From positions 1 through 42,800 of the forward strand of contig JACOYH010000006.1 in the NCBI GenBank assembly GCA_016181965.1: a DNA stretch of 42,800 nt. The letters are read 5' to 3'. Below are positions 1 to 42,800 of the stretch, in pieces; position 1 is the first letter of the stretch, and every line of letters begins with the position of its first letter. The stretch comes from Candidatus Nealsoniibacteriota bacterium. Its GTDB lineage: Bacteria; Patescibacteriota; Minisyncoccia; Minisyncoccales; MHMH01. The notes beneath the pieces are model-generated. The model saw nothing but the letters and a program-made list of their open reading frames with translations, ran no database searches and was not told where the DNA came from. The translations under genes and the position numbers were made by a program.

Positions 1-645
1 TTGTTTGCAGGGTGAACGAGTCCAAGTCAGTGGCCGAAGCGCCCGGGGCGATTGTGGAGTTGCCCGGGTCAGTGCCATCGCCGAGGGTGGTGACGGGAGT
101 TGCCGTGGGCGTTGCCGGTGAGCCGCTTGGCACAAGACCGGTTGAGTAATTGCCATTGCTGTCCTTGGCGAATACCTTGTAGTGATAGGCAGTGCCGTTG
201 GTGAGGCCGGTATCGGTGCAACTAGCTGTGGGCGAAGAAACAACGCAGGCCACAGTAGCTGTGCCGATAGTGTTGCCTACTGTATACGTAGTGCCTTCAA
301 CCGGCGTATCAGCCACTGCGCTGGTGGCTCTTCTTAGAACTACTGCGCTGTGAAAATCGCTGTCGCCTGGATTGGTCCAAGAAAGAGAAACTTGGGTATC
401 GCCTCCGCTGGCCGTGGCAGAAGTGACATTGGCAGGAGAGGCGTTATCAACCGTTATTGTCGCCGAATCAGTATCGCTTCCTGCTTGTGAATTAGTGCTG
501 GTGAACGAGGTGACAGTACCGGTGACAGAATAAGTTGAACCAGGAGGAGCCGGCATATTGGCATGACTTTTGGGAGTGATGCGGACTTTGAATTGGGTTT
601 GAGAAGAGGTCACCGGAATGCCGCAACTTGTTAAAGAGACAGTAT
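1..645 (-). pseudogene. FnIII-containing surface protein, shifted-frame continuation (partial)
   Basis: Reading leftwards from about 645 the minus strand is open to the window edge, in a different frame from the N-terminal piece at 631-1344. The translation has a short Thr/Ser-rich stretch, then a fibronectin type III-like domain (motifs VTSATASGGDTQVSLSWTNP and later GTAYHYKVFAKDSNGNYS), then a linker VTTLGDGTDPGNSTIAPG, which is also the C-terminus of the 631-1344 piece. No start codon or ribosome binding site serves this frame, so it is most likely the rest of the same secreted protein. The frame change sits at the edge of an exact 85-bp repeat, which suggests either recent repeat recombination or a mis-assembled repeat. 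The true C-terminus lies outside the window. Function beyond a surface beta-sandwich protein is unknown. Confidence 0.6.
15..99. repeat. 85-bp exact direct repeat, copy 1
   Basis: Identical base for base to 647-731, at an offset of 632 bp, which is not a multiple of three. It encodes the linker VTTLGDGTDPGNSTIAPG plus ASATDLDS. In this copy the reading continues as FTLQT. Confidence 0.95.
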
Positions 646-1344
646 CAACGAGTCCAAGTCAGTGGCCGAAGCGCCCGGGGCGATTGTGGAGTTGCCCGGG
701 TCAGTGCCATCGCCGAGGGTGGTGACGGGAGGAGTATAAGTCACCGTTATCCATAAATAATCAAAATGTATAGCATCAGCACCAGCGCCGTCATTGTTGG
801 TGAATTCTATATCCAAATTTTGTATCTCGCTTATCGTATCCACCCCCGCTGTGAACAGATTATAGCTTTGATCGGCGCTAAAACCAGTAATATCGGTCGG
901 CGTTATGCTGGTATTAGTTAAACCGGCGCCGTTATCGTATCTTATGGAATTGCTGCCGCTGTATCCGTTTTCAGCGCCATATTGCAAATGCAGCACCGCG
1001 CCTGTGATAGTGGAACTGCCGGGAATAGCTGAAACATCGAAAGTAGTAAACTGCATGACGGCACTTTTATCAACCGTATAGGCACCATCACTGGCTACGA
1101 CCGCAGAAAGAGTATCGGGATTAACGGCCGAATCGTCAGAGGTTATTTCACTAATAGCTTCACCGGTGTTATCGTTGGCATGTTTAGCACCGGGAACGAC
1201 ATTGGTGGCATCTGCGCGAATTGATAGTTCACCAGAAAACAAAAAAAGCGACACAATAAGCATCGCCCCCGAAAAACTAAAAAAGAGTTTTTTAAAATTC
1301 TTCTTATTTAATGCTTTTTTGGCATTTGCGACTTGCCCCACCAT
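631..1344 (-). CDS. Secreted beta-sandwich surface protein, N-terminal part
   Basis: 237 residues. The N-terminus has a basic stretch then a hydrophobic segment (about residues 20-40, LFFSFSGAMLIVSLFLFSG), which reads as a signal peptide or anchor. The rest is Thr/Ser/Asp-rich and beta-strand-like (TFDVSAIP...ITGAVLHLQYG), resembling carbohydrate-binding or DNRLRE-type surface modules common in Patescibacteria. The ORF stops just after an 85-bp repeat, and the sequence beyond continues in another frame as an FnIII domain, so this is probably the front of one larger cell-surface protein. The start is set by an extended -10 (TGGTATAAT) 7 bases upstream of ATG, which predicts an almost leaderless mRNA. 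Ligand and role are not recognisable. Confidence 0.7.
   Translation of the reverse strand: MVGQVANAKKALNKKNFKKLFFSFSGAMLIVSLFLFSGELSIRADATNVVPGAKHANDNTGEAISEITSDDSAVNPDTLSAVVASDGAYTVDKSAVMQFTTFDVSAIPGSSTITGAVLHLQYGAENGYSGSNSIRYDNGAGLTNTSITPTDITGFSADQSYNLFTAGVDTISEIQNLDIEFTNNDGAGADAIHFDYLWITVTYTPPVTTLGDGTDPGNSTIAPGASATDLDSLILSL
647..731. repeat. 85-bp exact direct repeat, copy 2
   Basis: Second copy of the repeat at 15-99. Here the reading frame closes five codons after the repeat with TAA, which ends the upstream ORF. Confidence 0.95.
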
Positions 1345-1351
1345 TAACCCA

Positions 1352-1357
1352 ATTATA
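1352..1357 (-). promoter_or_regulatory. Extended -10 promoter for the surface protein
   Basis: TATAAT preceded by TGG on the minus strand, 7 bases before the ATG at 1344. No good -35 is visible. The expected start of transcription is at or next to the ATG. Confidence 0.6.
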
Positions 1358-1385
1358 CCAAATTAATCCTTATAATAAAAATAGT

Positions 1386-1412
1386 TTTGTGAAGAGCCCG
1401 ACTCTTCACAAA
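1386..1412 (-). terminator. Hairpin after the receiver gene, possible weak terminator
   Basis: Perfect 11-bp arms TTTGTGAAGAG / CTCTTCACAAA around a 5-base loop, 12 bases past the stop of the receiver gene at 1425. It is followed by ACTATTTTTA on the minus strand, a broken U-tract. It may be a terminator or another small palindromic element. Confidence 0.5.
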
Positions 1413-1424
1413 CTTCGCGAATGA

Positions 1425-1820
1425 TTATTTGGCGCGGGGGTGAGATTCTTTGGCGAAAAAGTTTTTGACTTTCTCTACGATTTCGGCAACCGCATGGCTT
1501 GATTTGACAATATAGTCCTCGGCGCCCAACTTTAATCCCTTTTTAATGTCTTCATCTTCGCCAAGCAGGGTCAGAATGATTACGGGTATTCCTTGGGTGT
1601 GGGGTGATTTTTTGAGCTCCGCCAAGACCTCAAAACCGTGTATTTTGGGCAGAATAAGGTCTAATAAAACCAGGTCCGGCTTTTTTTCTTTAACCTGTTT
1701 CAGGCCCTCTTCGCCGTCAAAAGCCGGGAAGACCTCAAAATCCGCCTCGGTAAGTTCCGAATAAAGAACTTCGGCTAAGGCCTCGTCGTCTTCAATTAAA
1801 ACAATTTTCTGTTTTGCCAT
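1425..1820 (-). CDS. Receiver-only (CheY-like) response regulator
   Basis: 131 residues, a single REC domain with no output domain. Visible residues are the acidic pair D11/D12, phosphoacceptor D54 in VLLDLILPK, T84 and K106 in EDYIVKSS, all of the phosphorylation site. It probably receives phosphate from one of the kinases upstream and passes the signal by protein contact. Unlike the rest of the cluster it has its own promoter (TTGCGC, 17 bases, TATATT) with the -10 only 8 bases from ATG, so it can be expressed separately. It is a second, divergent paralogue of the receiver at 3186-3566. Its target is unknown. Confidence 0.92.
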   Translation of the reverse strand: MAKQKIVLIEDDEALAEVLYSELTEADFEVFPAFDGEEGLKQVKEKKPDLVLLDLILPKIHGFEVLAELKKSPHTQGIPVIILTLLGEDEDIKKGLKLGAEDYIVKSSHAVAEIVEKVKNFFAKESHPRAK

Positions 1821-1828
1821 ATTAGTTT

Positions 1829-1857
1829 AATATAATATATCACTTATGATAGCGCAA
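1829..1857 (-). promoter_or_regulatory. Promoter for the 1425-1820 receiver
   Basis: -10 TATATT at 1829-1834 and -35 TTGCGC at 1852-1857 on the minus strand, spacer 17. The ATG is 8 bases past the -10, with no SD, so a near-leaderless transcript is predicted. Confidence 0.6.
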
Positions 1858-1912
1858 TACCCATACTAACAAATTAAAGAATTTCAGGCAAGCGACTTGC
1901 AGAATAGTTATT

Positions 1913-2968
1913 TTATTTTACAGGAAACTCCACAAAAAAGGTAGTCCCCTTGCCCACGATCGACTCAAACCATATTTTTCCGCCGAGCTTTTTTACCAAT
2001 TCATTAGTAATATATAAGCCGAGCCCCGTGCCTTCGCGGTGCGCCTTCCTTGCGTTGCTGGCCCGGAAAAATTTCTCGAAAATCTGCCCTTGTTCTTTTT
2101 TGGGAATGCCGATGCCATGATCGGCAACGGATAAAATCGCCCTATCTCCGCCTTTTTCTATTTTTACGATAATTTTATCTTTTTTTGCGCCGTAGTAAAG
2201 GGCATTCAACAAAAGGTTAGAGGCGATTTTTTCTATGGCATCGTTATTGCTCTGAATCTGCATTTTTTCGGCGGGGAGGGTAGCCACGAACTCTTTTCCC
2301 ATGCTTTTGGCCAGCTGATTAAGTTTTTTTATTTCTTGATTCGTTAAAAGGGCCAAATCCACCGGCTCTATTGAAAGTTTCTCTATTGATTCGGCGCGGT
2401 AAACATCGGTCAAATCGCTGACGAACTCAATCATTGACCGATTGGCCGCTCTGATTTCTTCTATCATCTTTTTTTGTTCTTCCGTCATTTGACCGGCTAA
2501 TTCTTTCATTAAAATTTCGGAAATCCAGTTTGAGATAGTTGGCGGGGTTTTGAGTTGGTGGGCGATTTTAGCCATCATTTCTCTCCGCTCTTCAGTTTTT
2601 TTCTTGAACTCGCGGCTTTTTTCTCCGAAAGCGCTCAATAAAACAAATGTGCTCAATTCGCTTGTCAGGAGCGCGCCGGCAGTATCAATGAGCGTTCGGC
2701 GAAAAATAAAATCACTTTGCAGGCCAATTAACGCATCTTTAGAGATTTCTGGTTTCTGCTTGCGTTTATCGGCTTTTCTATGCAAATCAACAAGGCGTCT
2801 CGCGGCAAAAACATGCTCAATTTCCTGGTCTCGAATAAGCTCAAGTGTTTTTTTAATATCGCCGTCTTGGCCGGCTATTTCCGCGTCTTTCAAGATTTTT
2901 ACATAGGTATCGCGGGCCCGGATCTCCAATTCCAGCAATAATTTAAATCTTTTCTTCAGTTCGTCCAT
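1913..2968 (-). CDS. Soluble histidine kinase with N-terminal ferritin-like helix pair
   Basis: 351 residues from the ATG at 2968 (a TTG 12 bases upstream is a less likely start). Residues 1-65 form two predicted helices with a ferritin-like pattern: E15, Y22 (E-x6-Y) and E49-x-x-H52. A second helical region (about 80-130) leads into the kinase core: H-box AKIAHQLKTPPT, N-box NLLLNALYYGAKK, G1 DHGIGIP, G2 GTGLGLY. There is no membrane segment, so sensing is cytosolic. The gene overlaps the small helical gene at 2943-3185 by 26 bases and lies in a run with two other kinases and a receiver. Autophosphorylation and phosphotransfer follow from the family. A metal or oxygen role for the helix pair is my inference. 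Confidence 0.85.
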   Translation of the reverse strand: MDELKKRFKLLLELEIRARDTYVKILKDAEIAGQDGDIKKTLELIRDQEIEHVFAARRLVDLHRKADKRKQKPEISKDALIGLQSDFIFRRTLIDTAGALLTSELSTFVLLSAFGEKSREFKKKTEERREMMAKIAHQLKTPPTISNWISEILMKELAGQMTEEQKKMIEEIRAANRSMIEFVSDLTDVYRAESIEKLSIEPVDLALLTNQEIKKLNQLAKSMGKEFVATLPAEKMQIQSNNDAIEKIASNLLLNALYYGAKKDKIIVKIEKGGDRAILSVADHGIGIPKKEQGQIFEKFFRASNARKAHREGTGLGLYITNELVKKLGGKIWFESIVGKGTTFFVEFPVK

Positions 2969-3185
2969 AGTAGTCCACAATTAATTTGGCGATAAGATTA
3001 GCGTGATTCATTGTCTGAACCATAATTACATCCAAAATTTTTCGGACATCTTCAAGCTCCCTTTCGTTAAAACGGCCCGGCAAATTGGCGTAACAGTCAT
3101 ATTGCGCTTCCAAAATGGCCTTCTCTTCAAAATTAAAGGCATCCTTCAATTCTTTAACTATGTCTTGGGCGGTTTTTTGAGGCAT
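2943..3185 (-). CDS. Small helical protein coupled to the kinase
   Basis: 80 residues, not recognised as a named family. Two predicted amphipathic helices: residues about 8-35 (FNFEEKAILEAQYDCY) and 44-72 (VRKILDVIMVQTMNHANLIAKL). The layout echoes the two-helix N-terminus of the next kinase, but the metal-ligand Glu before His is not kept (QTMNH). Its start abuts the stop of the receiver at 3186, and its end overlaps the kinase start, so all three are translationally coupled. It may pair with the kinase's helix pair to complete a four-helix bundle; that is speculation from shape and position. Confidence 0.7.
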   Translation of the reverse strand: MPQKTAQDIVKELKDAFNFEEKAILEAQYDCYANLPGRFNERELEDVRKILDVIMVQTMNHANLIAKLIVDYYGRTEEKI

Positions 3186-3566
3186 TTACAAATTTAATTT
3201 TTCGTTGATTTTTTCAACCAACTCATCCAGCGTATAGTCGGCCTTTACCAGATAATCGGTTACTCCCTGTTCAAGCGACTTTTGCACCATCTCGTCGCTG
3301 GCTAAATTAGTCAAAATCAAAATAGGGATATCTTTGACTTCCGGGTCTTTTTTTAATTCTTTCAAATACGAAATGCCGTCCATAACCGGCATAACAATAT
3401 CCAAAAGAATGAGATCGGGCCTTTCTTTCTTGGTCGCTTTCAGTCCCTCTTTGCCATCCATGGCGCTAAGCGGCTCAAAACCAGCTCCGCTTAATTTGGA
3501 GATAAGAATTTTTTGAACCGCTTCTTCATCGTCAATAATTAAGATTCTTTTTACTTGATTGTCCAT
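3186..3566 (-). CDS. Receiver-only (CheY-like) response regulator
   Basis: 126 residues, one REC domain: D12/D13, phosphoacceptor D56 in ILLDIVMPVMDG, a Thr in ILILTNL and Lys in DYLVKADYT. No effector domain follows. It sits 22 bases after a PAS kinase (3589-4737) and directly before the small helical gene and the ferritin-like kinase, so it is the natural phosphate acceptor for one or both. Like the receiver at 1425 it can only act by binding partners, since it has no DNA-binding or enzymatic module. No SD-like sequence is evident. Confidence 0.92.
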   Translation of the reverse strand: MDNQVKRILIIDDEEAVQKILISKLSGAGFEPLSAMDGKEGLKATKKERPDLILLDIVMPVMDGISYLKELKKDPEVKDIPILILTNLASDEMVQKSLEQGVTDYLVKADYTLDELVEKINEKLNL

Positions 3567-3588
3567 ATTTTTATAATTTATTATTTAT

Positions 3589-4737
3589 TTATTGTCTGGG
3601 AATTGAAACATAAAAAGTTGTTCCCCTGCCCTCCTCCGACTCAAACCATATTTTACCCCCGCAAAGGTCAAGCATAATTTGAACAATATACAAGCCCAAT
3701 CCGCTCCCCTCCGGATTTACTCTGGCAGCCGTCTCTCCCCTAAAAAATTTACCAAAAATTTTCTTGCGCTGTTCCTTGGAAATACCCACCCCGGTATCGG
3801 CTATTGCTATTGTTGCGTCTTTGCTCCCAACTTTGATTGTCACTATTACACTACCATTTTCTTTATTGTAATCAATGGCGTTGCCGATTAAATTTTCAAT
3901 TATCTGCTTTAGCAATCTGGCATCAGCCATTATTGAGGTTAATTTAGCCGGTTTTTCAAAAACCAATCTAACCTTTTTCATTTTGGCCCTGCTTTCCATT
4001 TCCCCCACTGCCTCTCCTATCAAGTCCTCAATGCAAGTTAGCTCTGACAACACGCCCACTCTACCGCTCTCCAAACGGGAAATATTCAACAATCCATCAA
4101 CTAGTTTAATCAGCTTAAAGTTGCTTTTGTATATTTGTAAAAGGTAATCCTTCTGCGTTTTATTAAGCTCTCCCGTTTTTCCTTCCATAAGCAGTTCAAT
4201 AAACCATCGGACTGAAATTAGGGGTGTCTTTAATTGATGGGAAGCAATGGAAATAAAATCATTGCTTATTTTCTCGCGTTTTCGCCTCTGTGTATCATCG
4301 CTGAAAACATATACGGCGCCTATTGTTTCGCCTTTTTCGCTTTTCACTAAAGCCATACTATCGGCCACGGGCACGATTTTGCCGCTTTTATGGGTTATGC
4401 AGTATGGCTTGCCGAGCGGAACAACACGGCCGTATTTTAAAAGCTCGAAAAGAGGGCACCCATCGCGGCAAATATTCTTTTGTCCGGTTTCGTCTGTCAG
4501 ACGAAGCACATTATAGCAGGAATTACCCAGCGCCTCCTCTCTTTGCCAGCCGATAATTTCCTCCATCGCCTCATTAAAAAATATAATTTCTTTATTCAGG
4601 TTGATAACGCAAATTCCATCCCCTATTGAATTTAAAATTGCTTCGATCTCGTCTTTTGTTTTGACCGGCTCTTCAAGCAACGCCACTACCGCGGCTAAGG
4701 TCGCCTTTGCCGTTTTTATTTTTTGAAAATTTATCAT
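3589..4737 (-). CDS. PAS-domain sensor histidine kinase (soluble)
   Basis: 382 residues. One PAS domain at about 28-155 (EAILNSIGDGICVINLNKEIIFFN...) containing a Cys cluster: CYNVL, then C-R-D-G-CPL. The kinase core follows: H-box IASHQLKTPLISVRW, N-box NLIGNAIDYNKENG, G1 DTGVGIS, G2 GSGLGLY. There is no transmembrane segment. Its ATG overlaps the TAA of the upstream kinase by one base, so it is in the same transcript. The Cys cluster resembles one in the PAS kinase at 8800-9852 and could bind metal or sense redox state (inference). The cognate receiver is probably the one at 3186-3566. Confidence 0.9.
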   Translation of the reverse strand: MINFQKIKTAKATLAAVVALLEEPVKTKDEIEAILNSIGDGICVINLNKEIIFFNEAMEEIIGWQREEALGNSCYNVLRLTDETGQKNICRDGCPLFELLKYGRVVPLGKPYCITHKSGKIVPVADSMALVKSEKGETIGAVYVFSDDTQRRKREKISNDFISIASHQLKTPLISVRWFIELLMEGKTGELNKTQKDYLLQIYKSNFKLIKLVDGLLNISRLESGRVGVLSELTCIEDLIGEAVGEMESRAKMKKVRLVFEKPAKLTSIMADARLLKQIIENLIGNAIDYNKENGSVIVTIKVGSKDATIAIADTGVGISKEQRKKIFGKFFRGETAARVNPEGSGLGLYIVQIMLDLCGGKIWFESEEGRGTTFYVSIPRQ

Positions 4738-6698
4738 TACATATCAGTTGCTATTGTATCACTATCGCTTTCTTCGCTCAAAGTTCGCTCGCCCACCTGT
4801 GTTTTCATGCCTTTTAATGGAATGGCAACATAAAAAGTTGAACCCACGTCTTCTTTTGATTGAAACCAAATTCGGCAGCCGGCCGCTTCCGCCACTATTT
4901 TAGTTATATAAAGACCGAGGCCGGTTCCATGGGTTTTTTTCTTTTGGGCGTTGTCGCCCCGAAAAAATTTTTCAAACACGCGCGATTGGACATCTGCGGG
5001 AATGCCAATGCCTTCGTCTTTAATAGTCAGGAGAAAATCACTGGCGCGTTTTTCAACAATAATTTTTATAATACAGCCGCCTGGTTTGGAATAATTAATC
5101 GCATTCATTAAAAGGTTGGTGATTATTTGTTTCATTATGGAAGCGTCGAGATTAATCGGCGGCAAGTGCTCGGAACTTTCAATATCAATACGGCACGTTT
5201 CTTTTTTTATCTTTGTGCCATATCTCTTAAGTATCTCATGAATCAGCTTAATCATATCAATTGGCTGGGTTGCGATGCTTATGTGACCGCTTTCAATTCT
5301 GGCAACATTCAGCAGATCGGTTATCAGTTTCGACATATCACCCGCAGAACGATATATCTCGCCAAGATGTTCCATTTGGGCATCTGAAAGTTCTCCCATT
5401 TTTTTATCTCGCAGGCGTTCGGTGTACCAGCGAATAATAGTCAGGGGCGTTTGCAGTTGATGCGAAGCAATGGAAACAAAGTCCCTTTGAGCGCGCTCTA
5501 AATTTTTGCGTTCGGTAATGTCTCTTATGAAGGCGAAATAAAAACCGCCGGGCTCTGTGAAGGTAACGCTAACTTCAACATCAAAAATAGCGCCGTCTTT
5601 CCTCTTATGCTGGCTATCAAAGCGGTCGTAACCCTTTTCAAGCACCAATTCTATGTGTCGGCGAACTTCTGCCGGGTCTTCCTTGACATCCAAATCGGAA
5701 ATCTTCATTTTTAGCAATTCCTCCCGGCTGTAGCCCGACATTTGGCAATAGGCCTCGTTGACATCTGTGAGCCGGCCGGTTGAGGGCTCAATCAGCCAAA
5801 AACCGTCGATGGAGCCGCGTACCATGGCTTCGTATCTGGCTTTTTCGGCTATTACCGCTTCTTCTTTTTTCTTCTGTTCGGTTATATCTTGGACGGTGCC
5901 GCGAATAAGGGGCGCTAAACCGTCCTTTATTCTTTCTCCTCTTGCTATGGCCCATTTACGAGTGCCGTCTGGATTGACAATCTCAACTTCTACATCATAT
6001 GACTTGCCCGACTTGATGCATTTTTGCACAGCCGCGCTCAACCGTTGCCAGCTCTCGGGAGTATACAGACGATGCACATCTTTATAAACTACCGCGGGGG
6101 ACTTTGGATTAATGCCGAAAATACGAAACATCTCCTCAGACCAAATCGGCTTGTCCGCCACCGGATCCCAGTCCCAGCTTCCAATCCGCGCAATACGCTG
6201 CGCCTCTTTCAGGGCATTGTTGGCCTGGAACAGTATTTTCTCTGCTTCTACTTTCCCGGTGATATCTATGAGCGTTCCGATTATGGCTGACTTACCGCGA
6301 TACTTAGCCAGGGTGCCATAAATCTCAATCTGGATAACTTTTTTATCCCTTCTTACGCCGCGGATACTGTAGTGAATGGATTTAATTTCCCCTGCCAACC
6401 TCTTTCTGATATTTTCTGCCGCAATCGGCCTATCCTCCGAATATACCAAATCTAAAACCGGAACTTTTAATATTTCTTTCATCGTATAGCCGAAAATCTT
6501 CGCTAAATGAGGATTGGCATACCTTGCAAACCCATCCTGCAAGATATACATTCCCACCAATGATTTTTCCGCCAGGGCCTTAAATTTCGCCTCCGATTCC
6601 TGCAGTGCCTCGTTCTTTTCTTTTATTCTACCCAATGCAGATATGAGCTGTTTTCTTTCAGCGCCACACGCGCCTTGATTATGTTTATTGCTCTTCAT
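4737..6698 (-). CDS. Triple-PAS sensor histidine kinase (soluble)
   Basis: 653 residues from the ATG at 6698. A longer reading frame starts at 6812 but would run back through the KGG gene's terminator and this gene's own promoter, so it is rejected. A short coiled coil is followed by three PAS domains (about 30-150, 160-275 and 290-405; each ends in a PAC-like DIT motif: IDITGK, QDITEQ, RDITER). The kinase core has H-box IASHQLQTPLTIIRW, N-box NLLMNAINYSKPGG, G1 DEGIGIP and G2 GTGLGLY. There are no membrane segments. It is the first gene of the signalling operon and probably integrates several cytosolic cues; ligands cannot be told from sequence. The C-terminal tail of about 25 residues is acidic and Ser/Thr-rich. 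Confidence 0.9.
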   Translation of the reverse strand: MKSNKHNQGACGAERKQLISALGRIKEKNEALQESEAKFKALAEKSLVGMYILQDGFARYANPHLAKIFGYTMKEILKVPVLDLVYSEDRPIAAENIRKRLAGEIKSIHYSIRGVRRDKKVIQIEIYGTLAKYRGKSAIIGTLIDITGKVEAEKILFQANNALKEAQRIARIGSWDWDPVADKPIWSEEMFRIFGINPKSPAVVYKDVHRLYTPESWQRLSAAVQKCIKSGKSYDVEVEIVNPDGTRKWAIARGERIKDGLAPLIRGTVQDITEQKKKEEAVIAEKARYEAMVRGSIDGFWLIEPSTGRLTDVNEAYCQMSGYSREELLKMKISDLDVKEDPAEVRRHIELVLEKGYDRFDSQHKRKDGAIFDVEVSVTFTEPGGFYFAFIRDITERKNLERAQRDFVSIASHQLQTPLTIIRWYTERLRDKKMGELSDAQMEHLGEIYRSAGDMSKLITDLLNVARIESGHISIATQPIDMIKLIHEILKRYGTKIKKETCRIDIESSEHLPPINLDASIMKQIITNLLMNAINYSKPGGCIIKIIVEKRASDFLLTIKDEGIGIPADVQSRVFEKFFRGDNAQKKKTHGTGLGLYITKIVAEAAGCRIWFQSKEDVGSTFYVAIPLKGMKTQVGERTLSEESDSDTIATDM

Positions 6699-6707
6699 AT
6701 TGTTTAT

Positions 6708-6735
6708 ATTATACCACAGATAAAAAAAGCAACAA
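6708..6735 (-). promoter_or_regulatory. Promoter of the signalling operon
   Basis: -10 TATAAT at 6708-6713 (with TGTGG before it) and -35 TTGTTG at 6730-6735, spacer 16, minus strand. The ATG is 9 bases past the -10, so the mRNA should be nearly leaderless. The -35 overlaps the U-tract of the preceding terminator. Confidence 0.7.
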
Positions 6736-6761
6736 AAAAGACCCCAAGTTTCCTTGAGGTC
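6734..6761 (-). terminator. Rho-independent terminator of the KGG gene
   Basis: Minus strand GACCTCAAG, loop GAAA, CTTGGGGTC, then TTTTTT: a 9-bp stem with one G-U pair. It lies 23 bases past the stop of the KGG-repeat gene. Confidence 0.85.
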
Positions 6762-6783
6762 TCGCGTGATTGAGAGGCGGCTA

Positions 6784-7107
6784 TTACCGCCTTTGCTGCT
6801 TGGCGCTGGCACCCTTACTGCCGATGGCCGAGTAGTAGCCGGGGCCGTACTTTGTCCTTACGGCATCGCCGCCCTTCTTGCCGATGGCCGAGTAGTATAC
6901 CGGCCCGCGGCTAGCCGCGAGCGACGCCCCGCCCTTGCGTCCGATGGCGGCATAGAACTCCGGGCCGCGTCGAGCCGCCACTGCGGAGCCGCCCTTGCGG
7001 CCAATCTTGGAGTAGAACTCGGCGCCGTACAGCGCTTTGACCCTGTTGCCTCCCTTCTTGCCCGCCTCGCTGACGGTCATCTCCCTTGTGCCTGTGTCGC
7101 CTGCCAT
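6784..7107 (-). CDS. KGG-repeat general stress-like protein
   Basis: 107 residues from the ATG at 7107, chosen because a perfect AGGAGGC lies 4 bases upstream; the in-frame TTG at 7140 is rejected. The protein is made of about four 20-residue repeats of the form IGRKGGxAVxxxxGPEFYxA (KGG motif plus aromatic FY/YY). This matches the KGG / YciG-like stress-induced repeat seen in enterobacteria and in plant group 1 LEA (Em) proteins. It is hydrophilic, basic and probably disordered. Promoter, SD and terminator are all its own, so it is an isolated, well-expressed unit. The strong SD differs from the leaderless style of its neighbours, which hints at transfer. The molecular role of the family is uncertain. 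Confidence 0.85.
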   Translation of the reverse strand: MAGDTGTREMTVSEAGKKGGNRVKALYGAEFYSKIGRKGGSAVAARRGPEFYAAIGRKGGASLAASRGPVYYSAIGKKGGDAVRTKYGPGYYSAIGSKGASAKQQRR

Positions 7108-7110
7108 TTG

Positions 7111-7172
7111 GCCTCCTTTTTTAGGCTTATTTTGTGCCAAATGAAATATACCAAAACTACTCCTTTTGTCAA
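7111..7172 (-). promoter_or_regulatory. Strong promoter and SD of the KGG gene
   Basis: -35 TTGACA at 7167-7172, 16-base spacer, -10 TATATT at 7145-7150, and SD AGGAGGC at 7111-7117 (minus strand). Confidence 0.8.
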
Positions 7173-7180
7173 ATCCCTTG

Positions 7181-7233
7181 GTTGGTTGAAGCCAGGCTCT
7201 AACCGACTCGGTTAGAGCCTGGCTTCAACCAAC
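7181..7233. repeat. Family A palindrome, copy 1 (26-bp arms)
   Basis: Perfect inverted repeat: arms 7181-7206 and 7208-7233 around a single C. The outer 23 bases of each arm are shared with the palindrome at 26399-26450; only the centre differs (GACTC here, AAGCTT there). It lies between the divergent KGG and DHH genes. It has no useful U-tract on the minus side, so it is not a simple terminator. Confidence 0.95.
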
Positions 7234-7245
7234 TCTTTCTTTTTA

Positions 7246-7274
7246 TTGCGGAATTGCCGATTACGTGGTATGAT
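7246..7274 (+). promoter_or_regulatory. Promoter for the OB-DHH gene
   Basis: -35 TTGCGG at 7246-7251, 17-base spacer, -10 TATGAT at 7269-7274. The ATG at 7282 is 7 bases further on, so a leaderless mRNA is expected. Confidence 0.65.
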
Positions 7275-7281
7275 ATACGGG

Positions 7282-8772
7282 ATGAATAAACAAAAAAATA
7301 AAAAAATCATTGACTTAAAAAGGGGCGACAGTTATCTCGGCGATGTCAAAATAATGCGCAAGGCCCAGCCGGGCCCTGTAATTTTTTCAGTGAGCGATGG
7401 CTACGGCAGTGTTGACGCAATGATAAAATCGTCAAATTTTGACGCGGGCGATGTCGTTGAAATACAAGGTGAAGTCAACGAGCACGCGGGAAAACTGCAA
7501 ATAGAAATTGAAAGAATAAGACAATCAAAAGTCGATTTCGGCCCGATAATTGAAAAAAACAGCCAACCAATAATTTCCAGCTTCAGCGTCAAATCGGAGC
7601 GCCTCGAAAAGTTAAGGCCGTATTTTTACGCTGTCGCGAAAAGAATAAGAAAAGCGATACTGGAAAACCAGCCAATTTTAATAAGGCATCATTCCGATTC
7701 CGACGGCATCAATGCCGGCTTGGCAATAGAACATTCCTGCCGCCTGCTGATGGAGAAAATCGGGGTCAACCCAGACCACAATCTCTACCGATCGCCCAGC
7801 CGGGCGCCCTTTTACGAAATATCTGATGTTTTTAGAGATGTTGTTTTAACCAAAAGAATGATTGAAGGACACGGCCAAGGAAAACCTCTTATTGTTGTCC
7901 TTGATAACGGCTCTACGCCCGAAGATGTTTTTGGACTGCGAACATTAAGGTCGCTCGGTTTTGAAACAATCGTCATCGACCACCACAATCCCGTGGTTAT
8001 TAAAAATAAAAAGACGTTAGTTGACCCCCATGTTTCTCTGCACATAAACCCGTACATCGAGGGCCTCGACGCTAAAATATGCGCCAGCATGCTCGCTTAC
8101 GAACTGGGGCGTTGGATATGCGATGCCTACTCAAACCCTGCCCTGCCGGCCGTGGCAGGCATAAGCGACAGGAGCGATGTTGAGGAGACGGAAAAATATG
8201 TCAAAAACAGCGGCAAAACAAAAAAAGAACTGGAGGAAATCGGCATTGCCTTTGATTTTATCGCCTATCAGTTAAAGTTTGACGCGGGCAAAGGACTTTT
8301 TGAGGAATTATACAAAATTCCCGAACTGGTCAAGACAATCAATGAGGAGGTGAGAAAAGGCGTTGAAACGCAACTGGAAAGCACTCTGCCATATCTGCGA
8401 ACGCGCGACATTGATGGCGTCACATTGTCTACGATTGACTTGGAAAAATACACCATGAGGTTTAAATATCCAAATCCCGGCAAAATAGTCGGCATGATAC
8501 ACGACACCGTCAGCGCCGGCAAGGAAAATGCGGCTATAATCACCATGGGACACTTATCTGATATGATTATCGTGCGAGCGACCAAGCCAATCTTGCCCGT
8601 TCCCAAAATGATAGCGAGGATAAAAAATGATATCCCTCATTCGCACATTGAGGGTGGCGGCCACGAATGTGCCGGAGCAATGAAATTTGTTCCAGCCCAC
8701 CTCAACGATATTCTGGAAAACATAAAAGCGCAAATCAAAGAACTCAACTATATAGAAACCTCGCAGGAATAA
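7282..8772 (+). CDS. OB-fold plus DHH/DHHA1 phosphoesterase (RecJ-like)
   Basis: 496 residues from the ATG at 7282. The in-frame upstream start is rejected because the promoter lies inside that stretch. Residues about 10-85 look like an OB nucleic-acid-binding fold (SYLGDVKIMRK...GDVVEIQGEVNEHAGKLQIEIE). The DHH domain follows: RHHSDSDGINAG near 135-146, VVLDNGST, and the DHH triad VIDHHN at 233-235. GGGHECAGAM near 458 is the DHHA1 motif. Motif-bearing Asp/His residues bind Mn2+ for nucleotide or DNA 5'-phosphoesterase chemistry. N-terminal OB followed by DHH is the order typical of archaeal RecJ-like proteins, not bacterial RecJ (DHH first, OB last). It may act in DNA repair or degrade short oligonucleotides; the substrate is not settled by sequence. 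Confidence 0.85.
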   Translation: MNKQKNKKIIDLKRGDSYLGDVKIMRKAQPGPVIFSVSDGYGSVDAMIKSSNFDAGDVVEIQGEVNEHAGKLQIEIERIRQSKVDFGPIIEKNSQPIISSFSVKSERLEKLRPYFYAVAKRIRKAILENQPILIRHHSDSDGINAGLAIEHSCRLLMEKIGVNPDHNLYRSPSRAPFYEISDVFRDVVLTKRMIEGHGQGKPLIVVLDNGSTPEDVFGLRTLRSLGFETIVIDHHNPVVIKNKKTLVDPHVSLHINPYIEGLDAKICASMLAYELGRWICDAYSNPALPAVAGISDRSDVEETEKYVKNSGKTKKELEEIGIAFDFIAYQLKFDAGKGLFEELYKIPELVKTINEEVRKGVETQLESTLPYLRTRDIDGVTLSTIDLEKYTMRFKYPNPGKIVGMIHDTVSAGKENAAIITMGHLSDMIIVRATKPILPVPKMIARIKNDIPHSHIEGGGHECAGAMKFVPAHLNDILENIKAQIKELNYIETSQE

Positions 8773-8773
8773 C

Positions 8774-8802
8774 TGATGTTAGACATTCAATGTCTAACAT
8801 CA
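8774..8802. repeat. Perfect palindrome between converging genes
   Basis: 14-bp arms (TGATGTTAGACATT and its complement) around one C. It starts just after the DHH gene stop and its last three bases supply the TGA stop of the kinase on the other strand. There is no U-tract on either side. It may be a palindromic element or a weak bidirectional terminator. Confidence 0.9.
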
Positions 8803-9852
8803 CAACGGGATAGAAACATAAAATTTCGTGCCGCGGCCATCCTGCGATTCAAACCATATTGTGCCGCCAAGTAATTTTGCGGCCTCCCTGGCGATATATA
8901 AACCCAGACCGGTGCTGTCCGGCTTCAGGGTGATGGCGTTGGAAGCGCGAACGAATTTTCCAAAAATACGTCCTTGATCTTCCCTGGGGATACCAATGCC
9001 GTTGTCTTGAACCGTCAAGATTGCGCGGTCATTTTTCTTGCCCAAACAAACTTCTATCTTGCCATTGGATCTACTATAATCGATAGCGTTGCCTATAAGA
9101 TTTCTAAGAATATGATCGAAAGCTGTTTTATCGATTTTTAAGTTCAACTCTTGCGGATGATCGGTGAAGCGTATAGCCAGCTCTTTTTTTCTGCAAAGCG
9201 GCTGGTATTCTTTCAGACAATCGCTAATAAATCTGACTAATTCAACCGGCTCGGGAGATGCTTGAAATTTGCCCGACTCAATGCGGGAAAGCGAAAGAAG
9301 GAGTTTTACGAGATCGTTCAGTTTTTTTACGCAACAGAAAATATTATCAAGATATTCTCTTCCCCGTTCCGTGAAATTCTCTTTTTTTGAAAACATTTCC
9401 AACGTCCATTGAATACCCGTAAGAGGAGTGCGCAACTGATGGGAGGACAAAGAAAGAAATTCACTCTTAGCTTTGTCAATTTCTCTTTCCTTCGTTACAT
9501 CGCTGAAAACTTCTAAAATGGCCGTGTCGCCGTTGTGCATCATTCCCGTATGGCTTATCGAAATAATTCTGCCGTTCATACAGCGATCCGTTTCCAATGT
9601 TTCTGTTTTGCCGGGCTTAATGCCCGCCCTTAGCGGGCACTTTGCACATTGCTTTTTATCGTCCTTATAAATTTCCCAGCATTTCTGACCGATGGCCTTA
9701 TCGCCATAAATTGACAAAAGTTTTTTATTCATAAAAAGCACTCTGCCTTTTCCGTCGACAATGTCAATACCGTAAGGTATGGTGGCAAGCAACACCTCCT
9801 TAAACTTGCGGTCGCTCATCAGCTTATTTTTTGGTTTTTTTATAGATGGCAT
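8800..9852 (-). CDS. PAS-domain sensor histidine kinase (soluble)
   Basis: 350 residues from the ATG at 9852, chosen because an extended -10 (TGATACAAT) sits 10 bases upstream; a start at 9897 would cover this promoter. One PAS domain at about 10-115 with a Cys cluster (KCWEIY, then QCAKCPL). The kinase core has H-box LSSHQLRTPLTGIQW, N-box NLIGNAIDYSRSNG, G1 DNGIGIP, G2 STGLGLY. There are no membrane segments. It stands alone, away from the signalling operon, with no receiver next to it. The PAS Cys pattern matches that in the 3589-4737 kinase, pointing to a shared ligand type. The stop codon lies within a palindrome. Confidence 0.88.
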   Translation of the reverse strand: MPSIKKPKNKLMSDRKFKEVLLATIPYGIDIVDGKGRVLFMNKKLLSIYGDKAIGQKCWEIYKDDKKQCAKCPLRAGIKPGKTETLETDRCMNGRIISISHTGMMHNGDTAILEVFSDVTKEREIDKAKSEFLSLSSHQLRTPLTGIQWTLEMFSKKENFTERGREYLDNIFCCVKKLNDLVKLLLSLSRIESGKFQASPEPVELVRFISDCLKEYQPLCRKKELAIRFTDHPQELNLKIDKTAFDHILRNLIGNAIDYSRSNGKIEVCLGKKNDRAILTVQDNGIGIPREDQGRIFGKFVRASNAITLKPDSTGLGLYIAREAAKLLGGTIWFESQDGRGTKFYVSIPL

Positions 9853-9862
9853 ATTTTTCTTG

Positions 9863-9868
9863 ATTGTA
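9863..9868 (-). promoter_or_regulatory. Extended -10 for the 8800-9852 kinase
   Basis: TACAAT preceded by TGA on the minus strand, 10 bases before the ATG. No clear -35. Confidence 0.5.
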
Positions 9869-9915
9869 TCAAATGAAGAAAAAATTAGGAAGACCAATCC
9901 AAATCACAACCACTT

Positions 9916-9936
9916 GTTCGGTGTTGAACGCCGAAC
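9916..9936. repeat. Hairpin upstream of ilvE
   Basis: 8-bp stem GTTCGGTG / CGCCGAAC (one G-T pair) with loop TTGAA. It overlaps the likely -35 region of ilvE (TTGAAC at 9924-9929, 17 bases, TAAACT at 9947-9952), so it could affect that promoter. Confidence 0.6.
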
Positions 9937-9963
9937 GTTATTTTGATAAACTAAAATAATTCT

Positions 9964-10995
9964 ATGAACAGGAAAAAGAAGGCATTAGGATTTGAAATCA
10001 ATCCAACGGATTCTGTTGTTTATTCTTCCTTCAATCCATCAATAAAGAAATGGAACAGCTTAACCGCAAGACGCTGTGAAGACAAGAATTTTTGGCCGTC
10101 TCCATTTTCATCCGGCCTAAATTACGGCCTCGCTGTTTTTGAAGGAATGAAAGCATTCCGCCACAAAGACGGAAAAATTTACATATTCAGGCCGCATCAT
10201 CACGCCAGAAGATTCATCGGGTCGCTGAAGGGCCTCTCAATGCCGCCGTTTCCAACGGAAAAATTCACAGAAGCGGTGAAGCGGCTGGTTTATATAAATG
10301 CGAAATTCGTTCCCGAATACCGCCAAGGCAGTTTATACATCCGCCCCATCGCTTGGGGGGACAAAAACCTGGGCTTTGGCCACAACCCTAACCTTGCCTA
10401 TACCGCGGCTTTCCAGTGCTCGCCCGTGGGTCTGTATTATACTGGCGATCTGAAAAGCATTGCCGTCTATATCATGAGAGAAATGACCAGGGCAATGCCC
10501 GGAGGATTAGGTTACTGCAAGGTTGCGGGAAATTACGAAATTTCCAGGATGGCCAAAGTCATCGCCGACAAACACGGATGCGGCGATGCACTATTTCTTG
10601 ACGGAAAAACCAAAACACATATCGAAGAATTTGGAGCGGCGAATGTTTTTGTGGTAAAAAATGATGCTCTCTATACTCCTCCCCCAAGCGATACCATTCT
10701 GTCGGGCATCACTCGCAAAAGCATAATCACATTGGCTAAGTCGGTTCTGCGCCTCAAGATTTATGAGCAAGACATTCGCGTTAAAGACGTTACAAAAATG
10801 GCTGATGAGGTTTTTGCCTGTGGAACCGCTGTCGCAATCACTCCCGTCGGACAAATAAGGGACGGTAAAACCATTTATACAATCGGCGATGGCCAGACGG
10901 GGCAAATCACTAAAAAACTATACGATCTTTTAACCGGCGTTCAGTACGGCGACATTAAGGATAAGTTCGGCTGGATGGAAGAAGTAGAAAAATGA
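9964..10995 (+). CDS. ilvE: Branched-chain amino acid aminotransferase
   Basis: 343 residues, class IV PLP aminotransferase in full length. It swaps the amino group between Leu/Ile/Val and 2-oxoglutarate. The PLP-binding Lys is K186 in GYCKVAGNY. The downstream EEFGAANVFV and ILSGITRKSI motifs fit the BCAT family, and the sequence is of the longer, mitochondrial-like BCAT2 type (FWPSPFSSGLNYGLAVFEGMKAF). It is a single-gene unit with no other branched-chain biosynthesis genes nearby, so it may serve catabolism or scavenging in an amino-acid-poor organism. The gene ends 5 bases before the converging tRNA-Gln. The start is the first ATG, with TAAACT and a short leader ahead of it. Confidence 0.92.
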   Translation: MNRKKKALGFEINPTDSVVYSSFNPSIKKWNSLTARRCEDKNFWPSPFSSGLNYGLAVFEGMKAFRHKDGKIYIFRPHHHARRFIGSLKGLSMPPFPTEKFTEAVKRLVYINAKFVPEYRQGSLYIRPIAWGDKNLGFGHNPNLAYTAAFQCSPVGLYYTGDLKSIAVYIMREMTRAMPGGLGYCKVAGNYEISRMAKVIADKHGCGDALFLDGKTKTHIEEFGAANVFVVKNDALYTPPPSDTILSGITRKSIITLAKSVLRLKIYEQDIRVKDVTKMADEVFACGTAVAITPVGQIRDGKTIYTIGDGQTGQITKKLYDLLTGVQYGDIKDKFGWMEEVEK

Positions 10996-10999
10996 ATGG

Positions 11000-11070
11000 C
11001 TGCGGGGCTAGGATTCGAACCTAGATAACGACATTCAGAGTGTCGGGTCCTACCATTAGACGACCCCGCA
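11000..11070 (-). tRNA. tRNA-Gln(CUG)
   Basis: Acceptor TGCGGGG (11064-11070) pairs with CCCCGCA (11001-11007). The anticodon loop CTCTGAA gives CUG, and the T-arm contains GGTTCGAATCC. The CCA end is not encoded. The 5' 14 bases are duplicated about 270 bp upstream, with a hairpin inserted (see 11333-11385). Confidence 0.93.
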
Positions 11071-11325
11071 ATGATTAATTATTTTTTTATTAAATAATTT
11101 CTTTAAAAATCTTCTCCCATTAGTTGATTTAAGAAATTTCTCTCTTTCTCTCGCTTTTTCAAAATCGTCAAACTCTTCAATATGTATAACCTCCCAAGGT
11201 TTATATCTTCTTGTATAAAAATGTTTTCCGAAGTTATGTTCTTTCAATCTCCTATGAATATCATTTGTCAAGCCAACATAACTTTTCTTAACGATACTAC
11301 TTTTTAGAACATACACGATATACAT
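11056..11325 (-). CDS. Single-domain GIY-YIG endonuclease-like protein
   Basis: 89 residues. Family motifs: MYIVYVLKS (the GIY half), KSYVGLTND (YIG half), R in HRRLKEHN, and Glu in KAREREKFLKS. Single-domain GIY-YIG proteins of this size are common in Patescibacteria and related to UvrC or homing endonuclease catalytic domains; their targets are mostly unknown. The ORF runs 15 bases into tRNA-Gln and takes its TAA stop from tRNA positions 13-15. A broken copy of the same tRNA 5' end sits just upstream of the start, so the gene lies between tRNA-Gln and its partial duplicate, as if it had arrived with an insertion at the tRNA. Confidence 0.85.
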   Translation of the reverse strand: MYIVYVLKSSIVKKSYVGLTNDIHRRLKEHNFGKHFYTRRYKPWEVIHIEEFDDFEKAREREKFLKSTNGRRFLKKLFNKKIINHCGVV

Positions 11326-11332
11326 ATATGTA

Positions 11333-11385
11333 TAGACGACCCGCCTCGACGAGCCCGCTCGTCGGGCGAGGCGGGCCCCGCAATG
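11333..11385 (-). pseudogene. Duplicated tRNA-Gln 5' fragment split by a hairpin
   Basis: The minus strand carries CAT plus TGCGGGG (11376-11385), then a 36-bp insert, then TCGTCTA (11333-11339). Without the insert this is exactly the first 14 bases of tRNA-Gln plus three upstream bases. The rest of the tRNA is absent. Confidence 0.85.
11340..11375. repeat. 36-bp GC-rich palindrome inside the tRNA-Gln fragment
   Basis: Outer arms 11340-11347 / 11368-11375 (CCCGCCTC / GAGGCGGG) and inner arms GACGAGC / GCTCGTC around CC, with a 4-base bulge. It fills precisely the gap between tRNA positions 7 and 8 of the duplicate. Confidence 0.85.
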
Positions 11386-11386
11386 G

Positions 11387-12298
11387 TTACGCTTTCAGAT
11401 ATTTACGAATGGCGATCCAGCTGGAAATAACTCCCAAGCCGACTCCGGCAACCAGCTGAATCAATAATATCAGTAAAATGTTGCCGATAAAGTAACTAAA
11501 TATATTAAACCCTGGAATTAAAATTGCAAGATGCGGGCCAAGGAAATACAGGCCAATGCCGAATATCAGCATAGTAACGGCGACAGCAAAAAGCCCGGCC
11601 AATATGCCCTGAAACAGAAATGGGCCGCGAATAAACCAATTAGCCGCTCCCACCAGCCGCATTGTCTCTATTTCCTCCCGGGCATTGTAGATTGCCAGCC
11701 GCACGGTGTTAAAAGCGACTAAAATTGCCACCAATGCAAAACCAATGCTAAAAACAATGCCGGCCATGTTAATGCTGTCGGTGAGAGAAAATATTTTATC
11801 TATGGCAGATTTTTTCTGCTGATAGTCAACTTTGGCCACCAAGTCGTTGAACGGAGAATCTGTTATAAAACTGGAGATAGCGGCATACTGCGTGGCCTCC
11901 CACGCCTTGATATTCAAAGAGGCCAGCAAGGGGTTTCTGCCCAACTCTTCCAAAGAGTCCATAATGGCTTCGTCTTCCTTGTGACGTTCGGTGAATTTAT
12001 CTAAGGCCTCTTCTCTGGAAACATAAAGAACTTCTTTGACTTCCGGCATTTTTGAAAGCTCGTCTTTTACTATCAAAATGTCGTCGCTTGAAAGCTCTTG
12101 CTTGAAATAAATGTACATATCAACTTTTTCTTTCAAACTGGCAACCAAAAATTGAGAGGTCTTCTGCGCGAGGAACATGGATGTTGCCAGGGAAATGGTC
12201 AAAACCATAATAAAAATCGTGGCAAAGGAAAGCCCTCCCTGCCTGCGGAATCCCTTCCAGCCCGATTTTGCGATTCTTTTTAGTGAAATTAAAAACAT
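11387..12298 (-). CDS. ftsX: Cell-division ABC transporter permease FtsX
   Basis: About 303 residues from the ATG near 12298 (a TTG 15 bases upstream is less likely). An N-terminal membrane segment (FATIFIMVLTISLATSMFLA) is followed by an extracytoplasmic domain of about 110 residues (VDMYIYFKQELSSDDILIVKDELSKMPEVKEV) and three C-terminal membrane segments, the standard FtsX/type VII topology. With FtsE it links ATP hydrolysis in the cytoplasm to peptidoglycan hydrolase activation at the septum. It follows ftsE with the reading frames nearly touching. It is the last gene of the prfB-ftsE-ftsX run and ends near the tRNA-Gln fragment. Confidence 0.92.
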   Translation of the reverse strand: MFLISLKRIAKSGWKGFRRQGGLSFATIFIMVLTISLATSMFLAQKTSQFLVASLKEKVDMYIYFKQELSSDDILIVKDELSKMPEVKEVLYVSREEALDKFTERHKEDEAIMDSLEELGRNPLLASLNIKAWEATQYAAISSFITDSPFNDLVAKVDYQQKKSAIDKIFSLTDSINMAGIVFSIGFALVAILVAFNTVRLAIYNAREEIETMRLVGAANWFIRGPFLFQGILAGLFAVAVTMLIFGIGLYFLGPHLAILIPGFNIFSYFIGNILLILLIQLVAGVGLGVISSWIAIRKYLKA

Positions 12299-12302
12299 AT
12301 TT

Positions 12303-12992
12303 TTATAAAGCAAATTTCCCCCGCTCTTCGTCCCTGATAATTCTGCCCTGCTCCAAGGTTACCACCCTTTTTTTGAGCGTATTAATAATATCTTTGTTAT
12401 GAGTAGCCAGAAGGACGGTCGTGCCCATTTGGTTGATTGTATCTAATAATTTAATTATCTCTTTTGTGTGGAAAGGGTCAAGGTTGCCTGTCGGCTCATC
12501 GGCTAAAATAATGTCGGGGCGATGAATCAGGGCCCGGGCAATGGCCGCCCTCTGCCTTTCGCCGCCCGAAAGCTCTTCCGGAAAATTATTAGCTCTTTCG
12601 GCCAGACCGGTAATTTCCAAAACCTTAGTTACGTCTTTGTTGATTTCTCTTTCGGTCGCTCCCATCACTTCCATAATATAGGCCACATTTTCGTGAACAG
12701 TTTTTGTGCCGAGAAGTTTATAATCCTGAAAGACCGCGCCAATTCTTCTGCGGAAGTAGGGTAATTGTTCTGATTTGATTTTGTGAACGTCTTGCCCTTC
12801 GTAAAAAATTTGGCCGGAGGTCGGTTTTTCTTCCGCCAGAAAAAGCTTAAAAAGGGTTGTTTTGCCAGCCCCTGATCTTCCCACGATTGAAACAAACTCT
12901 CCCTGATTTATTTCAAAAGAAACATCTTCGAGAGCTGAAATTGGAGATATCCCCGATTTATATACCTTAGTTATATTTTGGAAAGAAATCAT
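12303..12992 (-). CDS. ftsE: Cell-division ATP-binding protein FtsE
   Basis: 229 residues. Walker A GRSGAGKT (about 38-45), Q-loop FQDYKLL, ABC signature LSGGERQR, Walker B IILADEPTGNLD, and H-loop LATHNKD. The opening MISFQNITKVYKSG is typical of FtsE. It forms the cytoplasmic ATPase of the FtsEX complex. Its ATG overlaps the prfB TAA by one base, and it precedes ftsX, so the three genes are translationally coupled. The order prfB-ftsE-ftsX is the common one in Gram-positive bacteria. Confidence 0.95.
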   Translation of the reverse strand: MISFQNITKVYKSGISPISALEDVSFEINQGEFVSIVGRSGAGKTTLFKLFLAEEKPTSGQIFYEGQDVHKIKSEQLPYFRRRIGAVFQDYKLLGTKTVHENVAYIMEVMGATEREINKDVTKVLEITGLAERANNFPEELSGGERQRAAIARALIHRPDIILADEPTGNLDPFHTKEIIKLLDTINQMGTTVLLATHNKDIINTLKKRVVTLEQGRIIRDEERGKFAL

Positions 12993-14048
12993 TAAAGTCG
13001 TATTTCTGCCTCAATAAATTTATCGATGTCGCCGTCGAGCACGGATTCTGTATCTGCGGTCTCCACATTCGTTCTTGCGTCTTTGACCATTCGGTAGGGA
13101 TGCAGCACATAAGAACGAATCTGATTGCCCCATTCTATAGAAACCGCCTTGCCCTTTATTTTTTCCAGTTCTTTTTCTCTTTCTTGTTCCTTCAGATGAA
13201 AAAGCTTGGCGTAAAGGAGCTTCATGGCCGTGTCCCTGTTTTGGCCCTGCAGACGTTCTGATTGGCAGGAGACAGTGATTTTTGTTGGCAAGTGGGTTAT
13301 TCTAACAGCCGACTCGCGGCGATTGACATACTGGCCGCCCGGACCAGACGCTCTGAATGTTTCCACCCTTAGGTCTTCGGGATTGATTTTTATCTCTTCT
13401 TCGTCTGCCTTCGATATTTCTGGCATAACTTCTACCATAGCAAAAGAAGTATGGCGCAACGATTGAGCCGAAAAAGGAGAAATGCGCACGAGCCGATGCA
13501 CTCCGTTCTCTTTTTTTAACAAACCGTAAGCCAAGTTTCCCTTAATTTCCACGGTTACCGACTTTGTGCCTATTCTGCCCTCGGGGCCCGGATCGCCAAA
13601 TGACTGGTGCAGCACCTTGGCTGAAAATCCCCTTCTGTCGGCATATCTCAAATACATCCGCAAAAGCATGGTTGCCCAGTCCTGCGCGTCCTGACCTCCG
13701 GCTCCTGCAAATATTGAAAGAACAGCCGAGCCCTTATCATATCTTCCGGGCAAAAAAACCTCAATTTCCTTGCTGTCCAGTTTCTTTGCAAACTCTCTAA
13801 TCTCGCTCTCCGAAGAGATGACCGAAAGAGCGCCTCTAATCTCATCAAACTCGCTTAACTCCTGCTGCAAATTACTGTAGCGCTGAGTAATTTCAACCGC
13901 TTTTTCCTTATTCTGCCAAAGATCTGCCTTTTGAATTTCTTTCTGCAGCGCCTCAAATTTTTTCCTTTTTGCCCCTATGTCAAAGACGGTCCTCCAAAAG
14001 GAGGAGTTTAACTTCCAATTCCTTAATTTTTTCTGCAATATCTTTCAT
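12992..14048 (-). CDS. prfB: Peptide chain release factor 2, with programmed +1 frameshift
   Basis: The gene begins at the ATG at 14048: 22 codons ending in ...LEDRL, then in-frame TGA at 13982-13980. A CTT-TGA-C slip site lets ribosomes shift +1 to GAC and read on (DIGAKRKKFEALQKEI...) to 12992. About 351 residues result. The body has the RF2 codon-recognition tripeptide SPF in RISPFSAQSLRHTSF and the catalytic GGQ in SGPGGQYVN. RF2 ends translation at UGA and UAA. An apparent start inside the second frame (near 14038) would give a meaningless N-terminus and is rejected. It is followed by ftsE with a one-base overlap. Confidence 0.96.
13979..13995 (-). promoter_or_regulatory. prfB +1 recoding site
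   Basis: On the minus strand: SD-like GGAGGA (13990-13995), 4-base spacer, CTT (13983-13985), TGA (13980-13982), C. This is the classic autoregulatory frameshift: low RF2 means slow UGA termination and more shifting. CCTCC just upstream can pair with GGAGG. Confidence 0.93.
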
Positions 14049-14118
14049 TTTTTTATCTTATCATATTTTTTTAAAAAAACAAGAGAAAACCACTCCAAAT
14101 TGTCAAACAATTGAAGCT

Positions 14119-14139
14119 GGTTGACACCAGGTGTCAACC
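14119..14139. repeat. 10-bp-arm palindrome near tRNA-Thr
   Basis: GGTTGACACC, A, GGTGTCAACC. It lies 13 bases past the tRNA-Thr 3' end, between tRNA-Thr and prfB. It shares the GGTTGA...CCAGG theme of family A but is much shorter. Confidence 0.85.
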
Positions 14140-14152
14140 GAGTCAAATTATG

Positions 14153-14227
14153 TGGAGCCGGAGGTGAGATTCGAACTCACGGCCTACGGTTTACGAAACC
14201 GTTGCTCTGCCGCTGAGCTACTCCGGC
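14153..14227 (-). tRNA. tRNA-Thr(CGU)
   Basis: Acceptor GCCGGAG (14221-14227) pairs with CTCCGGC (14157-14163). The anticodon loop TTCGTAA gives CGU. The T-arm is GTGAGTTCGAATCTCAC. A CCA end is encoded (14153-14155 on the minus strand) after discriminator T. Its first 10 bases overlap the end of the upstream nucleotidyltransferase gene. Confidence 0.94.
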
Positions 14228-14673
14228 CTAAACATTAATTTTCTTACAAGTTCAGAGCTTGATTGAACCTTGCCGCCATTGCCGCTATTGTACACTAATT
14301 TACAGCCGATTGATTTGCAAGTGGCAACCTCTGGAACATTGCTCGCTTTTCTGTCGCCGCCATTGGCAAAAATATGGGGTTTTATTTTTGCTAATTCCTG
14401 GCAGACGCTCATATCTGTCGGATGAGGCGAATGGTTTGTAAAAATAACTTTATCCACGCTCGCAAGCGATTCCAAAATTTCCTTGCGCTCTTGCTGGGGC
14501 ATAAAAACATAACCCTTCTTAGCAAGCAACCAGTTATCGTTATTTAAAATTACCACCAATTTATCGCCCAATTTTTTCGCCTCGTTGAACAACCGAACAT
14601 GCCCAATGTGAATTGGATCAAATCCTCCGCTTACTGCCACGATAATTTCTCTCTTTTTAATCGATTTTGGCAT
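14218..14673 (-). CDS. Cytidylyltransferase-like nucleotidyltransferase
   Basis: 151 residues from the ATG at 14673; a longer frame would read back through tRNA-Gly, so it is rejected. Nucleotidyltransferase fold: SGGFDPIHIGHVRLF holds the HxGH signature, and ANGGDRK and SSSEL are later conserved parts. Such proteins move CMP or AMP from CTP/ATP to a phosphorylated substrate (glycerol-3-phosphate, phosphopantetheine, heptose phosphate). The substrate is not clear from sequence; a TagD/HldE-like sugar or glycerol role is most likely. The TAG stop is formed by tRNA-Thr positions 8-10 (GCCGGAGTAG), so gene and tRNA overlap by 10 bases. Confidence 0.82.
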   Translation of the reverse strand: MPKSIKKREIIVAVSGGFDPIHIGHVRLFNEAKKLGDKLVVILNNDNWLLAKKGYVFMPQQERKEILESLASVDKVIFTNHSPHPTDMSVCQELAKIKPHIFANGGDRKASNVPEVATCKSIGCKLVYNSGNGGKVQSSSELVRKLMFRPE

Positions 14674-14677
14674 ATTC

Positions 14678-14751
14678 TGGAGCGGGTAACGGGAATCGAA
14701 CCCGTATCTCAACCTTGGGAAGGTCGCATTCTACCACTGAACCATACCCGC
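14678..14751 (-). tRNA. tRNA-Gly(CCC)
   Basis: Acceptor GCGGGTA (14745-14751) pairs with TACCCGC (14682-14688). The anticodon loop TTCCCAA gives CCC. The T-arm has GGTTCGATTCC. CCA is encoded. It sits 4 bases upstream of the nucleotidyltransferase ATG, so tRNA-Gly, that gene and tRNA-Thr probably share a transcript. Confidence 0.94.
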
Positions 14752-14775
14752 ACTTCGCTTTCGCTCAGTGTAAAC

Positions 14776-22258: not shown

Positions 22259-23320
22259 TTACAAACCCTCTTTTTTCAAGTTTTCTAAAATCTCCTTTTG
22301 TTTTTTGCTGAGTTTTTTGGGTGTCTTTATAATCAACTCAACATACAGATTACCTCGCCCGTAGCCAGAAAAATGAGGAATACCTTTTCCGGAAATTTTA
22401 AGAACTTTTCCCGACTCTGTTCCGGCAGGAACACTCAAGGTCAAGGCCTTATCTTCAAGAGTTGGCACTTCTACCTCGCCGCCCAAGGCCGCTTGCGAAA
22501 AAGAAACGGGCAGTGAAACCAGCAAATCGTCTCCTTTTCTCGCAAACAGCGGGTGTTTTTTAACAGAAATCCTAATATACAAATCGCCGGCTTTGCCGCC
22601 TTTTCTTCCTGCTTCGCCGCGTCCCTCCATTTTAATTACCTGTCTCGCGTCTACGCCGGCCGGTATGAAAAATTTAACTTTTTCTTCTTCCTTGACCCTG
22701 CCCTCGCCCCGGCAAACATTGCATGGTTTTTCGGGCCTGTAACCTTCGCCGCCGCACTCGGGACAAACCCCGATCTGCGTGAAAGATCCAAAGGCAGTTC
22801 TTCTAATTTGTTGAACCTGACCCGTTCCGCGACAAGAAAAACATTCGTTTACTCTGGTGCCGGGTTCCGCGCCCTTTCCTTGGCACCTTGAACAAGCAAC
22901 CAATTTGGCCAAAGAAATTTCTTTCTCGTAGCCGCGGATGGTCTCCTCCAGCGCAATTTGCACATCAACCTCAATATCTCTCCCCTTTTTTAAGTCCTTT
23001 TTATTAACCTTTCCAAAGCCAAACATTTCTCCGAAAACATCGCCCAGATCAGAAAAATCAAACCCCTCAAATCCGCCTTGTCCGGGAAAACCCTCGAAGC
23101 CCCCGCCCGGCTGACCTTCAAAAACGCGGCCAAATTGGTCATATTGATTTCTTTTGTCTTGGTCGGCTAAAACCTGATAGGCCTCGTTGATTTCCTTAAA
23201 CTTTTTCTCATCGCCCCCCTTGTCGGGATGATGTTGATGAGCCAGTTTGCGATAGGCCTTCTTTATTTCGTCTGGAGAAGCGTCCTTAGACACCCCAAGA
23301 ATTTGGTAGTAATCCTTCAT
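22259..23320 (-). CDS. dnaJ: Chaperone DnaJ
   Basis: 353 residues. The J domain has HPD in HQHHPDKGG near residue 33. A G/F-rich stretch (about 70-100) follows, then four zinc motifs: [24 protein letters not shown] and CNVCRGEG, and the C-terminal substrate-binding domains. It stimulates DnaK ATPase and presents unfolded proteins. Its ATG begins the base after the dnaK stop. It is the last gene of the CIRCE operon. Confidence 0.96.
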
Positions 23321-25189
23321 TTATTTTTCTTTGTACTCACCTTCTTCCGGCCCCTCTTGTCTTGAGTCGGTCGATGGGTCTTTCTTTTCTTTATACATCG
23401 CCGCGCCAACTTTTTGAATGGACTGCGAAAGCTCTTGTGTTTTTGCCTTAATTTCTTCGATATTATCACTTTCTTGAATTTTCTTTAAGGCATCCAGCTT
23501 TTCTTCAACATCTTTTTTGTCTTCAGCGGAAACCTTATCGCCTGCCTCTTTCATTGTTTTTTCTGCGGTGTAAATCAGATTGTCTGCCATGTGCTTTGTT
23601 TCTACGGCTTCTTTTTTCTTTTTATCTTCCTGCGCGTGCGCTTCCGCTTCCTTTTTCATCCTTTCAACTTCTTCTTTATCCAAACCGGTTGAACCCTCAA
23701 TTCTAATTGATTGTGATTTTCCCGACGCTTTATCTTTGGCGGTAACCGACAAAATGCCGTTGGCATCAATGTCAAAAGTCACTTCCACTTGAGGCACGCC
23801 GCGGGGAGCCGGCGGGATGCCGTCTAAAATAAACCTCCCCAAGGTTTTATTGTCTTGAGCCATGGACCGCTCGCCCTGCAAAACATGAATTTCCACTGCC
23901 GGCTGATTGTCGGCCGCTGTGGAAAAAACCTGCGTTTTGGCTGTCGGCACGGTTGTATTTTTGGCGATAAGCACGGTATTGACTTGTCCCAATGTTTCAA
24001 TGCCCAGAGACAGGGGGGTTACATCTAAAAGTAGAACGTCTTTTACATCGCCCTGTAAAATTCCCCCTTGGGCAGCCGCGCCCACGGCTACCACTTCATC
24101 GGGGTTAATGCCCTTGTGGGCTTCTTTGCCAAAAAGAATTTTAATTTCCTCTTGAATTTTGGGCATTCTTGTCTGTCCGCCAACCAGCACTATTTCATCA
24201 ATATCTTTGGTTTCCAATTTAGCTTCTTTGAGGGTCTGTTTAATCAGCGCTATGGACTTTTCAATGTAGTCGGCCACTAAACTCTCGAGCTTTGCCCGGC
24301 TCAATTTGTAGTAAAGATGTTTTGGCCCGGAATTGTCCGAAGTAATGAAGGGCAAATTTACTTCTGTTTCTAAAGCGGAAGAAAGCTCTATCTTGGCTTT
24401 TTCCGCCGCTTCCTTCAGCCGCTGCAATGAGAGTTGGTCTTTTGACAGGTCAATGCCCTGTTCTTTTCTGAATTCCTGAATCAACCATTCCATGACCCTC
24501 TGGTCAAAGTCCTCTCCGCCCAAATGAGTGTCGCCGCCAGTGGCTTTTACCTCAACGGTATCTTGGCCAACATCCAAAATGGAAATATCAAAAGTCCCGC
24601 CGCCGAAGTCGTAAACAATTATTCTTTGGTCATTTTTCTTGGTCAAACCGTATGCTAAAGCCGCGGCCGTCGGCTCATTGATAACTCTTCTCACTTTAAA
24701 TCCGGCGATTTCTCCGGCCACTTTAGTCGCCTTTCTTTGAGAGTCGTCAAAATACGCGGGGCAAGTGATAATTGCCTCTTCAATTGGCTCGCCTAAACGC
24801 GCCTCGGCATCGGCCTTGAGTTTTTGCAAAATCATGGCTGAAATCTCGGGAGGGGTGTACCAGTTGTCGCCCATTTTGACTTCTACACTGCCGTCTGCCG
24901 CCCGCTCGCGAATTTCATAGGGCAGCATTTTTTTGTCTTTCTGAACCTCTTGGTCAGAAAATTTGCGGCCGATCAATCTTTTAATGGAATAAACAGTATT
25001 TTGAGGATTGGTGATTTGCTGGCGTCTGGCAGTAATGCCAACAAGCCGTTCTGCGGTTTTTGTAATCGCGACAACCGAAGGCGTAGTTCGCGCGCCCTCC
25101 GAATTTTCAATTATTCTCGGATCGCCTGCTTCTATTGCCGCCATAGCGGAAAAAGTTGTGCCGAGATCTATTCCTAATATTTTTGCCAT
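23321..25189 (-). CDS. dnaK: Chaperone DnaK (Hsp70)
   Basis: 622 residues. Nucleotide-binding domain motifs [43 protein letters not shown] and [11 protein letters not shown]; substrate-binding domain from about residue 380 ([16 protein letters not shown]); then a helical lid and a charged tail. It is the ATP-dependent folding chaperone working with DnaJ and GrpE, both adjacent. It has no EEVD end, as expected for bacteria. Confidence 0.97.
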
Positions 25190-25214
25190 AAATTTTTATT
25201 TCTTTTATATTATA

Positions 25215-25685
25215 TTAATGTTTAATAATTTTCACTTTGGCCGGACGGATAACCTTCCCCTGCATCATATAGCCGCCTTGCACCACCTCTGCGACTTTCC
25301 CGGGTTCTTTCCCCTCAACTTCAGCAACTACTTCGTGGAAATTAGGGTTGAAATCCTGATTTAAAGCCGTTATTTCTTCCACCTCAAACGATTTGAGCAA
25401 CTCCTTCATCTGCGCCCCTACCAGCAAAAGACCCTTGAAATACCTATCCGCCTTAAGGTCTTCCGGAGTTTCTGCCTCGGCTCTTTCAAAGGTATCCAAG
25501 ATAGGGAGGAACTTAAGCGCCAATTCTTCGGCGGCAAATCTGATAATTTGGCCCATTCTTGTTAATTCCTCTTTCTTATAATTAATCAGGTCGGCTTTAG
25601 CTCTCTGCCAACCAGCCAGGTATTCGTCCCGCGCCTTGCAACATTCGCCCAATTCGTCTAATTCGTTTTTTATTTCTTCTTCCAT
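25215..25685 (-). CDS. grpE: Nucleotide exchange factor GrpE
   Basis: 156 residues. A helical N-terminus is followed by ELALKFLPILDTFERAE, and the C-terminal beta domain ends in EVVAEVEGKEPGKVAEVVQGGYMMQGKVIRPAKVKI, the GrpE signature. It releases ADP from DnaK. The start overlaps the hrcA end by 16 bases, so expression is coupled to the repressor. Confidence 0.95.
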   Translation of the reverse strand: MEEEIKNELDELGECCKARDEYLAGWQRAKADLINYKKEELTRMGQIIRFAAEELALKFLPILDTFERAEAETPEDLKADRYFKGLLLVGAQMKELLKSFEVEEITALNQDFNPNFHEVVAEVEGKEPGKVAEVVQGGYMMQGKVIRPAKVKIIKH

Positions 25686-26311
25686 ATTTTTTGCATTAAA
25701 TTAATGTTTCTATCATAACTCATTCTCTTGGGTCCTAAAATAGCAAAGACCCCGCCATCAAACCCAGATGCTATTATACTGAAATCCTGTATTTTTGAAA
25801 ACGGATTCTCTTTGCCAATATATACTTGGATTTCCGGAGTCATTATGTCATTAATATTCTCCTCGAGGTCGTCGATCATTCTAGCAAAAGCCGCGGCCAG
25901 CCCCGGCTCATTAAACTCCGGTTCTTCAAAGATGTCCTGCCATCCCTGTTTCCAAAAAATTTCATCATCGGCTGAATAGCCCAAAGCCAAGGCAGATGTC
26001 TCTTCAGATAAAAATCTAATGATCTCTTGTATTGGCGACTCCATGCGAATCTCTACTGGATTTCTTCTGCGCTTCAATAAACTATCTACAAAAAACCTGT
26101 AGCCCTTGTCAGTTGGCACGCGGCCGGCCGAAGTATGCGGTTGGCAAAGATAACCATCCTCAGTGAGTTTTTGCATTTCATTGCGGATAGTCGCGGAAGA
26201 AACATCAAGACATTTCTTTTTTTCCAGCAAATGCGAACTAACCGGCTGGGCCAGCTTGACGTATTCTCTGATAATTTCATCTAAAATATCCGCCTGTCTG
26301 TCGGTTATCAT
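25670..26311 (-). CDS. hrcA: Heat-inducible repressor HrcA (short form)
   Basis: 213 residues. Winged-helix DNA-binding region: ITDRQADILDEIIREYVKLAQPVSS, VSSATIRNEMQKLTEDGYL, HTSAGRVPTDKGYRFFVD, all strongly HrcA-like. HrcA proteins are usually about 340 residues; here the inserted and dimerisation parts are short, though the terminal IIASGFDGGVFAILGPKRMSYDRNI motif is kept. It represses its own operon by binding CIRCE, which is present ahead of the gene, and is released when GroEL or unfolded protein load changes. Confidence 0.93.
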   Translation of the reverse strand: MITDRQADILDEIIREYVKLAQPVSSHLLEKKKCLDVSSATIRNEMQKLTEDGYLCQPHTSAGRVPTDKGYRFFVDSLLKRRRNPVEIRMESPIQEIIRFLSEETSALALGYSADDEIFWKQGWQDIFEEPEFNEPGLAAAFARMIDDLEENINDIMTPEIQVYIGKENPFSKIQDFSIIASGFDGGVFAILGPKRMSYDRNINLMQKIWKKK

Positions 26312-26334
26312 AATCGTCTATATGTGTATACTCC

Positions 26335-26373
26335 ATTGTAATAAATTTAGCAATCTCCTGTCAAGAGTGCTAA
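26335..26373 (-). promoter_or_regulatory. CIRCE operator with overlapping promoter
   Basis: CIRCE at 26347-26373: TTAGCACTC, 9 bases, GATTGCTAA (one mismatch from the ideal GAGTGCTAA). The -35 TTGACA (26359-26364) lies in the CIRCE spacer; the -10 TACAAT is at 26335-26340, spacer 18. HrcA binding would block RNA polymerase directly. Confidence 0.9.
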
Positions 26374-26383
26374 CAGTCGGATA

Positions 26384-26402
26384 TCTCGCCGTCTAGAGTT
26401 GG
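26384..26402. repeat. 19-bp direct repeat, left end of the small-gene cassette
   Basis: Matches 26972-26990 at 18 of 19 positions (shared core CGTCTAGAGTTGG). Together they bracket a 607-bp segment. Confidence 0.85.
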
Positions 26403-26450
26403 TTGAAGCCAGGCTCTAACCAAGCTTGGTTAGAGCCTGGCTTCAACCAA
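26399..26450. repeat. Family A palindrome, copy 2 (26-bp arms)
   Basis: Perfect 52-bp palindrome with no spacer, arms 26399-26424 and 26425-26450. It shares 23 bases per arm with 7181-7233. It sits at the left end of the cassette. Confidence 0.95.
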
Positions 26451-26451
26451 A

Positions 26452-26482
26452 CAAAAATGGCCCTATAAAATTATAGAGGCCA
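26452..26482 (-). terminator. Terminator of the 78-aa gene
   Basis: Minus strand TGGCCTCTATAA, TTT, TATAGGGCCA then TTTTTG. It lies about 55 bases past the stop. Confidence 0.8.
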
Positions 26483-26537
26483 CTTGGGGTGAATAAAAAG
26501 AGTTAGGGCGGAGTAACTTAGTTACCCCGCCCTTGAA

Positions 26538-26774
26538 CTACTTTTCCGTTCCGGGCCAGATGGCCTGGATTGCCAAGACTTCTCTTCGCTCGATAAGCTC
26601 AAGACGTTCTTTACAGAGCCTGTCCTGTTCCTTACTGATCTCGGAGAACGCCACCTCGATGGCCGCACGGCCGGCATCAGTATGCACCCTCATATCCTGC
26701 AATTGTTTGCCCCTGGCCGCAATCTCCGCAAACCTCTCCTGGATCTCATTAAGCCTTTCTAGAATAGCATCCAT
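26538..26774 (-). CDS. Small coiled-coil protein in a repeat-bounded cassette
   Basis: 78 residues from the ATG at 26774, chosen because an AAGGAGAGG SD lies just upstream; an in-frame start at 26819 would cover the promoter. Nearly all of it is charged helix (LERLNEIQERFAEIAARG, FSEISKEQDRLCKERLEL), a likely coiled coil. No family recognised. It has a TTGACA-17-TATACT promoter and a terminator. It lies between two 19-bp direct repeats and two long palindromes, so it may be cargo of a small mobile unit. Confidence 0.7.
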   Translation of the reverse strand: MDAILERLNEIQERFAEIAARGKQLQDMRVHTDAGRAAIEVAFSEISKEQDRLCKERLELIERREVLAIQAIWPGTEK

Positions 26775-26809
26775 TTCCCCTCTCCTTTTTTGTACTTTGT
26801 ACTGCCAAT

Positions 26810-26838
26810 AGTATAGCACGCCTTGTCCAACTTGTCAA
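26810..26838 (-). promoter_or_regulatory. Promoter of the 78-aa gene
   Basis: -35 TTGACA at 26833-26838, 17-base spacer, -10 TATACT at 26810-26815 on the minus strand. Confidence 0.75.
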
Positions 26839-26879
26839 GTCCGGTACATTCTACTCTGAAATGAAACACGGAAGTAAGT

Positions 26880-26905
26880 ACTACTATACTACATAGTATA
26901 GTAGT
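26880..26905. repeat. AT-rich palindrome
   Basis: ACTACTATACT, ACAT, AGTATAGTAGT: 11-bp perfect arms. It stands directly before the family B palindrome. Confidence 0.9.
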
Positions 26906-26917
26906 GCCGAGGCCTAG

Positions 26918-26964
26918 TGCCGAGGACTGTCCTCGCCAGATTCTGGCGAGGACAGTCCTCGGCA
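26918..26964. repeat. Family B palindrome, copy 2 (23-bp arms)
   Basis: Arms 26918-26940 and 26942-26964 around one T. Differences from 18751-18799 fall in matched pairs (CTCGCC/GGCGAG here, CTTGCC/GGCAAG there), so pairing is kept. Confidence 0.95.
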
Positions 26965-26971
26965 AAGTCCT

Positions 26972-26990
26972 TCTCGTCGTCTAGAGTTGG
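26972..26990. repeat. 19-bp direct repeat, right end of the small-gene cassette
   Basis: Partner of 26384-26402. It is followed by CTTCAACCAAC, the end of a family A arm, as if a family A palindrome had lost its middle. Confidence 0.85.
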
Positions 26991-27045
26991 CTTCAACCAA
27001 CTTTTCAACCGACTTTATCCACACGCTTTGTTTTCTTGAGTGTGG

Positions 27046-27051
27046 TAGAAT
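27046..27051 (+). promoter_or_regulatory. Extended -10 of the corA operon
   Basis: TAGAAT preceded by TGG. A 7-codon reading frame (27063-27086) follows and its TGA overlaps the corA ATG (ATGA), so translation may be coupled. Confidence 0.5.
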
Positions 27052-27082
27052 AAACGAATAATATGCAATATAAAACACTAAT

Positions 27083-27994
27083 ATGAGGCGAACAATCAGG
27101 GGGCCAAAAATTACTTGGATAGATATTCAAGACCCCACTCCAGACGATGTCAGGTATGTGCGGGATAATTTTAAGTTTCACCCAATAGTGTTGGATGAAT
27201 TGATTCCCCCGGGATACAGGCCCAAAATAGAGCGCTACAACGGCTACCTTTTCATGATGTTTTATTATCCCATCTATAATAAAGAAAAGAGAGAAACGCG
27301 CTCACGAGAATTAGATATGATTGTCACCAAAGACACGATCGTCACTAGCCATTACCGGTCTATTTTGCCCCTTAAAGCCCTCTTTGACCGCTGCAATCTT
27401 TACGCGGAAGCGAAACAAGAATATATGTCGCAAGATACGGGCATTTTGCTTTTTCATATTTTAAACGGTTTTTGGAAAACCTGCTTAGTCAAGCTCGTTC
27501 AAGTGGACAAGCGTCTCGACCAGATAGAACGGGAAATTTTTAGGGGCAAAGAAAGAGAAATGGTGACGGAAATTTCCTACGTCAAAACAGATATTATTAA
27601 TTTCTGGAGAATTCTTGAACCGCAGGGGCCGATCCTAAACTCTCTGACGGCTGAAGGCGCATCATTTTTTGGAAAGGAAATGGATCCATACTTTGCCGAC
27701 ATCCAAGGAACTTACGGCCAGGCCTGGAACAGCTTGAAAACATATAAGGAAACCATTTTAGCTCTGGAAGACACCAACCAATCACTGCTCTCAACCAAAA
27801 CAAACGAAACCATCAGAGTGCTTACGGTCTTTTCGGTTATTATATTGCCATTAACTCTGCTTGCCAGCTTGTGGGGTATGAATGTTCACGTGCCATTTTC
27901 CGGGGGGACTATCGGCTTTTGGATTATTGCCGGCGCCATGGTTGTCTTAACCATTTTTATGTTTGGCTACTTCAAAAGACGAAGATGGTTATGA
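27083..27994 (+). CDS. corA: CorA-family Mg2+/divalent cation channel
   Basis: 303 residues. A large cytoplasmic N-domain is followed by a long helix and two C-terminal membrane helices (about 242-262 and 272-293). The GMN selectivity motif is WGMNVHVP near 264-267, and the basic C-tail FKRRRWL is typical. It forms a pentameric channel for Mg2+ or Co2+. The gene begins a plus-strand operon: the next gene's ATG overlaps its TGA (ATGA). Confidence 0.94.
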   Translation: MRRTIRGPKITWIDIQDPTPDDVRYVRDNFKFHPIVLDELIPPGYRPKIERYNGYLFMMFYYPIYNKEKRETRSRELDMIVTKDTIVTSHYRSILPLKALFDRCNLYAEAKQEYMSQDTGILLFHILNGFWKTCLVKLVQVDKRLDQIEREIFRGKEREMVTEISYVKTDIINFWRILEPQGPILNSLTAEGASFFGKEMDPYFADIQGTYGQAWNSLKTYKETILALEDTNQSLLSTKTNETIRVLTVFSVIILPLTLLASLWGMNVHVPFSGGTIGFWIIAGAMVVLTIFMFGYFKRRRWL

Positions 27995-29493
27995 AAAATA
28001 AACGAACAATTCTCTTGCTCTTGGCGATCATCGCCATAGCCGGTTTTTTCCGACTTTGGCAGTTGGGGACCATTCCGCCGGGTGTTTATCCCGACGAAGC
28101 CATGAACGCCAACGACGCTCTGACTTCTCCGGGCAAACTCTTCTACCCCGACAATAACGGCAGAGAGGGGCTTTTTATAAATTTGATAGCTCTAAGTTTT
28201 TCGGTCTTCGGCGTCTCTATTTGGTCGCTTAAAATTATTTCGGCAATAGCTGGCATTCTCACGGTGGCCGGCCTTTATTTACTGGCCAAAGAAATGTTTT
28301 GGGATAAAAGGGAGGCCGAAGCAATCGCCCTTCTCTCGTCTTTTTTTCTGGCTATCTCTTTTTGGCACGTGAACTTTTCACGAATCAGCTTTCGAGCAAT
28401 TTTAGTGCCTCTCGTAATGACCTTTGCTTTCTATTTTCTTCTGAAGGGCTTTCGAACAGAAAAAATAAAAAACTTTATTTTCGGGGGATTAATATTTGGT
28501 TTGGGTTTTCATACCTATATTTCTTTTCGCCTGGCTATTCTCTTGCTGCCGGTTCTTTTTTTATCATATTTCAACAAGCAAAAATTTTTTGCCGGGTCTG
28601 CTGTTTTTCTTATATTTATTTTTTTAGCAGCCCTGCCTATGGGCGTATACTTTTTGCAAAATCCGGAATTTCTATTCAGTCGGACTGGCGGCGTATCGGT
28701 TTTCAGCCAAGACAATCCCGTTCTTGAATTCATCAAAAGCTTTGCGGCGCATGCGGCTATGTTTAATTTTCAAGGCGATGGCAACTGGCGGCACAATTTT
28801 GCCGACTCGCCCCAGCTTTTCTGGCCGGTGGGTATTTTATTTTTAGTCGGGGTAGCGATTTCTATACGAAAAATGGCCTCTTCGACCGCTCCATTGCTGC
28901 TGCTCGCTTGGCTATTTGTTATGCTGCTGCCCGGAGCATTAACATACGAGGGCATTCCCCATGCCCTGCGAACTATCGGCGCCATACCTCCGGCCTATAT
29001 CTTGGCGGGATTTGGCGGCTGGCGCGCATACCAATTTGCCAGCGAAAAAGTGGGCAATAAAAAACTGCTTTTCGTGGGCTGCCTGTTCCTTCTATTTTCT
29101 TTGGCTTACGCGCAATTTTCAAGATATTTCTTTATTTGGGCTCAGCGGCCGGAAGTCCAAGGGGCATTTAATGTGAACTATAACGAAATCGGCCACTATC
29201 TCAATTCTCTGCCCGAGGGGACCAAAAAATATGTCATTGTTAATGAATTTGGTTCGCCCCTGCATGGCATTTCAATTCCCGGTCAAACGCCAATGTTCAT
29301 TGAACGGACTAAATTCGGCAAACTGCGCGCCAACTATCTTGCGGCCGAAAGATTAAACGAAATAGATGGCGCAGGCAACACGGTTATAGTGCCGCTTTAT
29401 TTTGAAGATAATCTGCGAAATGAGCTTGAAAGGAAATTTCCCCAAGGCAGAATAGAAAATAAAAAATTTTTTAACGCGTATATAATAGATTAA
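27991..29493 (+). CDS. GT-C (PMT/ArnT-like) membrane glycosyltransferase
   Basis: 500 residues from the ATG at 27991, which overlaps the corA stop; a frame start at 27871 inside corA is rejected. About 11-12 membrane helices. The first loop carries GVYPDEAMNANDAL with the acidic D-E expected of GT39/GT83 enzymes using polyprenyl-phosphate sugars. A soluble C-terminal part of about 110 residues follows (GTKKYVIVNEFGSPLHGISI). It probably adds sugar to surface glycans or proteins outside the membrane. Donor and acceptor are not known. Its stop overlaps the next gene by one base. Confidence 0.82.
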   Translation: MKNKRTILLLLAIIAIAGFFRLWQLGTIPPGVYPDEAMNANDALTSPGKLFYPDNNGREGLFINLIALSFSVFGVSIWSLKIISAIAGILTVAGLYLLAKEMFWDKREAEAIALLSSFFLAISFWHVNFSRISFRAILVPLVMTFAFYFLLKGFRTEKIKNFIFGGLIFGLGFHTYISFRLAILLLPVLFLSYFNKQKFFAGSAVFLIFIFLAALPMGVYFLQNPEFLFSRTGGVSVFSQDNPVLEFIKSFAAHAAMFNFQGDGNWRHNFADSPQLFWPVGILFLVGVAISIRKMASSTAPLLLLAWLFVMLLPGALTYEGIPHALRTIGAIPPAYILAGFGGWRAYQFASEKVGNKKLLFVGCLFLLFSLAYAQFSRYFFIWAQRPEVQGAFNVNYNEIGHYLNSLPEGTKKYVIVNEFGSPLHGISIPGQTPMFIERTKFGKLRANYLAAERLNEIDGAGNTVIVPLYFEDNLRNELERKFPQGRIENKKFFNAYIID

Positions 29494-31235
29494 TGTCCAA
29501 TAAGCTCACATATCTGGCGGCTGGCGCGCTTTTGCTCACCCTATTTCTAACTGCCTTTTTTAGTATGGTCGGCGATTCGCTGACTTTCGACGAATTGGCT
29601 CATATACCCGGCGGTTATTCGTATCTAACGCAGCGCGATTATAGGGTCAACCCCGAACATCCTCCGCTCATAAAAGATCTTTCGGCTGTTCCCCTCTTGT
29701 TCAAAGACCTAACTTTTCCCGCGGACCGACCTGTCTGGACGCAAGAAGAATCAGCCCCGCCTTGGTGGGTTCAGTTCGATCTTGGAACTGAATTTATTTA
29801 CAAATCTGGCAACAACCCCACCGACATTATTGTTTGGGCGCGGCTGCCCATGATTTTATTACTGGTTTTTCTTGGTTGGTTTCTTTTTCGTTGGGCAAGG
29901 GAATTGGGCGGCAATCTTGCGGGATTAGGCGCATTGGCTTTGATTGCTTTTTCCCCGAGTTTCATTGCTCACGGACGCCTGGTCACTACTGATGTTGGCG
30001 CGGGATTGGGAGCTGTTATGGGTTTATATTTTTGGCTGAAATTCCTAAAAAATCCAAAGCCAGCCAATGTATTTTTAGCAGGCATTTTCTTTGGCATAGC
30101 CATGCTGATGAAATTTTCCCTTATTCTGTTAATTCCGCTTTTTGCCGTACTCGTTGTGGCGTATCCGGGCGGAAATCTAAAAAAATATCTGCTAAAAGCC
30201 CTGATAGCCGGGGCCATTGGATTATTTTTAGTAATCTGGCCGGTTTACCAATTCCATATTGCCGAATATCCGGCAGACCATCAAGTCAGGGACACTGTTG
30301 CCGACCTCGCGCCAAACAAAACGCCTCTCGCTAAAAATCTAACCGTATGGATGGCAGATAAGCCCCTACTGCGTCCTTTCGCTCAATATTTTCGGGGGGT
30401 GCTTATGGCAACCCAACGCACTTCTTTTGGCAACACTACTTATTTTATGGGCGAAATTTCAGCTGATGCATGGTGGTACTATTTTCCGGTGATTTATTTT
30501 CTAAAAGTTCCGCTCGCTCTTCACTTATTAACTCTTGTTGTTTTAGCTGGATTGCTTTATCTGGCCGCTAAACAAAGAAGGGCCATAAAGCTGAAAGAAT
30601 GGCTGAAAGAAAATTTTCATATTCTCTCTTTCTTTTTATTTATTTTCATTTATTGGGTAACGGCCATGCGGGGCAATTTAAATATCGGGGTTCGCCACCT
30701 TTTGCCGACTTTTCCTTTTATTTACCTTCTCCTAATATTGGGGCTAAAGAAAATATTATTTGCTGCCGGCAAAAGAAAAACCGCGATGGGCCTGCTCGTT
30801 TCCCTAATTTTTGCTTGGTATATTTTTTCCGGATTAGCTGCGTTTCCTAATTATATTTCCTATTACAACGAAGCGGCTGGAGGCGCTAAAAATGGCCACA
30901 GATGGGCCGTGGACTCAAATTACGATTGGGGTCAGGATTTTTATCGTCTGCGCGACTTTGTGGAGAATAATAATATACAAAAAATATATCTCGATTACTT
31001 TGGGGGCGAGAATCCAACGTACTGGCTCGGCGAAAAATATATCAAGCTTGACCCCAAAGAAATACAAGCTCTGCCCACGGGCTGGGTAGCGGTTTCCTTC
31101 AATCAATTTCAAGGCGGGGTGGCGAAGCCCGTCCCCGGCTTCGACCAGCAAACCGGCTACTACGAATGGCTCGCCAACGAAACACCGGTCGGGCGAGCCG
31201 GCTATTCGATAGTTATTTATAATATACGCGAGTAA
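29493..31235 (+). CDS. GT-C (PMT-family) membrane glycosyltransferase
   Basis: 580 residues, about 11 membrane helices. The first loop holds DSLTFDELAHIPGGYSYL, then DYRVNPEHPPLIKDL; the DE and NPEHPPL motifs are conserved in bacterial GT39-like proteins. Later RHLLPTFPFIYL and SNYDWGQDFYRL are also typical. It follows the first GT with TAATG overlap, so both probably act on the same surface glycan or glycoprotein. The last 23 bases overlap the convergent ftsQ. Confidence 0.85.
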   Translation: MSNKLTYLAAGALLLTLFLTAFFSMVGDSLTFDELAHIPGGYSYLTQRDYRVNPEHPPLIKDLSAVPLLFKDLTFPADRPVWTQEESAPPWWVQFDLGTEFIYKSGNNPTDIIVWARLPMILLLVFLGWFLFRWARELGGNLAGLGALALIAFSPSFIAHGRLVTTDVGAGLGAVMGLYFWLKFLKNPKPANVFLAGIFFGIAMLMKFSLILLIPLFAVLVVAYPGGNLKKYLLKALIAGAIGLFLVIWPVYQFHIAEYPADHQVRDTVADLAPNKTPLAKNLTVWMADKPLLRPFAQYFRGVLMATQRTSFGNTTYFMGEISADAWWYYFPVIYFLKVPLALHLLTLVVLAGLLYLAAKQRRAIKLKEWLKENFHILSFFLFIFIYWVTAMRGNLNIGVRHLLPTFPFIYLLLILGLKKILFAAGKRKTAMGLLVSLIFAWYIFSGLAAFPNYISYYNEAAGGAKNGHRWAVDSNYDWGQDFYRLRDFVENNNIQKIYLDYFGGENPTYWLGEKYIKLDPKEIQALPTGWVAVSFNQFQGGVAKPVPGFDQQTGYYEWLANETPVGRAGYSIVIYNIRE

Positions 31236-31998
31236 AGCGCAGATCGATATATTCGAGAATCTCTCTTTTCTCGGGAAGAATTTCTCTTTCCAAAACCAAG
31301 GTTAGCTTGGTCACCTGCCATTCAAAATCATCTTCTAAATTAAAGTATATTTCCCAACCCTCTCTGGTTTTAAAATTAACTCTTTCGGTGGAAATAACCA
31401 TTGCTTTTTGTGTTTCTAACCCTGCCTTTTCTTTAAGCAATGCCTCTATCTTTAGAATAGACGATAATAACTCTCTCGAAATAACGCTTTGACCGAGCTT
31501 GGCCTGTTCAAATGCGGTTTCAACTTCAATCTGCATTAACTGGTTGTTGTCCGGGGCCGCTTCAAATGCCACGCCGTCTTTATCTATTAAATAACACTCG
31601 CCGTTGCACCAAAGGGCGCGCGCCCCCCTTTCTTTTATTTCGACATTAAGGGAAGCAGGAAATTCACGGTCGAAAACCGCGCCTTCAATTTGCGGGAAGT
31701 TCTCCAGAAGACCTTCTTCGGTTTGGCTGATATTAGCTAAAAATATGCTTTTTGTTTTAAATATCAAAATGCTCTTGGGGAGAATATCATTTATTTTTGA
31801 CATGATTTGTTCTTGCGGCACTTTTTGCGCGCCGGCAATCTTTACCTCTTTAATCTGGAAAACCGGAGAAAACGCGAAAAAATAGGAAATGCCAAAAAGA
31901 AATAAAATCACCAAAACGCTCTGCCAAAAAGATCTTTTCATGAAAATCGGCTTGCTTCTTTTCATTCTATAGTTTTTTTTGTACCTGTATTTTGGCAT
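31213..31998 (-). CDS. ftsQ: Cell-division protein FtsQ
   Basis: 261 residues. A basic cytoplasmic head, one membrane segment (about 27-45, SVLVILFLFGISYFFAF), then POTRA-like FQIKEVKIAGAQKVPQEQI and a beta domain with FPQIEGAVFDREFPASLNVEIKER, which is the FtsQ/DivIB signature. It recruits FtsB/FtsL and controls septal synthesis. It is the last gene of the run from lysS, ten bases after femAB, and overlaps the convergent GT gene tail. Confidence 0.88.
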   Translation of the reverse strand: MPKYRYKKNYRMKRSKPIFMKRSFWQSVLVILFLFGISYFFAFSPVFQIKEVKIAGAQKVPQEQIMSKINDILPKSILIFKTKSIFLANISQTEEGLLENFPQIEGAVFDREFPASLNVEIKERGARALWCNGECYLIDKDGVAFEAAPDNNQLMQIEVETAFEQAKLGQSVISRELLSSILKIEALLKEKAGLETQKAMVISTERVNFKTREGWEIYFNLEDDFEWQVTKLTLVLEREILPEKREILEYIDLRFTRVYYK

Positions 31999-32007
31999 TG
32001 GTCTTAA

Positions 32008-33018
32008 TTAAAGGCCTCTTTTAATTTTCCTTATTTTCTCAAATATATAAATCAGCCAGTATTTTTTAGAAAGCGGCAAATCCTGCGTTTTTAGATACTC
32101 ATGCGCCCCGCCGCCAAACCCCATCTTAAATAGCGTTGGCCCGGCCCACGGATGCCTTGGCTGGGTTTTGGGATCGACATAACCCCAAAAGTCATACATT
32201 TTACAACCCCTCGCCTTGGACTCTTTAATCGCCTCCCACTGCAGGAGGTAGGGCAAGGGAATTTTAGCATATTTGGCGCTGGAGGCGGCTTGGTGATAAA
32301 AAGCGATGTCCGACCAAAAAATAATTAAAGCCGCGGCCGCGACTTCTCCCTTATATTTTCCGAAAAATAACAGGGACTGTTCATCTTGGTTAAAAATCTC
32401 AAATTCATTTTTGATAAACTGGTTTGAAAACGGGGCAAATTTTTGGCGTTTGGCCGATTCCAGATTAATCCTCTGAAAAATCTCGATATCCTCTGCCCTA
32501 TTACTTTTCTCGATTAAAATATCCGCGCTTTTTTCTGCTTGACGAATGAGGTAGCGGGTTGTTTTGCGCATATTAGCCAACAACTCCATCTCTGTTTTTG
32601 TGATATCCAGCTTCCATGTTGCCTCATAGGCCGACGCGTGCATTGGCGCTTCCCTAAAACCAAAGCCCCGAAATAGTTTTTTATTCTCTTCATTCCGCGG
32701 CAAGAGCGGCGCCATTCTAAGAAAACTACAATCCTCTTTTTCAGCTATCTCTTTTAATTTATCAATAAGAACCCTGCTTACGCCAGTATTGTGTTGCGCT
32801 AATAGGAAAGTCCCCCGCTTGGCAGCAACCTTCACCACCAGCGCCACATTGTGCAACACTCGGTGTTGCACATCTTCAAATATGCCGAGGCGCCATATTT
32901 TGTTACCCAATCGCTCATGAAATTCCCCCCAATTCCACGACTGAAGAAATGTCTTTTCCTCGCATTTTAACAAAAAATTCTCCCATATTTCTTTATTCTT
33001 TACTTCTCCAATATACAT
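32008..33018 (-). CDS. FemAB-like aminoacyltransferase
   Basis: 336 residues, two GNAT-like domains. Recognisable stretches: FLQSWNWGEFHERLGNKIWRLGIF at the N-terminus, KAAKRGTFLL-like VKVAAKRGTFLL, and AFYHQAASSAKYAKIPLPYLLQWEAIKESKARGCKMYDFWG near the C-terminus, all typical of FemA/FemB/MurM. These enzymes add amino acids from aminoacyl-tRNA to the peptidoglycan stem peptide. It lies between a Mur ligase and ftsQ, which fits. A perfect 10-bp-arm palindrome is embedded in frame and encodes VQHRVLHN at a position where family members usually have a short turn. Confidence 0.88.
   Translation of the reverse strand: MYIGEVKNKEIWENFLLKCEEKTFLQSWNWGEFHERLGNKIWRLGIFEDVQHRVLHNVALVVKVAAKRGTFLLAQHNTGVSRVLIDKLKEIAEKEDCSFLRMAPLLPRNEENKKLFRGFGFREAPMHASAYEATWKLDITKTEMELLANMRKTTRYLIRQAEKSADILIEKSNRAEDIEIFQRINLESAKRQKFAPFSNQFIKNEFEIFNQDEQSLLFFGKYKGEVAAAALIIFWSDIAFYHQAASSAKYAKIPLPYLLQWEAIKESKARGCKMYDFWGYVDPKTQPRHPWAGPTLFKMGFGGGAHEYLKTQDLPLSKKYWLIYIFEKIRKIKRGL
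32850..32872. repeat. Palindrome inside femAB
   Basis: TGTGCAACAC, TCG, GTGTTGCACA on the plus strand; perfect arms. Read through in frame as VQHRVLH. Confidence 0.9.
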
Positions 33019-33029
33019 GATGAGCCGTT

Positions 33030-34628
33030 TTAATTCTTTTTCACTAAATTGGAGATTACCCTGCCCGGCACTCTGCTTTCTAAAAGAACTATGTCCTCGG
33101 CATTGGTGAAATCTTTAATCTTTTCTATGATTTCCTCCGGTTTTTCCATAAAGACAACTTCTATCGGCTTTATAGATGCGCCGTCTTTTATATCGCGGAA
33201 ATGCTCTTTTGTGGTGACTATGGCTAGGTCGCAAACCTCCGCAATTTTTCTGCCGATCCTTGCGTGGACCTCGTTTGAAGCGCTTCCCAACTCAATGAGG
33301 CAGGGCATGACAATGATTTTTTTGCCCGGCCAAAGCTTAAGATAATCAAGGTGCGATATTATGCCGGTAGGGTTTGAAGAATAAGTAGAGTCGAGAATAT
33401 TAAGATTATTAACTCCATTTTTAAGCTGCATTCCCGATCGCCGTGGGTCGATATCGGCGCAGGCCTTGCTGATTTCATCTAAACTCATTCCTAAATATTT
33501 CGCGCAAGCGGCGGCTCCCAAAACATTCAAAACATTATGCGCCCCCAGTAAGTTAAGCCGGAAGTCGGCTTCATCGCCGTCTTTAGCCCGAATATTAAAA
33601 GACAATGATTTTGTGTCTGCATTAATATTTTCTGCCCAAATATCGGCGTTTTTACTGGTCATAGAATAAAACTTCACATTTTTTATCTTAGAATTATAGT
33701 TCTCTATTTTTTCCTTTCTAATATTCTCGTCGTCGTAATTGAGGATAGCCAAACCATCCTCTGGCAGTGCCTCAATAAGCTCAAACTTGGTCTTGATGGT
33801 CTTGCGCAACGAGCCAAAGGTGGCCATATGCTGTTCGTTGATGCCGGTGAGAATACCGATTTTTGGCTTTACAATACTGGTAAGCAGTTTAATGCCTCCC
33901 TCATTGTAAGCGCCCATTTCAGCCACAAAAATTTCGTGCCTCTTCTCCAGCTTGTTGGTGATGCAGTTGGCAATGCCTACTTCAGAATTCTGATGCTCTT
34001 CTGTTTTTAAGACCTTATATTTTTTTGATAAAATCTCGGCTAAAAATTCTTTAACAGATGTTTTGCCATAACTGCCAGTAACGCCAATAGCCAACAGATT
34101 CTCTGCCTCCGCTATTCTTCTGGTTGCCTGTTTGAGCGCTTGCTCTCTCATGGCAACGGCTATGGGCTGAAAAGCTAAGACCAAAAGCGAGGCAATGACC
34201 GGCACAAATATATCTACTGCCAAGAGAAAGGCGGTAAATTTAACCAAGGAAACGCGAGCGCCATACAAAAATGATATCACTAAAAGTTCAAAAGAAATGC
34301 CCGCGCTCAAAATGACGCTGGTCTTTCTGGTTAAAACAGGAATCTTAAGCGACTTTTTAATAAAACCCCTGACGCTGACAATGAACTCCAAAAAGAAGAG
34401 ACACAAAATGGCGTAGGCCATGGGGACTTCGGAATAAAAATAAATACCAAAAGCCGCCAATATTTTTATGGCGAACAACGGATTAAGAATAAGTTTTTTC
34501 CCTTTATATGTCCTAAAATGATCTATGAGGCGGCCGATATGATATTCTTTAAGCTGCCAAAGCCAAATCCAAAAAAAAATCTTTTTCGCAAAAATGACTA
34601 ACCAAAGAAATGATGCAACAAAAATCAT
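33030..34628 (-). CDS. MurF-like Mur ligase with membrane N-terminus
   Basis: 532 residues. Residues 1-165 have four to five hydrophobic segments in place of the usual MurF substrate-binding N-domain. The Mur ligase core starts at IGVTGSYGKTS (P-loop about 182-191), then EHQNSEVGIANCI, VAEMGAYNEGGIKLL, GINEQHMATFGS, LLGAHNVLNVLGAAA and DSTYSSNPTGI, which match the MurF subfamily. It should join D-Ala-D-Ala, or a related peptide, to the UDP-MurNAc stem using ATP. The membrane part suggests it works at the inner face of the membrane. It is in the lysS-ftsQ run. Confidence 0.85.
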   Translation of the reverse strand: MIFVASFLWLVIFAKKIFFWIWLWQLKEYHIGRLIDHFRTYKGKKLILNPLFAIKILAAFGIYFYSEVPMAYAILCLFFLEFIVSVRGFIKKSLKIPVLTRKTSVILSAGISFELLVISFLYGARVSLVKFTAFLLAVDIFVPVIASLLVLAFQPIAVAMREQALKQATRRIAEAENLLAIGVTGSYGKTSVKEFLAEILSKKYKVLKTEEHQNSEVGIANCITNKLEKRHEIFVAEMGAYNEGGIKLLTSIVKPKIGILTGINEQHMATFGSLRKTIKTKFELIEALPEDGLAILNYDDENIRKEKIENYNSKIKNVKFYSMTSKNADIWAENINADTKSLSFNIRAKDGDEADFRLNLLGAHNVLNVLGAAACAKYLGMSLDEISKACADIDPRRSGMQLKNGVNNLNILDSTYSSNPTGIISHLDYLKLWPGKKIIVMPCLIELGSASNEVHARIGRKIAEVCDLAIVTTKEHFRDIKDGASIKPIEVVFMEKPEEIIEKIKDFTNAEDIVLLESRVPGRVISNLVKKN

Positions 34629-34632
34629 GATT

Positions 34633-35352
34633 TTATTCTATGAAATTTAATATTTTTTCCGCTAAAATCTCGGGCACCTCCATGTGAGGCACATGGCCTT
34701 GATTCTTAATAATTTCCAGCCTTGAATCGCTGATCTTCTCTTTGATTAAATACGCGTCTCTGAGGGGGGTCATCTTGTCCTTGGCGCCCCAGATAATAAG
34801 AGTTGCAATTTTTATACCTGCCAGATAGCCGGTGAGATCTTGGCATACGACTTTTTTGAATGTCTCTTTCATAGTAGTGGCTTTTTTAATCTCCAGCGCA
34901 TAATAATCTTTAGTCCCGACAATTTTATAGAGAATTTTCCTTCCTATTGGCCGCAAAAAAGACAAAACAGGCACATAAAATATCAATCCTCCCAGCTTAC
35001 TCAAAACGAGGCCTATATAATATTTGAATGCTCTCTGCCTCCTCACCTTGGCTCCGATTAGTATTAACTTTCTGGCCATCTCCGGCAATTCGTTGGCCAA
35101 TTTTACGGATAGCCCGCCCCCAAAAGAATGCCCAATCAAAAAAAATGGCTCTTTTATATTTTCGTTAATATACTGTTTTACCCAATCGGTATAATCATCT
35201 ATTGACCAGGGCGTTTTCGGCGCCGGGTTTTCTCCGAAGCCGGGCAAATCGGGCACAAAAACCTTATGTCCTTTACTTTCTAAGAGACCTTTCACCCTGT
35301 TCCAATTTTGGGATCGCGACCCCCAGCCATGAAGTATTAAAACATTAGCCAT
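34633..35352 (-). CDS. Alpha/beta hydrolase
   Basis: 239 residues from the ATG at 35352 (a TTG 9 bases upstream is less likely). The order of motifs is HGWGSRSQNW (oxyanion region), nucleophile elbow GHSFGGG, then WGAKDKMTPLRDA with Asp, and GHVPHMEVPE with the catalytic His. The fold supports ester or related hydrolysis, but the substrate is not evident. It lies between serS and the Mur ligase, with gaps of a few bases, so it is in the operon. Confidence 0.88.
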   Translation of the reverse strand: MANVLILHGWGSRSQNWNRVKGLLESKGHKVFVPDLPGFGENPAPKTPWSIDDYTDWVKQYINENIKEPFFLIGHSFGGGLSVKLANELPEMARKLILIGAKVRRQRAFKYYIGLVLSKLGGLIFYVPVLSFLRPIGRKILYKIVGTKDYYALEIKKATTMKETFKKVVCQDLTGYLAGIKIATLIIWGAKDKMTPLRDAYLIKEKISDSRLEIIKNQGHVPHMEVPEILAEKILNFIE

Positions 35353-35353
35353 T

Positions 35354-36646
35354 CTATCCAATTTTCTTAAAGCCAGTATATTTTTGCAAAACTTTTGGCA
35401 CCTCTACGCTGCCGTTTTCTTGTTGGTAATTCTCAATAATCGCAATAAGCATCCTGCCAATAGCAAAAGCCGTGCCGTTCAAGGCGTGAACGAATTCCAA
35501 TTTTTTGGTTTTGGTGTCCCTATATTTGATATTAAGCCGCCGCATCTGATAGTCGGTTGTATTAGAAGTTGAGTGTGTTTCTCGGTATTCGCCTTGGCCG
35601 GGCATCCATGCCTCAATATCATATTTGGCGGCAGCCGGATCACCCAAATCACCGGCGCAAATATTTAAAACCCTATAAGGTATTTTTAGAGCTTGCATCA
35701 GTTTTTCTTCCATCGCCAGTAAGAACTTGTGTTCCTCCCTAGATTTATCGGGATGGCAAAAACTGAACATTTCCACCTTATCGAATTGATGTACTCTCAA
35801 AATACCTCTGGTATCTTTTCCATAGGCCCCGGCTTCTCGTCTAAAGCAAGTGGAAAATCCGGCGTATCTTTTAGGAAACTCGCTTTCTTCGAAAATTTCT
35901 CCTTGGTGCATGGCGCCAATGCTCTGTTCTGAAGTGCCAATAAGATAGAGGTTATCTTTTTCTAAAAAATAAATCTCCTCTCCACCCCTCTCAGTATAAC
36001 CCATAGCTTCCATCATTTCCGGTTTCAGCATCACCGGCGGCACCACGGGCGTAAATTTTTCTTTCATCAAAAGCTCAAACGCCAAATTTATCAAAGCAAA
36101 CTGCAGAAGAGCTGCCTTGCCTTTAATATAACCGAACCGGGTGCCGGCTACTTTAGCGGCTCTCTTTGTATCAATAAGATCCAAGGCCTCGGCGATTTCC
36201 ATATGGTCCCTTGGCTTGAAATCAAATTCCGGCTTTTTTCCTTCTTCTCTCAAAACAACGTTTTGCGTATCGTCTTTGCCGTCTGGAACTTCTTCGAGCG
36301 GCAAATTAGGAATCCGTCGCATTAATTCCTCCAGTTCTTTTGCTATCCTTTCCAATTCTGGCTCCAGCCCCTTAATCTCATTCTTAAGATTACGCGCGCT
36401 TGTTATCGTTTCATAGTACATCTGGCTATCCACATCTTTCGCGATTGCTTCGGTTTTCGTAGGAGCCTCCTTAACTCCCTTGCTAATTTTATTTTGTTCG
36501 GATTTCAGGTCTTCTATCTTTTTGGTTAATGCCTTCTTTTTCGCATCCAATTCTAAAAGCCGATCTATATCAACTTTTGCTTGTTTTTTGGCAATACCCT
36601 CCTTAACCTTGTCAGGATTTTGGCGAATGAATTTAATGTCCAGCAT
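35354..36646 (-). CDS. serS: Seryl-tRNA synthetase
   Basis: 430 residues, class II. The N-terminal coiled-coil arm (about 30-105, LLELDAKKKALTKKIEDLKSE) binds the long variable arm of tRNA-Ser. Motif 2 is FRREAGAYGKDTRGILRVHQF and motif 3 ALNGTAFAIGRMLIAIIENYQ. It begins 2 bases after the lysS stop. Confidence 0.97.
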   Translation of the reverse strand: MLDIKFIRQNPDKVKEGIAKKQAKVDIDRLLELDAKKKALTKKIEDLKSEQNKISKGVKEAPTKTEAIAKDVDSQMYYETITSARNLKNEIKGLEPELERIAKELEELMRRIPNLPLEEVPDGKDDTQNVVLREEGKKPEFDFKPRDHMEIAEALDLIDTKRAAKVAGTRFGYIKGKAALLQFALINLAFELLMKEKFTPVVPPVMLKPEMMEAMGYTERGGEEIYFLEKDNLYLIGTSEQSIGAMHQGEIFEESEFPKRYAGFSTCFRREAGAYGKDTRGILRVHQFDKVEMFSFCHPDKSREEHKFLLAMEEKLMQALKIPYRVLNICAGDLGDPAAAKYDIEAWMPGQGEYRETHSTSNTTDYQMRRLNIKYRDTKTKKLEFVHALNGTAFAIGRMLIAIIENYQQENGSVEVPKVLQKYTGFKKIG

Positions 36647-36648
36647 AA

Positions 36649-38091
36649 TTATTTTCGTGGTCTCATCGTCGGAAATAATATAACATCCCTTAAACTATGA
36701 GAATCAGTCAGTAAAGCAACTAAACGGTCTATGCCCATGCCCAAGCCGGCGGCCGGCGGCATACCATACTGTAGCGCCTCCAAAAAATCCTTATCTTTTC
36801 TCTCGTTTTCAATTTTGGCCTGCTTAAAACGTCTCTCCTGCTCCAGTGGATCGTTCAGCTCGGAAAATCCGTTAATCAGTTCAATTCCTCCGACTACCAA
36901 TTGAAAACGATCGGCTTTTTTAGGGTCATCGGCCTTGGGTTTTGAAAGAATAGCCATCTCCGCCGGATGGTCAATCATAAAAATCGGTTTTATCATTTTT
37001 GGACGGCAGGTTTCCTTGTATATTTCGTCCATCAGTTTGCATCTTTCAATATTTTTACCTATCTTTATTTTTAACTTTTTGGCCGTTGCCGCTAACTCGG
37101 CATTTGAGGCCTTATCAATGTCAACCTCTGCGTATTTTTTCAAAAGGGCGGCAAACGTGATTTTTTCCCATGGCTTTTTAAAATCAATATCATTGCCTTG
37201 ATAAGAAAGCCGGGTCGACCCCTTGGTTTTCTTGAGAAGTTCTTGAAAAACATCCTCAATAAAATCCATTAGGCCGTCTCTATTCTGATAAGACCAGTAA
37301 AGCTCCAACATAGTGAAGTCGGGATTGTGGTGCTTATCCATGCCTTCATTCCTAAAACATCTGCCAATTTCGTACACTTTTTCGAATCCGCCAACCAACA
37401 ATCGTTTCAGGTAAAGCTCTGGAGCCACCCGCAGATAAAGATCGAGATTTAGGGCATTCAAATGCGTCTTAAACGGTTTTGCCAAGGCGCCTCCGGGAAT
37501 GGGCTGCAAAATAGGTGTTTCCACCTCCATAAAGCCAGCGCTATTGAAAGCGTTGCGCAGTTCTTCCACAATTCTGCTTCGCATTAAAAATTTCTCCCTC
37601 ACTTCGGGATTCATTATTAAGTCAAGGTATCGTTTTCTGAACCTTTCCTCGACATCCTGAAGACCATGCCATTTTTCGGGCAAGGGCAGCAATGCCTTGG
37701 TCAGCATCCTATAGCTTGAGGCCTCAATTGTCTTTTCGCCTCGTTTGGTCTCAAAAAGAACTCCGCCTATTTCCACGATGTCGCCGATATCAAAATTATC
37801 CAAAAATAATTTATAATTATTTTTACCTAATTTATCTTCCTTAAAATAGGCCTGCATTCGGCCCTTGCCATCTTCAAAATGAATAAAAGTTGAACCGCCG
37901 TGCTCCCTGATGGACACCACCCTGCCAGCCAAAAAAATAGGGGTTTCTGATCGGGAAAGGCGCTCGAATTGCAGCAAGGCCTCTTCAACTGTATGAGTTC
38001 TATTGGTTTTTGCCGGGTAAGGATTCTGCCCGGCCGCCTTAATCGCCTCGAGCTTTTTCAAACGAATTTTTTTGATGCTTGAAATTGCCAT
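36649..38091 (-). CDS. lysS: Lysyl-tRNA synthetase, class II
   Basis: 480 residues. The N-terminal OB fold (IFLAGRVVSIREHGGSTFIHFEDGKGR) binds the anticodon. The catalytic domain has motif 1 FMEVETPILQPIPGGALAKPF, motif 2 CFRNEGMDKHHNPDFTMLELYW, and motif 3 GMGIDRLVALL. First gene of the run that ends in ftsQ. The matching tRNA-Lys lies at 22025-22100. Confidence 0.97.
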   Translation of the reverse strand: MAISSIKKIRLKKLEAIKAAGQNPYPAKTNRTHTVEEALLQFERLSRSETPIFLAGRVVSIREHGGSTFIHFEDGKGRMQAYFKEDKLGKNNYKLFLDNFDIGDIVEIGGVLFETKRGEKTIEASSYRMLTKALLPLPEKWHGLQDVEERFRKRYLDLIMNPEVREKFLMRSRIVEELRNAFNSAGFMEVETPILQPIPGGALAKPFKTHLNALNLDLYLRVAPELYLKRLLVGGFEKVYEIGRCFRNEGMDKHHNPDFTMLELYWSYQNRDGLMDFIEDVFQELLKKTKGSTRLSYQGNDIDFKKPWEKITFAALLKKYAEVDIDKASNAELAATAKKLKIKIGKNIERCKLMDEIYKETCRPKMIKPIFMIDHPAEMAILSKPKADDPKKADRFQLVVGGIELINGFSELNDPLEQERRFKQAKIENERKDKDFLEALQYGMPPAAGLGMGIDRLVALLTDSHSLRDVILFPTMRPRK

Positions 38092-38148
38092 ACTATTAAT
38101 GTTATCTTACTTCATTACAAACCAAAAGAAAAGCCCCGCCCCCAAAAA

Positions 38149-38167
38149 GTCGAGAACCGTTCTCGAC
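38149..38167. repeat. Family C palindrome, copy 1 (downstream of RAYT)
   Basis: GTCGAGAACCGTTCTCGAC, then TCATTTT. 9-bp arms around one C, 5 bases past the transposase stop. Same orientation as copy 3. Confidence 0.93.
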
Positions 38168-38172
38168 TCATT

Positions 38173-38889
38173 TTATTCTATTCCTACCTGTTCAAAATCG
38201 GCTAACTCTTTTTTAAACTGAAGCCAATCATTCACAAATCTTTGACTCTCTTTTGTCCCGCCAATCTCTTCAAGCAAAAATTCCCTACTGGTCACTGATG
38301 GGAAATTTTTTCTGCTTAAATAATCGGAATAGCTTGACCATCGATAATTTTCTATGAATTTTATTACCCTTTGCAAGGCCTCGCCCTTAATGCCTCTTTC
38401 CTTCCATTTCGGCACTAAAATAGCCACCGGATTAGTATGAATATAAACAAAAACTGTCAATAATTGCTTATCATTTTTAATATGGACAATCCGATATTTA
38501 CCCTGAAATAGATGACCGCTTCTTTTATATTTTTTGTTGTAATAGCCGCCATATCCCGCTCCGATCTTCCTCATTAGTTTACTAATGCCTCCTTCCTTCA
38601 GCTGTCTTACTAATAAATGCACATGATTCGACATCAAACAAAATGCTAAAATCTCAGTTAAAAGCTTTCTTGGTTCCCTTTCTATCGGTAATGAGTCGAG
38701 AACCGTTCTCGACCTATTTATCGTGTTGCGATATGACGATGCCGCAGGCGCCTCATTGTTAAATACAAATAAATCGTGAATCATTCTTAAAAAATCTTTT
38801 TGGTTACGAAAAAGTTCTATGTTCTCTATCGCTCGAATAACAATGTGGTAGATTTCTCCGTTAGCTAGTTGTGGTCGCTTGATAGGCAT
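38173..38889 (-). CDS. REP-associated tyrosine transposase (RAYT, Y1_Tnp)
   Basis: 238 residues. N-terminal PIKRPQLANGEIYHIVIRAI, then the HUH metal motif in CLMSNHVHLLVRQ, the conserved Tyr region GGYYNKKYKRSGHLFQGKYRIVHI, and VYIHTNPVAILVP. This is the IS200/IS605-related Y1 family that in other bacteria nicks and moves REP palindromes. It is bracketed by two copies of GTCGAGAACCGTTCTCGAC, and a third copy is inside the gene, adding about eight residues between the N-terminal helix region and the HUH motif in frame. All catalytic motifs are intact, so it may be active. Confidence 0.9.
   Translation of the reverse strand: MPIKRPQLANGEIYHIVIRAIENIELFRNQKDFLRMIHDLFVFNNEAPAASSYRNTINRSRTVLDSLPIEREPRKLLTEILAFCLMSNHVHLLVRQLKEGGISKLMRKIGAGYGGYYNKKYKRSGHLFQGKYRIVHIKNDKQLLTVFVYIHTNPVAILVPKWKERGIKGEALQRVIKFIENYRWSSYSDYLSRKNFPSVTSREFLLEEIGGTKESQRFVNDWLQFKKELADFEQVGIE
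38695..38713. repeat. Family C palindrome, copy 2 (inside RAYT)
   Basis: Same 19 bases. In the minus (coding) direction it is followed by TCATT, as copies 1 and 3 are in the plus direction, so it is a full 24-base match in opposite orientation. Encodes SRTVLDSL in frame. Confidence 0.93.
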
Positions 38890-38909
38890 AATATAAGATT
38901 AATTCACTG

Positions 38910-38928
38910 GTCGAGAACCGTTCTCGAC
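38910..38928. repeat. Family C palindrome, copy 3 (upstream of RAYT)
   Basis: Same 19 bases followed by TCATTTTT, 21 bases ahead of the transposase start. Confidence 0.93.
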
Positions 38929-39003
38929 TCATTTTTATTGTAGGTTATTTTACGCTCGGTATCAACCAAAAATATACCCAAAAATATTACCAAAAATATC
39001 AAA

Positions 39004-39029
39004 CAAAAAAGCGGCTCCGGGGAGCCGCT
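39004..39029 (-). terminator. greA terminator
   Basis: Minus strand AGCGGCTCC, CC, GGAGCCGCT then TTTTTTG: a 9-bp stem just past the greA stop. Confidence 0.93.
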
Positions 39030-39033
39030 TCTG

Positions 39034-39492
39034 CTATTCTATTTTCAATATTTTGTATCTGATCTTTCCCCCCGGTGTTTCCACCGCCACCATCGCCCCC
39101 TTTTGCTGATTGACCAATGCCTTACCCAACGGCGAATCTATAGAGATTTTGCGCTCCATTGGGTTGCCCTCTTCTGTTCCCACAATCTGAAAAGTTTCTT
39201 CATTGGGGCCGCTGCTCACCAGCACAGTCGAGCCGATTTGAGCGAAATTGCCCTGCTTGCTCGCGGGCGCCACAATCGCATTATTAATTAAACTCTCTAG
39301 CTCTAAAATCCGGCCCTCCACGAAGCCCTGTTCTTCTTTGGTTTCGTGGTATTCCGCATTTTCAGACAAATCGCCAAAGGCAATACATTTTTCAAGCCGC
39401 TCGGCTATTTCTTTGCGCTTGCTTTCCCTAAGGTATTTCAGCTCTTCTTTCAACTTTTTAAGCCCTTCCGGGGTGAGATATTTTGGTTCCAT
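39034..39492 (-). CDS. greA: Transcription elongation factor GreA
   Basis: 152 residues. The N-terminal coiled coil holds the acidic tip GDLSENAEYHETKEEQ that activates RNA polymerase cleavage of backtracked RNA; the FKBP-like C-domain ends GKIRYKILKIE. Its own promoter (TTGACA, 16, TATATT) starts at the mrdA stop, and a strong terminator follows, so it can be made alone or with the mre-mrdA genes. Confidence 0.97.
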   Translation of the reverse strand: MEPKYLTPEGLKKLKEELKYLRESKRKEIAERLEKCIAFGDLSENAEYHETKEEQGFVEGRILELESLINNAIVAPASKQGNFAQIGSTVLVSSGPNEETFQIVGTEEGNPMERKISIDSPLGKALVNQQKGAMVAVETPGGKIRYKILKIE

Positions 39493-39516
39493 AAATTAAG
39501 ATTAAGATATTATCTA

Positions 39517-39544
39517 AATATACGCGAAACAGAATTCCTGTCAA
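39517..39544 (-). promoter_or_regulatory. greA promoter
   Basis: -35 TTGACA at 39539-39544, 16-base spacer, -10 TATATT at 39517-39522 on the minus strand. Confidence 0.75.
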
Positions 39545-39545
39545 C

Positions 39546-41426
39546 TCACTCCCTTGTGGAAAAATACCAATCGAGCGCTTCCCTGGCTACTGGCAAAACC
39601 GCCGCCGGAATGCCGCGCGGCGTGCCCTGAACATTTTCCACTAACACGGTTAGAACTATTTGAGGGTCGTCGTATGGAGCAAAAACAGTCACCCAATTGT
39701 GATACACATTGGCTTTACCGGTTTGGGAGGTTCCCGTTTTGGCCGCCGCTACTACCGGTAAATAATTTAATGAGTAACTCGAGCCGTCAGGGGAAGTAAC
39801 CGCCTGTTTCATGCCTTGGCGAATTATTTCTAAATTTGAGGCGGATGTTGGAAGATTTTTGATAATTTCCGGCTCGATTTTCTCTATCGCTTCCTTGTCA
39901 GAGTTTATCACTTCCTTCACCACCTTGGGCCGGTAAATTTTACCGCCATTGGCTATAGCCACATAAGCTGATGCTACCTGTATGGGAGTTATAGAAAACG
40001 GCCCCTGGCCTATTGATAAATGGTAAGTGTCTCCTGTGGTCCACTCATCCTCTAGGTTGGGCAGAATGCCAATGCCTTCTTTGGGTAAATCAATGCCGGT
40101 CAGCGAATCCCAGTTGAATTTTGTCAGCCATTCTTTTATTTTTGTGGGGCCAAGCCCCTTAAGACCTTCGTAACCGCCTCCGATTTGATAGAAGAACGTA
40201 TTGACCGACTCGGCTATAGCCCGCTTGATATCGCTGGTGCCGTGGTACTTCCAATCTTCATAACAAGTTTTTTCGTCGGGGTGCCACGGATTTTTAAGGC
40301 AAATTTCCAGCGGCGAATAAATTTTGGTATTTTCATTGATGATTCCTTCTTCAAGGGCCGCCACGCCGACGAGCGGCTTAATCGTGGATCCGGTGGGATA
40401 GCCAATGCCCGAAATAGCCCTATTGAAAAGAGGATTGCGAGGGTCTGCCTGCAGCTCTATCCATTCATCTTTGGATATGTCGTGGCTGAAGAGATTATTG
40501 TCATAGCTGGGCAAACTGACCAATGCCAAAACTCCGCCCGTTTTCGGATCGAGCGCCACGGCCGCTCCGCCCGTGCCGCCGACATTTTCTATAGACCGCG
40601 CTAACGAGGCGGTTATTTTTTCCTGCAAACCGGCATCCAGCCATAAAACAAGATTTTTGCCCGACTCGGGCATGGAGACCACCTCTTTGGAAATCGGCCG
40701 GCCGCGAACATCGCGCTCGATATAAACTTCGCCTGGCTTAGAGTTTAAAATATTATCATAATAATTTTCCAGGCCTGATTTTTCTCCGGTTTTTCTTTTA
40801 TAGCCGATTATTTGGGAAAAAACAGATCCCGACAGATAATCCCGCTCGGCGTTGTCTATAATTTCAAGGCCTGGCAATTCTCCTCTCTTCGATTCCAAAA
40901 GGACAATGCTCTCGTGCGTAAGATTTTTAGCAATTATCGTTTCGGCAAGATTAGAGGCGTTAATTTTATCTTTTAATACTTGGGCTTCTACGCTGACTAT
41001 TTCAGCAACTTTTCCGATAACCCTATCGCGTTCATCTGGGTTTTGCGGAAGATCGTTGACCAGCGCCGCTAAATCGAAACTAGGGCTATTAAAAACCAAT
41101 TGCTTCATATTGCTATCGTAAATGATTCCTCTTTCCGCCTCGATAAAACGCACGCTAAACTGATTTTCCTTGGCCAATTTGGCATATTCTCTTCCGTCTA
41201 TCACTTGAAGCTGAAAGGTCTTCCCGAATATGAAGATTAAAAGCACGAAAAAGCCGATTAAAAAACCTCGCAATATTCTATGAGATATGAGAATTTCTAA
41301 TTTTTTTTCTGAGACCCCTGTTTGCCTCTCTTCTTTGCGGGCGAGTGAATCCAACAAAATATCGGATGGATCAATTTCCCTTCCAAATTTCTTTATCTTG
41401 AATTTACCTAAGCGGGGATTGGACAT
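39546..41426 (-). CDS. mrdA: Penicillin-binding protein 2 (elongation transpeptidase)
   Basis: About 626 residues from the ATG near 41426; a TTG 15 bases upstream is also in frame. A cytoplasmic head of about 50 residues and a membrane anchor (LIGFFVLLIFIFGKTF) are followed by a dimerisation domain and transpeptidase. Active motifs: SxxK in PTGSTIKPL (Ser near 347), SxN in AESVNTFFYQIGG, and KTG in AAKTGTSQTGK. It cross-links peptidoglycan during side-wall growth with RodA. It overlaps mreD by about 20 bases and follows mreC-mreD, the usual order. Confidence 0.95.
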   Translation of the reverse strand: MSNPRLGKFKIKKFGREIDPSDILLDSLARKEERQTGVSEKKLEILISHRILRGFLIGFFVLLIFIFGKTFQLQVIDGREYAKLAKENQFSVRFIEAERGIIYDSNMKQLVFNSPSFDLAALVNDLPQNPDERDRVIGKVAEIVSVEAQVLKDKINASNLAETIIAKNLTHESIVLLESKRGELPGLEIIDNAERDYLSGSVFSQIIGYKRKTGEKSGLENYYDNILNSKPGEVYIERDVRGRPISKEVVSMPESGKNLVLWLDAGLQEKITASLARSIENVGGTGGAAVALDPKTGGVLALVSLPSYDNNLFSHDISKDEWIELQADPRNPLFNRAISGIGYPTGSTIKPLVGVAALEEGIINENTKIYSPLEICLKNPWHPDEKTCYEDWKYHGTSDIKRAIAESVNTFFYQIGGGYEGLKGLGPTKIKEWLTKFNWDSLTGIDLPKEGIGILPNLEDEWTTGDTYHLSIGQGPFSITPIQVASAYVAIANGGKIYRPKVVKEVINSDKEAIEKIEPEIIKNLPTSASNLEIIRQGMKQAVTSPDGSSYSLNYLPVVAAAKTGTSQTGKANVYHNWVTVFAPYDDPQIVLTVLVENVQGTPRGIPAAVLPVAREALDWYFSTRE

Positions 41427-41703
41427 ATTTTTTGAAAACAAGATTTACAAGGACGGCTATGCCCACAAGAATCAAAACATGGAAACCGAATATTTGCGAA
41501 GAAAAAACATCCCAGAAAAAACCTCCGATTAATGCCGACAGAAAACCTAAATAAGGATCTGGGAAAAACAGGTTAATTAAAACGACGCCAATCAAGAGAA
41601 GATTCAAACCGAACCCGCCTAGGCCAAAATACCCCAAAAAACTAACTTGAAGCAAAGCCAAGAAATAAAAAATTATCGCGAAAATAGCCGTCTTCCAGAC
41701 CAT
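41404..41703 (-). CDS. mreD: Rod-shape protein MreD (short form)
   Basis: 99 residues, three to four membrane helices, with GFLSALIGGFFWDVFSSQIFGFHVLILVGIAVLV near the C-terminus, the MreD-like part. Usual MreD is about 160 residues; this form stops after the helix pair. It lies between mreC (4 bases) and mrdA (overlap). Identification rests on synteny as much as on sequence. Confidence 0.78.
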   Translation of the reverse strand: MVWKTAIFAIIFYFLALLQVSFLGYFGLGGFGLNLLLIGVVLINLFFPDPYLGFLSALIGGFFWDVFSSQIFGFHVLILVGIAVLVNLVFKKYVQSPLR

Positions 41704-41707
41704 TTGA

Positions 41708-42442
41708 TCAGAAATTTAATATAATAAATACTTGTTTCAGCGTATTCAATGTGGAGAAAGGAGAGACCTCCGCCGCTTGAAATGGCTCGATATCGTTTTT
41801 CTTAACGGTTTGAATGGTTCCAATAAGCAATCCCGAGGGGAAAATTCCCCCCAATGCGCTGGAGATCACCAAGGAGCCCTCTTTAATTTCTTCGTTTTTT
41901 GGCAAAAGCTCCAATGAAATTTTTCCTCCTCCCCTGCCCGACAGTAAACCAGAAACGCCTCCAAACACTTCGGCATCAAAAGAACTACTTTTGTCGGAAA
42001 TAAGAGTAACCCTTGAGCGATATGAATAGACCTCGCTGATTTTTCCCAAGAGCACCTTTTGCTGGTTGATGACTGGCATATCTTTAGACAAGCCATCGTT
42101 TGAGCCGCGGTCGATGAAAACCGAGTCCCGATTGATGTCCTTGCCGATGACCTCTGCCATCTCTAAATCAAATTCTTTTTCCAACCCAATACCGAGAGCG
42201 TCTCGCATAACAGCATTCTCGTCTATGACTTTCTGGAGTTCAATAATTTCCGACATGAGTTCAAGATTGATTCGCCGAACTTCATCTTGGTTTTTGGGAG
42301 CCGGCCAAAATAATTTTTGGATTGGCAGGGAGATATTATAAAAAAAGCTTTTAATCTCGCTTTGGAAAAAATTCAAAGAAAAAATAAGGGCTATCCCGAT
42401 GATGACGACAAGAATTTTTTTTCTTTTAGCAGTGCCTCGCAT
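41708..42442 (-). CDS. mreC: Rod-shape protein MreC
   Basis: 244 residues. One membrane segment (about 9-26), coiled coil (about 50-80, INLELMSEIIELQKVIDE), then the beta domain with AEVIGKDINRDSVFIDRGSNDGLSKDMPVINQQKVLLGKI, the MreC signature. It scaffolds elongation proteins in the periplasm-like space. Its promoter (TTGATT, 18, TATAAT) puts the -10 just 8 bases from ATG. It is the first gene after the rRNA genes; no mreB is in the window. Confidence 0.93.
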   Translation of the reverse strand: MRGTAKRKKILVVIIGIALIFSLNFFQSEIKSFFYNISLPIQKLFWPAPKNQDEVRRINLELMSEIIELQKVIDENAVMRDALGIGLEKEFDLEMAEVIGKDINRDSVFIDRGSNDGLSKDMPVINQQKVLLGKISEVYSYRSRVTLISDKSSSFDAEVFGGVSGLLSGRGGGKISLELLPKNEEIKEGSLVISSALGGIFPSGLLIGTIQTVKKNDIEPFQAAEVSPFSTLNTLKQVFIILNF

Positions 42443-42450
42443 AGTTTTAT

Positions 42451-42480
42451 ATTATACTCCTTATAAAACACTTTAATCAA
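42451..42480 (-). promoter_or_regulatory. mreC operon promoter
   Basis: -10 TATAAT at 42451-42456 and -35 TTGATT at 42475-42480 on the minus strand, spacer 18, near-leaderless. Confidence 0.65.
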
Positions 42481-42499
42481 GCAAAACAAAAAGGCGCTT

Positions 42500-42610
42500 T
42501 GGTGGCAGCTACCTACTTTCGCGGATAAACCACTATCATCGGCCTTGGGTTATTTCACTTCCGTGTTCGAAATGGGAACGGGTGGGACAAACCCAGTATA
42601 GCCGCCACCA
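42500..42610 (-). rRNA. rrf: 5S ribosomal RNA
   Basis: About 111 bases. Contains CCCGTTCCCATTTCGAACAC and GAAGTGAAATA as in bacterial 5S. The ends pair (TGGTGGC with GCCACCA) and the stem extends outward through AAAGCGCC, followed by TTTTTG on the minus strand, so the outer helix can also serve as terminator. Confidence 0.95.
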
Positions 42611-42657
42611 AAGCGCCTTTTTATCTTGATCATTAATTGCTAGCTAAGCAAAGAATA

Positions 42658-42800
42658 TTATGATGATCGATTAGTACTCCTCGGCTTAACCCGTTACCGG
42701 GCTTCCACCTGGAGCCTATCAAGCTCATAGTCTCTGAGCGATCTTAATGAGTCCTAATCTTGGGGTGGGCTTCGAGCTTAGATGCTTTCAGCTCTTATCC
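42658..42800 (-). rRNA. rrl: 23S ribosomal RNA, 3' end (partial)
   Basis: The minus strand ends in GAGTACTAATCGATCATCAT, and the plus-strand text (CTCCTCGGCTTAACCCGTTACCGGGCTTCCACCTGGAGCCTATCAA region) is the complement of the 23S 3' domain. The gene runs off the right edge. Together with 5S it is an rRNA operon end. Confidence 0.95.

Follow-up and report, generated by a model that had tools for sequence, protein, structure and literature searches.

A GIY-YIG nuclease gene between an intact tRNA-Gln and its hairpin-broken leftover in a patescibacterial genome: a probable invader of tRNA genes

The closest known kinds of element to the locus described here are SegB of phage T4 and the mobile ORFs (mORFs) of fungal mitochondria. 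SegB, present in the phages T4 and T6, is described in the accessible parts of two reports as a free-standing GIY-YIG homing endonuclease of the tRNA region (PMC13096335, PMC2988022). According to the excerpts of the first, RAWTSGAAC is the motif at which the T6 enzyme cleaves within tRNA genes, and the enzyme depends on recombination functions (PMC13096335), so that the cutting of tRNA genes by this type of nuclease is established elsewhere; by our reading of its letters, the motif would match the T-loop. The mORFs are reported, in the portion of the source available, from atp6 of Allomyces and from atp6, atp9, cox2 and nad3 of Glomus (PMC3630166). The rRNA genes of CPR bacteria hold GIY-YIG and LAGLIDADG insertions (PMC11270868), and mitochondrial repetitive hairpin-forming elements are short hairpins that enter intergenic DNA and RNA genes (PMC2800124). 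In the open-access literature we found no description of tRNA-linked GIY-YIG elements in CPR bacteria.

The window, which is the whole stretch of 42,800 nucleotides analysed here, comes from a Candidatus Nealsoniibacteriota genome of 603 kb (G000), a draft in 15 contigs. Along its minus strand the order is ftsX, CATTGCGGGG, a 36-bp hairpin, TCGTCTA, a GIY-YIG ORF, tRNA-Gln(CTG) and the end of a gene that we take, from unaided reading of the sequence, to be branched-chain aminotransferase-like and that stops 1 nt from the 3' end of the tRNA (Table 1). Joined, the minus-strand pieces 11385-11376 and 11339-11333 read CATTGCGGGG plus TCGTCTA and are identical at 17 of 17 positions to 11073-11057, in agreement with the original prediction that CAT and the first 14 bases of tRNA-Gln recur at 11333-11385. 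This split match was found nowhere else in the window and in none of 50 shuffled windows, and a gapped alignment of the leftover outscored 200 of 200 shuffles. The same prediction had placed an exact 36-bp palindrome between tRNA positions 7 and 8. A 36-nt insert is indeed present, but the palindrome is imperfect: the outer stem has 9-10 bp and the inner one an asymmetric bulge, and because of runs of G the placement of the insert slides within tRNA nt 4-8. The GIY-YIG gene lies, as was claimed, between the true tRNA and the broken copy; in addition, the ORF runs into tRNA-Gln, where tRNA nt 13-15 form its stop codon. A chance match or an assembly chimera, for which one could cite the draft state of the genome, is next to impossible in view of these shuffles and of the independent recurrences across many genomes reported below.

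Table 1. Features of the ftsX/tRNA-Gln locus, in coordinates of the window
Feature	Position	Strand	Basis
Intact tRNA-Gln(CTG), 5' end probably rebuilt by the insertion	10997..11070	-	ARAGORN; Rfam RF00005
GIY-YIG single-domain nuclease ORF, 89 aa	11056..11325	-	PF01541 E=6e-17
Leftover of the original tRNA-Gln, nt 8-14	11333..11339	-	split-match comparison
36-bp GC-rich hairpin within the leftover, outer stem CCCGCCTCG/CGAGGCGGG	11340..11375	.	
Leftover of the original tRNA-Gln, nt 1-7, with 5' flank CAT, attached to the ftsX side	11376..11385	-	
ftsX, left flank, directly followed by tRNA-Gln(CTG) in most relatives (empty site)	11387..12313	-	
Branched-chain aminotransferase-like gene (presumed), right flank	9964..10995	+	

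We read this locus as a tRNA gene that was probably invaded by a free-standing GIY-YIG homing endonuclease gene (HEG) travelling with a replacement tRNA, and assign this reading a probability of about 0.8. The order as a whole has conserved the ftsX/tRNA-Gln(CTG) neighbourhood, and we read 70 such sites, the window included. No endonuclease gene is present at 59 of them, and the tRNA mostly lies less than 60 nt from ftsX; relatives in which tRNA-Gln(CTG) directly follows ftsX, with neither a GIY-YIG gene nor a fragment, supply the empty sites for which a search had been proposed. A GIY-YIG ORF stands between ftsX and the tRNA at seven sites (the window, G004, G055, G119, G135, G047 with a 7-nt stub, and G039, which is degraded), a LAGLIDADG gene (Pfam LAGLIDADG_3) at three (G008, G002 and G021), and at one site tRNA-Gln is absent. 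The LAGLIDADG insertions (L159, L162 and L249) have a 22-nt tRNA-Gln stub, free of hairpins, and a complete tRNA, which in G008 and G002 is clearly unlike the stub. Two unrelated nuclease families have thus invaded this site on repeated occasions and left the same architecture. The occupations in relatives are independent, each with its own fragment, and together with the empty sites they support the initial proposal of an insertion at the tRNA gene that rebuilt the tRNA end. Scars occur at a few sites free of a HEG, as a 13-nt stub in G127 and a hairpin-broken stub in G067. The nearest congener, G001, gave no ftsX match and is hence uninformative on the site. In G089 (L165) ftsX is followed by a tRNA-Gln stub and then by a complete tRNA-Gln within inverted repeats (CCCCGT..TACTA/TAGTACGGGG), and this tRNA resembles a mobile cassette without an endonuclease.

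Since leftover and rebuilt end are identical in the window, the window alone cannot demonstrate that a tRNA was replaced. At other loci some leftovers are unlike the intact tRNA, which indicates that a replacement was brought in. At L016 the stub attached to ftsX is of tRNA-Gln(CTG), whereas the complete tRNA after GIY-YIG is tRNA-Gln(TTG), and at L216 a near-complete native tRNA-Ser, its T loop broken by hairpins, precedes GIY-YIG and an intact second tRNA-Ser with a different acceptor stem. L223 has GIY-YIG and a complete tRNA-Gln between the halves of the native tRNA-Gln, bounded by CCCGCCAAATT/AATTTGGCGGG, and at L010 both native tRNA-Lys halves are kept around the insert. Replacement of a gene end in the manner of the mORFs is seen at L016, L010, L159, L162, L216 and L223.

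The window's genome has three GIY-YIG ORFs, each of which adjoins a tRNA. With a profile built from 16 family members we screened 147 genomes of the order and inspected the neighbourhood of 143 GIY-YIG ORFs, of which 82 have a tRNA at most 350 nt away. Within this distance 89 of 90 tRNAs share the strand of the ORF and one is opposite (binomial p ~1e-25, which is only a guide, as related loci are not independent). A 5' leftover of the same tRNA lies upstream in 27 of the 41 ORFs with a tRNA directly downstream, a leftover being accepted if matched by at most 2 of 200 shuffles, which preserved base composition only; L087 was excluded, its apparent leftover being a genuine upstream tRNA-Ile. In a mirror class, the tRNA 3' end is significantly matched past the ORF in 9 of 42 cases with an upstream tRNA; the majority of these nine matches are clear stubs, and in some the stop codon of the ORF falls in a hairpin loop. 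Twelve surveyed ORFs end inside the tRNA as in the window. Leftovers vary in length between 9 nt and almost a complete tRNA, with stubs ending most commonly, by eye, at about nt 24-27 or in the anticodon loop, and the targets span 16 amino-acid types, including Lys, Gln, Ser, Asn, Met, Pro, Ile, Cys, Leu and Ala. The same strand rule holds in 30 loci across the phylum, and hairpin-broken stubs were also found at L189, L194, L201, L211 and L216. The repetition of this arrangement at many tRNA genes of related bacteria suggests that selfish genes have an undescribed route into essential tRNA genes.

Since mobile elements classically integrate at tRNA genes and the ORF of the window stands between identical core repeats, one could also think of a small integrative element or satellite moved by a tyrosine recombinase in trans, with the 17-nt repeat as att core. 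We regard this as very unlikely, for there is room for just one 89-aa ORF between the copies, the leftovers vary in length and the targets in amino-acid type to the extent just given, and LAGLIDADG genes yield the same architecture at the same site.

The other 61 of the 143 ORFs have no tRNA within 350 nt; three are near tmRNA and one is at the start of a protein gene. A search of 40 loci for conserved RNA genes beside such tRNA-less ORFs found just the 3 tmRNAs. At L068, L074 and L082 the ORF lies immediately upstream of tmRNA, and long GC-rich hairpins occur at the tmRNA 5' end. Direct repeats flanking tRNA-less ORFs were mostly absent, with one clear case, L057, in which the first 41 nt of the protein gene are duplicated on both sides of the ORF at its start. 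Note that the GIY-YIG ORFs at L125, L131 and L147 have TATCCTTCG...CGAAGGATA-like ends and a 13-14-nt duplication of the tRNA 3' end that resembles a target-site duplication.

The proteins belong to the GIY-YIG superfamily, as evidenced by Y5, Y16, G18, R26, H30 and E62, which are invariant in 16 relatives. The surveyed ORFs encode bare nuclease domains of about 80-110 aa without a separate DNA-binding domain, and their site specificity is therefore only putative. In a tree from a short alignment they cluster by target tRNA (43 changes versus a mean of 54.6 and a minimum of 48 in 200 shuffles) and by side (12 changes versus a shuffled mean of 28 and minimum of 22), and host family gives 104 changes versus 112.7 shuffled; judged by these counts, the protein phylogeny appears to follow the target more than the host. 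The ORF of the window lies outside any intron or intein and adjoins an intact tRNA, and relatives hold empty alleles of the conserved target (59 of 70 sites), as befits a free-standing HEG. A group I intron with HEG was rejected, the functional tRNA being uninterrupted and Rfam reporting no intron family, and so was a tyrosine-recombinase island, the sole ORF between the copies being the GIY-YIG protein and not an integrase.

Hairpins were counted by a strict scan (stem of at least 6, loop of 3-9) and by a second scan that allows long loops; L033 and L095 were put into the hairpin set by eye and are not significant by shuffling alone. The strict scan gave 23 hairpins in 2349 bp of 29 stub regions, or 9.8 per kb, versus 0.70 per kb in the remaining intergenic DNA at these loci, an enrichment of about 14-fold. 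In the long-loop scan 22 of the 29 stubs had hairpins versus 14 of 104 stretches of equal length preceding other tRNAs (Fisher p ~3e-10) and 7 of 60 preceding GIY-YIG genes that lack a neighbouring tRNA (Fisher p ~3e-9), and with both scans combined a hairpin is present in 25 of the 29 leftovers. The 3' leftovers likewise bear hairpins. Yet the stub sequence is little altered (40 mismatches over 822 aligned nt, some twelve stubs being perfect), so that hairpins either enter faster than neutral decay predicts or are selected. Were they ordinary dispersed palindromes that settle on any unconstrained DNA, close relatives of the 36-mer should occur elsewhere, and they do, in coding and intergenic DNA of other genomes; both the enrichment and the near-constant presence of hairpins in leftovers with so few mismatches speak against this explanation, which we consider unlikely without dismissing it.

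The proposed genome search for the 36-mer found its family in a single copy in the window's genome. Searched by its exact stem pattern, the window type (CCCGCCTCG...CGAGGCGGG) is present in 10 of 230 genomes, one copy each, and lies clearly in GIY-YIG/tRNA modules of G000, G052 and G073, with the others in coding or intergenic DNA. A dispersed repeat of the REP or RHE kind was rejected on this single-copy occurrence of the exact pattern, and the view that the hairpin belongs exclusively to the element was rejected because the 36-mer has close relatives in coding and intergenic DNA of other genomes. At L152, L153 and L156 hairpins of the same 36-bp type sit apparently in frame within protein-coding genes. 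The window itself also holds two long perfect copies of one palindrome family (GGTTGAAGCCAGGCTCTAACC; 7181-7233 and 26399-26450) and near-identical perfect palindromes of a second (TGCCGAGGACTGTCCT...; 18751-18799 and 26918-26964), the copy at 18751-18799 being just upstream of RNase P RNA (18862-19184).

Related hairpins occupy the same tRNA-Gln position in L016, L058 and L095, loci from three families, so that some stubs were inherited or transferred with their hairpin, and L010 has the same hairpins in both copies of a duplicated stretch, where they must be older than at least one duplication. The sequence of events first put forward, insertion and then hairpin, fits many other cases, but we infer this order, and entry of the hairpin could be coupled to the insertion. 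Alternatively, the hairpins could act in the 5'-UTR to control translation of the endonuclease, as in T4 segB and mobE, with the tRNA leftover incidental. Hairpin-regulated homing endonucleases including segB are described in the part of the literature available (PMC2988022), and the leader in the window is strongly folded (z=-3.3). We find this improbable, since such hairpins are rare (7 of 60) at GIY-YIG genes without a tRNA neighbour, end by eye some 14-32 nt upstream of the start codon and thus beyond the usual ribosome-binding site, and occur in 3' leftovers as well.

In the homing reading that we prefer, the nuclease would cut an empty tRNA gene, one broken end would be repaired through homology to the complete tRNA beside the HEG in the donor, and the other would be joined beyond the HEG. 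The product would be a HEG preceded by a 5' leftover and followed by the complete tRNA or, in mirror image, a HEG preceded by the complete tRNA and followed by a 3' leftover, always in a single orientation, and such a one-sided repair route would account for both mirror classes and for the strand rule. GC-rich hairpins would later enter the leftover, at a frequency far above that in the rest of the intergenic DNA. The anatomy of the loci, their empty counterparts, the recurrence, the rule on strands, the excess of hairpins and the grouping of proteins by target tRNA are direct observations, and cleavage, the repair route and the reason for the hairpins are what we infer here; for the latter, persistence of alleles with a broken direct repeat, protection of the stub against recutting, control of expression (as in T4 segB/mobE) and local fragility are the candidates. 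Tentatively, and with somewhat less than even confidence, we suggest that interruption of the direct repeat or half-site may let alleles persist, because the HEG would not be looped out precisely and the stub would not be recut. A phylum-wide set of tRNA-gene invaders, whose bare and possibly structure-recognising GIY-YIG domains swap the tRNA and are locked in by target-disabling hairpins as a working part, is a rather doubtful extension. Against the homing reading stand the intact tRNA, which still holds a target made of tRNA only and leaves self-protection unexplained, the 61 of 143 ORFs without a nearby tRNA, and the three hairpin-free LAGLIDADG leftovers.

Because tRNA genes are essential and highly conserved, a selfish invader that is not lethal has a target in every genome. 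If true, the homing reading would account for the small GIY-YIG genes common in Patescibacteria and beside tRNAs, and would provide a route for horizontal tRNA gene replacement and natural series in which sites are empty, occupied or scarred. A testable question raised by the hairpin-sealed stubs is what makes one short fragment so prone to hairpin insertion.

The insertions in CPR rRNA genes belong to the same host group, and the GIY-YIG ones likewise lie outside introns (PMC11270868); unlike those studied here they interrupt the rRNA, and that paper does not mention tRNA. Mitochondrial hairpin elements form multi-copy families within a genome (PMC2800124), whereas the exact family seen here is single-copy per genome. 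As far as the accessible parts of the SegB reports go, the resemblance lies in a GIY-YIG gene among tRNA genes without an intron and in action through homologous recombination; SegB is, however, a phage gene at one locus, and here short single-domain ORFs stand at many tRNAs of bacterial chromosomes. Those parts note neither a tRNA leftover nor a replacement tRNA (PMC13096335, PMC2988022). With the mORFs, judged from the portion available, the locus shares a HEG (GIY-YIG or LAGLIDADG) that comes with a foreign gene end and leaves the native end as a remnant beyond it (PMC3630166). The mORFs, in contrast, affect mitochondrial protein genes, at the 3' end in the cases covered there, whereas the elements described here are bacterial, invade mostly tRNA genes, at either end, and have hairpins in their leftovers.
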